Below, piece by piece: positions 1 to 64,000 of a stretch of DNA of 64,000 nucleotides. Location: the NCBI GenBank assembly GCA_017936785.1, contig JAGBEV010000009.1, positions 1 to 64,000 on the forward strand, read 5' to 3'. Source of the DNA: Lachnospiraceae bacterium. Its GTDB lineage: Bacteria > Bacillota > Clostridia > Lachnospirales > Lachnospiraceae. Each line of letters begins with the position of its first letter. Position 1 is the stretch's first letter. The position numbers and the translations under genes were made by a program. The notes below the pieces were generated by a model, which saw only the letters and a list, made by a program, of their open reading frames with translations, was not told the DNA's origin and made no database searches.

Positions 1-131
1 AAGGAAAGAAGAAACTAAAAGTACCTCTTTATAGGGGACCAGTAACAATGCTTGTGATACCCGCCTTTCAGGCGTGTATGCAATCAGCCCTTTTTAGGGC
101 TAATATTAAACCACCAGTTGAACTGGTGGTT
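1..131 (+). mobile_element. possible right end of an IS200/IS605-type element (cut by window edge)
   Basis: Three small hairpins follow each other: a 5-bp stem at 62-74, a 6-bp stem with a TTTT loop at 86-101, and an 11-bp near-perfect palindrome at 109-131. None is followed by a T-run, so they do not look like ordinary terminators. An open frame running in from the left edge ends at a TAG at 32-34. The layout (end of an ORF, about 100 bp of structured RNA, then a terminal hairpin) resembles the 3' end of tnpB genes with their guide-RNA region. The transposase body lies outside the window, so this is inference. It would place an insertion just upstream of purD. Confidence 0.35.
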
Positions 132-203
132 GCTAACTTAGTTTGATATCAGATTGTAATGACAAATAACGGTTTACATAACACATCAAAGAAGGAGAAA
201 GCT

Positions 204-1475
204 ATGAAAGTATTAATCGTTGGAAGCGGCGGAAGAGAACATGCAATCGCCATGAGCGTAAAGAAAAGTCCTAAAGTAGATAAGATTTACTGCGCACCGG
301 GCAACGCAGGCATCGGTCAGATCGCAGAATGCGTGCCTGTCGGGGCAATGGAATTTGACAAGATCGTGGCTTTTGCCAAAGAAGAAAAAATAGATCTGAC
401 CATCGTAGGTATGGATGATCCTCTGGTAGGCGGTCTGGTAGATGAATTGGAAAAAGCGGGTATCCGCACCTTCGGACCCCGCAAGAACGCGGCTATCCTG
501 GAAGGAAGCAAGGCTTTTTCCAAGGATCTGATGAAAAAATACAATATTCCCACAGCTGCTTATGAGAATTTCGATGATCCGGCAAAGGCACTGGAATATC
601 TTGAGACTGCTTCTTTCCCCATTGTATTAAAAGCGGACGGGCTGGCGCTGGGGAAAGGCGTGTTGATCTGCAATACTTTGGAAGAGGCAAAAGAGGGCGT
701 TAAGTCCATCATGGAAGATAAAAAATTCGGTACTGCCGGAAACCGCATGGTCATTGAAGAATTTATGACGGGACGTGAAGTCAGTGTATTATCCTTTGTA
801 GACGGCAAGACCATCAAGATCATGTCCTCCGCTCAGGACCACAAGCGTGCAAAGGACGGAGACCAGGGCTTAAATACCGGCGGAATGGGAACATTTTCTC
901 CCAGTCCTTTCTATACGGAGGAAGTGGATGAATTTTGTAAGAAATATATTTATCAGGCAACAGTTGATGCCATGGCGGCGGAAGGAAGAGAATTTAAAGG
1001 CGTTATCTTCTTCGGACTTATGTTAACCGATAAGGGACCGAAGGTGCTGGAGTATAATGCCAGATTCGGCGATCCCGAAGCCCAGGTAGTTCTGCCCAGA
1101 ATGAAAAATGATATGATCGAAGTGGTGGAAGCATGTATTGACGGCACGCTGGATCAGGTTGACTTACAGTTTGAAGACAATGCGGCTGTCTGTGTAGTCC
1201 TTGCCTCCGACGGATATCCTGTTTCTTATGAAAAAGGTTTCCCCATCAAAGGGTTAGAAGCATTTGAAGATAAGGATGACTATTTTGTATTCCATGCAGG
1301 CACTAAGAAAACAGAAGAAGGCTTTGTTACAAACGGCGGTCGTGTTCTTGGCGTGACCGCAAAGGGAAATGATCTGAAGGAAGCCAGAAAAAAAGCATAT
1401 GAGGCAACGGAATGGATCAGTTTTGCTAATAAGTACATGCGTCACGATATTGGAAAAGCCATTGATGAAGCGTAA
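204..1475 (+). CDS. purD: phosphoribosylamine-glycine ligase (GARS)
   Basis: Catalyses ATP-dependent joining of glycine to 5-phosphoribosylamine in cytosolic de novo purine synthesis. The 423-residue protein starts with the family signature MKVLIVGSGGREHA and carries an ATP-grasp core (VLKADGLALGKGV near residue 157, EYNARFGDPEAQ near 290). The frame is open back to 159, but the ATG at 204 is preceded by GAAGGAGAAA and gives the usual PurD length and N terminus. Other pur genes are not in the window and probably lie to the left. A terminator follows at 1537, so purD seems to end its transcript. Confidence 0.97.
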   Translation: MKVLIVGSGGREHAIAMSVKKSPKVDKIYCAPGNAGIGQIAECVPVGAMEFDKIVAFAKEEKIDLTIVGMDDPLVGGLVDELEKAGIRTFGPRKNAAILEGSKAFSKDLMKKYNIPTAAYENFDDPAKALEYLETASFPIVLKADGLALGKGVLICNTLEEAKEGVKSIMEDKKFGTAGNRMVIEEFMTGREVSVLSFVDGKTIKIMSSAQDHKRAKDGDQGLNTGGMGTFSPSPFYTEEVDEFCKKYIYQATVDAMAAEGREFKGVIFFGLMLTDKGPKVLEYNARFGDPEAQVVLPRMKNDMIEVVEACIDGTLDQVDLQFEDNAAVCVVLASDGYPVSYEKGFPIKGLEAFEDKDDYFVFHAGTKKTEEGFVTNGGRVLGVTAKGNDLKEARKKAYEATEWISFANKYMRHDIGKAIDEA

Positions 1476-1536
1476 GGCGGTTTGAAATTAAATAAGGAAG
1501 AACAGGCTTTATGAAAAGTTTTGGATAAAAGATCAT

Positions 1537-1577
1537 AAGAAGTATATTGTGCTCCGGCATGATATGCTTCTTCTTTT
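1537..1577 (+). terminator. intrinsic terminator after purD
   Basis: An 11-bp stem (1537-1547 with 1562-1572, one G-U pair) with a second small stem capped by TCCG inside its loop, followed by a T-rich run. It separates purD from the next promoter. The rest of 1476-1795 contains only this hairpin and the promoter at 1674. Confidence 0.75.
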
Positions 1578-1673
1578 CTGGACATTTTGGCAGGGATGGA
1601 AAAGACCTTTTAAGAAAGTACAAGATGTAGTAAGGGAAGGTTATTAAATTTTTATAATAATACCATATTTTGG

Positions 1674-1702
1674 TTGACGGAGTTTTTGCCCAATAGTATG
1701 AT
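1674..1702 (+). promoter_or_regulatory. sigma-A type promoter for the cadherin-like membrane protein gene
   Basis: TTGACG at 1674-1679, a 17-bp spacer, and TATGAT at 1697-1702, leaving an untranslated leader of about 85 bases before the gene at 1796. Confidence 0.75.
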
Positions 1703-1795
1703 AATGATGTGTAAGTATCAATAAAAAGGGATAATTATGCTGGAAAGGTAAACAATAAATATAGCGGGTACATACGAAAACAGAGAGGAGACGTT

Positions 1796-3478
1796 ATGAT
1801 CAGAAAAGCGTTAAAAAAGGGTGTTTTGACATTGACTGCGGCATTTCTCGCGGCAGGACTAATGTTTGGAGGACAGCCTCAGATAATATTGGGAGCATCC
1901 ACGGAAAGTCAGGCATCTTCCAATGCTCATTTAAAGTCTTTGAGTGTCAGCACGGGAACTATGACGCCGGAATTTTCGCCGGAAGTAACTTCCTATACGA
2001 TTACTGTTGGTGAGGATGTAGAAAAGATCAATGTTACCTGCAGTACAGATGATGCGGATGCCAAAGTGGTTGAAGCCGGTGGATTTAAGGGGCTGCAGCC
2101 GGGAAGCAATGATGCGGTGATCACTGTACAGGCGGCAGACGGTACCAAATGTACTTATAAATTGACCATTATCCGGGGGGGAGCGGAGGATGCTCCGGCT
2201 CAGGAGAATGAGACGGAAAGTGATGGAGAAACAGAAAATAGCGGAGAAGATGTAAATACAGATGAGCCTCAGGTAGTTTCCGGAGTAACAGGAGATGCTG
2301 AATACATTCCTGTAGGAGGAGAAACGATTTTTGCACCCTTTATGGTAAATACTACATTCCCTCAGGAATTGATACCCGATGGATTTGTGGAACAGGATTA
2401 TAATTATAAAGGAACAACAGTACAGTCAGCTTATTTTGCAACGGGAGATATCCGTCTGCTCTATTTGTCAGCAGATGGCGGAAACAGTGCGGACTTCAGG
2501 ATTTATTACGAAGATACAGACACTTTTATGGATTTCCTTCAGTTTAAGGGAACTGATGGTAAGTTTGTCATGCCTGTAAGATATCAGGCACAGATAAAGA
2601 TCCCCGACAATTATACAGGAAGCTATATGCCCTGGGGGGATAAAGTCATTGCATGTTATATTTATACGGAACTGACCAATGAACCCATTAAAGCGCCTGA
2701 AGGCATGGAAACTGAAAATGAAGAAGAGACGGAAGAAACTGAAAAAGAACCTGTAAATGTAGAGGATCTTGATGAAGATGTGGAATTCTATCTGATCTAT
2801 GCCATGAACAATGAGGGTAAAGAGAATTTTTATCTCTATGACTACGTAGAAGGAACTTATCAGAGATATGTGGAAAGAGATACTTCCTATGAGCTGGATC
2901 AGTCCTATTTTAAATATAAAGATGTTGCTCATCAGCGTTTTGTCATTATGTGTATTCTTATTGTATTGTTGATCCTTGCGGTATTCTGTATTATTAACCT
3001 CATACTGCGCAACCATGAACTGAAAGCGGATCTGGAAGATGATGAGGACGAGGAAGAAGACGGAGAAGGGGACAATGAGGAAGAAGAGGAAAAACCGGTA
3101 AAAGTGAAAAAAACGGTGAAAGAACAAAAGCCGGTAAAAGAACAAAAACCGGTGAAAGAAAAACAGCCGGTGAAAAAGGAATCTGTAAAGGCAGTACCTG
3201 AAAAAAAGGTAAAGCCTGTAAAGGAGAAAACAGAAAAAGAAAAACAGCCGGCAGAGAAAAAGCCATCTAAACCGGCAAAAGAGGAAGATATTGACGCATT
3301 TTCCCTGGAAGAAAAAATCATAGGGCAGCTTCAGGAAACTGAGGAAAAGCCCAAAGAGGCTCCTGTGAGAACCAGGAAACCCTCTGAGTTTAAAATGATC
3401 AATTTATCCAGAGAACCTGAACCTACGGGACTGGATGATGATTTTGAATTTGAATTTATCAATTTGGATGACGATTAA
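1796..3478 (+). CDS. secreted/membrane-anchored protein with cadherin-like domain and charged cytoplasmic repeat tail
   Basis: The 560-residue protein has an N-terminal signal peptide (residues 1-33), then a cadherin-like beta-sandwich domain (about 45-128, with the typical LKSLSVSTGTMTPEF start and SYTITV strand). An acidic linker and a second extracellular region of unrecognised fold (about 165-310) follow. A single membrane helix lies near residues 381-404 (RFVIMCILIVLLILAVF). The cytoplasmic tail is strongly acidic, then has lysine-proline repeats of the type KPVKEQ (about 433-500). The start is supported by AGAGGAG seven bases upstream. Topology suggests an envelope protein that reports outside conditions or anchors cytoplasmic partners. 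No enzymatic motif is visible and the function is unknown. Confidence 0.85.
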   Translation: MIRKALKKGVLTLTAAFLAAGLMFGGQPQIILGASTESQASSNAHLKSLSVSTGTMTPEFSPEVTSYTITVGEDVEKINVTCSTDDADAKVVEAGGFKGLQPGSNDAVITVQAADGTKCTYKLTIIRGGAEDAPAQENETESDGETENSGEDVNTDEPQVVSGVTGDAEYIPVGGETIFAPFMVNTTFPQELIPDGFVEQDYNYKGTTVQSAYFATGDIRLLYLSADGGNSADFRIYYEDTDTFMDFLQFKGTDGKFVMPVRYQAQIKIPDNYTGSYMPWGDKVIACYIYTELTNEPIKAPEGMETENEEETEETEKEPVNVEDLDEDVEFYLIYAMNNEGKENFYLYDYVEGTYQRYVERDTSYELDQSYFKYKDVAHQRFVIMCILIVLLILAVFCIINLILRNHELKADLEDDEDEEEDGEGDNEEEEEKPVKVKKTVKEQKPVKEQKPVKEKQPVKKESVKAVPEKKVKPVKEKTEKEKQPAEKKPSKPAKEEDIDAFSLEEKIIGQLQETEEKPKEAPVRTRKPSEFKMINLSREPEPTGLDDDFEFEFINLDDD

Positions 3479-3505
3479 TGAGCATGGAAATGGAGGATAT
3501 AACTA

Positions 3506-5938
3506 ATGGCCTATACAGATAATGCAAAAGCCGCATTAGCGCTGGCAAAAAGAATGGCCAGAACCACCGGGCAAAATTATATCGGTACGGAGCATATCCT
3601 GTTAGGATTGTTAAAACAGCAAAGCGGTGTTGCTGCCAGGATTCTGGAGGCACACGGAGTTACTACAGAGCGTGTGATGGAGGTGATCAGGGAATTGATC
3701 GCACCATCAGGAGCAGTTTCTTTATTGGAAAGGGACGGCTATTCCCCAAGAGCAGTGCAGATCCTGGAAGAAGCGGATAAGCAGGCAGCAAGATTCGGTT
3801 CTGTGGGAACAGGTACGGAACACATTCTTCTTGCCATAATCAAGGAAGGGGATAATATTGCTGCAAGGCTTCTTTATACTTTGGGCATCAGCCTGCAGAA
3901 ACTTTATGTAGATACGCTGATCGCTATGGGAGAGGATGCTAATCTTGCCAAAGAAGATCTGAATCCCAAAAAGAAAAAGAATCCTACAAAAACCCTGGAT
4001 CAGTACAGCAGGGATCTGACGGGGCTTGCCAGAGAAGGAAAGCTGGACCCGGTGATCGGCAGGGAAAGTGAAATCCTTCGGGTAATCCAGATCCTGAGCA
4101 GGAGAACCAAAAATAACCCCTGTCTCATTGGAGAACCGGGGGTGGGAAAAACAGCCATTGCGGAAGGGCTTGCCCTTCGAATCGCAGGAGGAGATGTACC
4201 GCCTACCATCAGCAGGAAAAGAGTTGTTACCCTGGATTTATCTGCTATGGTGGCAGGAAGTAAATACCGTGGTGAATTTGAAGAGCGTATTAAAAAAGTA
4301 ATCGGAGAGGTCATTGAAGACGGCAATATTATTCTGTTTCTGGATGAGATCCATACGATCATCGGAGCAGGAGGCGCAGAAGGAGCCATTGATGCTTCCA
4401 ATATCTTAAAGCCTTCTCTTGCAAGAGGGGAAATTCAGCTCATAGGAGCTACCACCATTGAAGAGTACCGCAAATATCTGGCAAAAGATGCAGCTCTTGA
4501 AAGACGTTTCCAGCCGGTCAATGTAGAAGAGCCTACAGTCAGTGAAGCCGTAGAAATTCTCAAAGGCATCAAACACAAGTATGAGGAGCATCATCAGGTG
4601 ACCATTTCCGATGAGGCTATTGAAGCGGCGGTGAAATTATCCAAACGTTATATCAATGACAGAAATCTGCCTGATAAAGCTATCGATCTCATTGATGAAG
4701 CAGCGGCGGCGCTGCGGTTAAAGGGCATGAATCTGCCGGAAAAATGCAGGGAACTGGAAGAACAGATCAGGGCTATGGACCTGCAGATAGAAAGATCCTT
4801 CAAATTCGATGCCTTTTCTCAGGCTCATGAGATTAAACTGGCACAGGATGAGCTGGTAAAAAAATACAACCGTTTAAAGGCGCGTCACGAAAAGAAGATG
4901 ACAGACCGCAGTCTGGTCATTTCGGAAAATGATATTGCCGATGTGGTATCCATGTGGACGAAGATTCCGGTCAGCAAGCTGGCGGAAAAAGAAAGCGAAC
5001 GGCTTTTGAAACTGGAATCCATTCTTCATAAACGGGTGATCGGACAGGAAGAGGCTGTAACGGCAGTTGCAAAGGCAATGAGAAGAGGTCGTGTAGGTCT
5101 TGCCGATCCCAATAAACCCATTGGTTCCTTTTTATTCCTGGGACCTACCGGTGTGGGAAAGACAGAACTCAGCAAGGCTCTGGCAGAGGCTATGTTCGGT
5201 TCCGAAAGCGCTTTGATCAGAGTGGATATGTCCGAATATATGGAACCGCATTCCGTAGCTAAAATGATCGGTTCCCCTCCGGGGTATGTAGGTCATGACG
5301 ACGGCGGACAGCTTAGTGAAAAGATCCGCAGGAATCCGTATTCTGTGGTGCTGTTTGATGAAATAGAAAAGGCACATCCTGATGTGTTCAACATTTTGCT
5401 GCAGGTGCTGGATGAGGGACATATTACTGATTCCAAGGGAAGAAAGGTCAACTTTAAAAATACCATTCTGATCATGACCTCCAACGCAGGAGCTTCCCGC
5501 ATTGTGGAGCCTAAGAATCTGGGATTTGCGGCGGAGACCACAGAAAAGCAAAATTACGAAAAGATGAAAAACGGCGTTATGGAAGAGGTAAAGCGCCTGT
5601 TTAAGCCGGAATTTATCAACCGTATTGATGAGATCATGGTATTCCACCAGCTTACCAAGGGCGATATGACCAAAATAGTTACATTGCTGTGCAAAAATCT
5701 ATGTGCACGATGCAAGGTGCAGATGGATATTGACCTGACCGTAACAAGTGCGTTAAAGGATTATATCGTAGACAAATTTACTGATCTGAAAATGGGTGCA
5801 AGACCTTTAAAAAGAGCTATTCAGACGGAGATCGAGGATGCTCTGGCAGAAGAGATCCTGGCAGGAAAGATCAAACAGAATACCAGGGTCAGTGCAGGCG
5901 TGCACGATAAAAAAGTGACCTTTACAGTAAAGGAATAG
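3506..5938 (+). CDS. clpC: ATP-dependent Clp protease ATP-binding subunit ClpC
   Basis: AAA+ unfoldase that feeds proteins to ClpP. The 810 residues have two N-terminal Clp repeats (1-140), a first AAA domain with Walker A GEPGVGKT near 209-216 and Walker B ILFLDEIHT, a middle helical region (about 415-470), and a second AAA domain with GPTGVGKTE near 546. An LGF tripeptide near residue 671 fits the ClpP-docking loop. The short middle region favours ClpC over ClpB. The usual ctsR-mcsA-mcsB genes are not upstream, but radA follows two genes later as in many Firmicutes. A mecA adaptor gene lies at 32.2 kb. Confidence 0.95.
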   Translation: MAYTDNAKAALALAKRMARTTGQNYIGTEHILLGLLKQQSGVAARILEAHGVTTERVMEVIRELIAPSGAVSLLERDGYSPRAVQILEEADKQAARFGSVGTGTEHILLAIIKEGDNIAARLLYTLGISLQKLYVDTLIAMGEDANLAKEDLNPKKKKNPTKTLDQYSRDLTGLAREGKLDPVIGRESEILRVIQILSRRTKNNPCLIGEPGVGKTAIAEGLALRIAGGDVPPTISRKRVVTLDLSAMVAGSKYRGEFEERIKKVIGEVIEDGNIILFLDEIHTIIGAGGAEGAIDASNILKPSLARGEIQLIGATTIEEYRKYLAKDAALERRFQPVNVEEPTVSEAVEILKGIKHKYEEHHQVTISDEAIEAAVKLSKRYINDRNLPDKAIDLIDEAAAALRLKGMNLPEKCRELEEQIRAMDLQIERSFKFDAFSQAHEIKLAQDELVKKYNRLKARHEKKMTDRSLVISENDIADVVSMWTKIPVSKLAEKESERLLKLESILHKRVIGQEEAVTAVAKAMRRGRVGLADPNKPIGSFLFLGPTGVGKTELSKALAEAMFGSESALIRVDMSEYMEPHSVAKMIGSPPGYVGHDDGGQLSEKIRRNPYSVVLFDEIEKAHPDVFNILLQVLDEGHITDSKGRKVNFKNTILIMTSNAGASRIVEPKNLGFAAETTEKQNYEKMKNGVMEEVKRLFKPEFINRIDEIMVFHQLTKGDMTKIVTLLCKNLCARCKVQMDIDLTVTSALKDYIVDKFTDLKMGARPLKRAIQTEIEDALAEEILAGKIKQNTRVSAGVHDKKVTFTVKE

Positions 5939-6028
5939 TATTTACCATAAGACAAAAATAAGGTATACTTATTGTAACGGTTTTGAACGTGAAATGAAGG
6001 GTATATCAAAAAACAGGAGGATATAAAA

Positions 6029-6442
6029 ATGGCAGTAGTAGAGCAATTGCTTCGTTCAGAGGCAGATGGTTCCATCAGCTTTGGCAATCATACTTTGGCA
6101 GCAAAGGCAAAGTTGGAAGATTTCCCTCATGGAGGAGATCTTTATAAGGTGAAAACCTTTCAGACAATGACAAAGCTTGAGAAGAACGGTATGTTTTTAT
6201 ATGAGTCAGTTCCGGGAACAAGCGTTAATGAACTGAAAGAAACTGCAGAAGGCATGAGCTTTAAGGTAGAGGGCGCTACAGATGCGCAGATCACATTGGG
6301 ATTAAAGGATGACACCCAGTATGAAGTATTTGTAGGCGGAGAGAGCGCAGGTAAAATGAGTACCGGACTTGGCGGAAAATTGAATTTAAGCGTAGAGCTT
6401 GCCGATATGGGCGAAGTAGATGTAAAGGTGGTAGAAGCATAA
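6029..6442 (+). CDS. conserved small clostridial protein of unknown function
   Basis: A 137-residue soluble protein without signal peptide or membrane helix. It begins MAVVEQLLRSEADGSISFG and is rich in alternating hydrophobic beta-strand patterns, ending in a repeat-like GGKLNLSVELADMGEVDVKVV. A very good ribosome site (CAGGAGGATATAAAA) precedes the ATG. It ends one base before the radA ATG, so the two are co-transcribed. I recognise it as a family common in Lachnospiraceae. Some database labels call such proteins endosialidase, but no catalytic motif is visible and I do not support that label. Confidence 0.8.
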   Translation: MAVVEQLLRSEADGSISFGNHTLAAKAKLEDFPHGGDLYKVKTFQTMTKLEKNGMFLYESVPGTSVNELKETAEGMSFKVEGATDAQITLGLKDDTQYEVFVGGESAGKMSTGLGGKLNLSVELADMGEVDVKVVEA

Positions 6443-6443
6443 G

Positions 6444-7823
6444 ATGGCAAAGAGTAAAGCGACCAGTGCTTTCTTTTGTCAGAATTGCGGCTATGAATCT
6501 TCCAAATGGATGGGACAATGTCCTGCCTGCCATACATGGAACAGCTTTGTAGAGGAACGGATTACCAAAAGTCAGGTTTCGTCCTCAGGCAGCGGGAAAA
6601 TAAAGCCTGCCGGCAATGTGAAGCCGGTGGAATTAAAGGAAATTTCCGGACAGAAGGAAGAACGTTTTGCAACCGGAATAGAAGAATTTGACAGGGTGCT
6701 GGGTGGCGGTATCGTCCCCGGCTCCCTTACGTTAGTGGGTGGAGATCCCGGCATCGGGAAATCCACTTTGCTTTTACAGGTTTGCAAAAGACTTGCCGAG
6801 GCTGACAAGGAAGTATTATACATATCAGGGGAGGAATCCCTGACACAGATCAAGATGCGCGCAGACAGGATCGGCGAATTCCGGGAACATTTCAAGCTGT
6901 TGACAGAAGTAAATCTGGGAGTGATCTCGGATGTGGTCAGAAACGCCGGACCGGAGATCGTGGTAATTGATTCCATACAGACCATGTACAACGAGGAGGT
7001 CAATGCAGCTCCCGGAAGTGTTTCCCAGGTAAGGGAGTCTACCAGTGTGCTGCTGCAGCTTGCCAAGGTGGAAAATATTGCTATTCTGATCGTAGGACAT
7101 GTAACCAAGGAGGGAACGGTAGCAGGTCCCAGGGTGCTTGAGCATATGGTGGATACGGTCCTTTATTTTGAGGGGGATAAGCAGGATATATACAGAATAC
7201 TGCGGGGAGTTAAGAACAGGTTTGGTTCCACCAATGAGATCGGTGTCTTTGAAATGGGTGAAAGCGGTCTGGCAGAGGTGAAAAATCCGTCGGAATTTTT
7301 GATCAGCGGAAAGCCTGAAGGAGCCAGCGGCTCTGTTGTTGCATGTACCATGGAAGGAACCAGACCAATGCTTTTAGAGGTACAGGCACTGGTCTGTGAT
7401 ACCAATTTCCAGATTCCCAGAAGGCAGGCAACAGGATGCGACTTTAATAGAATGAATCTGCTCATTGCAGTAATCGAAAAGCGGATGAGAATGCCCCTGG
7501 GCAGAGAAGACGCTTACGTGAATTTTGCAGGGGGCATGCGGATTTTCGAACCGGCAACGGATCTTGCGGTAGTCATGGCACTGGTGTCAAGCTTTCGCAA
7601 TAAACCGGTTCCTGATGATATGCTGGTGTTCGGAGAAGTGGGCTTAAGCGGAGAAGTCAGGGGCGTGTCCATGGCAAAGCAGCGTGTTATGGAAGCAAGA
7701 AAACTGGGCTTTAAAAGCTGTGTTGTTCCCTTTGCCAATGCAAGGCAGCTTATGGATATACAGGACATTACCATACATACTGTTAAAAATATTATGGAAG
7801 CCATTGCGTTGATTTCTGATTGA
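6444..7823 (+). CDS. radA: DNA repair protein RadA (branch-migration ATPase)
   Basis: DnaB-like RecA-fold helicase helping recombination intermediates in repair and transformation. The 459 residues show the N-terminal zinc finger (Cys12, Cys15, Cys26, Cys29), Walker A GGDPGIGKST near residue 98, the RadA-specific KNRFG motif near 255, and the C-terminal Lon-protease-like domain (LPLGREDAYVNFAGG variant). It sits one base after the preceding stop. clpC, the small gene and radA form a stress/repair group. Confidence 0.96.
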   Translation: MAKSKATSAFFCQNCGYESSKWMGQCPACHTWNSFVEERITKSQVSSSGSGKIKPAGNVKPVELKEISGQKEERFATGIEEFDRVLGGGIVPGSLTLVGGDPGIGKSTLLLQVCKRLAEADKEVLYISGEESLTQIKMRADRIGEFREHFKLLTEVNLGVISDVVRNAGPEIVVIDSIQTMYNEEVNAAPGSVSQVRESTSVLLQLAKVENIAILIVGHVTKEGTVAGPRVLEHMVDTVLYFEGDKQDIYRILRGVKNRFGSTNEIGVFEMGESGLAEVKNPSEFLISGKPEGASGSVVACTMEGTRPMLLEVQALVCDTNFQIPRRQATGCDFNRMNLLIAVIEKRMRMPLGREDAYVNFAGGMRIFEPATDLAVVMALVSSFRNKPVPDDMLVFGEVGLSGEVRGVSMAKQRVMEARKLGFKSCVVPFANARQLMDIQDITIHTVKNIMEAIALISD

Positions 7824-8331
7824 TTGGGCAATTTGGTTGCAAAAAAATGGTTATTTTGTCCTATTTTGTCGACGCGCAAATCAATATAGTACAAAACTTG
7901 CGCAATATATTTGTAGAAAAAGGTAAAAAAAGGAGATATAATGGCAATAGCTTAAGGGAACTTAAGCTTGCTAATTAGCAATTCCGGAAGAATTCCCCTT
8001 TTACACAAACAGGTGGGCCGAGAGCATAAATGCTCTCGGCTCATTTGTTTGTGTAAAAGGTTTGGCAAGTCTTTGATCTATATTTTAACCACTTATGTAT
8101 TTGCTTAAAAAGGGGATAAAACGGGAAAACGTATATTGACATTTATAATTACAAATGTTAAAATTCCATCAAAGCATATATTTCTAATATTCTTTTGCAC
8201 AATACTGTGCGTTCTTATTTTCTGCCGAAAGGCATCTTGAAATCAATGCTTTTAAATCCAATCAAATTTTAATGGCAGGGGTTTCAGATATCGTTAAGCA
8301 GAATGGGGTCCCCTGTGATCAGGAGGTACAA
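7824..8331 (+). other. 508-bp intergenic region with hairpin cluster and a 4-codon mini-ORF
   Basis: No ordinary gene is present. A strong Shine-Dalgarno (AAAAGGAG, 7928-7935) precedes ATG GCA ATA GCT TAA at 7941-7955, encoding only MAIA. An 8-bp hairpin with a GGAA tetraloop (7949-7968) overlaps its stop. Next come a 14-base perfect palindrome (7968-7981) and a compound hairpin (7997-8060) made of a 12-bp GC-rich stem nested inside a 13-bp outer stem. A gcgcaa/ttgcgc inverted repeat (7874-7903) lies upstream. The compound hairpin could terminate radA transcription, while the mini-ORF plus hairpins resembles a leader-peptide attenuator or a small RNA. The region ends with the promoter at 8136. 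Confidence 0.55.
8136..8164 (+). promoter_or_regulatory. sigma-A promoter for the Rpn-family gene
   Basis: TTGACA at 8136-8141, a 17-bp spacer, and TAAAAT at 8159-8164. This gives a leader of roughly 160 bases before the start chosen at 8332. Confidence 0.7.
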
Positions 8332-9207
8332 ATGAAAGAAGCACAGAGAAAGTACAAAGATACCGTGTTTCGGATGCTGTTTGCTGATCCTTCCAGAGCA
8401 CTATCCTTGTATAATGCCGTAAATGGAACGGACTATGTAAATCCCTTTGAATTACAGTTTAATACTTTGGAAAACGTTATCTACATGAATGTAAAAAATG
8501 ATTTATCCTTTTTGGTGGCAAATCAGGTAAACCTTTACGAGCAGCAATCTACGCCATCCGTTAATATGCCTTTGCGGGATTTATTTTATATATCTGATAT
8601 TTTTCAAAAGATGTTTCTGAAAAGGACTATTTACAGCAACAAAATGATGAAGATACCAAATCCTGCTTTCGTAGTTTTCTATAATGGACAGATGGAGCTG
8701 CCGGAGAGGATGGAATTAAAACTGTCGGATCATTTTGAACTGTTGACAGATGCCCCTTCTTTGGAATTAAAGGTAACAGTATTGAATATCAATCCGGGAA
8801 TGAATGAAGAGCTTAAGGAGAGATGCCCATCTTTAAAGGAATATATGATCTATGTGGAAAAAGTCAGAAAATATACAGATAAAATGGAACTGGCAAAAGC
8901 TGTGGAGAAGGCAGTAGAGGAATGTATCAGGGAAAATGTTTTAAGGGATTTTTTACTGAACCAGAAGGCGGAGGTAGTAAAAATGAGTATTTATGAATAT
9001 GATGAAGAACGTGAAATGAAATTAATAAGAGAAGATGAAAGAGAATTGGGAAGGGAAGAAGGAAGAGAAGAAGGAAGAAAAGAGGGGATAAGGGCTTTAA
9101 TAGAGACTTGTCGGGACTTTGGATTGTCTAAAGAGGAAACGATTTCTAAGATCATGCAGAAATTTTCAATATCAGGAGAGCAATTACAAAAGTATTGGAT
9201 GTCATAA
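8332..9207 (+). CDS. Rpn family recombination-promoting nuclease / PD-(D/E)XK transposase-like protein
   Basis: The 291-residue protein has the family opening (MKEAQRKYKDTVFRMLF) and the nuclease core NDLSFLVANQVNLYEQQST, whose N-D and E-x-Q residues fit the PD-(D/E)XK active site. The C terminus carries the REEGREEGRKEG repeat typical of this family. A frame is open from 8272, but AGGAGG six bases before the ATG at 8332 decides the start. Members promote RecA-independent recombination or act as abortive, mobile-associated nucleases, and many are multicopy. The role here is not known. Confidence 0.85.
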   Translation: MKEAQRKYKDTVFRMLFADPSRALSLYNAVNGTDYVNPFELQFNTLENVIYMNVKNDLSFLVANQVNLYEQQSTPSVNMPLRDLFYISDIFQKMFLKRTIYSNKMMKIPNPAFVVFYNGQMELPERMELKLSDHFELLTDAPSLELKVTVLNINPGMNEELKERCPSLKEYMIYVEKVRKYTDKMELAKAVEKAVEECIRENVLRDFLLNQKAEVVKMSIYEYDEEREMKLIREDERELGREEGREEGRKEGIRALIETCRDFGLSKEETISKIMQKFSISGEQLQKYWMS

Positions 9208-9307
9208 AAGAAAACCTATCATAATGAGAAAAGCGATTTATAAAATTATCTAAATCTGATAATAAAATAATTGCTTTCATTTATTTTTACAAAACAGAAT
9301 TTAGGAC

Positions 9308-9337
9308 TTGCACAATCAAAGGGGAGTATGCTATAAT
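9308..9337 (+). promoter_or_regulatory. promoter for tRNA-Trp
   Basis: TTGCAC at 9308-9313, an 18-bp spacer, and a perfect TATAAT at 9332-9337, about 34 bases before the tRNA. Confidence 0.75.
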
Positions 9338-9370
9338 CATCTTCGGCGGTTAAAGATGCCAAAATGATAT

Positions 9371-9441
9371 AGAGGAATAGTACAGCGGTAGTGCGGCGGT
9401 CTCCAAAACCGTTAACGGGGGTTCGATTCCCTCTTCCTCTG
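9371..9441 (+). tRNA. tRNA-Trp (CCA)
   Basis: A 71-base cloverleaf with a 7-bp acceptor stem (AGAGGAA with TTCCTCT), discriminator G, and the anticodon loop CTCCAAA giving CCA. The T-arm contains GGTTCGATT. CCA is not encoded. It has its own promoter and terminator. Confidence 0.95.
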
Positions 9442-9447
9442 CTAAAG

Positions 9448-9483
9448 AAAACCAGTAGCTGTAAGCCGCTGGTTTTTATTTTT
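9448..9483 (+). terminator. terminator after tRNA-Trp
   Basis: AAAACCAG (9448-9455) pairs with CTGGTTTT (9469-9476), followed by a T-rich tail. Confidence 0.8.
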
Positions 9484-9551
9484 ATAGTTTGTTAAAAGGT
9501 ATAGCATTTTGGCTGTAAGGGGACAACAGCCTGATCTTAGGAGGTACGTAT

Positions 9552-10967
9552 ATGAGTAATGTAAAAGAAAAGGAATATGATGTGATCATTATCGGTGCCG
9601 GGCCGGGAGGTATTTTCTGTGCCTATGAGTTGCTGGAAAAGGCACCTGATTTAAAAGTTCTGATGATTGAAAAGGGAAGAAGCATTGAGAAGAGAACCTG
9701 TCCTAAGCGTGTGACCAAGCAGTGTGTGGGATGTACGCCCTGTTCCATTACTACAGGGTTTGCAGGAGCAGGTGCATTTTCTGACGGCAAATTATCACTT
9801 TCTCCCGATGTAGGCGGTAATCTGCCTGCAATTTTAGGATATGATAAGACAATAGATCTGATCAATGAATCTGATCAGATCTATCTGAAGTTCGGTGCGG
9901 ATGCCAATGTATACGGATTGGACAAGGAAAAAGAAATCAGGGAAATCCGTAAGAAGGCGATCAATGCCAATCTGAAGCTGGTGGAATGTCCCATCAGGCA
10001 TTTGGGGACAGAGGAAGGCTATAAGATTTACAGCAAGCTTCAGAAGCATCTGGAAGATGCGGGAGTAACACTTTTATTTAATACTATGGTAGAACAGATC
10101 ATTGTGGAAGAAGGTCGTGCTGTAGGTGTTGTTACAGACAAAGGGGATACCTTCCATGGAAAAGAGATCGTATCTGCCGTAGGAAGGGAAGGCGCAGACT
10201 GGTTTAAGGATAAGTGTGAGGAGATCGGAATCGAGACAACGCCGGGAACTGTGGATGTGGGAGTCCGTGTGGAAGTCAGGGACGAAGTAATGCAGTTTTT
10301 AAATGAAAATCTTTATGAGGCGAAATTGATCTATCATACACCTACCTTTGATGATAAGGTTCGCACCTTCTGTACCAACCCCTCAGGAGAGGTGGCAACG
10401 GAATATTATGAAAACGGACTTGCAGTGGTAAACGGACATGCTTATAAATCTCAGGATTATAAGACCAATAATACCAATTTTGCCATTCTGGTGTCCAAGA
10501 ATTTTACGAAGCCCTTTAAGACACCTATTGAATACGGCAAACAGATCGCACAGCTTTCCAATATGCTTTGCGGCGGAAAGATCCTGGTGCAGACCTTCGG
10601 AGATTTTAAGAGGGGCAGAAGGACTACGGAAGAAAGGCTTTGCAGGAATAACCTGATTCCTACTTTAAAGGATGCAGTGCCGGGAGATCTGTCTCTGGTA
10701 TTCCCACATCGTATTATGGTGGATATTGAAGAAATGCTGGAGGCTTTGGATAAGATCACACCGGGTATTGCAGCAGATGAAACGCTGCTTTATGGTGTGG
10801 AAGTAAAATTCTACAGCAACAAAGTTGTAGTAAATGAGGACTTTGAAACCAGCATTGCAGGTCTGCGCGCCATCGGAGACGGTGCCGGTGTTACCAGGGG
10901 ATTACAGCAGGCATCTGCAAACGGCATCAGCGTTGCAAGGAGTATTTTGAAAGCCTATGGAAAATAG
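9552..10967 (+). CDS. FAD-dependent dehydrogenase, COG2509-like
   Basis: A 471-residue flavoprotein. The N-terminal Rossmann motif is VIIIGAGPGGIFCAYEL with the second-strand acidic residue in MIEKG. A cysteine-rich segment (CPKRVTKQCVGCTPCSI, about residues 53-69) lies next to GFAGAGAFSDGKLSL, features I associate with uncharacterised FAD dehydrogenases of the COG2509 type. The C-terminal FAD site reads GLRAIGDGAGVTRGLQQAS. TAGGAGG precedes the ATG. The substrate is unknown, and the cysteine cluster might hold a redox or metal centre. It overlaps the next gene by 11 bases. Confidence 0.88.
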   Translation: MSNVKEKEYDVIIIGAGPGGIFCAYELLEKAPDLKVLMIEKGRSIEKRTCPKRVTKQCVGCTPCSITTGFAGAGAFSDGKLSLSPDVGGNLPAILGYDKTIDLINESDQIYLKFGADANVYGLDKEKEIREIRKKAINANLKLVECPIRHLGTEEGYKIYSKLQKHLEDAGVTLLFNTMVEQIIVEEGRAVGVVTDKGDTFHGKEIVSAVGREGADWFKDKCEEIGIETTPGTVDVGVRVEVRDEVMQFLNENLYEAKLIYHTPTFDDKVRTFCTNPSGEVATEYYENGLAVVNGHAYKSQDYKTNNTNFAILVSKNFTKPFKTPIEYGKQIAQLSNMLCGGKILVQTFGDFKRGRRTTEERLCRNNLIPTLKDAVPGDLSLVFPHRIMVDIEEMLEALDKITPGIAADETLLYGVEVKFYSNKVVVNEDFETSIAGLRAIGDGAGVTRGLQQASANGISVARSILKAYGK

Positions 10968-12003
10968 AAAATACAAAAAGCTTGTCATATATGGCTTGCT
11001 TATGTGCCTTCTGATGACAGTCTGGGGCTGCGGCGGGCAGAAGGATGACTCAAAAAAGCAGGAAGGAGTTACCCAGATCGTCCTGACTACGGGCTTTTCC
11101 AGGGATGAGGTTTTCCGTATCGGGAAAAGCTCCTGCTATTTGAATGAGTTTATGGTGTATCTGACCAATATCCAGAATCGGTATGAAGCCGTTTACGGAA
11201 GCCAGATCTGGAGTGTTTCCAGTAATGGCATTTCCATGGAAAGCAGAATCAAGGATACGGTTGCTGCAAGAATTGCCCAGGTAAAGACCATGAATCTGCT
11301 GGCACAGGAATATCAGGTTACTTTGACCGATGAGGAGGAAAAGCAGGTCGTTCTTGCTGCACAGGAATATTTTGGTTCCCTTAATGAAAAGGAAATTGAG
11401 GTTATGGGTGTTTCTGAGGAACTGATCGCACAGATGTACCGGGAATATCTGATCACCCATAAGGTGTATGTTTATATTATCCGTGATATCAATCCGGAGA
11501 TTAGTGATGATGAAGCGAGAAGCGTAACAGTGGACTGGATCTTTCTGCGTTCACCGGAAGAAAGCGGGGAAGCAGAAGCATTGGCAGAGGACATCAGGAA
11601 CCGTTTGAATCAGGGAGAAGATTTTTATACATTAGCATCCTCTTATAGTGATGATAAAGTCATTACCCACACTTTCGGCAAGGGGATGACAGATCAGGCA
11701 GTGGAGGATTGCGCCTTTAACCTGTCTGTAGATGAAACAAGCCAGGTGATCAAAGGGACGGAAGGATATTATATTCTTCATTGTATCAGTACCCTGGACA
11801 GAAAGGAAACGGATGCCAACAAAGAGAAAATCGTGACCCAGAGAAAGAAAGAAGCATTCAACCAGGTCTATGGTTCTTTTGCAAATGAACAGGTGAAACA
11901 GTTGAATGAAGAACTTTGGGAGAGCATTACCATGGCCCATGATGGGCAGGTAATGACCAGCAGTTTTTTTGATATTTACGAAAAGTATTTCCCGGAGGAA
12001 TGA
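10957..12003 (+). CDS. lipoprotein peptidyl-prolyl cis-trans isomerase (PrsA/SurA-like foldase)
   Basis: The 348-residue protein has a lipoprotein signal ending at a WGC lipobox (Cys near residue 26), a helical N-terminal chaperone region (about 45-165), and a parvulin-type rotamase domain (about 185-275, with FYTLASSYSDD and GTEGYYILHCI). It probably assists folding of exported proteins outside the membrane. It overlaps the FAD enzyme gene, which suggests translational coupling. There is no clear terminator after it; the next 95 bases lead into the CIRCE-controlled region. Confidence 0.88.
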   Translation: MENRKYKKLVIYGLLMCLLMTVWGCGGQKDDSKKQEGVTQIVLTTGFSRDEVFRIGKSSCYLNEFMVYLTNIQNRYEAVYGSQIWSVSSNGISMESRIKDTVAARIAQVKTMNLLAQEYQVTLTDEEEKQVVLAAQEYFGSLNEKEIEVMGVSEELIAQMYREYLITHKVYVYIIRDINPEISDDEARSVTVDWIFLRSPEESGEAEALAEDIRNRLNQGEDFYTLASSYSDDKVITHTFGKGMTDQAVEDCAFNLSVDETSQVIKGTEGYYILHCISTLDRKETDANKEKIVTQRKKEAFNQVYGSFANEQVKQLNEELWESITMAHDGQVMTSSFFDIYEKYFPEE

Positions 12004-12072
12004 GCTTTTTCATGAGCACCGGTCTTTCATGGGGGTATTTGGGTTTATAAAAATTTAAGAATTGAGAAAACC

Positions 12073-12101
12073 TTGATTTTACAGGCTTTTTGGGCGATTA
12101 T
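12073..12101 (+). promoter_or_regulatory. candidate htpG promoter P1 overlapping CIRCE
   Basis: TTGATT at 12073-12078, a 17-bp spacer, and GATTAT at 12096-12101. The -10 box touches the first base of the CIRCE repeat, so repressor bound there would block it. Confidence 0.5.
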
Positions 12102-12127
12102 TAGCACTCATACAAAATGAGTGCTAA
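12101..12127 (+). promoter_or_regulatory. CIRCE element (HrcA operator)
   Basis: TTAGCACTC, nine bases, GAGTGCTAA: a perfect match to the CIRCE consensus bound by the heat-shock repressor HrcA. It lies 111 bases before the htpG start. CIRCE usually controls groESL and dnaK operons. Confidence 0.95.
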
Positions 12128-12134
12128 TTTTATA

Positions 12135-12163
12135 TTGACGAAACTTTCCGGTGGTTGTAAACT
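12135..12163 (+). promoter_or_regulatory. candidate htpG promoter P2 just downstream of CIRCE
   Basis: TTGACG at 12135-12140, a 17-bp spacer, and TAAACT at 12158-12163. CIRCE ends eight bases before its -35 box. Confidence 0.55.
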
Positions 12164-12237
12164 TCATATTATTGAAAGATACGCAAAATGCTTTGCGGCA
12201 TGTGCGGAAGGATTGGATAGAAAGGAATGTGATTTTT

Positions 12238-14334
12238 ATGTCAAACAAACATGGCAGCTTATCGATTAACAGTGACAACATTTTTCCGATTATTAAGAAG
12301 TGGTTATATTCGGACCACGATATTTTTTACAGGGAATTGATCTCCAATGGATGTGATGCCATTACCAAATTAAAGAAGCTGGATATGATGGGAGAGTATA
12401 CTTTGCCGGAGGGATTTACACCTCAGGTAAAGGTTGAAGTGAGTCCGGAAAACAAAACCATATCCGTTACTGATAACGGTCTGGGTATGACGGCGGATGA
12501 AGTAGAAGAATATATTAACCAGATCGCTTTTTCGGGAGCAACGGATTTTATTGCAAAATATAAGGATAAGACCAATGAAGATCAGATCATCGGACATTTC
12601 GGTCTGGGCTTTTATTCTGCGTTTATGGTAGCGGATGCGGTACATATCGATACCCTTTCCTACAAAGACGGTGCAAAAGCGGTTCACTGGGAATGTGACG
12701 GCGGTACGGAATTTGATATGAAGGACGGCGATAAGACAGAGGTAGGAACGACCATTACCCTTTATGTCAATGAAGACTGTCTGAAGTTCTGTAATGAATA
12801 TGAGGCAAAGGAAGTTATCAGGAAATATTGTTCTTTCATGCCCTATGAAATCTATGTAGGTAAATTAAATACCACAGAAACAGAGGTCATCAGGGAGGAA
12901 GAATTACTTCCTGCCGATGAAGTAGTAGAAAAGATCGAGTCTAAGGCAGAAGAAAATACAGAAGGTGAAGATGGAGAAAAGAAAGAGCCGGAACAGAAGG
13001 TACGGATCAAGAGACGTCCCGAACTGATGAATGAGACCCATCCCCTCTGGACAAAGCATCCTAATGAGTGCACAAGAGAAGAATATCTGGAATTTTACCG
13101 CAAGGTATTTCATGACTATAAAGAGCCTTTATTCTGGATTCATCTGAATATGGATTATCCTTTTAACTTAAAGGGAATTTTGTATTTCCCCAAGATCAAC
13201 ATGGAATACGAATCCATTGAAGGAACCATTAAACTGTATAACAATCAGGTATTTATTGCAGATAATATCAAGGAAGTGATCCCGGAATTTTTGATGCTCT
13301 TAAAGGGCGTTATCGATTGTCCTGACCTGCCTTTAAACGTTTCCAGATCCGCATTGCAGAATGACGGCTTTGTAAAGAAGATTTCCGATTATATCAGCAA
13401 GAAGGTGGCTGATAAGCTTGCGGGTATGTGCAAGACCGAAAAAGAGGAATATGAAAAATACTGGGACGATATCAGCCCCTTTATCAAATTCGGCTGCTTA
13501 AAGGATGATAAATTCTGTGAGAAGATGACCGATTACATCCTTTTCAAGAATCTGGATGGCAACTATATGACGCTTCCTGAATGTCTGGAGGTAAAACCCA
13601 TTGACCCTGACGAGAGTGAAGGCGGAGAGAGCGCTGTTGATGAAAACGGTGAAAAGGTAGAAGCGGAAGTAGTAGATGAAAACGGCGATTCTGTGGATGG
13701 GGACGAGGAAGCAGAAAAGAAAGAAAAAGTCATCTACTATGTTACGGATGAAAAACAGCAGAGCCAGTACATCAATATGTTCAAACAGGCTAAGATGGAT
13801 GCGGTTTATCTGACAGAAAAGATCGACCAGCCTTTTGTCAGCCAGTTGGAAGCTAAGAATGAAGGTATTAAATTCAGCAGGATCGATGCAGATCTGACAG
13901 AGTCCTTCAAGTCTAAAACTTCTAAAAAAGCTCAGGCGGAATTTGATGCCCAGTCAGAAGAAATCGGTAAAATGATGCAGAAAGCCTTGAAAAAAGATAA
14001 GCTTACCGTTAAGATAGAGAAGTTAAAGAACAAGAAAATCTCATCCATGATCACGATTTCCGAAGAAACCCGCCGTATGCAGGACATGATGCAGATGTAT
14101 GCTGCAAGCGGAATGGATATGGGAATGTTTGGCAGCGAGGGAGAAACTCTGGTATTAAATGCCAACCATCCTTTGGTTGCTTATATCATGGAGCACAAAG
14201 ACGGTGAGAACACCAGGATGATCTGTGAGCAGTTATACGATCTGGCAATGCTTCAGAACGCACCATTATCCCCTGAAGCTATGACCAAGTTTATTGCACG
14301 CAGCAATGATATCATGATGCTTCTGACCAAGTAG
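12238..14334 (+). CDS. htpG: molecular chaperone HtpG (Hsp90)
   Basis: Cytosolic ATP-dependent chaperone. The 698 residues contain the GHKL ATP-binding domain (ELISNGCDA, TDNGLGM, GHFGLGFYSAF) and the Hsp90 middle and C-terminal domains. Compared with the usual bacterial length of about 620-630, it has two acidic insertions. One, near residues 229-262, sits where eukaryotic Hsp90 has its charged linker. Another, near 453-498, is rich in Glu/Asp. The frame is open from 12151, but ATG 12238 follows AAAGGA and gives the family start MSNKHGSLSINSDNIFP. Confidence 0.95.
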   Translation: MSNKHGSLSINSDNIFPIIKKWLYSDHDIFYRELISNGCDAITKLKKLDMMGEYTLPEGFTPQVKVEVSPENKTISVTDNGLGMTADEVEEYINQIAFSGATDFIAKYKDKTNEDQIIGHFGLGFYSAFMVADAVHIDTLSYKDGAKAVHWECDGGTEFDMKDGDKTEVGTTITLYVNEDCLKFCNEYEAKEVIRKYCSFMPYEIYVGKLNTTETEVIREEELLPADEVVEKIESKAEENTEGEDGEKKEPEQKVRIKRRPELMNETHPLWTKHPNECTREEYLEFYRKVFHDYKEPLFWIHLNMDYPFNLKGILYFPKINMEYESIEGTIKLYNNQVFIADNIKEVIPEFLMLLKGVIDCPDLPLNVSRSALQNDGFVKKISDYISKKVADKLAGMCKTEKEEYEKYWDDISPFIKFGCLKDDKFCEKMTDYILFKNLDGNYMTLPECLEVKPIDPDESEGGESAVDENGEKVEAEVVDENGDSVDGDEEAEKKEKVIYYVTDEKQQSQYINMFKQAKMDAVYLTEKIDQPFVSQLEAKNEGIKFSRIDADLTESFKSKTSKKAQAEFDAQSEEIGKMMQKALKKDKLTVKIEKLKNKKISSMITISEETRRMQDMMQMYAASGMDMGMFGSEGETLVLNANHPLVAYIMEHKDGENTRMICEQLYDLAMLQNAPLSPEAMTKFIARSNDIMMLLTK

Positions 14335-14345
14335 GGAAACAATTT

Positions 14346-14876
14346 ATGAAATATATCTGGCTGTTTATAAAAACCTTATTACGTATGATACTAAAGCCTC
14401 TGTCCTTTGTTCCGGCAATCCTTGTGATGGCAATGATCTTTCATTTCTCATCCCAGGGAGGCGCCGATTCAGGGGCATTGAGCTATAAAGTCAGCAAAGC
14501 TATAGTAATAGCAGCGGATGAAGTACTGGATAAGGACTTAAGCGAGGAACAGATAGATGCTTATGCAAAAAAATACCACTACCATGTGAGGAAACTGGCA
14601 CATTTTACGGAGTATTTTATTCTTGCCGTTTCCGTGGCATTTCCATTGTATGTATACGGAATGCGCGGTATCTGGCTGGTAATCTTTGCCGGAGCCTTTT
14701 GTGTGGCTTTTGCCTGCCTGGACGAATACCACCAATCCTTCGTGGCAGGAAGGACGCCATCCAAAAAAGATGTCTTTATTGATAGCTGCGGAGCCTTTTT
14801 AGGGATTATAGTCACAAGGATTGTAGGTTTTATCGGACGTAAAACGATCTTTGCCCCTTTGGCAAAAAAACGCTGA
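14346..14876 (+). CDS. VanZ-like membrane protein
   Basis: A 176-residue protein with hydrophobic helices near residues 14-32, 85-105 and 110-127. It has the VanZ-family motifs HVRKLAHFTEYFILA and AFACLDEYHQSFVAGRTPSKKDVFIDSCGA (conserved K-x-x-H-F-x-E-Y and D-E-x-H-Q). Distant relatives raise teicoplanin tolerance, but the general function is unknown. It starts 12 bases after htpG and is probably co-transcribed. Confidence 0.85.
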   Translation: MKYIWLFIKTLLRMILKPLSFVPAILVMAMIFHFSSQGGADSGALSYKVSKAIVIAADEVLDKDLSEEQIDAYAKKYHYHVRKLAHFTEYFILAVSVAFPLYVYGMRGIWLVIFAGAFCVAFACLDEYHQSFVAGRTPSKKDVFIDSCGAFLGIIVTRIVGFIGRKTIFAPLAKKR

Positions 14877-14982
14877 GGGCAATAAAAATGCCCATAACAA
14901 TAAACTGGCGGCATCATCAAGTAAAATTCTCCGCAAGGAAGGGTTACATAGCAGTTGAGCAAGTAAAAATATTCTATAACCA

Positions 14983-15153
14983 GCAGTTAGCAGGCAGCTT
15001 GGAAGAAAAAATGTAGATATCAAAGGAAACCGTATAAAAACGTCGGCACTTAGATTGCGTCCTTTGCAATCTTAGTACCGCTACGTTTTTATCCGAGCGG
15101 GAGCGCGTTTCCGTGATATCTACATTTTTTCTTCCAAGCTGCCTGCTAACTGC
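14983..15153. repeat. long palindromic repeat, MITE-like (40-bp perfect inverted arms)
   Basis: Positions 14983-15022 and 15114-15153 are a perfect 40-bp inverted repeat. Inside it, GGAAAC (15025-15030) pairs with GTTTCC (15107-15112), ATAAAAACGT (15034-15043) with ACGTTTTTAT (15083-15092), and a 7-bp stem closes the centre, so the whole 171 bp can fold into one rod. Weaker inverted similarity extends outward to about 14963 and 15176. It encodes no protein. It fits a miniature inverted-repeat element or a structured RNA. No target-site duplication was obvious. The remainder of 14877-15302 shows nothing else except the possible operator at 15250. Confidence 0.7.
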
Positions 15154-15249
15154 GTCGCCTTAAAAAATTTTACCCCTTCAATTTATGTAAACCAAACTTC
15201 GCAATTCCATACTGTACTTTTCCCGAAATTATGTTAAAATAAAATTGAT

Positions 15250-15263
15250 TGACATTACTGTCA
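15250..15263. promoter_or_regulatory. candidate TetR-family operator
   Basis: TGACA-TTAC-TGTCA, a dyad with 5-bp arms. It overlaps a TTGACA hexamer (15249-15254) upstream of a two-gene operon that encodes a TetR regulator. Autoregulation is inferred. No good -10 box follows at 17 bp. Confidence 0.4.
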
Positions 15264-15302
15264 CAATTTTCCAAAAAGTAGTTGAAGGGTCAGGGGATAC
15301 AT

Positions 15303-15815
15303 ATGCAGAAAGAGAAATTGAGCAGAGAAGAATTTTTACAAATGTTCCGGGAGGATGTCATCCGTTTATCCCGGTATATTCCATGGTTTGAAAAAAAGAG
15401 CGGAAATGATGTGTCAAAAAATTATCAGGATGGGGATAAAATGAAGCACACCCTGTCGTTTCCCGTTTATGACAGCATTTTATTAGCTTTTTTGAATGAT
15501 GCAAGCACCACGGTATTTATGGAGCAGAATTATCATTATTTTTACAGCAGGAACCAGATCAAAAATTATGAGGATGAATTAAGACTCATTGAGACAGCGG
15601 ATATTATGCACATGGAGGTGCTCCAATGTATTTTATCCAGATATGTATTCGGCGGCATGACCAAGGCATATTTATGGAAGGACGGCGTGGATCACCGGAT
15701 TTTCCTCAGTGTCCTGAAGAAGGCAAGACAGATCGTCGAATTCTGGGATCAGCCTTTAGTCATAGAAGATGAAATACTTCCGGAAGAGGTAGAAGATGAG
15801 GAAGAAACGGAGTAA
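15303..15815 (+). CDS. conserved protein of unknown function
   Basis: A 170-residue soluble, mostly helical protein (SREEFLQMFREDVIRLSRYIPWFEKK near the N terminus, TLSFPVYDSILLAFLNDAS in the middle) with a very acidic C terminus. I do not recognise a catalytic motif. ATG 15303 follows CAGGGGAT and is preferred over an upstream TTG. It lies six bases before the TetR gene, so the pair is one operon. Confidence 0.75.
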   Translation: MQKEKLSREEFLQMFREDVIRLSRYIPWFEKKSGNDVSKNYQDGDKMKHTLSFPVYDSILLAFLNDASTTVFMEQNYHYFYSRNQIKNYEDELRLIETADIMHMEVLQCILSRYVFGGMTKAYLWKDGVDHRIFLSVLKKARQIVEFWDQPLVIEDEILPEEVEDEEETE

Positions 15816-15821
15816 ATTGCC

Positions 15822-16415
15822 ATGGGAGAAAAATCGGTCAGGAAGAAACAGTTTATTTTAAAGAAAGCAAGGGAAGTCTTTGCCGAGCGGGGCTATAAGG
15901 ATGTTACCATGAAGGATATCGTGGACGCATGCCAGATCAGCAGAGGCGGTTTATATTTATATTTTGACAGCACAAAAGAAATTTTTTTGGAAGTACTGAA
16001 TATGAAGGAAGGCTCTGAAAGCGGAGAAGAGGATGTATTTACAAAGGCGATCAGTGAAAATGCGTCCAGCTCCGATATTCTTGCCCTGTTTTTGCAGGAG
16101 CAGAAAAAAGAGCTGTGCAATCAGGCAGAAAGCCTGACCATGGCAACTTATGAATTCTTTTTTGCAAATAAGCTGCCTAAAAATGAGAATCCTCTGAAAA
16201 CCCAGTTTGACGGTGCGGTTCAGATCATAGAAAAACTGATTTCAGATGGTGTGAAAACAGGAGAATTTGTCTGTGAAGACCCCAAAGGGGCATCCAGAAA
16301 TATCATGTATGTTCTGGAGGGCTTAAGGATCATGTCCCAGACGGTGGGGATTACGGAAAAAGCTGTCAATAAAGAGATCCTTTATCTGATGAAGGGACTT
16401 TTAAAAGAAGCATAA
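15822..16415 (+). CDS. TetR/AcrR family transcriptional regulator
   Basis: The 197 residues have an N-terminal helix-turn-helix (ILKKAREVFAERGYKDVTM, then ISRGGLYLYF, residues about 12-55) and a variable ligand-binding C-terminal domain. The divergence-free arrangement with the preceding gene suggests autoregulation through the dyad at 15250. The ligand is unknown. The following aspartoacylase-like genes start 14 bases later and may be in the same regulon. Confidence 0.9.
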   Translation: MGEKSVRKKQFILKKAREVFAERGYKDVTMKDIVDACQISRGGLYLYFDSTKEIFLEVLNMKEGSESGEEDVFTKAISENASSSDILALFLQEQKKELCNQAESLTMATYEFFFANKLPKNENPLKTQFDGAVQIIEKLISDGVKTGEFVCEDPKGASRNIMYVLEGLRIMSQTVGITEKAVNKEILYLMKGLLKEA

Positions 16416-16429
16416 AAGGAAAGTGCATT

Positions 16430-17374
16430 ATGATAGAAAATGTAGTTTCAGCGGCGCTTCCGGTCAATGAGAATCTGAGGATTCCCAGGAATCGTTTAGA
16501 GCCCGTTGATTTAAATGATAACAGAGGAAGGATCAGTATTGTGACCGGAGCTCATGGAGATGAATTGGAAGGGCAGTTTGTCTGCTATGAAGTGATCCGG
16601 AGGATCAACCGGAATAAGGAAGCCTTAAAAGGAACCATAGATATTTATCCTGTATTGAATCCTTTGGGAATGGACAGTGGTGTGCGTACCGTTCCCAAGA
16701 TCGACATGGACTTGAACCGGATGTTTCCCGGCAGTCAGGATGGAACCATGATGGATAAAGTGACTGCAGGAATCGTGGAGTCCCTTTTGGGTTCGGATAT
16801 CTGTATTGATGTCCACGCATCGGATACTTTTGTAAAGGAAATTCCTCAGGCAAGGATCAGTGATGAGTTTGAACAGATGATGGTGCCTTATGCAAAGTAT
16901 CTGAATGTGGATCTGATCTGGATCAATGCAACGGCAACAGTTCATGAATCCACCCTCGCCTACAGCCTTTGCAAGCTGGGGGTTCCGGCACTGGTCATGG
17001 AAATGGGATTGGGCAACCGGATCAATCAGGAATATGGTCTGCAGGTTGTGGATGGTATTTTTCATCTGATGAAAAAACTGGGGTTATGGGAAGGCGATGA
17101 TATTTCCGTAAAAGAGCCTATGGTCATAACCAATGATGACATTGAATTTATCAGAGCTGCGGAATCGGGAATTTTTATCTCCTGTGCGGAAAACAACACC
17201 TTTGTAAAACAGGGAGATAAGATCGGAGAGATCATTGACCCGCTGGCAGGGGAAGTCATATATGAAGTAAAGGCAGGGTGTGAAGGTCTGCTCTTTACCA
17301 TGAGAGAGCATCCTCTTGCTTATGAAGGTGCATTGCTTGCACGCATTATCAGGGGGAAGGAGGCGGCAGAATGA
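16430..17374 (+). CDS. succinylglutamate desuccinylase/aspartoacylase family zinc hydrolase
   Basis: A 314-residue M14-like metallo-acylase or carboxypeptidase. Zinc ligands are visible: His42 and Glu45 in TGAHGDELEG, and His129 in ICIDVHAS. An arginine-containing substrate region DLNRMFPG is present, and the likely general base lies in the VMEMGLGN segment. The C-terminal beta domain (about 230-310) has the biotin-like fold motif ESGIFISCAENNTFVKQGDKIGEI. It probably removes an acyl group from an amino acid or a small amide. The substrate is not predictable. It overlaps its paralog by four bases (ATGA). Confidence 0.88.
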   Translation: MIENVVSAALPVNENLRIPRNRLEPVDLNDNRGRISIVTGAHGDELEGQFVCYEVIRRINRNKEALKGTIDIYPVLNPLGMDSGVRTVPKIDMDLNRMFPGSQDGTMMDKVTAGIVESLLGSDICIDVHASDTFVKEIPQARISDEFEQMMVPYAKYLNVDLIWINATATVHESTLAYSLCKLGVPALVMEMGLGNRINQEYGLQVVDGIFHLMKKLGLWEGDDISVKEPMVITNDDIEFIRAAESGIFISCAENNTFVKQGDKIGEIIDPLAGEVIYEVKAGCEGLLFTMREHPLAYEGALLARIIRGKEAAE

Positions 17375-18306
17375 AGGAGCAGATCATTTATTCTATGAAA
17401 GCGCCTTACCGCGAAGATTATGTGATCAAGGGCTACAGCTTTGGAAAGGGAGACCCCAGCGCCTGCATCCTGGGACCTGTCAGGGGAAATGAAATCCAGC
17501 AGCTTTATATCTGTTCCCAACTGGTAAAGGCATTAAAGGAACTGGAATCCAATAACTGTATCGGCAATCATAAGGAGATACTGGTCATTCCCTGTATCAA
17601 CAACTACTCCATGAATATGGGAAAACGCTTCTGGCCCGTTGACAATACGGATATTAACCGGATGTTTCCGGGAAACGATTATGAGGATACTACCTGCAGG
17701 ATCGCAGATGGGCTCATGAAGAAGATCAAGGATTACAGCTACGGCATTCAATTTGCTTCTTTTTATATGTCAGGAGAATTTGTGCCTCATGTGAGAATGA
17801 TGGAGACGGGATATCAGAATACTTCTCTGGCAAATCTGTTCGGTCTGCCCTATGTGGTAGTCCGCAAGCCAAAGCCCATTGACACCAAAACCCTGAATTA
17901 TAACTGGCAGAATGAAATGACGGCGGCTTTTTCCGTTTATACCAATAAAAATGATGAGATCGACGAAAAGAGTGCAAAACAGGCTGTAGCGGCAGTGCTC
18001 CGCTTCCTGACCAGAATGGGGATCATCAAATATGAAAGCCACAGCGGTTATATTTCCCATATTATTATGGAGGAAGACCTGAGCAATGTGGAAACTGACC
18101 AAAGCGGAATTTTTAAGGGGCTTGTGTCACCGGGAGAAGAGGTGCGGTATGGTCAGTCCCTTGCAGAGATCATCGATCCCTATGTAGGAGAGGTAAAGAA
18201 GGTTATTCAGGCGGAAACAGAGGGCGTAGTTTTCTTCGCCCATAAAGATCCCCTTGTTAATGAAGGCGATATTGTTTACCGCCTGATCCACAGACTGCAT
18301 GAGTAG
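17371..18306 (+). CDS. aspartoacylase-like paralog lacking zinc ligands (probable pseudoenzyme)
   Basis: A 311-residue paralog of the preceding gene with the same layout, including DINRMFPG and a C-terminal QSGIFKGLVSPGEEVRYGQ domain. The first metal motif reads PVRGNE (Arg38 in place of His) and the third ligand position is Phe in IQFAS. So at least two of three zinc ligands are missing while the fold is kept. ATGA overlap with gene 1 implies equal synthesis, consistent with a heteromeric partner or regulatory subunit. Its 3' end overlaps the convergent transglutaminase gene by 50 bases. Confidence 0.85.
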   Translation: MKEQIIYSMKAPYREDYVIKGYSFGKGDPSACILGPVRGNEIQQLYICSQLVKALKELESNNCIGNHKEILVIPCINNYSMNMGKRFWPVDNTDINRMFPGNDYEDTTCRIADGLMKKIKDYSYGIQFASFYMSGEFVPHVRMMETGYQNTSLANLFGLPYVVVRKPKPIDTKTLNYNWQNEMTAAFSVYTNKNDEIDEKSAKQAVAAVLRFLTRMGIIKYESHSGYISHIIMEEDLSNVETDQSGIFKGLVSPGEEVRYGQSLAEIIDPYVGEVKKVIQAETEGVVFFAHKDPLVNEGDIVYRLIHRLHE

Positions 18307-20851
18307 TGGATTTATAAAATGCCATCAGCATATGAGCTGTTTCTTTGGAAATCTGATTTTCGGAGAAACAGCTTTTTTCTGTTAAGGCGATCATTTCATC
18401 TATGGTGTTTTCCTGTCCGGCAATCACCTGTTTCAGAAGTATGCCCACATCTTCCGGCAGGATCAGCAGGGCATCGGGATATTTTTTGGAAAGGAGCCTG
18501 TGAAGCTTTTGATATTCATAAGCAATGCAGACATCATACATTCCTTTATGATAGGCACGTCTGCGCCTTATATAAGCCTTCACCTTGCGGAATACAAGGA
18601 TCAGAAGGGGAACCATGAGACCTGCTGCCAGCAATCCCAGAAATACTCCTATCACAGGGGAATTCTGGAATTGGAGAGAGGAAAAAATATCATTGTATTC
18701 CGGCGTACCGCCTTCTTCGCCGCCCTGTGGCGCATTTTCTCCCCCGCCGAACAGTCCTGAAAGAGCGGAAAGGAAATCTCCATAGGTGGTTTCCTCGTCA
18801 TCCTGGGAGGGCGGTGTTACTTCTACAGGCATCCAGCCAAAGCCGTCTATAAATACTTCGACCCAGGCATGGGCATCGCCATCAGTTACCTCAACCTCCA
18901 CCACATTAGGACTGCCCAGAACATTTTTCCCTTCAAAGAAATCCTCATATTCATAAGCGGCAGTCTGAGCGCGTTCAGAAATGGCAGTCTGGGTGACCAC
19001 ATATCCTTCTACATAACGTGCAGGAATGCCGTAGGAGCGGAAGAGTAAAGTGGCGGCAGAAGCAAAATGGGCGCAATAGCCTTTTTTCTGGGTCCCCAGA
19101 AAGTAGGTGACAAAGTCCTCGTCCCTGGGAGTGGTTCCCGGTGCCATATCATACTCATAGCCGGCGGTCAAAAACTGCCGGATCAATGAAATCTGTTCCG
19201 TGATGGTATCTCCTGTGCCGATTTCTTTCTGGTAGTCAATGAGCTGGGGAAGAATTTCATCGGGGATCTGTAGATAATTGTTGTAGACTTCAGTTTTGTA
19301 CAGGGAAAAATATGTATTTTGTTCTTCGTTCCTGTAAGAGGAAAAAGTGTTGCTGTTTTTTTCGTCCAGATCTGTCTGTGAAGGTGAATAGGGAATATAA
19401 TCCAGCATCATGGAAGTATCCTGGAGAAGAACTCCCTTTATGTTATTTTCATTTGAAACCGCAGCATGCTCTGACAAAGGAGAAGAATAGTAGGGGAGAT
19501 ACAAATGGCTGCCTGAAGCATCTACATTCTGGATGATCATGGTCCCCTTCATGGAAGGGACTGCACCCTCTTCCATCATGGCATTTAATGTTTCACTTTC
19601 CGTATAAGCACAATAATTGTGATAATTGCTGTAAGCAGTCATCTGCCTGTCCGGAGATTGTCCTTCCTGAGCAGTTGTATCCTGAATATAGGTATCCGGG
19701 TCTGTAAGAGCAGGATATTGGTAACCTGTGGTCATGGAACCCGGTTCCTTCCATGCCGTGCTCGTATATTCTGCACCTACAAAAGCCTTTAAATATACGG
19801 TTTCATAGGCATAGGGAACAAAGGTTACCAGCAGGTCTGTCTGATAATCGGGGCGCACGCTGCTGATACCGCCTAATCGACCGTTGCTGATGCCGCCTGT
19901 GGCATGATAGCGGTTAAAAAAACCGGCAAGTCCGTTTTGAACAAAGATTTTTACATAGGGGTCCACTGCCTTTTTCATGGAACCGGAGATGGAAGCCTCT
20001 GTTTCCGAGCGGGGGGCTGATGCACTTCCGAAAGCGGAAAAGAACAAAGAGATCACCAATGCAAAAAGGCAGAGCTGTGCCATATTCCGGGCATTGGATT
20101 TGTAAAAGACATATTGCTTTCCTTTCCGGTTGTAGGTTTTGGTGTATTCCCGCTTTTTTCCGGGGTAAATGAAATGATAATGTCCGCTGTGTTTCAGGAA
20201 GTAAATGGCAAAATAAGAGAAAAACAACATCCCCATGGAAATGGCAGAGGGATATTTGCCAATGTAAATACCCAGCTGAAGAGGCCAGAAGGTAAGGTTA
20301 AAGGTAGTACAAAAGTACATATCATTAAAGATTCCCACATTGATGAGAATGGCAAGGAATATTCCCAGAAAAACAGCTGCTGCGGTAATGGTCAGATAAC
20401 GGTCCGTAATAGTCTCTGTAGATTCCCTTGTAAACAGCATTAAAAAGTGGGAACTGTAATCTTCGTTGACAATGTTGAGCAAAGCCTGAAAACCGCTGTT
20501 AGCAAGGAGACGATAACGGATCAGCGAAGAAGTAAAAAGGACAAAGAAAACAGGATAGCCAATATTGAAAAGCCATTTCTTCAGGTGGATCATGGATAAA
20601 GCCATGGAGGACAGCAGGATGATAAGCAGTACTGCCACATAGTTGTAAGCAATGTCAAATTCCGATAAAACACCGCTGATACAGCCAAAGGAAGCCGCAA
20701 AGATCAGTAATCCCTTGATAAAACAGTGAAGCAGTGCTTCCTGACCGTCATGGACAGAATTTTCCTCCAGGATAAAACCGGAAAAAGGCGTATCCTCATG
20801 AGCATATGAAGTTTTGCTTTTTTTTCTCAGACTAAAATTAAGCAGGGACAT
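18257..20851 (-). CDS. transglutaminase-like membrane protein
   Basis: An 864-residue membrane protein. N-terminal hydrophobic helices (about 45-255) are followed by a large extracellular region with a transglutaminase-core domain: Cys near 589 (KGYCAHFASAA) and His near 660 (DAHAWVEVF). The third position is VEVTPP, where Glu replaces the usual Asp, a variant common in this family. A C-terminal helix (about 747-770) leads to a cytoplasmic tail. With DUF58 and MoxR it forms the classical moxR-DUF58-transglutaminase operon. That module is thought to assemble or modify envelope proteins, but its substrate is unknown. Confidence 0.92.
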   Translation of the reverse strand: MSLLNFSLRKKSKTSYAHEDTPFSGFILEENSVHDGQEALLHCFIKGLLIFAASFGCISGVLSEFDIAYNYVAVLLIILLSSMALSMIHLKKWLFNIGYPVFFVLFTSSLIRYRLLANSGFQALLNIVNEDYSSHFLMLFTRESTETITDRYLTITAAAVFLGIFLAILINVGIFNDMYFCTTFNLTFWPLQLGIYIGKYPSAISMGMLFFSYFAIYFLKHSGHYHFIYPGKKREYTKTYNRKGKQYVFYKSNARNMAQLCLFALVISLFFSAFGSASAPRSETEASISGSMKKAVDPYVKIFVQNGLAGFFNRYHATGGISNGRLGGISSVRPDYQTDLLVTFVPYAYETVYLKAFVGAEYTSTAWKEPGSMTTGYQYPALTDPDTYIQDTTAQEGQSPDRQMTAYSNYHNYCAYTESETLNAMMEEGAVPSMKGTMIIQNVDASGSHLYLPYYSSPLSEHAAVSNENNIKGVLLQDTSMMLDYIPYSPSQTDLDEKNSNTFSSYRNEEQNTYFSLYKTEVYNNYLQIPDEILPQLIDYQKEIGTGDTITEQISLIRQFLTAGYEYDMAPGTTPRDEDFVTYFLGTQKKGYCAHFASAATLLFRSYGIPARYVEGYVVTQTAISERAQTAAYEYEDFFEGKNVLGSPNVVEVEVTDGDAHAWVEVFIDGFGWMPVEVTPPSQDDEETTYGDFLSALSGLFGGGENAPQGGEEGGTPEYNDIFSSLQFQNSPVIGVFLGLLAAGLMVPLLILVFRKVKAYIRRRRAYHKGMYDVCIAYEYQKLHRLLSKKYPDALLILPEDVGILLKQVIAGQENTIDEMIALTEKSCFSENQISKETAHMLMAFYKSTTHAVCGSGGKQYRLH

Positions 20852-21896
20852 CCTGAACTCCTTTGTGGGTTACGTGTAACAGTGTGCCTTTTTTTAAACC
20901 GGATCTTTCATATATATCCAGGGCGAGATTTTCCGTATCATATGCCGGCTCGTAAAAGCATTCCAAAAAGGCATTTTCTAAGTCCTCGTTGGAACGAATG
21001 GTTGACATAACAAAATCTTCTTTGGATGAGGAATAGACTGCAAAGACAAAAATTTCCCCTGCCTGCAGCAGCTCCAGTGCAACAGCCCATGCTTCTTCAA
21101 TAGCAGTATCCAGAGCATTTCTAAGACCGGGCATTTCTTCACAGGCAGCTTTTGGGGGCTGAAACAATTCCATTAACAGGAAAAATTCGTTGGTGGAAGT
21201 GGCTTCGTTTTCTTTTACCATCAATTTATCGATCTTGCTGGAAAGTTTCCAGTGGATTTTCTGTAAACGGTCACCGGGGCGGTATTCCCTGATGTCTGTC
21301 ACATTAGAGGATACATTGCCGGATCTGCCGGATTCTTCAAATTCATCAAAGCCTTCACTATATAGGGCTTCATGACGTTCTTCTCTGGGAAGGGAATGGG
21401 GCAGGACGCGGATCTGAGAGGTTATGTCCAGGTCTTTTTTGAAACGGAACAGATGCAGAAAATCATAGACCTGGATCTGACTCAGGGCAGCTTCGTAAAT
21501 CCCGCATTTGGTAAGCTTTATGGGAAATATCAGTTTATTGTCGCAATGAGCCCGCAGCGACAGAATATGGGACGCTTCTTCTTTTTCTCCATAAAATAAA
21601 GAATGGAAGGAAAAAGCTGCCATTACAGAGGTGAGAGGAATCCTTGTGGGATTGTGCAGCAGCAGAAGCAGCTGGACACGTTCTCCTTTTATAGTGGAAG
21701 GGGGCTTGATGACAACAGAGGGATTCAGCCTGCCAAAACAGTATCTTGTTAAAAAGAAAGAAAAAACGGGCAGGCAGATTTCCAGAATTACCAGCAGGAA
21801 AAAGAAAACCTGCTGATAGAAGGCAGTCCAGAATATAGTGACGGCAAATACTAAAATATAAGATAAATAAGAAATAAGAAAATTTCCTCTTTTCAA
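20838..21896 (-). CDS. DUF58 domain protein (TTG start)
   Basis: A 352-residue protein with two N-terminal membrane helices and the DUF58 core (NVSSNVTDIREYRPGDRLQ followed by HWKLSSKIDKLMVKE), a von Willebrand-A-like fold. The frame is open to an ATG at 21959, but GAGGAG at 21904-21909 lies seven bases before TTG at 21896, and initiation there gives the normal N terminus (KRGNFLISYLSYI). It overlaps the transglutaminase gene by 14 bases. Confidence 0.9.
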   Translation of the reverse strand: MKRGNFLISYLSYILVFAVTIFWTAFYQQVFFFLLVILEICLPVFSFFLTRYCFGRLNPSVVIKPPSTIKGERVQLLLLLHNPTRIPLTSVMAAFSFHSLFYGEKEEASHILSLRAHCDNKLIFPIKLTKCGIYEAALSQIQVYDFLHLFRFKKDLDITSQIRVLPHSLPREERHEALYSEGFDEFEESGRSGNVSSNVTDIREYRPGDRLQKIHWKLSSKIDKLMVKENEATSTNEFFLLMELFQPPKAACEEMPGLRNALDTAIEEAWAVALELLQAGEIFVFAVYSSSKEDFVMSTIRSNEDLENAFLECFYEPAYDTENLALDIYERSGLKKGTLLHVTHKGVQDVPA

Positions 21897-21969
21897 TGAT
21901 ATACTCCTCGTGATTCTGTTATTAAAAATTTTATGAAAAGCAGTTACGCCGGGAAACAAGGACTATGTA

Positions 21970-22899
21970 TCAGGAAAGTTTTGGAATGGGAACAAGGCTT
22001 AAGGTTTCTTCCACAATATCCGCAGCATCCTTTCCTGCTGCCTTTGCTTTGGTTGAAAGGATCATCCTGTGATTGCAGACGGAATAAAGAATCTTGTGAA
22101 TATCCCCGGGAATGACAAAATCCCTGTCCTCATAGCAGGCGCGCGCCTTTGCCATTTTCAGGATGGCAATGGAGCCTCTGGGGGAAATACCCTGGGAGAG
22201 CATGTCCGTACGTCTGGTTGCTTCCGTTAAGGAAACGATATAGTCACAGATGGCATCATTTGCAAAAACGTCTGCTGCCTTCTGCTGCAGTGCACGAAGA
22301 TCGGCAACGGATAAAATGGGATTGACCTGATCGATCTGTTCCATGGAATGACCCTTTAAGATTTCCGTTGCGGACTGGTGGTCGGGATATCCCAGGCTGA
22401 GCCTTACAAAGAAACGGTCTAATTGGGAATCCGGCAGCTTCTGTGTGCCGGAGGCTCCTACGGGATTCTGGGTTGCAATGACAAAAAAGGGCGGTTCCAG
22501 ATTATAAGTGGTGCCGTCAACGCTGACCCTTTTTTCCTCCATGACTTCCAGAAGTGCTGACTGGGTCTTGGGAGAAGTACGGTTGATCTCATCGGCAAGG
22601 AACAGGTTGGTGAAAATCGCCCCTTTTCTGAAGGTGAAATCTCCGGATTTGTTGTCATACATGGAAAATCCTAGGATATCGCTGGGGAGAACATCAGGGG
22701 TAAACTGCATTCTCTTGTAGGACATTCCAAGGGAACGGCTTAATGCCACGGCAAGAGTAGTCTTGCCCACTCCGGGAATGTCTTCCAATAAAATATGTCC
22801 GCCTGCAAGCAGGGTGCATAAAACCGAATCCAGAATATCATCCTTCCCCCGAATTACCTTTTTTATTTCTTCTTTTACTGCATATAAAGATTGATTCAT
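21970..22899 (-). CDS. MoxR family AAA+ ATPase
   Basis: 309 residues with Walker A GVGKTTLA (about 41-48), Walker B LFLADEINR, and the MoxR signature SPKTQSALLEVMEE. MoxR ATPases act as chaperones for von Willebrand-A domain proteins, here the DUF58 product. GAGGATCAATC precedes the ATG. First gene of the three-gene minus-strand operon. Confidence 0.93.
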   Translation of the reverse strand: MNQSLYAVKEEIKKVIRGKDDILDSVLCTLLAGGHILLEDIPGVGKTTLAVALSRSLGMSYKRMQFTPDVLPSDILGFSMYDNKSGDFTFRKGAIFTNLFLADEINRTSPKTQSALLEVMEEKRVSVDGTTYNLEPPFFVIATQNPVGASGTQKLPDSQLDRFFVRLSLGYPDHQSATEILKGHSMEQIDQVNPILSVADLRALQQKAADVFANDAICDYIVSLTEATRRTDMLSQGISPRGSIAILKMAKARACYEDRDFVIPGDIHKILYSVCNHRMILSTKAKAAGKDAADIVEETLSLVPIPKLS

Positions 22900-22953
22900 G
22901 ATTGATCCTCACATTTTGTTTTCTTTCATTTACCAAGTTCTTTTATGATTTTT

Positions 22954-22984
22954 ATCATACAACTTAAAGTCTGCTTTCAGTCAA
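22954..22984 (-). promoter_or_regulatory. candidate promoter for the moxR operon
   Basis: On the minus strand TTGACT (22984-22979) and TATGAT (22959-22954), spaced 19 bp, which is longer than ideal. The gap 22900-23147 holds this and the divergent carA promoter only. Confidence 0.4.
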
Positions 22985-23082
22985 TGATTTATTTACTATT
23001 TTATATTTTAATGGGTAGAGGCAGCGAAAGCAATGAAAAAATATAGAATAGGCAAGGATATAGGAATTTTGGGAAGTATCGG

Positions 23083-23111
23083 TTGAACCATTTTCTGTCT
23101 TGTGCTATAAT
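23083..23111 (+). promoter_or_regulatory. carAB promoter
   Basis: TTGAAC at 23083-23088, a 17-bp spacer, and perfect TATAAT at 23106-23111. Transcription would begin near 23118, which makes the ATG at 23121 unlikely and supports ATG 23148. The leader is too short for a PyrR attenuator. Confidence 0.8.
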
Positions 23112-23147
23112 TAAGCGATTATGCGAAAGGATAAGCAGGTGACGAGA

Positions 23148-24323
23148 ATGAAGGCATTTTTAATCTTAGAAGACGGCACTGTGTTTGAAGGAATTCATAT
23201 AGGTGCGGACAAAGAAATCATCAGTGAAATCGTTTTTAATACATCCATGGCGGGATATCTGGAAGTATTGACTGACCCCTCTTATGCAGGACAGGCAGTG
23301 TGTATGACCTATCCGCTCATTGGAAATTACGGCGTATGCAGGGAGGATATGGAATCCAGAAAGCTTTGGCCCGATGCATTTATTGTCAGGGAGCTTTCCA
23401 GAATCCCAAGCAATTTCAGATGTGACGCTTCCATTCAGGAGGTGCTGGAGGAATACGGCATTCCCGGTATTGCCGGTATCGATACCAGAGCCCTTACCAA
23501 GATCCTGAGAGAAAAGGGAACCATGAACGGCTGCATCACAACAAATGAAAATTATGTGATGGAAGATGTTTTGAAACGCTTAAAGGAATATGACATGGGC
23601 AACGTGGTAGACATTGTTACCTGTGAAGAAAAATATACATTAAAAGGAACAAAAGAACTTTCTGAAAACGGACCTATATCCGGTTCGGCAAGATATACAG
23701 GAGAGAAAGAGAAGAGACCTTCTTTGGTGAGAACCTTAAACGGTGCGGGCAAAAAGGTAGCATTGCTTGATTTGGGTGCAAAAGACAATATTGCAAAATC
23801 CCTTGCGGCAAGAGGATGTGAAGTGACAGTTTATCCGGCGCGTACATCTGCAGAAGAAATCCTTGGAGATCATCCTGACGGCATTATGCTCAGCAACGGA
23901 CCGGGGGACCCGAAAGTGTGTACAGAGGTTATTGCCAACGTGCGCAGATTATATGAATCCGATACTCCGATCTTTGCGATCTGCTTAGGTCATCAGCTCA
24001 TGGCTCTTGCTACGGGAGCAGATACTTTTAAAATGAAATACGGTCACAGAGGAGGCAATCATCCTGTGAAGGATCTCGCCACCGGAAGAGTTTATATTTC
24101 CTCCCAGAATCACGGCTATGTGGTGGATATGGATAAACTGGACCCGAAGGTTGCCACCCCTGCCTTTGTCAATGTCAATGACGGAACCTGTGAAGGGCTT
24201 GCTTATACCGGCAAGAACATCTTTACGGTACAGTTCCATCCCGAAGCATGTCCGGGACCCCAGGATTCCGGGTACTTATTTGACAGATTTATTCAGATGA
24301 TGGAGGTGGAAAGAAATGCCTAA
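23148..24323 (+). CDS. carA: carbamoyl-phosphate synthase small subunit
   Basis: Glutaminase subunit that feeds ammonia to CarB for pyrimidine and arginine synthesis. The 391 residues start with the family N terminus MKAFLILEDGTVFEG. The class I amidotransferase domain shows the nucleophile in FAICLGHQLMALA and the His-Glu pair in VQFHPEACPGP. An upstream in-frame ATG (23121) lies almost at the transcription start and is rejected. carB overlaps the end by eight bases. Confidence 0.96.
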   Translation: MKAFLILEDGTVFEGIHIGADKEIISEIVFNTSMAGYLEVLTDPSYAGQAVCMTYPLIGNYGVCREDMESRKLWPDAFIVRELSRIPSNFRCDASIQEVLEEYGIPGIAGIDTRALTKILREKGTMNGCITTNENYVMEDVLKRLKEYDMGNVVDIVTCEEKYTLKGTKELSENGPISGSARYTGEKEKRPSLVRTLNGAGKKVALLDLGAKDNIAKSLAARGCEVTVYPARTSAEEILGDHPDGIMLSNGPGDPKVCTEVIANVRRLYESDTPIFAICLGHQLMALATGADTFKMKYGHRGGNHPVKDLATGRVYISSQNHGYVVDMDKLDPKVATPAFVNVNDGTCEGLAYTGKNIFTVQFHPEACPGPQDSGYLFDRFIQMMEVERNA

Positions 24324-27300
24324 GAATCCCAACGTAAAAAAAGTATTGGTAATCGGTTCCGGTCCAATTGTCATCGGACAGGCAGCAGAGTTTGACTATG
24401 CAGGTACACAGGCATGCCGTTCCTTAAAGGAAGAAGGTGTGGAGGTTGTACTGGTCAACTCCAACCCGGCTACCATCATGACAGATAAAAACATTGCGGA
24501 TAGAGTTTATATTGAGCCTCTGACCGTAAAAGTACTGGAGCAGTTGATCGAAAAAGAAAAACCTGACAGCATTCTGCCTACCCTTGGAGGACAGGCAGGA
24601 CTGAACCTGGGTATGGAATTGGAGGAAAGCGGTTTCTTAAAGAAACACAACGTACAGCTTTTGGGAACCACTGCAGCCACCATCAAAAAGGCTGAGGACC
24701 GTCAGGAATTTAAAGATACCATGGAAAAGATCGGAGAGCCCTGTGCTGCATCCCTGGTGGTAGAAAACGTAGAAGACGGTGTGGCATTTACTAATACTAT
24801 CGGTTATCCGGTAGTGCTTCGTCCTGCCTATACATTGGGCGGTTCCGGCGGCGGTATTGCCCACAATCAGGTGGAACTGGAAGAAATCCTGGAAAACGGT
24901 CTCCGTTTATCCCGTGTGGGACAGGTGCTGGTGGAACGCTGTATCGCAGGCTGGAAGGAAATCGAGTACGAGGTTATGCGTGACAGTGCAGGTAACTGTA
25001 TTACCGTATGTAACATGGAAAATATCGATCCTGTGGGCGTTCATACCGGCGATAGTATCGTAGTGGCGCCTTCCCAGACTCTGGGCGATAAAGAATACCA
25101 GATGTTAAGGACTGCGGCACTGAATATTATTGATGAATTACAGATCACAGGCGGATGTAATGTACAGTTTGCACTGCATCCTACAAGCTTTGAATATTGT
25201 GTTATAGAAGTAAACCCCCGTGTAAGCCGTTCTTCTGCCCTTGCTTCCAAGGCAACAGGATATCCCATTGCCAAGGTTGCAGCAAAGATCGCTTTAGGCT
25301 ACACACTGGATGAGATCAAAAATGCCATTACAGGCAAGACCTATGCAAGTTTTGAGCCTACTCTGGATTATTGTGTGGTAAAACTGCCCAGACTTCCGTT
25401 TGATAAGTTCATTACGGCAAAGAGAACACTGACTACCCAGATGAAGGCGACCGGCGAGGTCATGAGTATCTGCAATAACTTTGAAGGCGCTCTGATGAAA
25501 GCCCTGCGCTCTTTGGAACAGCATGTAGATTCTCTTTTAAGCTATGATTTCTCCGAGCTGAATAAGGAAGAATTATCAGACCGTTTAAAGATCGTAGATG
25601 ACCAGCGGATTTTTGTGATCGCAGAAGCGATCCGCAAAGGCATTGATTATGATACCATCCATGAGATCACAATGGTGGATCACTGGTTTATCGATAAGAT
25701 CGCTATTCTCGTGGAAATGGAGGAGGCACTTAAGAAAGGTCCGCTTACGGCAGAACTCTTAAAAGAAGCAAAGAGGATTGAATTCCCTGATAATGTGATC
25801 AGCCGCCTGACAGGAATTTCTGAAGCGGATATTAAACAGATGCGTTATGATAACGGCATTGTTGCCGCATTTAAGATGGTTGATACCTGTGCGGCAGAAT
25901 TTGCTGCGGCTACCCCTTATTATTATTCCGTATTCGGCAGTGAAAACGAAGCGGAAGAAACCCGTCCTGAAAAGAAGGTGCTGGTACTTGGTTCCGGTCC
26001 TATCCGTATCGGACAGGGTGTGGAATTCGACTATTGTTCCGTACATGCCACATGGGCATTTTCCAAAGCAGGCTATGAGACCATTATCGTCAATAATAAC
26101 CCGGAGACTGTTAGTACGGACTTTGATATTGCGGATAAATTGTATTTCGAACCGCTGACTCCTGAGGATGTGGAAAATATTGTCAGACTGGAAAAGCCTG
26201 ATGGGGCGGTAGTACAGTTCGGCGGTCAGACCGCAATTAAATTAACGGAAAGCCTGATGAAGATGGGTGTGCCGATCCTTGGAACCAAGGCGGAGGATGT
26301 AGATGCCGCAGAGGACAGGGAGTTATTTGATAAGATTTTGGAAGAAACGGAAATCCCAAGGGCAGCAGGCGGTACTGTATTTACTGCTGAGGAAGCAAAG
26401 GCAGTTGCTAACAGATTAGGTTATCCTGTACTGGTTCGTCCTTCCTATGTACTGGGCGGACAGGGCATGCAGATCGCCTTAAATGATGCTGAAATCGAAG
26501 AGTTTATGGCGGTCATTAACCAGTATGCCCAGGAACATCCGATCCTGGTTGATAAATATCTCATGGGTAAGGAGCTGGAAGTAGATGCGGTATGCGACGG
26601 AACCGATATTCTGATTCCCGGTATCATGGAGCATATTGAGAGAACAGGTGTCCATTCCGGAGACAGTATTTCCGTTTATCCTGCGCCTACCATCAGCGAT
26701 AAAGTCCGCGGGACCATTGCGGAATATTCCAGGAGGCTGGCAAAAGCCCTTCACGTTGTTGGCTTGATCAACATTCAGTTTATTGCGGTAGGAGACGAGG
26801 TTTATGTGATCGAGGTAAATCCCCGTTCTTCCAGAACCGTTCCTTATATCAGTAAAGTAACAGGTATTCCCATTGTGGATCTTGCTACAGAAGTAATCAT
26901 CGGCAAGAAGATCCGCGATCTGGGATATGAACCGGGGTTACAGCCTGCGGCAGATTATTTTGCCATCAAGATGCCTGTATTCTCCTTTGAGAAGATCAGG
27001 GGAGCGGAGATCAGCCTGGGACCGGAAATGAAATCCACCGGCGAATGTCTGGGAATTGCCCAGTCCTTTGATGAAGCTTTATATAAGGCTTTCCTTGGAG
27101 CAGGAATCGATCTGCCAAAGCACAAACAGGTTATCATTACCGTAAAAGATGCGGATAAAGGAGAGGCAATCGAGATCGGACGCCGTTTTGAAAAGCTGGG
27201 ATATACCATTTATGCTACCCGTTCCACGGCAAATGCTTTAAAAGAAGCGGGAGTGGCTGCAAGAAAGGTCAACAAGATCCAGCAGGAGTCGCCTACAGTC

Positions 27301-27513
27301 ATGGATCTTTTATTAGGTCACAAGATTGATCTGGTCATCGATACGCCTACTCAGGGGCGTGATAAATCCAGAGATGGTTTCCTGATCAGAAGGACTGCCA
27401 TTGAGACAGGCGTCAACTGTCTGACCAGTCTGGATACAGCAAGCGCACTTTTGACCAGTCTTGAAAACGGAAAGAAGGAAAAATTAAATCTGATTGATAT
27501 TGCTACAATTTAG
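24316..27513 (+). CDS. carB: carbamoyl-phosphate synthase large subunit
   Basis: Makes carbamoyl phosphate from bicarbonate, ammonia and two ATP. The 1065 residues contain two homologous halves, each opening with a VLGSGPIxIGQ-type motif (residues about 10-20 and 555-565) and carrying an ATP-grasp site, plus a C-terminal MGS-like allosteric domain (about 935-1065). Full length and normal. GGAGGTGGAAAGA precedes the ATG. Confidence 0.97.
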   Translation: MPKNPNVKKVLVIGSGPIVIGQAAEFDYAGTQACRSLKEEGVEVVLVNSNPATIMTDKNIADRVYIEPLTVKVLEQLIEKEKPDSILPTLGGQAGLNLGMELEESGFLKKHNVQLLGTTAATIKKAEDRQEFKDTMEKIGEPCAASLVVENVEDGVAFTNTIGYPVVLRPAYTLGGSGGGIAHNQVELEEILENGLRLSRVGQVLVERCIAGWKEIEYEVMRDSAGNCITVCNMENIDPVGVHTGDSIVVAPSQTLGDKEYQMLRTAALNIIDELQITGGCNVQFALHPTSFEYCVIEVNPRVSRSSALASKATGYPIAKVAAKIALGYTLDEIKNAITGKTYASFEPTLDYCVVKLPRLPFDKFITAKRTLTTQMKATGEVMSICNNFEGALMKALRSLEQHVDSLLSYDFSELNKEELSDRLKIVDDQRIFVIAEAIRKGIDYDTIHEITMVDHWFIDKIAILVEMEEALKKGPLTAELLKEAKRIEFPDNVISRLTGISEADIKQMRYDNGIVAAFKMVDTCAAEFAAATPYYYSVFGSENEAEETRPEKKVLVLGSGPIRIGQGVEFDYCSVHATWAFSKAGYETIIVNNNPETVSTDFDIADKLYFEPLTPEDVENIVRLEKPDGAVVQFGGQTAIKLTESLMKMGVPILGTKAEDVDAAEDRELFDKILEETEIPRAAGGTVFTAEEAKAVANRLGYPVLVRPSYVLGGQGMQIALNDAEIEEFMAVINQYAQEHPILVDKYLMGKELEVDAVCDGTDILIPGIMEHIERTGVHSGDSISVYPAPTISDKVRGTIAEYSRRLAKALHVVGLINIQFIAVGDEVYVIEVNPRSSRTVPYISKVTGIPIVDLATEVIIGKKIRDLGYEPGLQPAADYFAIKMPVFSFEKIRGAEISLGPEMKSTGECLGIAQSFDEALYKAFLGAGIDLPKHKQVIITVKDADKGEAIEIGRRFEKLGYTIYATRSTANALKEAGVAARKVNKIQQESPTVMDLLLGHKIDLVIDTPTQGRDKSRDGFLIRRTAIETGVNCLTSLDTASALLTSLENGKKEKLNLIDIATI

Positions 27514-27584
27514 TATTTCGCATGGATAGCAGGATGCGGATACGGGGAGCAGAGTTGAAGGATCAATCAACAGGGGATAAGGGA

Positions 27585-29852
27585 ATGACTAAGGGAAAGA
27601 ACAAAAACAAGTTCATAAAGCCTATTGTATTGGTGGGTATTGTGGTATTTATAATCTGTTTTGCCACTTGTATCTTTCATATTTATGATATACGGCAAAG
27701 TCTGGAAGAGGAAATAAACCAGCAGCTTTTAGTCCAGCTGGATATTGCCGGAGAAATCTTGAATGATGATATCGAAGGCACAAAAGGCATTATGTCGGCA
27801 GTGGCGAATGAAATAGGAAAAAGTCAGGGAGGGACTCTGACAGAAGCCCAGATTTACCAGATATTAAAAAAATATAAGGCTATCGATGATTTCCAGCAGA
27901 TTACATACCTTGCGGAAGATAATACCATATATTTTGATGAAGGCTGGAACAGGGATGCCTCTGATATGATAGATGAAAATCTATATAAGATCCAGGAAGG
28001 TCAGGTTTACATAACGAACAGGTTTTGGAAAAACAATGACGAATATTTGATGTTATTTATTGTTCCTGTTCAAAATGACGGAGAAAGAAACGGATTTATC
28101 GTAGGGTTAAAGTCCTGTAAAAGTATTTTGGACGGAGATTCCTTTTCCTATCTGAAAAAAGTTGGAGATGTTATTGTAACCAATGAACAGGGAACTATTC
28201 TGGATTGCTATTTTACGAATCTGCAGGAACAGACGGAAAAGTACGATACAGTCTATGACTGCATGTCCCAATATTGGCAGGTCGACCAGCAGAAGATTTT
28301 AGAATTGAAACACATGGTTTCCGATTCAGAATTGGAGGAAGGTTCCGTTCAATATACGGACAGCCAGGGAGGCAGATATTTCTATTCTTTTGCTTCCGTG
28401 AGTTCCCTTCCTCAGTTAAGGGTAATCTCCATGTATACGGAAAACGTATATACTGAGGTTGAAAGCACCATTGTCATCGGGAGCATTGCTTCCTGTATTA
28501 TCATGATGCTGTCCATGGCGGTTTTTGCATTTACAGCATTTAAGTTTAATTCTTCCACCAGCCAGTTAGTTACCCGCCTTGCTTATGAGGATGAGATAAC
28601 AGGAGGCAAAAATTTAAATTATTTTAAAGAATTTGCTACAGAAACGTTGGAGAAATACCAGGGGATGCCTTTTATGGTCCACCGGTTCGATGTATCGAAT
28701 TTCCGATACATCAATGAGGCATATGGACATGTTCGTGCAGATGAACTTTTAAAGGTGATCGTGGAAGAGGCAGGAGCAGTATTCTATAGCAAGGAATTGT
28801 GCGTCCGCATGAATGCGGATCAATTTGTGGTACTTACGAGAAATACCCAGGATCTGGAAGAGCGGTTCTTTGTCTTTTCCGATAAGGTCAATGCCAGGGC
28901 TTTGGACATGGGCATCCGTTACCCCATTAAATTTAAGCGGGGAGTGTATCAGGTACGGAATAAAGGTGAGGACATTTCTCTGATGATCGACAAAGCCAAC
29001 ATGGCAAGAAAGACATTGATCGGAGAGGAGAAGGAATGTGTTTCCTATTATTCCGATAATCTTGCCAATGATATGCGCAAAGCCGATAAGATTGAATCTG
29101 AAATGGAAACAGCGCTCTTTAACAGAGAATTCAAGATGTTTGTTCAGCCTAAATGGGATATCAGGGAAGATAAGCTCTATGGAGGAGAGGCTTTGGTCAG
29201 ATGGGTAAAGGATGATGGCAATATGGTCTATCCTTCGGATTTTGTTCCTGTATTTGAAAGGAACGGCTTTATTGAGCAGCTGGATATGTTTATGCTGGAA
29301 TCCGCATGTAAATTGATCAGGAAGCAGATAGATGAAGGGGAACCGATCTTTCCTATTTCCGTAAATCAGTCCAGAATGCTCTTAAATGATCCTGCTTATA
29401 TAAATAAGATCACGGAAATGTTAAACAGATACCAGATTCCCAAGGGATATATCGAATTGGAGATCACGGAAACAGTGCTCTTTATGGAGCGGGATAAGAT
29501 GATTTCCATTTTAAATGAACTAAAGGAAGTGGAAGTACAGCTTTCCATGGACGATTTTGGTTCCGGCTATTCCTCCCTGAATCTGTTAAAGGATTTCCCT
29601 TTTGATGTATTGAAGATCGATAAGGAATTTTTCAGCGAGTCCATTACCTCCGAATCCTCTGTATGGATTCTGCGTAAGATCATTGAAATGGCGGAGGGAC
29701 TTGGCATCAGGGTTATCTGTGAAGGTGTGGAAACCAAAGAGCAGGTGGAAATGCTGCAGAAGATCGGCTGCCGTTATGTACAGGGATATTACTATTCCAA
29801 GCCTATTCCGGTAGAGCGCTTTGTGGAAGAATACTGCAAGGAGAGCGCATAG
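27585..29852 (+). CDS. membrane c-di-GMP phosphodiesterase with degenerate GGDEF and intact EAL domain
   Basis: About 755 residues. A membrane helix near 15-38 and a second near 305-328 bracket a 270-residue extracellular sensor (Cache-like by position). The GGDEF domain is degenerate: its signature reads MNADQF near residue 408, so cyclase activity is unlikely. The EAL domain has GGEALVRW near 531, SVNQS, TETVLF, MDDFGSGYSSL near 655, LKIDKEF and CEGVET, which fits an active phosphodiesterase. ATG 27585 follows GGGGATAAGGGA; an upstream ATG (27522) lacks a ribosome site. Confidence 0.88.
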   Translation: MTKGKNKNKFIKPIVLVGIVVFIICFATCIFHIYDIRQSLEEEINQQLLVQLDIAGEILNDDIEGTKGIMSAVANEIGKSQGGTLTEAQIYQILKKYKAIDDFQQITYLAEDNTIYFDEGWNRDASDMIDENLYKIQEGQVYITNRFWKNNDEYLMLFIVPVQNDGERNGFIVGLKSCKSILDGDSFSYLKKVGDVIVTNEQGTILDCYFTNLQEQTEKYDTVYDCMSQYWQVDQQKILELKHMVSDSELEEGSVQYTDSQGGRYFYSFASVSSLPQLRVISMYTENVYTEVESTIVIGSIASCIIMMLSMAVFAFTAFKFNSSTSQLVTRLAYEDEITGGKNLNYFKEFATETLEKYQGMPFMVHRFDVSNFRYINEAYGHVRADELLKVIVEEAGAVFYSKELCVRMNADQFVVLTRNTQDLEERFFVFSDKVNARALDMGIRYPIKFKRGVYQVRNKGEDISLMIDKANMARKTLIGEEKECVSYYSDNLANDMRKADKIESEMETALFNREFKMFVQPKWDIREDKLYGGEALVRWVKDDGNMVYPSDFVPVFERNGFIEQLDMFMLESACKLIRKQIDEGEPIFPISVNQSRMLLNDPAYINKITEMLNRYQIPKGYIELEITETVLFMERDKMISILNELKEVEVQLSMDDFGSGYSSLNLLKDFPFDVLKIDKEFFSESITSESSVWILRKIIEMAEGLGIRVICEGVETKEQVEMLQKIGCRYVQGYYYSKPIPVERFVEEYCKESA

Positions 29853-29856
29853 TATT

Positions 29857-30483
29857 ATGAAGCAGAATTATCAATTGCAGCTTGAAAAAATATTGAACGA
29901 GCCGGAAAATGCAGGTAAGAGACTTTTTCTTCATTGCTGCTGTGCACCCTGCAGCAGTTATGTGCTGGAATATTTGAGCGCATATTTTGCCATTACGGTA
30001 TTTTACTACAATCCCAATATTACGGAGTCCGAGGAATACCAAAAGCGGGTGGCAGAACAGAAACGCCTGGTAGAGGCTTTTAACAGAGAGGGAAAATGCA
30101 AATTTCCGATTACCTTTCTGGAGGGAGAGTATGATCCGAAGCTGTTTTTAGAGGCTGTTAAAGGTCATGAAGAGGACCCGGAAGGAGGAGAACGCTGCGG
30201 AATCTGTTTTGGGATCAGATTAAGGGAAGCAGCGCTTCTTGCTAAAAGAGGAAATTATGACTATTTTACCACGACTCTTACCATCAGCCCCTTAAAGGAT
30301 GCAGAGCGGCTGAATCAGATCGGTGAGGCTGCAGGTAAGGCTGTAGGGATTGCCTTTCTTCCTTCGGATTTTAAAAAGAAAAACGGTTATAAGCGTTCCA
30401 TAGAGCTTTCTAGGGAATACGATCTGTATAGACAAAATTACTGCGGCTGTATTTTCAGCCGGAATGAGGTGGAACATGGATAA
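29857..30483 (+). CDS. queH: epoxyqueuosine reductase QueH
   Basis: Last step of queuosine tRNA modification by the non-cobalamin enzyme family (formerly DUF208). The 208 residues have the N-terminal cysteine motif HCCCAPCSS, a central RCGICFGIRL and a C-terminal YCGCIFS, matching the iron-sulfur and metal ligands of the family. The open frame begins at 29821, but ATG 29857 gives the family N terminus. Overlaps argS by eight bases. Confidence 0.9.
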   Translation: MKQNYQLQLEKILNEPENAGKRLFLHCCCAPCSSYVLEYLSAYFAITVFYYNPNITESEEYQKRVAEQKRLVEAFNREGKCKFPITFLEGEYDPKLFLEAVKGHEEDPEGGERCGICFGIRLREAALLAKRGNYDYFTTTLTISPLKDAERLNQIGEAAGKAVGIAFLPSDFKKKNGYKRSIELSREYDLYRQNYCGCIFSRNEVEHG

Positions 30484-32242
30484 ATTACTGGATGTGATTT
30501 CAGCAGAAATGAAAAATGCTTTTGAGGCGGCAGGATATGACCGGGAACTGGGAAAGGTTACTGTATCCAACAGACCGGATCTGTGTGAATATCAGTGTAA
30601 CGGTGCCATGGCGGGAGCCAAGGTGTATCATAAGGCACCCATCATGATCGCAAATGATGTGGCAGCCGGATGTGCAGACAGCAAGGTATTTTCCGGCGTG
30701 GAGGCAGTAAATCCGGGATTTTTGAACATTAAGCTCAAGGAAGAATTTATTGGTGCATATTTAAAAGAAATGGCAGCCAGTGAGAAATTCGGTCTGGAAA
30801 GTCCCGAAAAACCTTTAAAGATCGTTATTGATTATGGCGGACCCAATGTGGCAAAGCCTTTGCATGTAGGACATCTTCGCTCTGCAGTCATCGGAGAAAG
30901 TATTAAGCGGATCGCCCGTTACAACGGACATGAAGTGATCGGAGATATCCATTTGGGCGATTGGGGTCTGCAGATGGGTCTGATCATTACTGAGTTAAAA
31001 GAAAGAAAACCGGAGCTTCCTTATTTTGATGAAGGTTTTATGGGAGAGTATCCTGAGGAAGCGCCCTTTACCATTTCCGAACTGGAGGAGATTTATCCTA
31101 CTGCCAGCGGAAAGTCCAAAGAGGACCCGGAATATAAGGAAAAAGCGATGGAAGCTACCTTTAAGCTGCAAAACGGCGTGAGAGGCTACCGGGCTTTGTG
31201 GAATCATATTATCAGCGTTTCCGTAGCTGATCTGAAAAAGAATTATGAAAATCTCAATGTGGAGTTTGACCTGTGGAAAGGGGAATCCGATGTTCATGAT
31301 GTGATTCCCGGTATGGTTGAATATATGAAAAAAGAGGGTTATGCCCATGAATCGGAAGGGGCATTGGTAGTGGATGTAAAGGAAGAGACCGATACCAAGG
31401 AAATTCCACCCTGTATGATCTTAAAAAGTGACGGAGCTTCCCTTTATAATACCACTGACCTTGCCACCATCAAGGAAAGAATGGAAAAGATCAATCCCGA
31501 CCATATCATTTATGTGGTTGATAAAAGGCAGGAGCTTTATTTTACCCAGGTATTCAGATGTGCAAGAAAGACCGGGCTGGTAAAACCTTACACTGGACTT
31601 ACCTTTGTAGGATTTGGTACTATGAATGGGAAGGACGGCAAACCCTTTAAAACCCGTCAGGGCGGCGTTATGCGCCTGGAAAATCTCTTGAATGACATCA
31701 ATGAACAGATGTATACAAAGATCATGAACAACCATGAAGTGCCTGAGGAAGAAGCAAGGGAAACGGCGAAAATGGTGGCACTTGCTGCCATAAAATATGG
31801 CGACCTGAGCAATCAGGCAAGCAAGGATTATATTTTTGACGTAGAGAGATTTACTTCCTTTGAGGGAGATACAGGTCCCTATATTCTTTATACCATTGTC
31901 CGTATTAAATCGATTTTAAATAAGTACAGGGCACTGGGAAAAAATGTGGAGGATACGGATATCAGGAAGCCTCAGGGAGAAGCAGAAAAAGAATTGATGC
32001 TTTCCATAGCAGGCTTTATTTCCATGATGCAGAATGCATGGGAAGAAATGGCACCCCATAAGGTGTGTGCCTATATTTATGACCTTGCCAACGCCTTTAA
32101 CCACTTCTATCATGAAACAAAGATTTTGCAGGAAGAGGATGAAGAAAAGCAGGCGGGTTATATAGCATTATTGAAACTGACAAAGGAAATCCTGGAAACA
32201 TGTATAGATGTTCTGGGATTTGCAGCACCGGAGCGGATGTGA
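30476..32242 (+). CDS. argS: arginyl-tRNA synthetase
   Basis: Class Ia synthetase charging tRNA-Arg. The 588 residues show the HIGH-type motif as HVGH (PLHVGHLRSAVIG, near residue 137) and the C-terminal DALR anticodon-binding domain. The KMSKS region is divergent (GKPFKTRQGG), which is usual for ArgRS of this type. GAGGTGGAAC places the start at ATG 30476 rather than at 30464. Confidence 0.95.
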   Translation: MDKLLDVISAEMKNAFEAAGYDRELGKVTVSNRPDLCEYQCNGAMAGAKVYHKAPIMIANDVAAGCADSKVFSGVEAVNPGFLNIKLKEEFIGAYLKEMAASEKFGLESPEKPLKIVIDYGGPNVAKPLHVGHLRSAVIGESIKRIARYNGHEVIGDIHLGDWGLQMGLIITELKERKPELPYFDEGFMGEYPEEAPFTISELEEIYPTASGKSKEDPEYKEKAMEATFKLQNGVRGYRALWNHIISVSVADLKKNYENLNVEFDLWKGESDVHDVIPGMVEYMKKEGYAHESEGALVVDVKEETDTKEIPPCMILKSDGASLYNTTDLATIKERMEKINPDHIIYVVDKRQELYFTQVFRCARKTGLVKPYTGLTFVGFGTMNGKDGKPFKTRQGGVMRLENLLNDINEQMYTKIMNNHEVPEEEARETAKMVALAAIKYGDLSNQASKDYIFDVERFTSFEGDTGPYILYTIVRIKSILNKYRALGKNVEDTDIRKPQGEAEKELMLSIAGFISMMQNAWEEMAPHKVCAYIYDLANAFNHFYHETKILQEEDEEKQAGYIALLKLTKEILETCIDVLGFAAPERM

Positions 32243-32248
32243 TGGAGA

Positions 32249-33037
32249 ATGGAATTTATCAGAGTAAATGACCATATGATCAAATGCCTTATCAGCGAAG
32301 AGGATATGGATCAGTATGATGTGTCAATTGAAGACTTTTTTACAAGAACAGAGAATGCCATGGAGTTTCTTCATGAGATTGTGAAACAGGCGGAAATCGA
32401 AGTGGACTATAAGCCGGAAGGACCTTTGACCTCCCTTCAGATCGCACCTATTCCCGATAAGGGAATTGCGATCTTTTTGACGGAAAAGCCACAGATCGAT
32501 CTAAAGACTATACTGCAAAGCCTGAAAAACGGCGCAGGAATTGAAATCCCCGATGATATCATGGAGAAGGTGGAGCAGAGCACACCCAAGGAGCAGGCGG
32601 ATTTTTTCAGCCGGTTTATGGAAAATGTACATAAAGAGGTAGAAAAGAATATGTCTGCAGGCAATTCCGTGGAGCCTAAAAAGCAGCCGGTAAAGGCAAA
32701 GGCAGGAACGGACAATTCTTTGCCCCAAAAGCCGGGCAATCTGGAACGTAAGATTTTTGCCTTTGACCATGCTGTGGATGTCCTTCGTTATGCAGAGGTT
32801 GTGGAAATGCCGGGGGATGTGGGCAGCAGCCTTTATAAGGATGAGGATCATGGAACCTACTATTTGATCGTAGAGAGAAAAGATGTATCTGTGGAAACAC
32901 TGGCAGGAGTTTATCTGACCGCTTATGAGTATGGACATTTTGTATCGGAAAGGGTAGAGCATGCTCATTTTATCAAAGAGCATTGTGACTGTGTCATCGA
33001 AAATGATGCGATCCAGAAGATGAAATCCGGTAAGTAA
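32249..33037 (+). CDS. mecA: adaptor protein MecA
   Basis: Adaptor that delivers substrates to ClpC and helps ClpC assemble. The 262 residues have the MecA N-terminal substrate-binding region (MEFIRVNDHMIKCLI), a linker (about 125-160) and the C-terminal ClpC-binding domain (FDHAVDVLRYAEVVEMPGDVGSSLYK). It lies between argS and greA. Its likely partner clpC is at 3.5 kb in the same window. Confidence 0.9.
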   Translation: MEFIRVNDHMIKCLISEEDMDQYDVSIEDFFTRTENAMEFLHEIVKQAEIEVDYKPEGPLTSLQIAPIPDKGIAIFLTEKPQIDLKTILQSLKNGAGIEIPDDIMEKVEQSTPKEQADFFSRFMENVHKEVEKNMSAGNSVEPKKQPVKAKAGTDNSLPQKPGNLERKIFAFDHAVDVLRYAEVVEMPGDVGSSLYKDEDHGTYYLIVERKDVSVETLAGVYLTAYEYGHFVSERVEHAHFIKEHCDCVIENDAIQKMKSGK

Positions 33038-33112
33038 GTGAAAAGCAGATAAGGTGTAATATTTAAAGATGATGCCGGATCATTGGGGCAGATCAGAACA
33101 GGAGTGAGCTTC

Positions 33113-33613
33113 GTGCACAATGAATTAACCAGAAAAGATATTGAAAAGATGCAGGAAGAAATTGAATACCGCAAAGTAACTGTCCGTAAGGAACTGTTAG
33201 AGCATGTAAAAGAGGCCCGTGCCCATGGAGACTTAAGCGAAAATTTTGAATACCATGCGGCAAAGAAGGAAAAAAATAAAAATGAAAGCCGCATCCGGTT
33301 CCTGGAGCGCATGATCAAAACGGCAGTTGTGGTTTCTGATGAGTCCGCAGAGGATGAAGTAGGAATCAATAATACCGTAACGGTGGAATTTCCCGATGAT
33401 CATTCGGAAGAAGTGTACCGGATCGTAACAACGGTGCGCGGCAATTCCCTAAAGGGTCTGATCAGCAATGAATCCCCCATGGGAAAAGCTCTTTTGGGTC
33501 ATAAAGCAGGAGAGACCGTAACGGTAGTTGTCAATGATAAAGTAAGCTATGATGTGGTGATCAAAAACATCGAGAATACGGAAGATGATGACCTGGAGTT
33601 AAATAAATTTTAG
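33113..33613 (+). CDS. greA: transcription elongation factor GreA/GreB family (GTG start)
   Basis: Rescues backtracked RNA polymerase by stimulating transcript cleavage. The 166 residues have an N-terminal coiled coil with the acidic tip GDLSENFEYHAAKKEK and a C-terminal FKBP-like domain (SPMGKALLGHKAGETV). GTG at 33113 stands eight bases after GGAG and gives the normal length; a TTG at 33083 lacks a site. Confidence 0.92.
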   Translation: MHNELTRKDIEKMQEEIEYRKVTVRKELLEHVKEARAHGDLSENFEYHAAKKEKNKNESRIRFLERMIKTAVVVSDESAEDEVGINNTVTVEFPDDHSEEVYRIVTTVRGNSLKGLISNESPMGKALLGHKAGETVTVVVNDKVSYDVVIKNIENTEDDDLELNKF

Positions 33614-33617
33614 AAAG

Positions 33618-34673
33618 CTATACGATCTCATTTATGCAGCCATTATGATGGAGCAAGTAGTTTACATAATCATCTGAAAATGGGGAATGGGAAACAGAAT
33701 GAGAAGCAGCGGAAAGCTCGTTGTCATGTTGGGAACTATTCAGGTTCTTTGCCATGATAATGGGCTTTTTTTCTGGCTGCTCTATGGGAAAGTGAGTTAA
33801 CATAATATCTGACTTGCATAAGGCTGTGCCTTTATGGGAAGCAGGATGGTAAGATAATCGGCTGCAAAGGTCCTGCAGGCAGGAAGAAAGCCTACGGGAG
33901 AAAAGAAGTTCCTGGATAAAAGGCGTATTTTCTTCTTCTGTGTACAGAAAGTAACCTTCAACCTTTCCTTTTAAAGTAAAGACGAATATACAGCCCTTTT
34001 GGCTGGCAAGCTCCGCCAAAAGAGTTTCGTAGTAGGCGGGCGTCCTTGTAAGGTAATAGTCAAACTGTTCCTTTAGAGCATGGCATGCAAAAGTTGAAAG
34101 CCTTTCTAATTCGGTGTCAGAGGCGGTATTTTCCAGACAATGGATGTGAACATCTCCAAGGGGAAATGAATTTATGTAAACCTCTTTTTGGCGTATGAGC
34201 CGGGGAACGTCATATTGAGGGCGGGAATAGACGTACGAAAAACCAAAGGGCTTATAAATAGCAGGATTGGCGGGCATTAGAAAGACAAAGGGGCAATACA
34301 TGCTTTCGGCATATTTGAATGCCTGGTTGAGCAATGCTGCCATGAGTCCCCGGTGTCTGTGGGATTCTTTAGTTGCCACACCGACAATATAAAATGAGGG
34401 GTAAGTATTGCCCTCTATGGTAATCTCATAAGGTGTCAGATGTACCATGGAGACAATCTCACCGGGCAGGGGAGTGGATAAGAGCCTGCAGATAAAGGTT
34501 GTGTTGTGGCGGGCTTTTTTCTGAAAATAATATTCCGTAAATGCAGGGCTGTCCTCGCAAAATACCTCTTCCCAAAGGGGACGGGTAGTAAGTACATCCC
34601 CGCCTTTTAGGCATGCAATTTCATAAGTATATGTCCGGTTGTTCTGATCATTGTAAGTGATGGTATCCATCAT
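33618..34673 (-). CDS. GNAT family N-acetyltransferase, Eis-like
   Basis: The 351-residue protein has an N-terminal GNAT fold with the acetyl-CoA motif SHRHRGLMAALLNQA (about residues 105-119) and the family segment YKPFGFSYVYSRPQY. The second half is divergent, as in Eis-type acetyltransferases, which act on varied amines. Substrate unknown. It converges with greA, four bases apart, without an obvious terminator between them. Confidence 0.82.
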   Translation of the reverse strand: MMDTITYNDQNNRTYTYEIACLKGGDVLTTRPLWEEVFCEDSPAFTEYYFQKKARHNTTFICRLLSTPLPGEIVSMVHLTPYEITIEGNTYPSFYIVGVATKESHRHRGLMAALLNQAFKYAESMYCPFVFLMPANPAIYKPFGFSYVYSRPQYDVPRLIRQKEVYINSFPLGDVHIHCLENTASDTELERLSTFACHALKEQFDYYLTRTPAYYETLLAELASQKGCIFVFTLKGKVEGYFLYTEEENTPFIQELLFSRRLSSCLQDLCSRLSYHPASHKGTALCKSDIMLTHFPIEQPEKKPIIMAKNLNSSQHDNELSAASHSVSHSPFSDDYVNYLLHHNGCINEIV

Positions 34674-34712
34674 AAAACAGGTCCTCTTTTCCTGAACGTA
34701 CAGATTTTGGTT

Positions 34713-35273
34713 TTAATGTTTGGGACATCCCTGGCAGGCAGAACAGCCTCCCTGACCGGCGGCATCCTGTGTTATGTCAACCTGCATATCCATTAAGCTG
34801 GAGGGAGTGGCAAGCATGCAGACAGCCTGGGAGGAAATACCTTCCCCGGTTCCGGTAAAGCCAAGTCCCTCTTCTGTGGTAGCTTTTACATTGATCTGCT
34901 GGATTTCAATGCCTAAGGCATCGGCGATATTTTTCCTCATTTCATCAATATAGGGCCGCATTTTGGGACGCTGTGCAATAATGGTGGCATCGATATTTTC
35001 AATGAGAAAACAATGCGCTTCCAAAAGCTGTCCCACCTTTTCCAACAGCTTTATACTGGAAGCACCCTTATACTGGGGGTCCGTGTCGGGAAAATGTTTT
35101 CCGATATCCCCCAGGGCTGCTGCCCCAAGGAGGGCATCCATAATGGCATGGAGCAGCACATCCGCATCCGAATGTCCCAGCAAACCCTTCTCATAGGGGA
35201 TTTTTACGCCGCCTATGATCAGATCTCTGTTTTCTGCTAATTTATGAACATCATATCCCATTCCGATTCTCAT
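34713..35273 (-). CDS. ispF: 2-C-methyl-D-erythritol 2,4-cyclodiphosphate synthase with Cys-rich tail
   Basis: Fifth step of the non-mevalonate isoprenoid pathway. The fold residues are clear: [44 protein letters not shown], and [12 protein letters not shown]. IspF is normally about 155-160 residues. This one has 186, with an added C-terminal tail containing [10 protein letters not shown], a possible metal or disulfide site not needed for the known reaction. Confidence 0.94.
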
Positions 35274-35399
35274 GATTGTAAAATCCTTTCTCTGCTGAAG
35301 TTTTTCTGATAACAGTATAACCTAAGATGGCATTTCATAACAGAAGAAAATTTATCAAAAAATATGTTGAAAAAATCTGAAAAATTTCATGGAAAAAAC

Positions 35400-35429
35400 T
35401 TGACAAGCCTACCCCAAACATTATATACT
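35400..35429 (+). promoter_or_regulatory. promoter for tRNA-Val/tRNA-Met
   Basis: TTGACA at 35400-35405, an 18-bp spacer, and TATACT at 35424-35429, about 35 bases before tRNA-Val. Confidence 0.8.
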
Positions 35430-35464
35430 AGCAAAGCGGGTTGCGAAAACAGCCCCTAAAAAAT

Positions 35465-35537
35465 GGGATCTTAGCTCAGCTGGGAGAGCATCTGCCTTAC
35501 AAGCAGAGGGTCACAGGTTCGAGCCCTGTAGGTCCCA
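35465..35537 (+). tRNA. tRNA-Val (TAC)
   Basis: A 73-base cloverleaf: acceptor GGGATCT with AGGTCCC, anticodon loop CTTACAA (TAC), T-arm GGTTCGAGCC, discriminator A. CCA is not encoded. Confidence 0.96.
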
Positions 35538-35544
35538 TTTATAT

Positions 35545-35618
35545 GGCGAGATAGCTCAGTTGGCTAGAGCATACGGTTCATACCCGTAGTGTCGAGGGTT
35601 CAAATCCCCCTCTCGCTA
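35545..35618 (+). tRNA. tRNA-Met (CAT), elongator type
   Basis: A 74-base cloverleaf: acceptor GGCGAGA with TCTCGCT (first pair G-U), anticodon loop TTCATAC (CAT). The paired 1:72 position and the absence of three stacked G-C pairs in the anticodon stem indicate an elongator rather than an initiator. tRNA-Ile2 with a modified C34 cannot be fully excluded. Confidence 0.92.
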
Positions 35619-35622
35619 TGCT

Positions 35623-35657
35623 AAAAGCCTTGAATTTTCAAGGCTTTTATTTTTGCA
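35623..35657. terminator. bidirectional terminator after the tRNAs
   Basis: A 12-bp A/T-flanked stem (AAAAGCCTTGAA with TTCAAGGCTTTT) with T-runs on both strands. It can end the tRNA transcript on the plus strand and the small gene on the minus strand. Confidence 0.85.
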
Positions 35658-35661
35658 TATC

Positions 35662-35808
35662 TTATCTCTTTTGGTTGACTGGCTGAATGCCTTCTTTTCT
35701 TACATTATGTGTCTGATTTTGGTTCTCAGGCGTGGCTTTTTGTGTTATGCTGTTAAACTCGTTAAGATTTTCCTGTTTGTGTAAGGATTCCTGTTCCTTT
35801 TTGTTCAT
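35662..35808 (-). CDS. small hydrophilic protein, 48 residues
   Basis: On the minus strand, GAGGTGAT stands about four to five bases before ATG 35808. The frame encodes 48 residues starting MNKKEQESLHKQENLNEF and ending GIQPVNQKR. It is rich in Lys, Gln, Asn and Glu, has no cysteine or membrane helix, and is followed directly by the bidirectional terminator. The good ribosome site and terminator support a real gene. Function unknown. Confidence 0.6.
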   Translation of the reverse strand: MNKKEQESLHKQENLNEFNSITQKATPENQNQTHNVRKEGIQPVNQKR

Positions 35809-35856
35809 AAGATCACCTCACGGATAGTATGTACAATTTCATCCAAAATATAAAGA

Positions 35857-35877
35857 AGCCTGCTTCTGGAGCAGGCT
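35857..35877. other. hairpin between the small gene and the lipid-type operon
   Basis: AGCCTGCT (35857-35864) pairs with AGCAGGCT (35870-35877). A competing stem AGAAG-CCTG-CTTCT overlaps it, so two alternative folds exist. There is no clear T-run on either strand. Possible leader structure of the minus-strand small gene. Confidence 0.4.
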
Positions 35878-35958
35878 GTGGCATTACGGAGCAAAACCGC
35901 AATAGTTAGTTTCTTGCAATCGGTTATCCATATCTGTATAATTGTGTAGAAAGATGCG

Positions 35959-36615
35959 GTGAGCTATTTGAGAAAAAATAAAGCATATTTATACAGAGTC
36001 ATACGTTTTATATGTAAACCGTTGTTTCTCCTTGTGTACCGCCCTAAACTGGTGGGGTGTGAACATATTCCCAAAGAGGGAAATGCAGTGATCGCAGGTA
36101 ATCATAAACATGCGCTGGACCCTATACTGATCGATATCAGTACACCGAGAATTGTACGTACCCTTGCGAAAAAAGAGCTTTTTGACGGTATGTTCGGATT
36201 TATATTCCGCAGAGTGGGTGCGATTCCCGTTGACCTGCACAGCAAAGAAAACAGGGCTGCTCTTGCAGCATCGGTGGAAGTATTAAAGGGCGGAGGCGTC
36301 ATAAACCTTTCCCCTGAAGCAATGAGAAATTATACGGATGAGCTGCTGCTTCCTTTTAAATACGGTGCAGTTTCAATGGCAAAAAAAACAGGGGCACCGA
36401 TCATACCTTATGCCATTGCAGGTGATTACAAACTGTTTTCCAAAAATCTGACGGTGCTTTTTGGGGAACCTTTTTATGTGGGAAATATGGAGCTTTATGA
36501 AGCAAATAAAAAGTTATATCATTGTATTATTGAGCTTTTGACTTCTGTTACGGAGCAGTCCCTTTTGGAACGGAAGCATATCACCACATTTGATGAATGG
36601 AGTATGCAGGGGTGA
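35959..36615 (+). CDS. PlsC-like 1-acyl-glycerol-3-phosphate acyltransferase family protein
   Basis: About 218 residues. Acyltransferase motif I is present as NHKHALD (H-x4-D). The later block, usually FPEGTRS, reads LSPEAMRNY, so the glycerol-phosphate-binding motif is altered. A short hydrophobic stretch near residues 15-27 suggests membrane association. The start is uncertain: GTG 35959 or TTG 35968, which is better placed after GGTGAG. First gene of a five-gene plus-strand run that looks lipid-related. Confidence 0.8.
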   Translation: MSYLRKNKAYLYRVIRFICKPLFLLVYRPKLVGCEHIPKEGNAVIAGNHKHALDPILIDISTPRIVRTLAKKELFDGMFGFIFRRVGAIPVDLHSKENRAALAASVEVLKGGGVINLSPEAMRNYTDELLLPFKYGAVSMAKKTGAPIIPYAIAGDYKLFSKNLTVLFGEPFYVGNMELYEANKKLYHCIIELLTSVTEQSLLERKHITTFDEWSMQG

Positions 36616-36643
36616 AATAGGAAGATTGTGGGGAGGTATCATA

Positions 36644-37984
36644 TTGGGGGAAAAAGAACGGTTTCTGCTTGTACATCCTGAAATTTCACGTACGAAATAT
36701 AATTTTGCCGGAGTGATCGATAATGAGTCGCTGGAGCTGGAATATATCTATGCAATGCTGAAAAGGGAAGGATTAGAGCCGGACATCTGGGATGGGCAGG
36801 TAGAGACCATCAGTCTTGTAGAAAAGCTGAAAAGTTTTAGACCCGGGTATGTTTATGTATGCGGGCGGACAAGGCAGGAGAATTTTATGAAGGAATACTG
36901 CAGGGCGGCAAAGGAACTCTGCGGCAGCACCACCATGATTGGCGGGGTTCATGCCCAGCACAACTATACAAGGTTTTACGAGGATGATATTGACTATATC
37001 ATTACTACATTTGACATATATAAGATTTTGGATATCCTTCATGGAAAGCCTCTTACAGAGATTGAGGGTATATGCTTTAAAAAAGACGGTGTGTGGACCC
37101 ATAATGGGGCGCATGCTTTTGATATAGAGAAACTTCCGTTTCCTGACCGGACATATTTTTATGCCCATACTGACAGATACCGCTATCTGGAGCTTCTTCC
37201 CTGTGCCCATATCCGCACGGCATATTCCTGTCCCTATCACTGTAAATTCTGTTATCGCAACCGCTTAAACTGTGGCGTTTATTCTTCCCGGACCATGGAA
37301 TCGGTGGTGGAGGAGATCAAGGAAATTGCATGTGAGAATATTTTTATCATTGATGATGATTTTCTTATTGAGCGGGAGAGAGTATCCCAATTTGTGCGTT
37401 TGATCAGGGAAAATCACATTCATAAAAGGTATGTCTGTTACGGCAGGGCGGATTTTATATCAAAGAATCCGGAGCTTATGAAAGAACTGAAGGAAATCGG
37501 ATTTTATTATATCCTTGTGGGGCTTGAGGCTGTTCATGATAAATACCTTGTGGATTATCACAAGCTTTCTGATATGTCCTGCAATACTGCGGCAGTGAAA
37601 ATCCTCAATGAAGCCGGTATCAATATTATGGGCATGTTTATTGTGGATCTGGATTTTGTGCCTGGTGATTTTGCTGATCTATATAAGTGGATAAAGAAAC
37701 ATCAGCTGAAGCATACGGCAATTTCTATTTTTACACCGGAGATGTCATCTGAGCTTATGGAGCAGTACCGTCACAGGCTGGTCACAGAAAATCCGGAGGC
37801 GTGGGACTATCTTCATGTTGTTGCAAAACCCTCAAAGCTCAGTGTGAAAAGATATTATTTTCATTATCATGTTCTTGTGGCAAAATTGTTTATCAAGGGT
37901 TATAAAGAAGGAATCTATGATTTTTTGGATTATGGATATTTTATCGGATCCATTCTGAAAAATATGTTTCGATTTGGCGGTTAG
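36644..37984 (+). CDS. B12-binding-type radical SAM protein (TTG start)
   Basis: About 446 residues. The N-terminal part has the Rossmann-like layout of cobalamin-binding domains (LLVHPEISRTKYNF, YVYVCGRTRQENF, MIGGVHAQHNY), without the canonical D-x-H-x-x-G. The radical SAM domain has CPYHCKFC (C-x3-C-x2-C) and an ENIFIIDDDFLIE strand. TTG 36644 follows GGGAGG by seven bases and is preferred over a frame opening at 36590 that overlaps plsC. Such enzymes methylate or rearrange lipids, phosphonates and ring systems. Substrate unknown. Confidence 0.85.
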   Translation: MGEKERFLLVHPEISRTKYNFAGVIDNESLELEYIYAMLKREGLEPDIWDGQVETISLVEKLKSFRPGYVYVCGRTRQENFMKEYCRAAKELCGSTTMIGGVHAQHNYTRFYEDDIDYIITTFDIYKILDILHGKPLTEIEGICFKKDGVWTHNGAHAFDIEKLPFPDRTYFYAHTDRYRYLELLPCAHIRTAYSCPYHCKFCYRNRLNCGVYSSRTMESVVEEIKEIACENIFIIDDDFLIERERVSQFVRLIRENHIHKRYVCYGRADFISKNPELMKELKEIGFYYILVGLEAVHDKYLVDYHKLSDMSCNTAAVKILNEAGINIMGMFIVDLDFVPGDFADLYKWIKKHQLKHTAISIFTPEMSSELMEQYRHRLVTENPEAWDYLHVVAKPSKLSVKRYYFHYHVLVAKLFIKGYKEGIYDFLDYGYFIGSILKNMFRFGG

Positions 37985-38031
37985 GTCAAAGACCAAAGCT
38001 GCCCCAATGATGGAAAGCGGGTAAATGAGTT

Positions 38032-38703
38032 ATGACTGAAATTTATAAAAATCCTGTAAAGAAAATTATCCCCAGCAGGCTGGAAACGGGCTTTCAGCAG
38101 TTTCTTTACAAATATGTGGGAAAGTATATTCCCAAAACCATGACGCCCAATCAGGTTACGCTGATCGGAGCCCTGGGAGGTCTTTTTGCTGTGGTATCCA
38201 CTTTGCTTACCCGTATTTCCTGTTTATTCTTTTTGGGAACCATATTGGGTCTTGTGGTTCATCTTGTGGCGGATGACCTGGATGGATATGTGGCAAGAAG
38301 CAGAAATATGTCTTCTAAGGCAGGTGCATATTTTGATCTCATAACCGATGTGCTGTTTTCCACATTTCTTATGCTGGCGCTGGGATTTTCACCTTATGCC
38401 AATATGGAAGTCATGGCGTTTGCCATACCTGTTTACGGCATTGTAAATGTAACTGCCATGAATTACATCATATATTTCAATGAGTTTCTTTTTCCAAGGC
38501 TGGGCCCTATTGAAGCGCATATGACCTATGGGGTAGTGGCAATCCTAAGTATGATATTAAAATCAAAGCCTCTGTTTACCTTATGGGGATTTCCGGTTAT
38601 GATTGCGGATCTGATCATTTTCATTGGACTGATCCCCACATACTATGAAATGTTCCGGCTGCAGATACAGTTGTTTAGAAGACTGAAAGAAAAGAAAGAG
38701 TGA
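38032..38703 (+). CDS. CDP-alcohol phosphatidyltransferase family protein
   Basis: A 223-residue integral membrane protein with about five to six helices. The catalytic signature D-x2-D-G-x2-A-R-x8-G-x3-D-x3-D is intact (DLDGYVARS, then GAYFDLITD, near residues 83-107). The family transfers a phospho-alcohol from a CDP-linked donor to a lipid or alcohol. The CDP donor could come from the nucleotidyltransferase two genes downstream. It overlaps or abuts the next frame. Confidence 0.9.
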   Translation: MTEIYKNPVKKIIPSRLETGFQQFLYKYVGKYIPKTMTPNQVTLIGALGGLFAVVSTLLTRISCLFFLGTILGLVVHLVADDLDGYVARSRNMSSKAGAYFDLITDVLFSTFLMLALGFSPYANMEVMAFAIPVYGIVNVTAMNYIIYFNEFLFPRLGPIEAHMTYGVVAILSMILKSKPLFTLWGFPVMIADLIIFIGLIPTYYEMFRLQIQLFRRLKEKKE

Positions 38704-38759
38704 AAAAAATTGATATATATATTTTTCGCTTGGGCGAAGCGGAAGGAATGGTTATAAAA

Positions 38760-39401
38760 ATGAAGCATATCTATATTGTGCTCATAAAGGCGCATACGGG
38801 ATTGGGACGGTTTGCCAGAATGGTTACCGGCTATGACTACACCCATATTGCATTATGCCTTCAGAAGGAACTTATGGATTTCGTTACTTATTCACGGAAA
38901 CGGCATTTTATGCCGCTTTATGCTGGGTTTATGCACGAATACCGGGATTATTATGCCTTTGGAAAAAATAAGAATGTTAAGGTCAAGGTTTTCCGGTTGC
39001 CTGTTGAAGATCATTGCCATGAGCGCATTTTAGAGTTCATATCCCAATGCGAAAATGATGAGGAGCAGATGTTTAATCTGTTTTCCATGATGACCATGCC
39101 CCTGTTTCACGGATTCAGGATCTACAAGGCGCACAACTGCATGTCTTTTACTGCAAAGGTACTTAAATTATCAGGGACAGTGGAAATGGACAGACCTTAT
39201 TATAAATATTCCATAAAAGATATGGATGGTCTTTTGCATGAGTATACTGTTTTTCAGGGAAATCTTAAAAGAATGGAATCACCGGAATATGGAAAGTATA
39301 TGGAAAAGCCTTTGCTTTCAGAAGTGTTCAAGACGGGAGCCGATACCATATTTAGTCTTACTAAGCGGATGATATTGTATGGCAACAGAATAGAGGAATG
39401 A
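38760..39401 (+). CDS. papain-like (YiiX/NlpC-P60-type) cysteine hydrolase candidate
   Basis: About 213 residues starting KHIYIVLIKAHTGLGRFARM. A histidine follows a strand (YDYTHIALCL) and a cysteine opens a helix (AHNCMSFTAKVL), the circularly permuted His-Cys layout of YiiX/lecithin-retinol-acyltransferase-like enzymes. This group includes lipid amidases and acyltransferases. The frame opens at GTG 38700; in-frame ATGs at 38748 and 38760 are alternatives, and the conserved part begins at 38760. Function inferred weakly. Confidence 0.65.
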   Translation: MKHIYIVLIKAHTGLGRFARMVTGYDYTHIALCLQKELMDFVTYSRKRHFMPLYAGFMHEYRDYYAFGKNKNVKVKVFRLPVEDHCHERILEFISQCENDEEQMFNLFSMMTMPLFHGFRIYKAHNCMSFTAKVLKLSGTVEMDRPYYKYSIKDMDGLLHEYTVFQGNLKRMESPEYGKYMEKPLLSEVFKTGADTIFSLTKRMILYGNRIEE

Positions 39402-39417
39402 TGGAGAAAATGCAATA

Positions 39418-41187
39418 GTGAAAGCGTTGATTTTTAACTCAGGCATAGGAAGCAGAATGGGCAGGCTGACAGAAAATTGTCCCAAGTGTCTTTTAAAACT
39501 TGAAAACAATGAAAGTATCTTTGCCCGCCAGCTCAGAATCCTTTATGAATGCGGGATTACTGAAGTGATCGTCACTACCGGAAAATATGATCATGAGTTA
39601 ATGGAAGAGAGCAGAACACAGCCGGGTATGGATGTTATTTTTGTAAATAATCCTTTGTATGCTTCCACCAATTATATTTATTCCATGTATCTTGCGGGAA
39701 AATATCTGGACGATGATATTCTCATGCTTCATGGTGATCTGGTTTTTGACAAAGAGCTTGTGGCAGGAATCCTTTCTGACAGCAGACCTTCCCTTTGTCT
39801 TATAAACAGGCATATGAGCCAGCCGCCAAAGGATTTTAAAGGCAGGATAGTAAACGGGGATTTAAGGGAAGTTTCCGTCAATATTTTTGATGATAACTGT
39901 TATGGGCTTCAGCCTCTCTATAAACTTTCAAGGGAATGTGTGCAAAGCTGGCTTGATGAAGCGGGCAAATTGGTAAAGCAGGGCATCACGGATGTTTATG
40001 CAGAAAATGCATTAAATAATATTGCCCATAGACTTCATATCAAAGAGATGTCATATGAGGGATATTATATCAATGAGATCGATACTCCTGAGGATTATGA
40101 GCGGGTCAGCAGAGAGATTTCTATGGTTGATAAAGGCACATATTTTGGCATATATGCTTTAAAGATGCTTGTGAAGAAATATGGTGTAAAAAGACCCTTT
40201 GCCATTATGGGCAGGCATGTGAAAGGCAGTTTTGCAGATGATTTTCTGGGCACGCCGGATGTTGCAACAGGCAGGTATTTCGGCGTTGTGGAAAATCCAA
40301 ATGAGGAAAGCGTCAGGGATGCACAACAGGCATTTGAGGAATTTGGCGGAGATTGTCTGATCTCCATAGGCGGCGGAAGTGCCATTGATACTGCAAAGGC
40401 TGTTAAATATAATCTTTCCGGTCAGCCCCAATACAGCGGGCTTATTCATATTGCCGTTCCGACTACGGCAGGCTCAGGAAGTGAGGCAACCCGGTTTTCC
40501 GTCATATGTCGCCATGGGGCAAAGTGCTCCATTGATGATCCTTCACTTCTGCCTGAACATGCAGTTCTTGACAGCAGGCTCCTTTACAGCCTGGGAGAGC
40601 AGCAGCGTAAAGTGTCTCTTTTGGATGCCCTTTGTCACAGTGTGGAAAGTCTCATGTCCCGTCATTCTACCAATAAAAGCCGGGAGTATGCCCTATATGC
40701 CATGAAAACAATATTGGAAAAATATAAGGATTTTGCCGTTGGAGATTTATCTGTGTATGACGAGATACTTGGGGCATCCCATTATGCAGGAAGAGCCATA
40801 GATATATCAAAAACAACTGTCGGACACGCCCTGAGTTACACCCTTACATCGGATTACCAAATTCAGCATGGACAGGCTGTAGGAATGTGTCTGATCTATG
40901 TGCTCAGGTATGCAGAGGGCAGACAACACTACAGGGCGGAGCTCGAACCTTTGTACCGGGCAATGGAGTGTAAAGAAGGAGAAGGTATTGCAGACAGGCT
41001 TTTGGCTGTTTATCGTGATCTGAGCCCGGAGCATCCCTTTGACCTTTCCAATGCAGATCCTGACATGCTGGTAAAGAAAGTAAATGCAGACAGGCTGGGC
41101 AACTCGGTCCTTGCATTTGATAAAAAGGATCTGCGGGAAATATATGCAGATATCATAGCTTCTCCTGAGTGGATCAGATCAAAATGA
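39418..41187 (+). CDS. fusion of LicC/PntC-like nucleotidyltransferase and iron-containing alcohol dehydrogenase
   Basis: 589 residues. Residues 1-235 form a sugar-phosphate/choline-type nucleotidyltransferase: NSGIGSRMGRLTENCPKCL, STNYIYSMYLA and a closing EIDTPEDYERV like LicC. Residues about 240-589 form a group III (iron) alcohol dehydrogenase: ISIGGGSAIDTAKA, PTTAGSGSEATRFSV and the metal-binding histidines in LDALCHSVESL, VGHALSYTL and IQHGQAVGM. One chain could reduce an aldehyde phosphate or phosphonate and then make its CDP derivative for the phosphatidyltransferase. Phosphonoacetaldehyde reduction plus CMP transfer is one candidate, but no pepM or ppd gene is in the window. Confidence 0.85.
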   Translation: MKALIFNSGIGSRMGRLTENCPKCLLKLENNESIFARQLRILYECGITEVIVTTGKYDHELMEESRTQPGMDVIFVNNPLYASTNYIYSMYLAGKYLDDDILMLHGDLVFDKELVAGILSDSRPSLCLINRHMSQPPKDFKGRIVNGDLREVSVNIFDDNCYGLQPLYKLSRECVQSWLDEAGKLVKQGITDVYAENALNNIAHRLHIKEMSYEGYYINEIDTPEDYERVSREISMVDKGTYFGIYALKMLVKKYGVKRPFAIMGRHVKGSFADDFLGTPDVATGRYFGVVENPNEESVRDAQQAFEEFGGDCLISIGGGSAIDTAKAVKYNLSGQPQYSGLIHIAVPTTAGSGSEATRFSVICRHGAKCSIDDPSLLPEHAVLDSRLLYSLGEQQRKVSLLDALCHSVESLMSRHSTNKSREYALYAMKTILEKYKDFAVGDLSVYDEILGASHYAGRAIDISKTTVGHALSYTLTSDYQIQHGQAVGMCLIYVLRYAEGRQHYRAELEPLYRAMECKEGEGIADRLLAVYRDLSPEHPFDLSNADPDMLVKKVNADRLGNSVLAFDKKDLREIYADIIASPEWIRSK

Positions 41188-41234
41188 TATAAATGAATAT
41201 ATTTCATAATAGAACAGGAAGCTGTAAGGTTTCT

Positions 41235-41708
41235 TTATATCAGTTCAATGATACCTAAAGATGGTTCAAAATAAATAATATAATTCAGATATCTGGCACA
41301 GACACCGTATTTTTCCCGATAATAGGAAAGGGCGTCAGTTAGAAATTCTTCTGTGATATTTAAATACTCACATATTTCAGAAGCAGTACGGCAGCCATGG
41401 GAGAAGGAAGCCGTCAGTCCCTGCAAGCCGATCATTTTGTCATATGCCCATATTCTTGCCAGGCGTTCCTGCTTTCTGTTCAAAAAGACGGTCTGATCCA
41501 TAATGTCCCCGGCAGTAGTATGAAAGTGTCCTAATTCCTCTGCAAGGACACAGCCTTTTTCCACCTGGGTCATGTCTTTCTTTATGGCAATTCGTTTTCC
41601 TTTGATCCTGCCCTTATTGGCAAGGAGAGCTTTTTCTTTTGTCAGTAATCCTTCCTGATCGGATTCTGTCAATAACTGTTCATATGTCATAGTTATCACC
41701 GGTTTCAT
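41235..41708 (-). CDS. ImmA/IrrE-family metallopeptidase-like protein
   Basis: 157 residues with the motif LAEELGHFHTTAGDI at the metal-binding helix; the first zinc-binding His of the classical HExxH is Glu, a frequent phage variant. Proteins of this type pair with XRE repressors and remove them during induction of ICEs and prophages. It lies 30 bases after the repressor gene in the same minus-strand operon. The N terminus may start at the second Met (MTYEQLLTESDQEG). Confidence 0.82.
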   Translation of the reverse strand: MKPVITMTYEQLLTESDQEGLLTKEKALLANKGRIKGKRIAIKKDMTQVEKGCVLAEELGHFHTTAGDIMDQTVFLNRKQERLARIWAYDKMIGLQGLTASFSHGCRTASEICEYLNITEEFLTDALSYYREKYGVCARYLNYIIYFEPSLGIIELI

Positions 41709-41738
41709 TGTATAAAAATTTCTGTCCGAAAAAACGGA

Positions 41739-42230
41739 CTAGAAATTTTCATCATCCATGATCTGATCATCATGCGCCTGTGCTTCAGGGGTAGCAGACG
41801 GATCTGCATGTGCGGCATTGATAAAGATTTCCTTAGAGAAGTCTGACTTTGTATTTATAAGTTTATCCGGTGCAGCCAAAGCTGTAGGAGCGGTTGCTTC
41901 ACTTTGATGATTTCTTGCGTGTTCACGGTCAATGAGGATTCTGATGGTTTCCTTTCCATACTCATCCAGTTCCCGGTATTTTTCCAGATATTCATATTCT
42001 GATAAAGAAATGATGTTGTTTGTTTTAGACTTTACCATATCCTGAAAAAGATAATTGGCATCTACATCCAAAGCATCCAAGAGCCTGTATATAACAGGTT
42101 CTTTGGGATGGCTGGTTTCCTTTTCATAATTGGTGATGGCGGAACCTGTCACGCCGACTAATTTACCTAACTCAGTCTGGGTCAGTCCCAGATGTTCCCT
42201 GGCTTCTTTTATTCTGTATCCAATTCCCAT
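41739..42230 (-). CDS. XRE-family repressor of the tail cassette
   Basis: 163 residues with an N-terminal helix-turn-helix (IKEAREHLGLTQTELGKLVGVTGSAITNYE) and an unrecognised C-terminal extension. It is transcribed divergently from the SOS-controlled small gene and the tail operon, as a lysogeny-type repressor would be. GGAAAGG precedes the ATG. Confidence 0.88.
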   Translation of the reverse strand: MGIGYRIKEAREHLGLTQTELGKLVGVTGSAITNYEKETSHPKEPVIYRLLDALDVDANYLFQDMVKSKTNNIISLSEYEYLEKYRELDEYGKETIRILIDREHARNHQSEATAPTALAAPDKLINTKSDFSKEIFINAAHADPSATPEAQAHDDQIMDDENF

Positions 42231-42255
42231 AGCGTTTACCTTTCCTTTCCTATTT

Positions 42256-42284
42256 AATATAACTCATGTAATTTGAAATGTAAA
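42256..42284 (-). promoter_or_regulatory. repressor promoter
   Basis: On the minus strand TTTACA (42284-42279), 17 bp, TATATT (42261-42256), just upstream of the XRE gene. Confidence 0.65.
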
Positions 42285-42292
42285 CAAAAAAA

Positions 42293-42369
42293 CTCAAGAA
42301 AATTTATAAAATAATATTGACATATCAAGAAACGTGATGTACTATTACAAACAGATAAGAAAACTTGAG
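42293..42369 (+). promoter_or_regulatory. divergent control region with plus-strand promoter and repeated CTCAAG half-sites
   Basis: TTGACA (42317-42322), 17 bp, TACTAT (42340-42345) forms a plus-strand promoter. CTCAAG (42293-42298), ATCAAG (42324-42329) and CTTGAG (42364-42369) surround and overlap it and could be repressor half-sites. The arrangement resembles a lysogeny switch. Confidence 0.5.
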
Positions 42370-42446
42370 CAATAGAAAGCAGAGAAAATTCTGAAGCCCA
42401 TGGGCAGAGAGAGTTGGAAAAGTTTGGAAAGAAAAATAAAAAACTG

Positions 42447-42475
42447 TTGCAAAATGAAAAGAGTACAGTTATAAT
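42447..42475 (+). promoter_or_regulatory. SOS-regulated promoter
   Basis: TTGCAA (42447-42452), 17 bp, perfect TATAAT (42470-42475). Transcription would begin near 42482, just before the SOS box at 42488. Confidence 0.75.
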
Positions 42476-42487
42476 AAAATCAGAAAT

Positions 42488-42501
42488 CGAACAAGTGTTC
42501 G
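42488..42501. promoter_or_regulatory. LexA/DinR SOS box
   Basis: CGAACAAGTGTTCG: CGAAC-N4-GTTCG, a perfect match to the Gram-positive LexA operator. It lies directly downstream of a sigma-A promoter and 18 bases before the small gene. Confidence 0.85.
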
Positions 42502-42518
42502 AAAAGAGGACAGTAAAC

Positions 42519-42650
42519 ATGGAGGATAAAAAAGTATTGGAGGCTATCAAAAAGATAGTATTGTCTAATGGCAACAATGCAGAGGTTCGAAAGAAGCCTG
42601 ATGGGTCATTAGTTGTCTATGAAGTAAAAAAGCATATTGTCACATCATGA
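42519..42650 (+). CDS. 43-residue SOS-controlled protein, candidate inducer or activator
   Basis: Starts MEDKKVLEAIKKIVLSNG and ends VVYEVKKHIVTS: one amphipathic helix followed by a predicted beta hairpin. AGAGGA eight bases upstream fixes the ATG. The SOS box and terminator around it make it a single-gene LexA-controlled unit between the repressor and the tail operon. By position it could be an antirepressor, an activator or an antiterminator for the tail genes. No homology recognised. Confidence 0.7.
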   Translation: MEDKKVLEAIKKIVLSNGNNAEVRKKPDGSLVVYEVKKHIVTS

Positions 42651-42673
42651 ATGGGCATGGTGTAAGGACTATC

Positions 42674-42705
42674 GGAGTCGGTGTTTTGTCACTGGCTCCT
42701 TTTTT
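42674..42705 (+). terminator. intrinsic terminator between the SOS gene and the tail operon
   Basis: A 10-bp stem (42674-42683 with 42690-42699) with the loop TTTTGT, followed by six T residues. Transcription entering the tail operon from the SOS promoter must pass it, so antitermination or another promoter is required. Confidence 0.8.
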
Positions 42706-42713
42706 GTTTGGCG

Positions 42714-42751
42714 GAAATCCCATAAACCGGTATGAACCGTACAGGGGTTTC
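42714..42751 (+). other. structured leader element before the CCT tRNA
   Basis: GAAATCCC (42714-42721) pairs with GGGGTTTC (42744-42751), and inside it CGGT-ATGA-ACCG forms a small hairpin. It lies between the terminator and the tRNA-like gene. No convincing promoter was found in 42706-42763. Possible regulator-binding or processing structure. Confidence 0.45.
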
Positions 42752-42763
42752 AGCTTTCATTAC

Positions 42764-42834
42764 AGCGGATTAGTGTAAAGGAAGCACACGAGTCTCCTTA
42801 GCTTGTAGTCGGGGTTCAACTCCCCGGTCCGCAA
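42764..42834 (+). tRNA. tRNA with anticodon CCT, initiator-like acceptor end; proposed AGG initiator tRNA
   Basis: A 71-base cloverleaf: D-stem GTGT with GCAC, anticodon stem CGAGT with GCTTG, loop CTCCTTA giving CCT, variable TAGT, and T-arm CGGGG-TTCAACT-CCCCG. Position 1 is A and 72 is A, so they do not pair. Then come G2:C71, C3:G70 and G4:C69, and the 3' end reads GCAA, all as in bacterial tRNA-fMet formylation determinants. It lacks the three G-C pairs of the initiator anticodon stem and has U11:A24. A20, C35 and U36 fit ArgRS recognition. CCA is not encoded, as in the other tRNAs here. It reads AGG, the triplet found at four start sites in this operon. A plain phage tRNA-Arg remains the alternative. 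Confidence 0.7.
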
Positions 42835-42882
42835 TCCCTAGCTATGGAAAACAAAAAAGACGGAAAGGAGGAAAAATGTAAA

Positions 42883-43293
42883 ATGACTGTTTCACAAGCG
42901 ATCGTGACGTTGTTGTCCGGGAATGGAAAATTTGAAATTGATAAGGTTCATGCTTTGGACGGAGCCGATCAAAATGGATTAAGCAGAAAGCCGGAGAGAG
43001 AAGTCAAAAATCTCATCGATGGAACATATGAGATCACAGAACAGTACAGCTTTACAGCAAAGCAGAAGGTTTCGGCAGGAACTGAAAGAATGGAAACGGA
43101 TGCATGGCTGGAAGAGTTTATATACTGGGTGGATGATACATCTTATTACAATGATTTCCCTGAGCTTGGCAGCGGCAGAAACATTGTCAGTATGGAAATA
43201 GCAAAAGCATCATGTTCCATAGCAGCGGAAGATAATGAAACAACATATCAAATGTCATTATCTGTTACATATACAAGAGAAAGAGAGGATTAA
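42883..43293 (+). CDS. tail terminator / minor tail protein
   Basis: 136 residues beginning MTVSQAIVTLLSGNG, with DGTYEITEQYSFTAKQKV and a C-terminal YQMSLSVTYTRE. This matches the pattern of siphophage tail-completion proteins (called minor capsid in some databases) that cap the tube. AAAGGAGG lies 11 bases before ATG 42883. An ATG at 42844 has no ribosome site. First protein gene after the tRNA. Confidence 0.72.
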   Translation: MTVSQAIVTLLSGNGKFEIDKVHALDGADQNGLSRKPEREVKNLIDGTYEITEQYSFTAKQKVSAGTERMETDAWLEEFIYWVDDTSYYNDFPELGSGRNIVSMEIAKASCSIAAEDNETTYQMSLSVTYTRERED

Positions 43294-43295
43294 TC

Positions 43296-43775
43296 ATGGA
43301 AAGATTAAAAAAACACAAAACAATACCTTTTTTAAACACTTCCGACACAGCGGAAGCAGCTTATGCAAGAATCGGGAGGTCAACAGTTTTTGACCTGATC
43401 CTGAATGCAACTACAGAAACCAATGATTTTATTGAGGACGAAATGCCTACAGAGGATGTGAAGTATTACAGTCCGGAACTGTCTCAGGAATTACAGTGTA
43501 ATAAAGGCGATGAAGCTTTTGATTATCTGTATGAAATGTTCTTTAATCTGCCTACAGGAGAAGAAGTTAAGAAAAATATGCTCCTTGTGTTCGCAGGCAA
43601 TGAAGGCACGGATGAAGTGCCTAAGTATCGTGCATGGAATACCCAGTCCACACTGATTCTGGATCATTTTGATTCTGTAGCGGAAAAAATCTATTTTAAG
43701 TTCAAGATCTTCAGCATTGAACGGGGAACCTGTACTGTAACGGATAAAGTTCCCACATTTACAAAAACAGCTTAG
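43296..43775 (+). CDS. major tail tube protein
   Basis: 159 residues with the tail-tube pattern of siphophages: an N-terminal loop (KKHKTIPFLNT), a beta-rich core and VKYYSPELSQELQCNKGDEAFDYLY. It would polymerise into the non-contractile tube around the tape measure. No sheath gene follows, so the tail is flexible or non-contractile. Start ATG after GAGGA. Confidence 0.8.
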   Translation: MERLKKHKTIPFLNTSDTAEAAYARIGRSTVFDLILNATTETNDFIEDEMPTEDVKYYSPELSQELQCNKGDEAFDYLYEMFFNLPTGEEVKKNMLLVFAGNEGTDEVPKYRAWNTQSTLILDHFDSVAEKIYFKFKIFSIERGTCTVTDKVPTFTKTA

Positions 43776-43786
43776 GAGGAAAGAAA

Positions 43787-44191
43787 ATGCAGTATACAGC
43801 AATTATTAACAGCCGTTCTTATGATTTGCCCAAAAGAACTCTCAGGATCGCAGAGGAAATGGAAAACATTATCAAAAATGATGGAATGAAGGGCGTAAAG
43901 CTCAGAAACAAATTCCAGGCGGTACTGGATTTTATCAGAAAGACTCTGGGAGAAGAAAATACAAGAGAAATTTTGGGAACAGACAATCTTGATGAAATGG
44001 ATATGTCGGAACTGACGATTGCATTCAGAACTATTTTTGATGCATATAAAAAGCCTGTTAGTGATTACAATGCAGAGCAGGCAAGAATGTCGTTTGACAG
44101 TCTGCCTGTAGACAAGATTTCCAAGCTTTCCGAAGCATCTGCCAGAATCGCCAGTATGGCAGCAGAAGCAGAGGCAAAGAAGAACTTATGA
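43787..44191 (+). CDS. tail assembly chaperone (gpG-like)
   Basis: 134 helical residues (YDLPKRTLRIAEEMENIIKND; FQAVLDFIRKTLGEENT). By position between tube and tape measure, and overlapping the next frame by four bases, it corresponds to the first tail assembly chaperone. TAGGAGGAAAGAAA precedes ATG. Confidence 0.78.
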   Translation: MQYTAIINSRSYDLPKRTLRIAEEMENIIKNDGMKGVKLRNKFQAVLDFIRKTLGEENTREILGTDNLDEMDMSELTIAFRTIFDAYKKPVSDYNAEQARMSFDSLPVDKISKLSEASARIASMAAEAEAKKNL

Positions 44192-44730
44192 TGGATCTGA
44201 CAAAGGCGGCTTTACCTAATACCGTAGAGGTAGGCGGTAAAGCCTACTCCGTCTACACTGATTTCCGCCTGTGGATGAAGTTTGAAATCACTTTGTCCCA
44301 TATGAAAAGCGGAGATCATATAGAGGTTGGATATCTTTTTAAAAACGAGATGCCATTATTTTGCCCATTGGAGGAATTGACGGCATTCAGCAGACCTAAA
44401 GACCCGCTTCCAAGGGCTATGGGAAAAAGTGATGTGATAGTGCTGGATTATGAACTGGACGCAGATTTGATCTATGCAGCCTTTCTGGGGCAATATGGAA
44501 TTGATCTTTTGAAGGTGGAAGACATGCACTGGTATCAGTTTCTGGCACTTATAAAAGGGCTGAATGAGAGCACGAAACTTCGTGAGGTTATGGGATACCG
44601 ATGCTATGAAAGCAGAAATGATTCCAAAAGAAATCCTTATGAGGAGCTGAGGGCGATGTGGGAAATTGAAAGGATCTCACAGGAAGATGAGGCAGAGTTA
44701 ATGGAATTTAGCAAAATATTTGAGAGGTAA
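44188..44730 (+). CDS. Gp15-family tail assembly protein
   Basis: 180 residues beginning MDLTKAALPNTVEVGGKAYSV, typical of the bacteriophage Gp15 family found between chaperone G and the tape measure. It probably serves as the second chaperone (gpGT equivalent). It begins at an ATGATG that overlaps the upstream stop. Confidence 0.85.
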   Translation: MMDLTKAALPNTVEVGGKAYSVYTDFRLWMKFEITLSHMKSGDHIEVGYLFKNEMPLFCPLEELTAFSRPKDPLPRAMGKSDVIVLDYELDADLIYAAFLGQYGIDLLKVEDMHWYQFLALIKGLNESTKLREVMGYRCYESRNDSKRNPYEELRAMWEIERISQEDEAELMEFSKIFER

Positions 44731-44735
44731 GGATA

Positions 44736-46553
44736 AGGGCAAATGGAATATTAAAACTAATTGATTTAGATGCAACTAAAATATTATCTGAGCTGGGAAA
44801 AGAACTATTGGACATAGCTAATAATGCAATGAAGGCATTTGCTAAATCGGCTACGGCAGCAGCAGGGGCAATGTATGAACTTGGTGTAAGTGCTATTGAA
44901 TATAATGCTGCAATGGAACAATATGAACTTTCCTTTGAAATGATGCTGGGAAGTTCTGAGGAAGCAGCGGAGGTTATGGAGAATCTGAAAAATCTCAGTG
45001 CGGATACAACCTTTGGTTTTGAAGATCTGGCTTCTACAACCCAGCTTTTAATAAATTATGGATTTACCATAGAAGAGGCTCAGGACAGTCTGATGATGCT
45101 TGGAGATATCTCACAGGGATCGGCAGATAAACTGAAATTGGTCGCAGAAGCATATGGACAGATGTCATCAGCAGGAAAAGTACAGCTTGATGATATACAG
45201 CAATTGATCAATGCAGGATTTAATCCGCTTCAGGAAATATCTGATAGTACGGGAGAGTCCGTGGAATCTCTTTATCATAGAATTTCTGAAGGCACTCTTT
45301 CGGTGGATGAGATTACGGATTCCATGCAGAGAGCCACTTCTGAAGGTGGTGCATTTTTTCAATCCATGGAGAAACAGAGCCAGACTGTAAACGGGCAGCT
45401 TGAAATGTTAAAAGAAAACTTTCAAATTCTGACAGGAGAGGTATTTGTCGGGGTATCTGAAGACATTGGAGAGGAATTACTGCCTATGGCTCAGGGATGG
45501 GTAGACCAGCTTTCTTTGGCATTTGAAGAAGATGGAATTGTAGGTCTGGCAGGCGCCATTGGGAACGTGTTGGCTGAGATCGCAATATTAGCGGCGGAAT
45601 ATGCCCCCCAGATAGTTGGTTTTGCAGTAGAAGTAATTCAGGCATTATTGGATGGCATGCAGGAGAATTTACCGCAGATCATGGCGGGCGTAGTTGTCAT
45701 TATTGATGCGCTCATTATGGGGTTTTTAGAAATACTTCCACAGTTGCTGGAGGTGGGAGCAGAAGCCATTGTATTATTAAACGCTGGAATGACAGAATCT
45801 TCACCAATGATTTTTCGAAAAATTATTGAGATTGTAGGCAATATGGTAAGCACATTTATTAAAAACATACCAATGTTATCAGTAGTTGGTCTTGAAATTA
45901 TTACAAACTTAATAATTTCTCTTTTGTCAAACTTGCCTTCCTTTTTGACAATAATACCTGATGTAGCTTTTCAGATACTAAATGTATTTTTAGCGCAGGC
46001 ATATTTATTTTTTGATGTTGGAACAAAGTTTTTGGCAAATATAATAGATGCTCTTGGAGGAGATTCAGAAGGAATAAAAAATTTTGTTATCAACTGGGTT
46101 GATAATTTAGTACAGAACTTTAAGGCGCAGCATCCACTAATTTCCGGTATAGGAAAGGCTATCATAGATGGCATTCAGAGTGGTATGACTAGCGGATGGA
46201 ATGGACTCATGGATTATGTTGATAATTTGGCAAATAGTATGCTTAAAGCAGCAAAGAAAGCTCTTGGTATTAAATCCCCATCCAAAGAATTCGCCTACAT
46301 CGGCAGAATGTGCGTAGCTGGCTGGGAACAGGGAACGGAAGATTTATTTGCAGCCGATAGTGTGACCAAAAATGTCAAAGCAACATTAGGAAACATTCAG
46401 GCAAACCTCGGCGGAGGGACATCCGGTACCCATGGCGGATATACCCAGGTCATTAATGTGAACAGGGAAATCGCTACTCCCGATGAACTGGCAAGAGCCG
46501 TAAGGGTAGAGAGCAGATATGGATTGATGAGAGGAGTGGCATATGGATACTAA
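44736..46553 (+). CDS. tape measure protein with apparent AGG start codon
   Basis: Sets tail length and threads through the tube. The frame encodes about 605 residues with EYNAAMEQYELSFEMMLGS, DISQGSADKLKLVAEAYGQMSSAG and a hydrophobic central region (about 270-450). The coding frame starts with R/M-ANGILKLIDLDATKILSELG at 44736, where the codon is AGG, eight bases after GAGAGG. The upstream in-frame stop is TGA 44721-44723 and no ATG, GTG or TTG occurs before TTG 44808, which has no good ribosome site. About 605 residues is short for a phage tape measure, which implies a short tail. Confidence 0.85.
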   Translation, partial: RANGILKLIDLDATKILSELGKELLDIANNAMKAFAKSATAAAGAMYELGVSAIEYNAAMEQYELSFEMMLGSSEEAAEVMENLKNLSADTTFGFEDLASTTQLLINYGFTIEEAQDSLMMLGDISQGSADKLKLVAEAYGQMSSAGKVQLDDIQQLINAGFNPLQEISDSTGESVESLYHRISEGTLSVDEITDSMQRATSEGGAFFQSMEKQSQTVNGQLEMLKENFQILTGEVFVGVSEDIGEELLPMAQGWVDQLSLAFEEDGIVGLAGAIGNVLAEIAILAAEYAPQIVGFAVEVIQALLDGMQENLPQIMAGVVVIIDALIMGFLEILPQLLEVGAEAIVLLNAGMTESSPMIFRKIIEIVGNMVSTFIKNIPMLSVVGLEIITNLIISLLSNLPSFLTIIPDVAFQILNVFLAQAYLFFDVGTKFLANIIDALGGDSEGIKNFVINWVDNLVQNFKAQHPLISGIGKAIIDGIQSGMTSGWNGLMDYVDNLANSMLKAAKKALGIKSPSKEFAYIGRMCVAGWEQGTEDLFAADSVTKNVKATLGNIQANLGGGTSGTHGGYTQVINVNREIATPDELARAVRVESRYGLMRGVAYGY

Positions 46554-47406
46554 AGTAACAGTAAAATTTATCAGGGAGGATCAAAAAGAATTTACCATAG
46601 ACGGAAATGACTGGAAGATACCTTCCGACGGACTTGAGGGATTCGGCACCTTTGAAAATGATATCAGTACAGTGGACAATGCAGTAGGAGACGGCGGGAT
46701 CATCACTTCAAGCAGGATCGCCCAGAAGGACCGGACGATTACGGCAAAGTCCAGAAATCCCTGCTTAAACGATGTATTAAGGCGTTCAGCAATATCGTTT
46801 TTTAATTCAAAATTTACATACAGGATTTTTGTGACCTATATGGGAATAACCAGGTGGTGTGAAGGAAAAATTTATAAATTTAATCTTCCCAACGGAAATG
46901 TACACAGGACCATGGATATGACAGTGACCTTTTTGTGTCCGGACCCCTATCTGAAAAGCTATGAAGATTTCGGAAAAAATATTGCTTCTGTAGTGGGAAT
47001 GATTGCATTTCCCTACCTTTGCAGAAAGGAACAGGGAATAACCGGCGGCAGATTTCATTTTGCCAAAAAGGTAGTACTGGAAAATGACGGTGATGTGGAA
47101 ACCTATTGTAAAGCTGTCTTTACGGCGAAAGGAAGAGTACAGAATCCAAAACTGATCATGGATGGGTCATTTGTAAGAATCATTGATGAAATGGCAGAAG
47201 GAGATGTGATCATTATTGATTTTACCAGCAATCCGCCAACAGTGGAAAAGAATGGGACCAATTTTATCGGTCATTGTGACAGGAGATCGTCTTTTGACGA
47301 AATGATCTTAAAGGTGGGAGATACAGAAATTTCCTTTGATGCCGATGATGGATCAAATTTACTGGATGTTTCCATTTATTACAACAAATTGTATGGTGTC
47401 ATGTAG
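46543..47406 (+). CDS. distal tail protein (Dit-like)
   Basis: 287 residues (TVKFIREDQKEFTIDGNDWKIPSDGLEGFG) with the layout of siphophage Dit proteins that join tube and tip. It overlaps the tape measure by 11 bases and has a normal ATG after GAGAGGAG. Confidence 0.8.
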   Translation: MDTKVTVKFIREDQKEFTIDGNDWKIPSDGLEGFGTFENDISTVDNAVGDGGIITSSRIAQKDRTITAKSRNPCLNDVLRRSAISFFNSKFTYRIFVTYMGITRWCEGKIYKFNLPNGNVHRTMDMTVTFLCPDPYLKSYEDFGKNIASVVGMIAFPYLCRKEQGITGGRFHFAKKVVLENDGDVETYCKAVFTAKGRVQNPKLIMDGSFVRIIDEMAEGDVIIIDFTSNPPTVEKNGTNFIGHCDRRSSFDEMILKVGDTEISFDADDGSNLLDVSIYYNKLYGVM

Positions 47407-47417
47407 GAGGGAGATCA

Positions 47418-48533
47418 AGGAAATCATTTAATGTAATCGCTTTGGATGCAGATTTTAATATCATTTCCCTGCTTCGTTATACCAACCTGCAGTGGAATAG
47501 AAAATATTATGAAACAGGTACTTTCTCGGTGCAGATACCTCTGGAGCAGTATTCTTCTAAGATCAGACATATTTATACTAAAGACAGACCGGAGCTGGGA
47601 GTGGTGACACAGATAAATTATGTAAACCAAAGAGGCTATCGGAATGTGCAGTTGAGCGGATATTTTCTGGAGAAGGAATTGGGAAGGCGGATCGTATATC
47701 CCTATGCTAAGGTTACTAATATTAAAAATGCGCCTTCCTGGACTGTTCAAAGGGGAAAGGCGGAAAGTGTAGCTTTTGCATTTTTTAATGGGTTTAAAGA
47801 TTTAGTATATACAGATATACACACACCTGATGATCCACCCCTTTACAGCTGTCTGGGAATTGTTCCGGGAACGGATTACGGCAGGGGAAATAATACGGAG
47901 CAGACCAGAAAGGACGAAGAACTGGATAAAAAAATTTACAGTATTTTAAAGCCTTCCGGGATGTCATACCGGATCAGTTATGATTTTGATGAGAACAAAA
48001 AAGTGTTTCAGGTATGGAGCGGTGTGGACAGGCGGCAGGAACAGAGTGTCAATAATCCCATTGTTTTTTCAACCAAATACGGAAATATTAAAAACCCCAA
48101 TATTGTGATCAGCGATACCGATTATAAAAATGCTGTAATAGAACATGCGGATTACCAGAATGCTTCAGGTGAAGATATTACCAAGGTCATGGTTTTTGTA
48201 CCATATGACAGACCTGCGGATAATGATGATCACTTTGTTTATAAAAATTCCGGCATAAATCGAAATGATTATGATGAAGATTCATTTGATGATGCGCTCA
48301 GAAATGAAGCTTTTCTTCAATTGGAGAGTTTTAAGAAGGATTTCAATGTGGAATTTGATGCCATGGAAGGAAGTTACCGATATATGACGGATTTTGACCT
48401 GGGTGATAATGTCAGCATTGAAATTCCTGAAATTGATGTATCCGGTGAAGCCAGGCTGATCGGATGCTATGAAGTAATCAAACAAGGAGAATGGTCTCTG
48501 ACATTGGAATTCGGAGAACCAATCATAAAATAA
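47418..48533 (+). CDS. tail-tip protein (ReqiPepy6 Gp37-like) with apparent AGG start codon
   Basis: About 371 residues: LDADFNIISLLRYTNLQWNRKYYETGTF at the N terminus, followed by the repeated baseplate-hub-like fold to DFDLGDNVSIEIPE and GEWSLTLEFGEP. The conserved beginning KSFNVIALDADF is in frame directly after AGG 47418, seven bases after AGGAGG, whose SD overlaps the Dit stop codon. The first conventional start is TTG 47442 without ribosome site, which would remove eight residues of conserved sequence. Confidence 0.85.
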   Translation, partial: RKSFNVIALDADFNIISLLRYTNLQWNRKYYETGTFSVQIPLEQYSSKIRHIYTKDRPELGVVTQINYVNQRGYRNVQLSGYFLEKELGRRIVYPYAKVTNIKNAPSWTVQRGKAESVAFAFFNGFKDLVYTDIHTPDDPPLYSCLGIVPGTDYGRGNNTEQTRKDEELDKKIYSILKPSGMSYRISYDFDENKKVFQVWSGVDRRQEQSVNNPIVFSTKYGNIKNPNIVISDTDYKNAVIEHADYQNASGEDITKVMVFVPYDRPADNDDHFVYKNSGINRNDYDEDSFDDALRNEAFLQLESFKKDFNVEFDAMEGSYRYMTDFDLGDNVSIEIPEIDVSGEARLIGCYEVIKQGEWSLTLEFGEPIIK

Positions 48534-48548
48534 AAGGAGGACAAATAA

Positions 48549-49820
48549 AGGATAGGATTTCCATTTAATTCACATGTAACTTATGAAAATGACGGGACAC
48601 CCGTTTATGACAGGGCAGTTTCATCAGCACCCCTTAGGACACTGATCGGAAAACTGGTAACAGACGGGGTGCTGCCCAACCCCTCAAGCAACCTGCAGGT
48701 GTCTGCCGGTACGGGCATGAGCGTGGTCGTTTCACCGGGATTTGCTATTGTAAATGGTTGCCTGAAACTGGAAGAGACGCAGAGGATCCTTGCCATACAG
48801 TCATCCGGCACTTCTTATGACCGTATCGATACGGTAGTCATGCGGCTTGATGATAATGATGAAGCAAGAAATTGTGATCTATACGTATTAGAGGGAACAC
48901 CGGCAACAAGTCCGGTCAGACCGCAACTGACACGAACAGGTACTGTTTGGGAAATCGGTCTTGCGGATATTTTTGTGGCAAAGAATACAGCAGCAGTTTC
49001 CAATCAACGGATCACGGATACCAGATATGAGACCTCCAGATGTGGGGTGATATCGTCCATCAGCCGGTTTGATACCACAACTTTATATCAGCAGGTGCAG
49101 TCTGATCTGGCAGAATTCCAGAATGTAAGTGAAACTGAGTTTTTGTCTTGGTATAAAAATATCAAAGAACAGCTTTCGGAGGATGCAGCAGGTAATTTGC
49201 AAAATCAGATAGGTAATCTTGAACAGTTGGGAACTATTGATAAAGTCAATTTAGTAAATGCAATCAATGAAGTAGTAGTATCTACAGAGTCTGTTTCTAC
49301 TAATATTGAGAATGTGAAAGTAAAAGCAGACAGTGCAGCGAAGGAAGCTGCAACAGCTGATTCTGCAGCGAGAGATGCCAAAAGTACTGCGGAAGAAGCA
49401 ACAGTTACTGCAAATTCAGCAACTGCTGCAGCAAATTCAGCGACTGTTGTGGCAAATAATGCGCAAAGTATGGCTGCTAATGCCATAGAAAAAGCTAACA
49501 GTGCATCAGCGATAGTAGCAGGACTTCAAAATTATATTACTTTTATTCCGAATATGCAGCTAAAACCTACAATATTAGAGTGGGCAAAAGAGTGTAATGG
49601 ATTGATGATAGGAATGATGGTGAATCCCTATAGACCAGGTGACGGACCGGAAATGGTAGTAACAAACGTGTCGGAATGGACAATTCTTGTTTTGGGACAA
49701 CCGGGAAATAAATCTCGTCAGACTGTAATCGCATTTGGCTATGGCGGTGGTGTGGCAGCAACTTTAAAAAGAAATATTTGGGATGGAAACTGGCAGGGAA
49801 GTTGGGCTGCTATTGCATAA
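48549..49820 (+). CDS. receptor-binding / tail fibre protein with apparent AGG start codon
   Basis: About 423 residues. The N-terminal region (IGFPFNSHVTYENDGTPVYD, then NPSSNLQVSAGTGMSVVVSPG) is a common attachment module of Firmicutes tail proteins. An Ala/Ser/Thr-rich coiled coil (about 210-320) and a C-terminal binding head (YITFIPNMQLKPTILEWAK onward) follow. The frame is closed by TAA at 48546-48548, and the next codon is AGG 48549, eight bases after AGGAGG. The first conventional start (GTG 48669) would delete 40 residues of the conserved domain. Confidence 0.87.
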   Translation, partial: RIGFPFNSHVTYENDGTPVYDRAVSSAPLRTLIGKLVTDGVLPNPSSNLQVSAGTGMSVVVSPGFAIVNGCLKLEETQRILAIQSSGTSYDRIDTVVMRLDDNDEARNCDLYVLEGTPATSPVRPQLTRTGTVWEIGLADIFVAKNTAAVSNQRITDTRYETSRCGVISSISRFDTTTLYQQVQSDLAEFQNVSETEFLSWYKNIKEQLSEDAAGNLQNQIGNLEQLGTIDKVNLVNAINEVVVSTESVSTNIENVKVKADSAAKEAATADSAARDAKSTAEEATVTANSATAAANSATVVANNAQSMAANAIEKANSASAIVAGLQNYITFIPNMQLKPTILEWAKECNGLMIGMMVNPYRPGDGPEMVVTNVSEWTILVLGQPGNKSRQTVIAFGYGGGVAATLKRNIWDGNWQGSWAAIA

Positions 49821-49838
49821 AAGTTTATAGGAGAAAAA

Positions 49839-50111
49839 ATGGAGACGATTATTTCAAGTGTTATAAGCGGGCTTGTAGCATTATTTATCTGCTTGCTCAA
49901 TAACAGTTCACAAAAAAAGACATCAGATGCAAAAATGGATGAGACGGTTGCAATTATTAATGTGAAAATAGATAATCTTACTCAAAAGGTTGAGAAACAT
50001 AATAATATAATTGAAAGAACCTATAAACTGGAAGTGCAGGCTGCCCTTCAGGATGAAAAACTAAGGGTGGCAAACCACCGGATAGAAGATCTGGAGAAAG
50101 AGAGGGACTGA
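49839..50111 (+). CDS. XhlA-like small membrane/coiled-coil lysis protein
   Basis: 90 residues: an N-terminal membrane helix (ISSVISGLVALFICLL) followed by a coiled coil (MDETVAIINVKIDNLTQKVEKH). This resembles XhlA-type proteins that accompany holins. ATG after TAGGAGAAAAA. Confidence 0.7.
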   Translation: METIISSVISGLVALFICLLNNSSQKKTSDAKMDETVAIINVKIDNLTQKVEKHNNIIERTYKLEVQAALQDEKLRVANHRIEDLEKERD

Positions 50112-50112
50112 A

Positions 50113-50364
50113 AGGAAAAACGCAGAGTGGAAAAAGTGGGCAAAAGCGGCAGGCGTAAGGGCATTAAAAACCTTTGCGCAGACTGCAGTGTCCATGCTGA
50201 CAGTAGGGCAGGCTGTTATGGATGTAAATTGGATCAATGTGATCTCAGTATCAACAGTAGCAGGAATGATTTCCCTGCTGACATCTGTTGCCGGATTACC
50301 GGAAGCTGCACCGGTACACATGGAGAATATCAGGGAACAGGCAAAAGAGGAAAACAAGTCATGA
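50113..50364 (+). CDS. phage holin (r1t-like) with apparent AGG start codon
   Basis: About 83 residues. The sequence continues KNAEWKKWAKAAGVRALKTF, then two hydrophobic segments (AQTAVSMLTVGQAVM and WINVISVSTVAGMISLLTSVAG), the pattern of phage holins that permeabilise the membrane. Between the in-frame TAG at 50083-50085 and GTG near 50187 there is no ATG, GTG or TTG. AGG 50113 is six bases after GAGAGG at the expected N terminus. Its stop overlaps the lysozyme ATG (ATGA), which supports the frame. A GTG-started frame at 50127 is a shadow. Confidence 0.8.
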   Translation, partial: RKNAEWKKWAKAAGVRALKTFAQTAVSMLTVGQAVMDVNWINVISVSTVAGMISLLTSVAGLPEAAPVHMENIREQAKEENKS

Positions 50365-51010
50365 GATTAGGGATTGATGTATCAGACTGTCAGGGCGTCA
50401 TTGACTGGTCTAAGGTAAGGATGGCAGGCGTGGAGTTTGCCATCCTTAGAAGCACAAGAGGCAGTGGAAAACCGGATAAACAATTATCAGTCAATATTCA
50501 AGGGTGTCAAAACAATGGAATTCCCATAGAGTTTTACAAATACCTATATGCTATGACTAACTCGGAAGCTAAGAAAGAAGCTTTAAAAGTTGTAGAGGTA
50601 TTGAAACAGCGTGGTATGGAGCCGTCTCAGGATATGATAATCTGGGCAGATGTGGAATATAACAGGCTCCTTGCCCTTGGAAAGCAGGCTGTATAATTCA
50701 TGACAGGCTGTGGCTGGCAAGATATTATGCAGGTCATAGCAGGATGGCATTTGGAACTATGCCTGATGAGAGTAAAAAGCCTGTTGTGGCAGCTGGCTCT
50801 GCTTCAGCGCTGACAGGATGGCAGTTTACATCTTGCGGCAGTGTACCGGGAATCAGTGGAAATGTTGATCTGGATATCCGGTATACAGATGATAAAAATG
50901 TAGCAAAGAAGTCGGAGTGTTATCAAAAACCGGAATTTACACTGATTGAATGTCTGGATAAAATAGGGGTTGATGCTACTGAGCCTGCTTCTGGAAGGAA
51001 AATTGTATAA
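50361..51010 (+). pseudogene. GH25-type lysozyme (endolysin) with internal deletion and frameshift
   Basis: The first part (MRLGIDVSDCQGVIDWSKVR, then IIWADVEYNRLLALGKQAV) has the catalytic Asp and D-x-E residues of GH25 muramidases but stops at TAA 50694-50696. The other frame continues DRLWLARYYAGHSRMAFG and ends with the usual GWQFTSCGSVPGISGNVDLD. About 50-70 central residues expected in this family are missing at the junction. So the endolysin is probably inactive, unless the truncated product still works. Confidence 0.85.
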
Positions 51011-51103
51011 GGAGAGTACTTTATAGTGAAAAAATCATAGTTGCTTTCAAATCAATAAAATATCTGGCAACCTGCAGTTACCCCATGAGCACTTTTTAAG
51101 CGA

Positions 51104-51132
51104 TTGTGAACATTATATATATGTGCTATGAT
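51104..51132 (+). promoter_or_regulatory. promoter of the polyamine operon
   Basis: TTGTGA (51104-51109), 17 bp, TATGAT (51127-51132), 44 bases before the speD ATG. The stretch 51011-51103 shows no other feature and no obvious attachment site. Confidence 0.75.
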
Positions 51133-51176
51133 ATGCATGTATATGTGTGAAATCTGATAAAAAGGGGAGGGGTTTG

Positions 51177-51527
51177 ATGGCGGGACAACTGATGGTTGAT
51201 CTGTATGGATGTGATGGCAATATCATAGATGATCTGAGCAAGATCAGGGAGATCGCCCGCAATATGATAAAGGAAATTCATTCAGAAATTGTGGAAGAGT
51301 GTTTTCATAAATTTGAACCCATAGGAATTACCTATATTGCAGTGATCACCACTTCGCATTTTTCCATCCATACCTGGCCGGAATATGAATATGCGGCAGT
51401 GGACATTTTTTCCTGTGATGAGGAATTGCCGGATCAGGTGGCAGAAAAGCTTGGAAAGGCATTTGGGGCAAAAAATGTAGTGGTACATAAATTTGAGAGG
51501 GATATAGAGGGGAGGAGCAAAGTGTGA
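51177..51527 (+). CDS. speD: S-adenosylmethionine decarboxylase proenzyme, short bacterial type
   Basis: Makes decarboxylated AdoMet, the aminopropyl donor for spermidine-type polyamines. The 116 residues contain the self-cleavage region SHFSIHTWPEYEYAAVDIFSC; cleavage before a serine there would create the pyruvoyl cofactor. GGGGAGGGG precedes ATG 51177; an upstream in-frame start at 51147 is less likely. It overlaps the DUF4178 gene by four bases. Confidence 0.93.
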   Translation: MAGQLMVDLYGCDGNIIDDLSKIREIARNMIKEIHSEIVEECFHKFEPIGITYIAVITTSHFSIHTWPEYEYAAVDIFSCDEELPDQVAEKLGKAFGAKNVVVHKFERDIEGRSKV

Positions 51528-52585
51528 ACTATGCAGTAGGGGATATACTCCGGGTTGACGGAGATGTCTATGAGATAATCGGTAAAATTGCTTACCGAAA
51601 CAGAAATGATAACTGTACATGGATGGAATACCGGTTATACTCACAGAATATGCGGCGTGAAAAATGGCTCAGTTATGATGAGACATATCAGGAGTATTCC
51701 ATTTCAGAAACAACAGGAAATGCCTCTACCAGCGGGTATCATGAAGTGGACAGAGGAACGGAAGAAGTAATCGGCGCCTGGGGAGACGTGGATGTGGAGA
51801 TTGGTGACAGAGCAGACTTTGTGGAGTTTGAAGATGTGACTGAAGAAAAGATCATTTCATGGGAAGTCTGGGACGATGGAAAGGAAGTGTCTGTTGGATA
51901 TTATCTGGATCCGGAGGAGATACAAAAGACCGGAGAGGGCGGCAGAGGCAGAAAAAGTTCAAAATATGAGACAGTGGTCATTTGCTTTGTGATTTTTTGG
52001 GTGGCAGCGTTTTGTATCAACAATCTGTCAGATTATTTATCTACAAGACCTACAACTATTGCCAAGTATCTGAAGAAGGAAGCAAGCTATATATATGTTA
52101 CGTCCATAACAGGAGACAAAGGAGAAAAGGCAGATGTATATAAGACCTACGGGGATATAGACTGGGCTGCAAAGGATATTATCGATGGCATTGACGGCAA
52201 TACGGAAAATGTGCAGCAGAATACGGAGGATGGTGATGAATCCGTGGCGATCCTCACATCCAGGGAATATTGTCTGATCTATACTTCGGAGGATGGTGAT
52301 ACCCTGATACAGATATCCACCAGAAAATATGCTTATTATAATGATGATGAACCCTATCATTCGAACTCATACACAAGACGCTATTATAGGGGATATTATT
52401 ACTCCTGGGGGTATTTTTCGGATATATCGGATTACAGCAGCGGAACATCACCCTATAGTGATTATTCGGGAGATACCGTAGACGGCAATTATTACGATAC
52501 CTATAACGAATATTCTGATAGTGTAAGGCAGTCCAGCATCAATGCCCGCAGTTCATCAGGCGGCGGTACAAGCAGCGGAAAATAA
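51524..52585 (+). CDS. DUF4178 domain membrane protein
   Basis: 353 residues. The N-terminal part (VGDILRVDGDVYEIIGKIAYRN, W-x-E-Y pattern) is a DUF4178 beta-rich domain. One membrane helix lies near 147-167 (VVICFVIFWVAAFCI), and the C-terminal tail is rich in Tyr and Ser (about 275-350). GTG start after GGGGAGGAG. Known genomic partners of this family are speD, DUF350 and speE-like genes, exactly as here. Biochemical role unknown. Confidence 0.85.
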   Translation: MNYAVGDILRVDGDVYEIIGKIAYRNRNDNCTWMEYRLYSQNMRREKWLSYDETYQEYSISETTGNASTSGYHEVDRGTEEVIGAWGDVDVEIGDRADFVEFEDVTEEKIISWEVWDDGKEVSVGYYLDPEEIQKTGEGGRGRKSSKYETVVICFVIFWVAAFCINNLSDYLSTRPTTIAKYLKKEASYIYVTSITGDKGEKADVYKTYGDIDWAAKDIIDGIDGNTENVQQNTEDGDESVAILTSREYCLIYTSEDGDTLIQISTRKYAYYNDDEPYHSNSYTRRYYRGYYYSWGYFSDISDYSSGTSPYSDYSGDTVDGNYYDTYNEYSDSVRQSSINARSSSGGGTSSGK

Positions 52586-52603
52586 AGAAAAAGGAGAAAG
52601 ATT

Positions 52604-53038
52604 ATGATGGAATTATTAAATGATATTTTGGGAGTTGCAATTTATTCGGTGCTGGGCATCGTTTTGATGATGATCGGAAATTTTTTGATCGACCTGATCG
52701 TGCCCTGTCATTTTCCCACGGAAATAAAAAAGGGGAACAATGCAGTTGGCTGGCTCAGCGCAGGTTCTTTTATCGGTATCGGCGTTATCCTGCGTTCCGC
52801 TATTATGTCCCCGTCAGCAGAGATTGTGGAAGAAACATTATTAAGTGGGATTACCAGCAGTGTACTTTATTTTATTATCGGCATTATTTTCTTTATGTTA
52901 GGGTATATAGTGGTAAAATTATTCAATAAGAAGTATAATCTGGATGATGAGATCGGGAAGGGAAATACCGCAGCAGGAATTATGGTATTCGGTATTTTCG
53001 TAGGTCTGGCTATTGTCATCAGTGGAGTGATCTATTAA
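52604..53038 (+). CDS. DUF350 family membrane protein
   Basis: 144 residues (start ATG 52604 or 52607) with four membrane helices arranged as two similar halves, each followed by a charged loop with a K-G-N motif (IKKGNNAVGWL, IGKGNTAAGIM). This internal duplication is typical of DUF350. Ends one base into the next ATG. Confidence 0.88.
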   Translation: MMELLNDILGVAIYSVLGIVLMMIGNFLIDLIVPCHFPTEIKKGNNAVGWLSAGSFIGIGVILRSAIMSPSAEIVEETLLSGITSSVLYFIIGIIFFMLGYIVVKLFNKKYNLDDEIGKGNTAAGIMVFGIFVGLAIVISGVIY

Positions 53039-54537
53039 TGAAAAAATATAGACTGTTAATGCTTACCACACTGATTATTTCAGGGTGTTCCATTTGTTAT
53101 GAGCTGATCATCAGTGCGGTCAGCTCTTATTTGGTTGGAGACAGTACACTGCAATATTCCGTTACCATCGGATTATATATGTCCGCAATGGGGCTTGGTT
53201 CTTTTATTTCCAAATATATGAAAAAGGATCTGTTTAACTGGTTTGTCATTGTGGAAATCGGTGTCGGAGTTATGGGAGGCGCCAGCTCTTTGATTCTGTT
53301 TCTGGCAAATCTCTATCTGGAACAGTACCAGCTTGTCATGTATCTGGAAATCATAATCATCGGTACTTTTGTAGGGGTGGAAATTCCGCTGTTGACCAGG
53401 ATCATAGAAAACGATGCGGAAAACCTGCGCATAACCATATCGTCCATTTTCAGCTTTGACTATATCGGCGGATTGATCGGTTCTATTGCATTTCCTCTTT
53501 TGCTGCTTCCACACCTTGGATACTTTTCCACTGCATTTTTGATGGGCAGCATGAATATTCTGGCAGCGATCCTGATCGTATTCAAATATTCGGACCGGAT
53601 AAAAAAAGCAGTTGTTTTTCGTATTTCAACCATTGTATTATTTATATTGATGATGTTCGGAGCCGTTTTTTCTGAGAATATCTCCGATTTTATAGAGGGA
53701 GGCTTGTACCGGGACAGGGTTGTCTTTTCGGAACAGACTCCCTATCAGCATATAGTCATTACAAAGCATAAGGATGATCTGCGCCTGTTTATTGACGGAA
53801 ATGTACAATTTTGTTCTCTGGATGAATACCGCTATCATGAGGCTCTTGTCCATATTCCCATGTCCCAGGCAGCCAAAAAAGATAGGGTGCTGATTCTGGG
53901 AGGCGGGGATGGCATGGCGGTCAGGGAACTGCTGAAATATGAAGAAACGCAGATTACCCTGGTGGATCTGGATGCGGAAATGATCCGGATCTGCAGTGAG
54001 AATAAGAACATAAGTGAGCTGAATGAAAATTCCCTGCAAAGTCCCAGACTTACCATCATCAATGATGATGCTTACCGTTATCTGGAGGAATCAGATGAAA
54101 TTTTTGATGTGATCATCGTAGATCTGCCGGACCCTAATAATGAATCCTTAAATAAACTTTATACGAATATTTTTTACCGGTTATGCAGCAATGCGCTTAC
54201 AGATGATGGTATTCTGGTAGTACAGTCAACCAGTCCTTATTATGCTACTGAGGCGTTCTGGTGTATAAATGAAACACTGGAAAGCGAAGGTTTTTATGTA
54301 AAACCCTATCATCTGCAGGTGCCGGCTTTTGGCGACTGGGGCTTTAATATGGCATCCAAAAAGGAACTTGGAAATGATTTTGAGATCACAGTTCATACAA
54401 GGTATCTGAATGAAGATAATATCGATGCCTTATTTGCTTTTGGAAAAGATGAGATGGCAGATAATGTGGAGATCAACAGTTTATCCAAACCGGTTCTGAT
54501 ACAGTACTATTCGGAAGCGGTAAGAAACTGGGAATAG
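53038..54537 (+). CDS. membrane-fused spermidine synthase-like aminopropyltransferase
   Basis: 499 residues: about six to seven N-terminal membrane helices (1-215) followed by a SpeE-type domain with YQHIVITKH, the AdoMet-binding GGGDGMAVREL and the active-site DLPDPNNESLN. It would use decarboxylated AdoMet from SpeD. The membrane domain and partners suggest that a membrane-close polyamine or lipid amine is modified rather than free putrescine. That is inference. Confidence 0.88.
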   Translation: MKKYRLLMLTTLIISGCSICYELIISAVSSYLVGDSTLQYSVTIGLYMSAMGLGSFISKYMKKDLFNWFVIVEIGVGVMGGASSLILFLANLYLEQYQLVMYLEIIIIGTFVGVEIPLLTRIIENDAENLRITISSIFSFDYIGGLIGSIAFPLLLLPHLGYFSTAFLMGSMNILAAILIVFKYSDRIKKAVVFRISTIVLFILMMFGAVFSENISDFIEGGLYRDRVVFSEQTPYQHIVITKHKDDLRLFIDGNVQFCSLDEYRYHEALVHIPMSQAAKKDRVLILGGGDGMAVRELLKYEETQITLVDLDAEMIRICSENKNISELNENSLQSPRLTIINDDAYRYLEESDEIFDVIIVDLPDPNNESLNKLYTNIFYRLCSNALTDDGILVVQSTSPYYATEAFWCINETLESEGFYVKPYHLQVPAFGDWGFNMASKKELGNDFEITVHTRYLNEDNIDALFAFGKDEMADNVEINSLSKPVLIQYYSEAVRNWE

Positions 54538-54862
54538 GTAATTGGGGTGTTTTATTTCTGATGCTTAGTATCTTAGCCGGATGCAGCAGGGCAGACAGCG
54601 GAAATGAACTTTCAGAAGATACCAAAGAACCGGAAATTACCAATTTGGCAGATGAAAATGAAAAAGGGCAGGCAGATACCATACTGACTCTTTCGGCAGA
54701 TGAAGAGATCCGTTCCATTTCCGGTAAGTGTTCAAAGAACTCATTGCCAAAGAAGGAATTTCCATTATCATGACGACCCATGATCCGTGCTTGTTTGATA
54801 TCGGGGATGTCTGTTATGAAATGGAGGATGGTAAAATTGTCGGAAAATATCATCATGTGTGA
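54538..54862 (+). pseudogene. lipoprotein remnant joined to the C-terminal end of an ABC ATPase
   Basis: A frame overlapping the end of speE reads WGVLFLMLSILAGCSRADSG, a lipoprotein signal and lipobox with no good start codon, and stops near 54773. In another frame, 54728-54862 encodes VFKELIAKEGISIIMTTHDP and CYEMEDGKIVG, the His-switch end of an ABC transporter ATPase. Two genes appear collapsed by deletion. Confidence 0.7.
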
Positions 54863-55128
54863 AAATCTGGTCAAGATCCATAAAACAAAGAATCTGGAAG
54901 TCATGGCACTGCAGGGGCTGGATCATCCGTCGGCGGGAAAGCTATGCGGACAGACTGGCGGAAATCGGGGATTTGGAGATGGCGTTTTCCCATGAAACCT
55001 TTGCAGTGCTGGATAAAGCGGGAAGGGTACAGCTTCACAAGGAAGATCTGGAAAAGATCGGTGTAAAAGGAAATAAGGTCCGGATAGAAGTGGAGGAAAA
55101 CAGAATTGTCATAAGGGCGCCCGGCTAA
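54855..55128 (+). pseudogene. second ABC ATPase remnant with internal deletions
   Basis: Starts MCENLVKIHKTKNLEVMALQGLD, the N terminus of a MacB/LolD-type ATPase, then jumps to HPSAGKL, which normally follows Walker A, so the nucleotide-binding site is missing. A second junction near 54940 shifts the frame to SYADRLAEIGDLEMAFSHET, ending IRIEVEENRIVIRAPG. The GLD tripeptide at the first junction suggests deletion between short repeats. Confidence 0.7.
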
Positions 55129-55138
55129 GGGCGCTTTT
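55117..55138 (+). terminator. terminator after the polyamine/ABC remnant region
   Basis: GCGCCC (55117-55122) pairs with GGGCGC (55129-55134), followed by TTTTAT. It overlaps the last stop codon. Confidence 0.6.
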
Positions 55139-55173
55139 ATAATTGGAGTCTGTCTTTTTTTAAAATACAGTCA

Positions 55174-55202
55174 ATGACATTCATACTATTTTATGCTATG
55201 AT
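55174..55202 (+). promoter_or_regulatory. promoter of the GGDEF/EAL gene
   Basis: ATGACA (55174-55179), 17 bp, TATGAT (55197-55202). Confidence 0.55.
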
Positions 55203-55251
55203 ATAAATATTCCCATAAATAATGGCATCAGGATAAAAGGGGGTATTGGGT

Positions 55252-56940
55252 ATGGAAAAAAATATTCAGAATGACTACATGATAAGCCCGGCATTTATGG
55301 CTTTTTTTAATACGCTTTTAGATGCGCCCATTGATACAAAAAGGTGTATGGATACAGCAGGCAGAGCTGTGGAATATTTAACTGCGGATATTCCTATTGG
55401 GAAGATTGAGGTTAAGATCGATGCACCTGCAAATAGAATGGTACCAAACGGTGAACGAAGAAAGAAAACCCTGTATAGCAGGGGAGAAACTGCCAAGAAG
55501 GCAGACCTTCATTTTGATTTTGAAACGGAAGTAGGCGGAAAAACAAGCTTTGATATTTATGCGCCCAAAGGGTATGAATATACAAAACAGGAAAAGGAAA
55601 ATCTGAATTTTGTGTCAAAACAGCTGTTTGTTTTTATCGGAAGGGCAAGATCCGGCATGATGTTCAGCCGTGCCATGAGAGAGGACGGATTGACGGGAAT
55701 TCCCAATCTGACAACCTTTTATGCCCACGGCAACAGGCTGATCTCCGTAGGAAAGCTGTCAAGATATGATGCCTTATATTTTAATGTAAGAAACTTTAAA
55801 TATATTAACCGGATGGTAGATTATCAGGGCGGTGACAGCGTTATGATCCAGTATGCCCATCAGGTCTGTGACTTTTTGATCGAGGATGAGATGATCGCAA
55901 GGCTTGGAGGAGATAATTATGTTGCACTGATCAGACGTGACCGGACAAAAGCTTTTTTGCAGTATCTTAGAGATATTATGGTGGAGGTGGATACTTCCGC
56001 AGGGAAAAAGCAGATCAATTTAAGCGCCGTGTGCGGCATTTATGAAATCGAAGAGGGCGTGACCAAAATGAATGAGGTCATGACGGCGATCTCTACAGCT
56101 ATTCAGGCTGCAAAACAGGTATATCAAAAGGAATTTGTATATTACACTCCGGAATTGTCTGAGCGGATCTTGTATGAAAAAAAGGTTGCCCAGGAATTTG
56201 TGGAAAATATGGCAGATGGTAAGTTCATTACCTATCTTCAGCCAAAAGTGGATCTGAAAGACGGCAGTATCTGTGGGGCAGAGGCGCTTGCCAGATGGAA
56301 ATATCAGGGAAAGGTTATCGACCCGGAATGGTTTATTCCCATGCTGGAAAAGGACGGAGCTGTCTGTATGCTGGATTTTGAAATATTAAGACAAGTCTGT
56401 ATCCTTATTGCTAATTGGATCAAGCGAGGGAAAGAGCCAGTGAGGATTTCCGTCAATCTGTCCAGCTGGAACCTGCACAGTAAAACCCTGGTAAATGATA
56501 TTATGGGGATTTTGAATGAATACCATGTAGATCCCAAATACATAGAGATCGAACTGACAGAGACCATGGATTACAGAGAGTATTCCATTATGGCAGAGAT
56601 TTTCAAGGAACTCAAAGAAAATGGTCTTACGACTTCTGTTGATAATTTCGGTTTGGGATTTTCTTCCATGAATATGATAAAGGATCTGGATGTGGATGTC
56701 TTAAAGCTGGATAAGCAGATCATTGCGGAAATGGATGGCGATGACGGTTTTAAGAATCAGGTCATGATCGAAAATGTGATTGATATGGCAAAAAAATTGA
56801 ACATGAAGGTATTGGCGGAAGGGGTGGAAAACACCAGGCAGAGGGACTTCCTGATTCAGGCAAAGTGCGATGTGGCACAGGGATTTTTATATGCGACACC
56901 TATGAGAATCGACGAATTCGAAAGAAGAATTTACCGGTAA
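55252..56940 (+). CDS. cytoplasmic GGDEF-EAL protein with altered catalytic residues in both domains
   Basis: About 562 residues without membrane helices. An N-terminal unassigned domain (1-135) precedes a GGDEF domain whose signature is GGDNY near residue 218. The EAL domain has GAEALARW near 341, SVNLSSW, ELTETMDY, LKLDKQI and AEGVEN. The metal-binding DDFG motif reads VDNFG near 462, so one metal Asp is Asn. Phosphodiesterase activity may be reduced or lost and the protein may act as a c-di-GMP sensor. ATG 55252 is preferred over TTG 55246. Confidence 0.85.
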   Translation: MEKNIQNDYMISPAFMAFFNTLLDAPIDTKRCMDTAGRAVEYLTADIPIGKIEVKIDAPANRMVPNGERRKKTLYSRGETAKKADLHFDFETEVGGKTSFDIYAPKGYEYTKQEKENLNFVSKQLFVFIGRARSGMMFSRAMREDGLTGIPNLTTFYAHGNRLISVGKLSRYDALYFNVRNFKYINRMVDYQGGDSVMIQYAHQVCDFLIEDEMIARLGGDNYVALIRRDRTKAFLQYLRDIMVEVDTSAGKKQINLSAVCGIYEIEEGVTKMNEVMTAISTAIQAAKQVYQKEFVYYTPELSERILYEKKVAQEFVENMADGKFITYLQPKVDLKDGSICGAEALARWKYQGKVIDPEWFIPMLEKDGAVCMLDFEILRQVCILIANWIKRGKEPVRISVNLSSWNLHSKTLVNDIMGILNEYHVDPKYIEIELTETMDYREYSIMAEIFKELKENGLTTSVDNFGLGFSSMNMIKDLDVDVLKLDKQIIAEMDGDDGFKNQVMIENVIDMAKKLNMKVLAEGVENTRQRDFLIQAKCDVAQGFLYATPMRIDEFERRIYR

Positions 56941-57068
56941 GAGGATGGGATCATTTAAAAGAATTTAAAATCGATAAATTTTCCATAAATCCGTGCAGTC
57001 CGGTGCGTATCTATCATATAAAGCAAAATGCATGTACTTAATAAAGGTATGGCAAGGGAGGAATCGAT

Positions 57069-58133
57069 ATGAAGAAAAGAACCGGTAAATGGAAAATTAC
57101 TACAGCTGTTGCATTAGCAGTCATGCTTTTGGCGGGATGCGGCTCCAATTCCAAGGCAGCTTTCATGGAGGAAACAGCAGAGGCGGGTGCATATGATGAT
57201 GCAGGCACCTATAGTTATGCCACCAATGATATTTACAGCGAAGCAGCCGAAACGGAAGTTATGGCAGAAGAGCCTATGTCGGATGCAGCTTCCGGTCAGG
57301 GGGCAGTGGAGGTAAATGAAAGTGCCCGGGCTGCCCAGCGGAAGCTCATTAAAAATGTGGATGTGGAGGTTGAAACAGAGACCTTTACGGAACTTTTGGA
57401 TACCATAGAGGAAAAGACCAATGTCTTAGGCGGGTATATTGAGAGCAGTTATACTTATAACGGCAGCAGTTTTTATGGAGAGACAAACAGGAACGCAAAT
57501 CTTACCATCAGGATTCCGGCAGATAAGCTGGATGAATTTTTATCCGCTGTATCAGAAGAATCCAATGTGATCAGCCGTAATGACCGTGTAACGGATATTA
57601 CCCTTCAGTATGTGGATCTGGAAAGTCATAAAAAAGCTTTACAGGCAGAACAGGACCGTTTGCTGGAACTGATGGAACAGGCAGAGACCATTGAGGATAT
57701 CATTACTTTAGATAGCAGGCTTTCAGAAGTACGCTATCAGATAGAGAGTATGGAATCCCAGCTTAGGACCTATGATAATCAGGTTTCTTACAGTACTGTA
57801 TATTTAAATGTCAATGAGGTGAAAAAGCTGACACCTGTGAAGGAACAGAGTGTCTGGGAAAAAATCTCCACAGGTTTTGCGGAGAGTCTTTCCAATGTAG
57901 GGCATGGAATGCTGAATTTTGGAATCGGTCTGATCATCAAACTGCCTTATCTGATTGTGTGGGCTGTTATGATCTTTGCTGTTGTGATGATCATTAAGGG
58001 AATCATCAGAGCAAAAAAGAACAAAAAAATGAAAAAGATGAAAAAACAGGCAGAAATGCGGCAGGATGCTTCCGGAAATCAGATGCAGATCCAGGGAAGC
58101 GGTGAACAGGAAAATGGTACAGACAGACTATAG
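57069..58133 (+). CDS. DUF4349 lipoprotein
   Basis: 354 residues. Lipoprotein signal with LLAGCGSN (Cys near residue 24), a DUF4349 domain (KNVDVEVETETFTELLDTIEE to about 260) containing a coiled coil (HKKALQAEQDRLLELMEQAE), a C-terminal membrane helix near 292-317, and a Lys/Met-rich tail. Envelope protein of unknown function. GGGAGGAATCGAT precedes the ATG. Confidence 0.85.
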   Translation: MKKRTGKWKITTAVALAVMLLAGCGSNSKAAFMEETAEAGAYDDAGTYSYATNDIYSEAAETEVMAEEPMSDAASGQGAVEVNESARAAQRKLIKNVDVEVETETFTELLDTIEEKTNVLGGYIESSYTYNGSSFYGETNRNANLTIRIPADKLDEFLSAVSEESNVISRNDRVTDITLQYVDLESHKKALQAEQDRLLELMEQAETIEDIITLDSRLSEVRYQIESMESQLRTYDNQVSYSTVYLNVNEVKKLTPVKEQSVWEKISTGFAESLSNVGHGMLNFGIGLIIKLPYLIVWAVMIFAVVMIIKGIIRAKKNKKMKKMKKQAEMRQDASGNQMQIQGSGEQENGTDRL

Positions 58134-58149
58134 ACAGCAGAGGCAGAAA

Positions 58150-58485
58150 ATGGTAGTAGAAAGCAAGGATTTATATTTATTGGAGCATTATGAATACGGA
58201 GAGGCATTTTATGGAAGCGTGGGAGGAATGAATTACAGGGTAAACCGCAATCCAATGAAGCATGTGAAATTTGCTCCTGTAGAAGAAAAAATGAATGCTA
58301 CCCTGATTGCCTATGTGTGGCCGGGACCGAAATGTTTTGCCAAGACACCGCCGGAGAAGATCATTTCCAAAGAGTTTCCCTACTCCAATGAGGGAAAAGA
58401 GGAAGCTGCTGCGTGGATTTCAGAACAGTACGAGAGCCGTAAGGCGGAATGGAATGATGTAGTTAGCAAAGGCTTACTTGGATGA
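58150..58485 (+). CDS. conserved protein of unknown function
   Basis: About 111 residues starting MVVESKDLYLLEHYEYGEAF, with MNYRVNRNPMKHVKFAP and LIAYVWPGPKCFAKTPPEK. Soluble, no signal or helix in membrane. ATG 58150 follows AGAGG by seven bases; starts at 58114 or earlier overlap the DUF4349 gene. Family not recognised. It lies between the DUF4349 and ABC-F genes. Confidence 0.7.
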   Translation: MVVESKDLYLLEHYEYGEAFYGSVGGMNYRVNRNPMKHVKFAPVEEKMNATLIAYVWPGPKCFAKTPPEKIISKEFPYSNEGKEEAAAWISEQYESRKAEWNDVVSKGLLG

Positions 58486-58519
58486 ATAGAGAAATTGATG
58501 AAACAGGATGGAATCGGGT

Positions 58520-60361
58520 ATGAATATCATTACCGTAGATGAGATCACAAAAGCATACGGAGAAAGAAAAATATTTGACAGGGCATCCTTCTTTTTGCAG
58601 GAAGGTGAAAAGGCGGGAGTCCTGGGGATCAACGGAACAGGAAAATCCACGCTGTTAAAAATGATCGTGGGTGAGGATGAACCGGATATGGGAACCATCA
58701 TTCGTGCAAAGGGGAAGGTAATTGCTTATCTTCCCCAAAATCCTGTATTCAGGGATGAAGATACTTTGATGGATGCTGTTTTAAGGGAATCCGGGCATAA
58801 GGAAAGTGATGCCAAGGCAATGCTGACAAGGCTTGGCGTGGCAGATTTCGGACAGAGCTGCGGCCGGCTGTCGGGAGGAGAACGAAAGCGCCTGGCTCTG
58901 GTAAAGACCCTGTTAGCTCCGGCTGATATTCTGGTCCTGGATGAGCCTACCAACCATCTGGATCAGGAGATGGCAGACTGGCTGGAGGATACTTTAAAGA
59001 AATTTAAGGGTTCCATTATCATGATCACTCATGACAGATATTTTCTGGACAGTGTATGTAACCGGATCATAGAAGTGGATAAAGGGAAAATCTATTCCTA
59101 TGAGGCAAATTATGAAGGCTATCTTTCCTTAAAAGCGGAACGGGAAGAAATGGCAGCAGCTTCCGATAGAAAAAGACATTCGATTTTAAGAACAGAGCTG
59201 GAGTGGGTAAAGCGGGGAGCAAGAGCGCGTTCCACCAAGCAGAAGGCGCGTCTGGAACGGTTTGAACAGTTAAGCCGCATGACGGATGCGGCAAAGGATG
59301 GTACTGTTGAATTGGGAAGCGTCAAAAGCAGACTGGGGCGTACTACCGTGGAGCTTCATGATGTCAGCAAGGCTTATGGGGATAAGGTGCTCATTCGGGA
59401 TTTTACTTATCTTTTTTTGAGAAATGACCGTGTGGGATTTATGGGGCATAACGGCTGCGGTAAATCCACCCTGATGAAAATGATCATGGGAGAAGTTATG
59501 CCTGATGAGGGAAGGATTGAAATCGGACAGACGGTGAAGATCGGTTACTTTGCCCAGGAAATAAAAGATGATGAAATGCCTTCGGAACAAAAGGTCATTG
59601 ATTATATCCGGGATGTAGCGGAATATGTAGAAACGGATGATGGTAAGATTTCTGCGGCAAGGCTTTTGGAAAAGTTTCTGTTTGCAGGGGAAGACCAGTA
59701 CGGTCCTGTGGGAAAATTGTCGGGAGGACAAAGACGCAGGCTGTATCTGTGCAAGGTGTTGATGGGAGCGCCTAACGTTCTGATCCTGGATGAGCCTACC
59801 AATGATCTGGATATTACTACTTTGACTATCCTGGAAGATTATCTGGATTCATTTCCGGGGATTGTCATTGTAGTTTCCCATGACAGGTATTTTCTGGACC
59901 GGGTAGTGGGCAGAATGTTTATTTTTGAAGGAAACGGAAAACTGCGCCAGTCTGAAGGTGGTTATACCGATTATCAAAACAGGCTTCTGACAGAAAAACA
60001 GTTAGCAAATGATAACTCAAATTCCGGCAGCGGGCAAACAGGCAGCAGAGATGGCAGCCCGGAGGAAGCGGAAACAGGTCTTTCGGGCAGCAGCGGAAAG
60101 GCAAAGTGGAATACCGGACGGGTAAAGAAATTGAAATTTACCTATCAGGAGCAAAGGGATTATGAAACCATAGAAGCTGATATTGCAGCTTTGGAAGAGA
60201 AGATAGAACAGGCAGATGCGAATATGCTAAAGTTTGCCAGAGACTTTGTGAAGCTGAAGGAGCTGACAGAAGAAAAGGAGAAGGCAGAAACGGCTTTGGA
60301 AGAAAAGATGGAGCGGTGGATGTATCTGGAGGAACTGGCAGAGAAAATCAAAGACCAATAG
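58520..60361 (+). CDS. ABC-F family ATPase (Uup-like)
   Basis: About 613 residues, two ABC domains without membrane parts: Walker A GINGTGKSTL and GHNGCGKSTL, signatures LSGGERKRL and LSGGQRRRL, DEPTNHLD and DEPTNDLD. A linker (about 235-270) and a C-terminal coiled coil (about 545-610) are present. ABC-F proteins act on ribosomes or DNA branch structures. Uup-type is suggested by the C-terminal coiled coil. An ATG at 58508 is an alternative start. Confidence 0.9.
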   Translation: MNIITVDEITKAYGERKIFDRASFFLQEGEKAGVLGINGTGKSTLLKMIVGEDEPDMGTIIRAKGKVIAYLPQNPVFRDEDTLMDAVLRESGHKESDAKAMLTRLGVADFGQSCGRLSGGERKRLALVKTLLAPADILVLDEPTNHLDQEMADWLEDTLKKFKGSIIMITHDRYFLDSVCNRIIEVDKGKIYSYEANYEGYLSLKAEREEMAAASDRKRHSILRTELEWVKRGARARSTKQKARLERFEQLSRMTDAAKDGTVELGSVKSRLGRTTVELHDVSKAYGDKVLIRDFTYLFLRNDRVGFMGHNGCGKSTLMKMIMGEVMPDEGRIEIGQTVKIGYFAQEIKDDEMPSEQKVIDYIRDVAEYVETDDGKISAARLLEKFLFAGEDQYGPVGKLSGGQRRRLYLCKVLMGAPNVLILDEPTNDLDITTLTILEDYLDSFPGIVIVVSHDRYFLDRVVGRMFIFEGNGKLRQSEGGYTDYQNRLLTEKQLANDNSNSGSGQTGSRDGSPEEAETGLSGSSGKAKWNTGRVKKLKFTYQEQRDYETIEADIAALEEKIEQADANMLKFARDFVKLKELTEEKEKAETALEEKMERWMYLEELAEKIKDQ

Positions 60362-60409
60362 GTGGCTGTCTGGATTTGAAAAATGGATTTGAAAGTAGAA
60401 TAAAAGAAG

Positions 60410-60438
60410 TTGACAAAACCAGCCTTTTTGCATATTCT
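60410..60438 (+). promoter_or_regulatory. promoter of the T-box leader
   Basis: TTGACA (60410-60415), 17 bp, TATTCT (60433-60438). Confidence 0.8.
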
Positions 60439-60469
60439 ATTTATAGATTTGCATTTATGATTGAATGAA

Positions 60470-60758
60470 TAACAGGCAGAGGCAATGATCGGAAAGAGTA
60501 CATGTCATGAACGCATCAGAGAGGGAGTGTCACCGGCTGAGAGCATTCCTGCATCCACATGATATGGAAGTGCATCCGTAAGCTGAATTTGTGAACAGAA
60601 GGAAGAGTGTTTTCCGGGCATTCAGTAATATGATTCCTTCCCAGTATCAGATTCCGTTCCCCGCGTTAAGGGATTTAAGGTGTCGGTATATGCCGAAAAC
60701 AGAGTGGAACCGCGGATTTATTTCGTCTCTAATAGTGAAATATTAGGGACGATTTTTT
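60470..60758 (+). ncRNA. T-box riboswitch controlling the cysE-cysS operon
   Basis: The conserved T-box AGAGTGGAACCGCGG occurs at 60701-60715, followed by a terminator. Upstream lies a long structured leader as expected for stem I-III. The best specifier candidate is TGC at 60550-60552, a cysteine codon, which agrees with the downstream cysE and cysS genes. Uncharged tRNA-Cys would stabilise the antiterminator. The left border is approximate. Confidence 0.9.
60724..60758 (+). terminator. T-box terminator hairpin
   Basis: CGTCTCTAAT (60724-60733) pairs with ATTAGGGACG (60742-60751), followed by a T-run. Competes with the antiterminator of the T-box. Confidence 0.88.
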
Positions 60759-60853
60759 GTGGGAACTTTAAGGTGGGCTTCCTGCCCCATTATCGGTTTA
60801 CCTATACAATTGCCTGTCAGTTTCAATCCGGCAACTAAAAAGAAGGTAATGAT

Positions 60854-61510
60854 ATGAGCTTTATGAAGCGAATAAAAGAAGAAATACGTGTCATCAAAGA
60901 AAGAGATCCGGCAATCCATTCCAACATGGAAGTATTTCTCTATCCCAGTTTTAAAGTAATGATGCACTACCGGCTGGCGCATAAGCTATATTTGAAAAAG
61001 CATTACTTCTGGGCGAGGCTGGTATCCCAAAGAGGTGTACGCAAGACGGGAATCGAGATTCATCCCGGAGCGCAGATCGGAAAAGGTTTTTTCATTGACC
61101 ATGGAAACGGCGTGATCATCGGGGAAACCAGTATTATCGGAGATAACGTGACCTTATACCAGGGCGTAACCTTAGGCGGTACCGGTAAGGAGCAGGGCAA
61201 GCGGCATCCGACTGTTGGAAATAATGTAATGATCAGTGCCGGGGCAAAGATATTAGGGTCCTTTACCATCGGAGATAATAGTAAAATAGGAGCCGGAAGC
61301 GTGGTACTGGAGGAAGTACCGCCTAATTCCACAGTAGTAGGAGTTCCGGGAAGGGTCGTAAAACGCAACAATGTGAGTCTGCCCCAGGATGAACTGGATC
61401 AGGTGCATTTGCCTGACCCGGTAAAGGAAGAACTGTTAAATCTAAGGGAAAGCAACCGTTTACTTTTAGAGCGTGTGGAGCATCTGGAAGAAAAACTTCA
61501 GAATGATTAG
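60854..61510 (+). CDS. cysE: serine O-acetyltransferase
   Basis: First step of cysteine synthesis (serine plus acetyl-CoA). 218 residues: a short N-terminal helical region and a left-handed beta-helix ([24 protein letters not shown]; then [26 protein letters not shown]) with the catalytic His in FIDHGNGV. The N terminus is shorter than in E. coli, as usual in Gram-positives. First gene after the T-box. Confidence 0.94.
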
Positions 61511-61574
61511 TTGACATAACTTGATACTGGGCAGCACAAAATAGATAATAAGAAAAAGATAAAAGGAGAACATC

Positions 61575-62984
61575 ATGAAAATCTATAACACACTGACAAA
61601 GAAAAAAGAAGAATTTGTACCCCTTGAGGAAGGCAAGGTAAAAATGTATGTGTGCGGACCTACCGTATACAATCTGATTCATATCGGAAATGCAAGACCA
61701 ATGATCGTATTTGATACAGTCCTCCGCTATATGGAGCATAAAGGCTATGATGTCAATTATGTTTCCAACTTTACGGATGTGGACGACAAGATCATCAAAG
61801 CAGCCATTGAAGAAGGTGTGGATGCTTCCGTGATTTCTGAGCGTTATATTGAAGAATGTAAAAAGGATATGAAGGCGATGCATGTAAAACCGGCTACCAC
61901 CCATCCTAAGGCAACGGAAGAAATTGACGGTATGCTTGATATGATAAGCACTTTAATCGAAAAAGGCCATGCATATGCTGCAGAGGACGGAACTGTTTAT
62001 TTCCGTACCCGCAGCTTTAAAGAATATGGAAAGCTTTCCCACAAAAATCTGGATGATCTTCAGGGAGGAAACCGATCCCTGTTAGTCAGCGGAGAAGACC
62101 AGAAGGAAGATCCTTTGGACTTTGTTCTCTGGAAACCCAAAAAAGAAGGGGAACCTTATTGGGAAGCTCCATGGTGCAACGGTCGCCCCGGCTGGCATAT
62201 TGAATGTTCCGTTATGAGCAAAAAATATCTGGGAGAGCAGATCGACATTCATGCAGGAGGAGAGGATCTGGTTTTCCCTCATCATGAAAATGAGATCGCA
62301 CAGTCAGAGGCTGCTAATGGAAAAGAGTTTGCAAAATACTGGATGCATAATGCCTTTTTAAATATCGACAATAAGAAGATGAGCAAATCCCTGGGCAATT
62401 TCTTTACAGTACGTGATATCAGCGAAAAATATGATCTTCAGGTACTTAGATTCTTTATGCTTTCTGCCCACTACAGAAGTCCCCTGAATTTCAGTGCAGA
62501 CTTGATGGAAGCGGCAAAAAATGGTTTGGACCGTATTATTACGGGCGTGGAGAACCTTAAATATGCCATGAGCGTTTCCGGCAAAGAAGCTATGGATGAT
62601 AATGAAAGGGCACTGTTAGAGGAAGCCAAGGCTTTTGGAGTTAAATTTGATGAAGCCATGGATGATGATTTTAATACGGCAGATGCCATTTCCGCTATTT
62701 TTGAATTGATCAAATTTGCCAACACTAACGGAGATGGGGCAAAATCAAAGGAATTTTTACATGCCCTGCTGGATGAAGTGAAGATGCTCTGTGATATCTG
62801 CGGTCTGGAAGTGGATAAAAAAGAAGAATTGCTGGATGCAGATATTGAAGCGCTTATTGAGGAGCGTACGGCAGCCAGAAAGGCAAAGAACTTTGCAAGA
62901 GCCGATGAAATCCGTGATGAATTGTTAAATAAGGGCATTATCCTGGAAGATACCCGTGAGGGAGTAAAATGGAAGAGAGCTTAA
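61575..62984 (+). CDS. cysS: cysteinyl-tRNA synthetase
   Basis: 469 residues. HIGH motif HIGNARP (near 36), KMSKSLGN (near 267), and zinc-binding cysteines in VCGPTVYN and HIECSVMS, with [26 protein letters not shown] precedes ATG. Overlaps mrnC by 16 bases. Confidence 0.97.
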
Positions 62985-63409
62985 GTTTACTGGGGAAAAT
63001 TAAAGAAACTTTTCAGTGCGGGGAGATAGACGTAAAAACCTATTCTCCTCTTGCACTTGCGTTTATGGGTGACTGTATTTTTGAGATCATTATCAGAACC
63101 GTTGTAGTGGAGCGGGGAAACCGCAGGGCAGAAGGTTTACATAAAAGTAAAAGCGCAGTGGTAAATGCAAAGGTGCAGGCAAGGCTGGCAGAGGCGTTGC
63201 TGCCGGAGCTGACGGAAGAAGAATTGGCATGTTATAAGCGTGGCAGAAACGCAAAATCCCATACAGTTGCTAAAAATGCCTCGGTGGGAGAGTATCGGAA
63301 GGCAACAGGTCTGGAAGCCCTTTATGGATATTTATATCTTTGTGACCGGGAGGACAGGCTGTTGGAGCTGACAAAAACAGGATTAGATAAGATTGACATA
63401 AAATTATAA
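62969..63409 (+). CDS. mrnC: mini-ribonuclease III
   Basis: 146-residue dimeric RNase III-like nuclease without dsRNA-binding domain, which matures 23S rRNA ends. The catalytic strand [16 protein letters not shown] and the segment [32 protein letters not shown] are the family hallmarks. The usual neighbours cysS and rlmB flank it. Confidence 0.94.
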
Positions 63410-63431
63410 TATGTAAACAATGGGAGATACT

Positions 63432-64000
63432 ATGGCATACGAAGAATTGATGATAGAAGGCAGAAATGCAGTGATCGAAGCATTCCGTTCGGGAAAGACA
63501 ATTGATAAGATTTACATTTTGGACGGATGTCAGGACGGACCTATGGCAACGATCCGCAGAGAAGCCAAAAAGCATGATACGATTATAAAATATGTGGATA
63601 AAGAGCGTCTTGACCAGATGTCCTCTACCGGAAAACATCAGGGAGTTATAGCCAGTGCGGCAGCCTATTCTTATGTGGAAGTGGAAGATATTCTGGAAAA
63701 TGCAAGAAAAAAGAATGAGGACCCTTTCATTTTTATTTTAGACGGTATTGAAGATCCCCATAATCTGGGGGCTATTATCCGTACAGCCAACCTGGCCGGA
63801 GCCCATGGGGTTGTCATTCCCAAAAACAGGGCAGTGGGACTGACTGCTACCGTTGCAAGGACCTCGGCGGGAGCTTTGAACTATACCCCTGTTGCAAAGG
63901 TGACCAATCTTTCCAAAACAATTGAAGAATTGAAAAAAGAAGGACTTTGGTTCGTCTGTGCTGATATGGATGGAACGAAAATGTATGATCTGAACCTGAA
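63432..64000 (+). CDS. rlmB: 23S rRNA (guanosine-2'-O-)-methyltransferase RlmB, cut by window end
   Basis: The first 189 codons are present, starting MAYEELMIEGRNAVIEAF. The N-terminal substrate-binding domain (about 5-80) is followed by the start of the SPOUT methyltransferase domain (FILDGIEDPHNLGAIIRTA, then RTSAGALNYTPVAKVTNL). The C-terminal knot motif lies beyond the window. It forms the end of the T-box operon seen here. Confidence 0.92.
   Translation, partial: MAYEELMIEGRNAVIEAFRSGKTIDKIYILDGCQDGPMATIRREAKKHDTIIKYVDKERLDQMSSTGKHQGVIASAAAYSYVEVEDILENARKKNEDPFIFILDGIEDPHNLGAIIRTANLAGAHGVVIPKNRAVGLTATVARTSAGALNYTPVAKVTNLSKTIEELKKEGLWFVCADMDGTKMYDLNL

Follow-up and report, generated by a model that had tools for sequence, protein, structure and literature searches.

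To our knowledge there is one class of initiator tRNA, which also serves the non-AUG starts. Translation is described as methionine-started in all domains of life (PMC11231383). A run of tail and lysis genes in a Lachnospiraceae bacterium (contig JAGBEV010000009.1; the 64,000-nucleotide stretch analyzed is called the window here) raises the question of whether phages carry another kind of start, at AGG, read by an initiator-like tRNA(CCU), as a first-pass annotation had claimed. Comparison with related loci strongly supports this core claim, as AGG starts and the tRNA co-occur, and on such sequence evidence it is very probable that a family of phages and phage-like elements of Clostridia-type bacteria has its own natural AGG/tRNA(CCU) initiation pair, used for many essential proteins; the listings of the literature searches showed no account of one. 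The tRNA cloverleaf, its mismatch, the co-occurrence, and the change from ATG to AGG at homologous N termini are shown directly by comparing the sequences.

Four genes on the forward strand of the window begin at AGG, with a purine-rich Shine-Dalgarno (SD) sequence 8, 7, 8, and 6 bases away, respectively. The tape measure gene (44736..46553; Pfam TMP_3, 1.6e-28, residues 52-236) has its SD, GAGAGG, at 44722-44727 and AGG at 44736-44738; a second in-frame AGG lies at 44730, but the alignment with relatives (RANG/RADG), including the RADG starts of L015 and G307, favors 44736. The Siphovirus Gp37-like tail gene (47418..48533; Sipho_Gp37, 3.3e-35, residues 9-367) follows AGGAGG (47405-47410) with AGG at 47418-47420. 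The receptor-binding or structural protein gene (48549..49820; phrog_1220, 1.2e-50; phrog_9534, 7.9e-45, from residue 4) follows AAGGAGG (48534-48540) with AGG at 48549-48551, and the r1t-type holin gene (50113..50364; Phage_r1t_holin, 2.9e-15, residues 8-62) follows GAGAGGG (50100-50106) with AGG at 50113-50115. For the last three, profile matches cover the AGG frame almost from its first residue; those of the tape measure do not extend that far. The remaining tail genes of the run, also on the forward strand, start with ATG, so that the annotated contrast of four AGG genes behind SD sequences among ATG neighbors was seen again. These are genes for a tail completion protein (42883..43293; phrog_3266, 1.7e-14), tail gene 2 (43296..43775; phrog_3099), a third gene with no family match in Pfam or PHROGs (43787..44191), Phage_Gp15 (44188..44730; 5.9e-28, protein scanned from 44191), the distal tail protein Dit (46543..47406; phrog_33, 1.8e-19), and a small phage protein (49839..50111; phrog_1863, 1.8e-12). 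No typical head gene occurs among the ten window genes scanned, some of which carry PHROG labels for head proteins, with neighbors judged by eye; the run may belong to a headless, tailocin-like element or to a prophage remnant. A survey of 63 ORFs across the window with a simple caller found three of the four AGG genes, the holin frame being missing from its matches, and one false positive at 15840.

AGG resembles an SD sequence, and at two of the window genes it stands in AGGATA. It could accordingly be part of an extended SD, with translation starting instead at a weaker codon, standard or near-cognate (TTG 44808, TTG 47442, GTG 48669, or the ATA beside AGG), but this reading is very unlikely. 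For three window genes the SD duplex energies are -7.1, -10.7, and -11.6 kcal/mol at AGG and weaker at the listed standard alternatives (-3.9 and -4.5, 0.9, -3.3). In the homologues compared, the AGG position or its neighbor is occupied by ATG, GTG, or TTG. Furthermore, in tRNA-bearing loci the codons that follow SD motifs are AGG nearly as often as ATG (69 vs. 76 of 451), whereas in control loci AGG falls outside the 14 commonest codons.

The relatives reveal the sign expected of a non-AUG start: behind an SD, it takes the place that ATG has at the N terminus of homologues. The receptor-binding-like protein begins RIGFPFNS at AGG and MIGFPFDS at ATG in L016, a contig of 5.7 kb that yielded no tRNA; the same gene has AGG in L002 and L015. 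L002, a relative at 86% protein identity, has AGG at each of the three genes that it contains. Reciprocal-best pairs, which are non-independent and count the window and L002 separately, comprise 17 AGG/ATG, 39 AGG/AGG, and 63 ATG/ATG. The annotated set of four AGG genes thus holds in the window but is fluid among relatives: in L015 the gp37-like gene aligns with an ATG start, and gene 2 has AGG in L015 and G307 and ATG in the window. Of 12 further tRNA-bearing records, 11 contain AGG-start genes, among them terminase, portal, capsid, and tape measure genes, for which the homologues compared have ATG or GTG; the exception is G304, an element that looks decayed by eye. In these 12 records, 63 strong-SD AGG starts lie on the tRNA strand and one on the opposite strand. 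When 20 of 72 listed AGG proteins were scanned, 19 matched packaging, head, tail, or lysis families, and for the L158 portal, capsid, and major tail proteins the match begins at the profile start. In G591 the tRNA is followed by AGG-start terS and portal genes. The tRNA heads the operon in the window, as first annotated, but not generally, since in G299, G302, G305, and G307 it is preceded by AGG genes as well. Searches with gp37 and portal returned few relatives.

Co-occurrence was evaluated by counting ORFs that have a strong SD, no well-placed normal start, and AGG in its place. These comprise 49/297 ORFs in 12 tRNA-bearing regions vs. 11/1433 in 138 control loci (Fisher p 6e-29), the latter positives being a point in favor of AGG as a mere SD extension. 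'Clean' AGG calls number 64/408 ORFs in 17 tRNA-bearing regions vs. 27/2408 in 146 tRNA-less homologous loci. All such counts come from the simple caller, which works on stop-to-stop frames and SD duplex energy; some genes escape it or are given a wrong start, and its SD threshold was -5, -5.5, or -7 kcal/mol depending on the count. Chance was rejected by these contrasts. A search by protein only gave 80 tape-measure homologues, of which three start at AGG; a CCU tRNA accompanies 3/3 of these and 0/77 of the others (p 1.2e-5), as assessed over at most 20 kb of sequence each. Of 71 capsid homologues, three were dropped as truncated; the 68 readable ones comprise two with AGG and the tRNA and 66 with ATG and no tRNA, and only the 66 negatives are independent because the two with AGG are the query itself and an already known sister. 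The check suggested in the first-pass annotation, whether the CCU tRNA accompanies AGG starts in related cassettes, therefore came out positive for tape measure, capsid, and reciprocal pairs. By eye, the 27 matched-control calls, and single calls in L407 and L408 and in the tRNA-less annotated phages L174, L175, L177, and L179, look like internal or wrong-strand frames.

The window tRNA(CCU) (42764..42834, forward strand; ARAGORN) folds into a cloverleaf that contains the initiator-like acceptor arm previously described, with A1·A72 unpaired, G2:C71, C3:G70, G4:C69, and A73. Its anticodon loop is CTCCTTA (U37) and CCA is not encoded. The L002 tRNA is identical at 71/71 positions, and no match to the window tRNA was found in 50,697 phage records, nor to L194 DNA in phage records. 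A tighter search pattern yielded 16 viral and 12 genome stretches, with seven and six ARAGORN cloverleaf CCU tRNAs, respectively; matches listed for a loose first pattern were mostly random, and one designed for the initiator tRNA of the host matched nothing. CCU tRNAs were sought by their anticodon, with acceptor positions outside the pattern. In the loci collected, a 1:72 mismatch is present in 16/19 distinct CCU tRNAs, 9/22 CAU tRNAs (5 unjudged), and 1/138 with other anticodons (15 unjudged); the CCU tRNAs without it are L139 (A1:U72), L058, and the host elongator L291. When 15 of the CCU tRNAs with the mismatch were aligned, the 20 other stem pairs proved paired in 300/300 cells; L139 (one of the seven viral CCU tRNAs) and L058, with paired ends, were excluded, so the 0/15 paired at 1:72 is partly by selection. 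The L139 element has AGG starts despite its paired end, and thus the mismatch is not strictly needed. For L058 there are two AGG calls, unconvincing by eye.

G2:C71 and C3:G70 (formylation determinants), G30:C40, and A73 each occur in 15/15 aligned tRNAs, and covariation is seen at the other acceptor pairs. Bacterial initiator tRNA-fMet has the same unpaired 1:72, G2:C71, C3:G70, A73, and invariant G30:C40, and is among the best matches of a CCU-tRNA model in 392 genomes of the order: after the window, the best of those listed were G642 (initiator-like CAU tRNA), G314 (initiator tRNA-fMet), and G591 (a 16th CCU tRNA with an fMet-like D arm), with 12 candidates scored per genome and anticodons read for returned loci only. 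A BLAST search using the L146 tRNA matched 162 records (E up to 10); the 30 of them listed are other tRNAs, mostly annotated as tRNA-Met. Unlike tRNA-fMet, the phage-carried CCU tRNAs have anticodon CCU rather than CAU, U37 (14/15), which is unusual, and 11:24 as U:A in 12/15 including the window and A:U, as in initiators, in 3/15, a result partly imposed by a search pattern that fixed T11. They also depart from the three initiator G:C pairs, with 30:40 G:C throughout, 29:41 G:C in 10/15 and A:U in 5/15 (including the window), and 31:39 U·G in 11/15. The doubt voiced in the annotation over these pairs stands, but is softened by the constant G30:C40 and by the initiator tRNA of Mycoplasma pneumoniae, which reads AUG and belongs to a cellular genome rather than a phage. 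That tRNA has unconventional AU/GC/GU at the three pairs (PMC10568206) and the window tRNA AU/GC/UG, the middle G:C being kept in both. Other sources are less favorable: changing the three pairs to UA/CG/AU inactivated the E. coli initiator (PMC10486304), and G29:C41/G30:C40 is called required for efficient synthesis (PMC11231383).

The elongator-like 11:24 pair and anticodon stem, together with the ARAGORN label tRNA-Arg and the fact that phages often carry tRNAs, would suit an ordinary elongator that compensates AGG (Arg) usage, with the AGG starts unrelated. Internal AGG is not depleted in tRNA-bearing regions and is higher in some (3.0-12.0 per 1000 codons in 12 tRNA-bearing vs. 3.2-6.7 in 12 tRNA-less regions), but as a fraction of all Arg codons AGG differs little between the two (0.09-0.22 vs. 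0.05-0.21). The host already owns the elongator presumed by the annotation, a tRNA-Arg(CCU) (L291) with a paired end and A37, and the window tRNA, with its mismatch and U37, lacks these elongator traits of paired 1:72 and purine 37. Codon compensation was rejected on the host elongator, codon usage, and the mismatch counts; the mismatch with G2:C71/C3:G70 in 16 divergent tRNAs whose other acceptor pairs covary, and the co-occurrence with AGG starts, leave an elongator extremely unlikely.

For the initiation pair, we infer charging, formylation, and P-site use of the tRNA. A host synthetase would charge it, with Arg as the likeliest guess; the annotation had argued for ArgRS charging from A20, C35, and U36, and C35 is in all aligned tRNAs but A20 in just 2/15 (the window and L150), so that Arg charging is a mere guess. 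Host formyltransferase would recognize the weak or unpaired 1:72 with G2:C71/C3:G70, and no phage-encoded formyltransferase or ArgRS was found in five viral records, possibly fragments. The tRNA would then be brought to the P site to pair with AGG a few bases past the SD, while internal AGG would still be read as Arg by the host elongator, much as AUG has two readings. It is quite likely that such phage-borne tRNAs form a second, orthogonal start channel that opens dedicated AGG genes, probably with a non-methionine amino acid, in many phages and possibly other integrating elements.

In phage stop-codon recoding with suppressor tRNAs, a phage tRNA alters decoding of the phage's own genes. The AGG/CCU pair would likewise be driven by a phage tRNA, but at a start rather than a stop signal and with internal AGG left as Arg. 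If true, the rule of a single initiator class would be broken and start codons would be reassignable like stop codons, an evolved orthogonal initiation pair would be available for synthetic biology, and in such phages the capsid, portal, and tape-measure genes would be cut short or overlooked by gene callers restricted to ATG/GTG/TTG. Initiator tRNAs engineered to read other codons through a changed anticodon (UAG, CAC, and others; PMC11231383 and PMC13232202) similarly make a new codon a start, and UAG-reading ones initiate translation in E. coli (PMC11231383); these are laboratory constructs, whereas the AGG/CCU pair is natural, conserved, and used by many genes.

As for why phages would keep the pair, the most likely purpose, put forward tentatively, is a late-gene lock in which particle-assembly proteins are blocked until the tRNA is transcribed. 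The lock is plausible but not universal, as one element has AGG starts on RusA-like, DnaD-like, and integrase genes. AGG on essential genes of different classes would be accounted for if the pair instead let initiation survive nucleases that cut the host tRNA-fMet anticodon loop; VapC toxins are reported to cleave initiator tRNA, and phage tRNAs with similar anticodon-loop changes, apparently with unchanged decoding, are proposed to evade anticodon nucleases (PMC10264068). Counter-defense is nevertheless unlikely, as ATG-start genes outnumber AGG on the tRNA strand of the same records (191 vs. 63). Possible, though rather doubtful, is an origin without adaptive purpose, in which an initiator-like CAU tRNA of a phage mutated to CCU, start codons then changed back and forth by drift from AUG to AGG, and the tRNA could no longer be lost. 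Single base changes suffice in anticodon and codon, other phages or elements have initiator-like CAU tRNAs, and orthologues exhibit AGG/ATG turnover; against drift stand the bias of AGG to packaging, virion, and lysis proteins and to the tRNA strand, and the persistence of the system across divergent tRNAs.

The tRNA gene with anticodon CCU (window 42764-42834, plus strand) lies at the head of a tail gene cluster that closes with a holin and a lysin; within it, four genes on the same strand open at AGG: the tape measure (window 44736), a gp37-like tail gene (47418), a receptor-binding-like gene (48549), and the holin (50113), with products named by Pfam/PHROGs. ATG, GTG, and TTG are absent from the natural start position of all four, and AGG lies 6-8 bases after a Shine-Dalgarno sequence (SD); the remaining tail genes of the window have ATG starts. 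This arrangement, proposed in the first-pass annotation, was confirmed on the window sequence. Read by eye, the lysin that follows the holin (GH25-like, window 50361-50696) ends at an in-frame stop, and a lysin-like reading goes on in another frame (50663-51010), reflecting either decay or an assembly error. Two genes that, again by eye, look like those of an ImmA/IrrE-like metallopeptidase and of an Xre-like repressor (window 41235-42263, minus strand) diverge from the tail operon, an arrangement known from prophage switches.

AGG starts are found well beyond the window. A relative with 86% protein identity (L002) carries an identical tRNA and AGG starts too, and across tRNA-bearing records AGG behind a strong SD opens terS, terL, portal, head protease, major capsid, major tail, tape measure, and holin genes. 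Such starts are present in 11 of 12 tRNA-bearing records; the other, G304, appears decayed by eye and has zero. In these 12 records, a simple ORF caller placed 63 AGG starts on the tRNA strand and one on the opposite strand, along with 191 ATG starts on the tRNA strand. AGG occupies strong-SD frames without a well-placed normal start in 49 of 297 ORFs vs. 11 of 1433 in controls, and among SD-linked frames its count (69/451) is near that of ATG (76).

The initiator-like acceptor arm described for the window tRNA is present in full (A1·A72 unpaired, G2:C71, C3:G70, G4:C69, A73). Protein searches and pattern scans, the latter covering viral contigs and one genome per species, yielded 15 different CCU tRNAs in which 1:72 is unpaired, that of the window included; acceptor positions lay outside the search pattern. 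In their alignment, pairing is preserved at all 20 remaining stem pairs (300/300 cells), with both-sided changes at 13 pairs, and G2:C71, C3:G70, and G30:C40 are invariant. The 1:72 pair is formed in 0/15, partly by selection, as two paired-end CCU tRNAs (L139 and L058) were left out; all 15 have A at position 72, and A, G, or C at position 1. Position 37, where U is an unusual base in tRNAs, is U in 14 of the 15 and A solely in L064. Among 179 distinct ARAGORN tRNAs from 404 collected loci, a 1:72 mismatch occurs in 16/19 CCU, 9/22 CAU (5 not judged), and 1/138 other tRNAs (15 not judged). A covariance model of the 15 tRNAs was searched against 392 genomes from the order; next to the window, the best matches listed were a CAU tRNA of initiator-like type, an initiator tRNA-fMet, and a further CCU tRNA, the 16th in which 1:72 is unpaired. 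One mismatch-bearing CCU tRNA (L145/L164, 2387-2459) sits beside an apparently decayed prophage, and no AGG starts were found there. An unusual tRNA-like gene with anticodon CGC (L028, 1104-1176, minus strand) adjoins another CCU tRNA.

According to reviews (PMC7949028, PMC11231383), initiator tRNAs bear formylation features at 1:72, 2:71, 3:70, and 11:24 and P-site features in three G:C pairs. The CCU tRNAs share the first three formylation features with bacterial initiators but mostly lack that at 11:24; of the three G:C pairs, the middle one alone is kept in every case. Published reports point both ways: inactivation of the E. coli initiator once the three pairs become UA/CG/AU (PMC10486304) counts against an initiator role, whereas AU/GC/GU at these pairs in the Mycoplasma pneumoniae initiator (PMC10568206) counts for it. 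Engineered anticodon-changed initiators start translation at matching codons in E. coli (PMC11231383). Within the open literature searched, none of the matches listed, judged by title and opening of the abstract, described AGG starts or a natural phage initiator tRNA whose anticodon is altered.

AGG starts and the tRNA occur together. When viral contigs were searched with the first 100 residues of a single tape measure, AGG stood at the start position in three among the best 80 of 199 relatives, the same three that carry a CCU tRNA; 30 have ATG, and the remaining relatives show other codons, a standard start (ATG, GTG, or TTG) standing at or close to the position. The tRNAs of the three loci have a different D arm, with the unpaired end, G2:C71, C3:G70, and CTCCTTA loop unchanged. 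With the L158 capsid as query (68/71 homologues readable), AGG opens two genes, the query itself and a previously found sister, both with the tRNA, and ATG opens 66, none with it. Presence was judged within the stretch examined; because some viral records are fragments, a missing tRNA is weaker evidence there than one that is present. The co-occurrence in relatives that the first-pass annotation proposed to look for is seen in both surveys, where every AGG start accompanies a tRNA. When syntenic genes are compared, terS, portal, capsid, major tail, and tape measure open at AGG in two tRNA-bearing phages and at ATG or GTG in two tRNA-less phages whose capsids are 74-75% identical; the homologous starts printed for three further tRNA-less stretches (L174, L175, L176) are ATG. 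Orthologues also differ between tRNA-bearing elements: in 17 reciprocal-best pairs (three at 28-30% identity; window and L002 counted apart), one member has ATG and the other AGG, no more than three residues from the shared N terminus, as in MERLKKHKTIPFLN of the window vs. RERLKKFKTIPFLN of G307.

The simplest account from these sequences is that the anticodon of the initiator-like tRNA(CCU) probably reads AGG at the P site. AGG would then seem to have two readings, like AUG, because internal AGG is still used (3.0-12.0 per 1000 codons in tRNA-bearing phages vs. 3.2-6.7 in tRNA-less ones) and the host carries its own elongator tRNA-Arg(CCU) with 1:72 paired, as had been presumed. The suggested charging by ArgRS is favoured by C35 and U36, but A20, also invoked for it, is found in just 2 of the 15 aligned tRNAs. 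Neither a formyltransferase nor an ArgRS gene turned up in the five viral records searched.

A late gate, by which assembly proteins would stay silent until late transcription, suits the placement of AGG genes on the tRNA strand, between 5.6 kb upstream and 18 kb downstream of the tRNA, and the assignment of 19/20 scanned AGG proteins to packaging, virion, or lysis families. A universal lock, with AGG genes translated only once tRNA(CCU) is transcribed, is opposed by AGG genes that also lie upstream of the tRNA in G299, G302, G305, and G307 and by the non-virion AGG genes of the L139 element. In this element (L405, G644:C1), the CCU tRNA (5537-5610) has A1:U72 paired and G37, and AGG opens DnaD-like (5634), RusA-like nuclease (7592), and integrase (12623) genes and no virion genes. 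The AGG/tRNA(CCU) pair may instead serve counter-defence or have arisen by neutral drift. Initiator-like CAU tRNAs with 1:72 unpaired (G·A or T·T) occur in other phage or phage-like loci (L400, 14885-14958; L321, L324, L328, and L403); these hint at a route to the CCU form and suggest possible ancestors.
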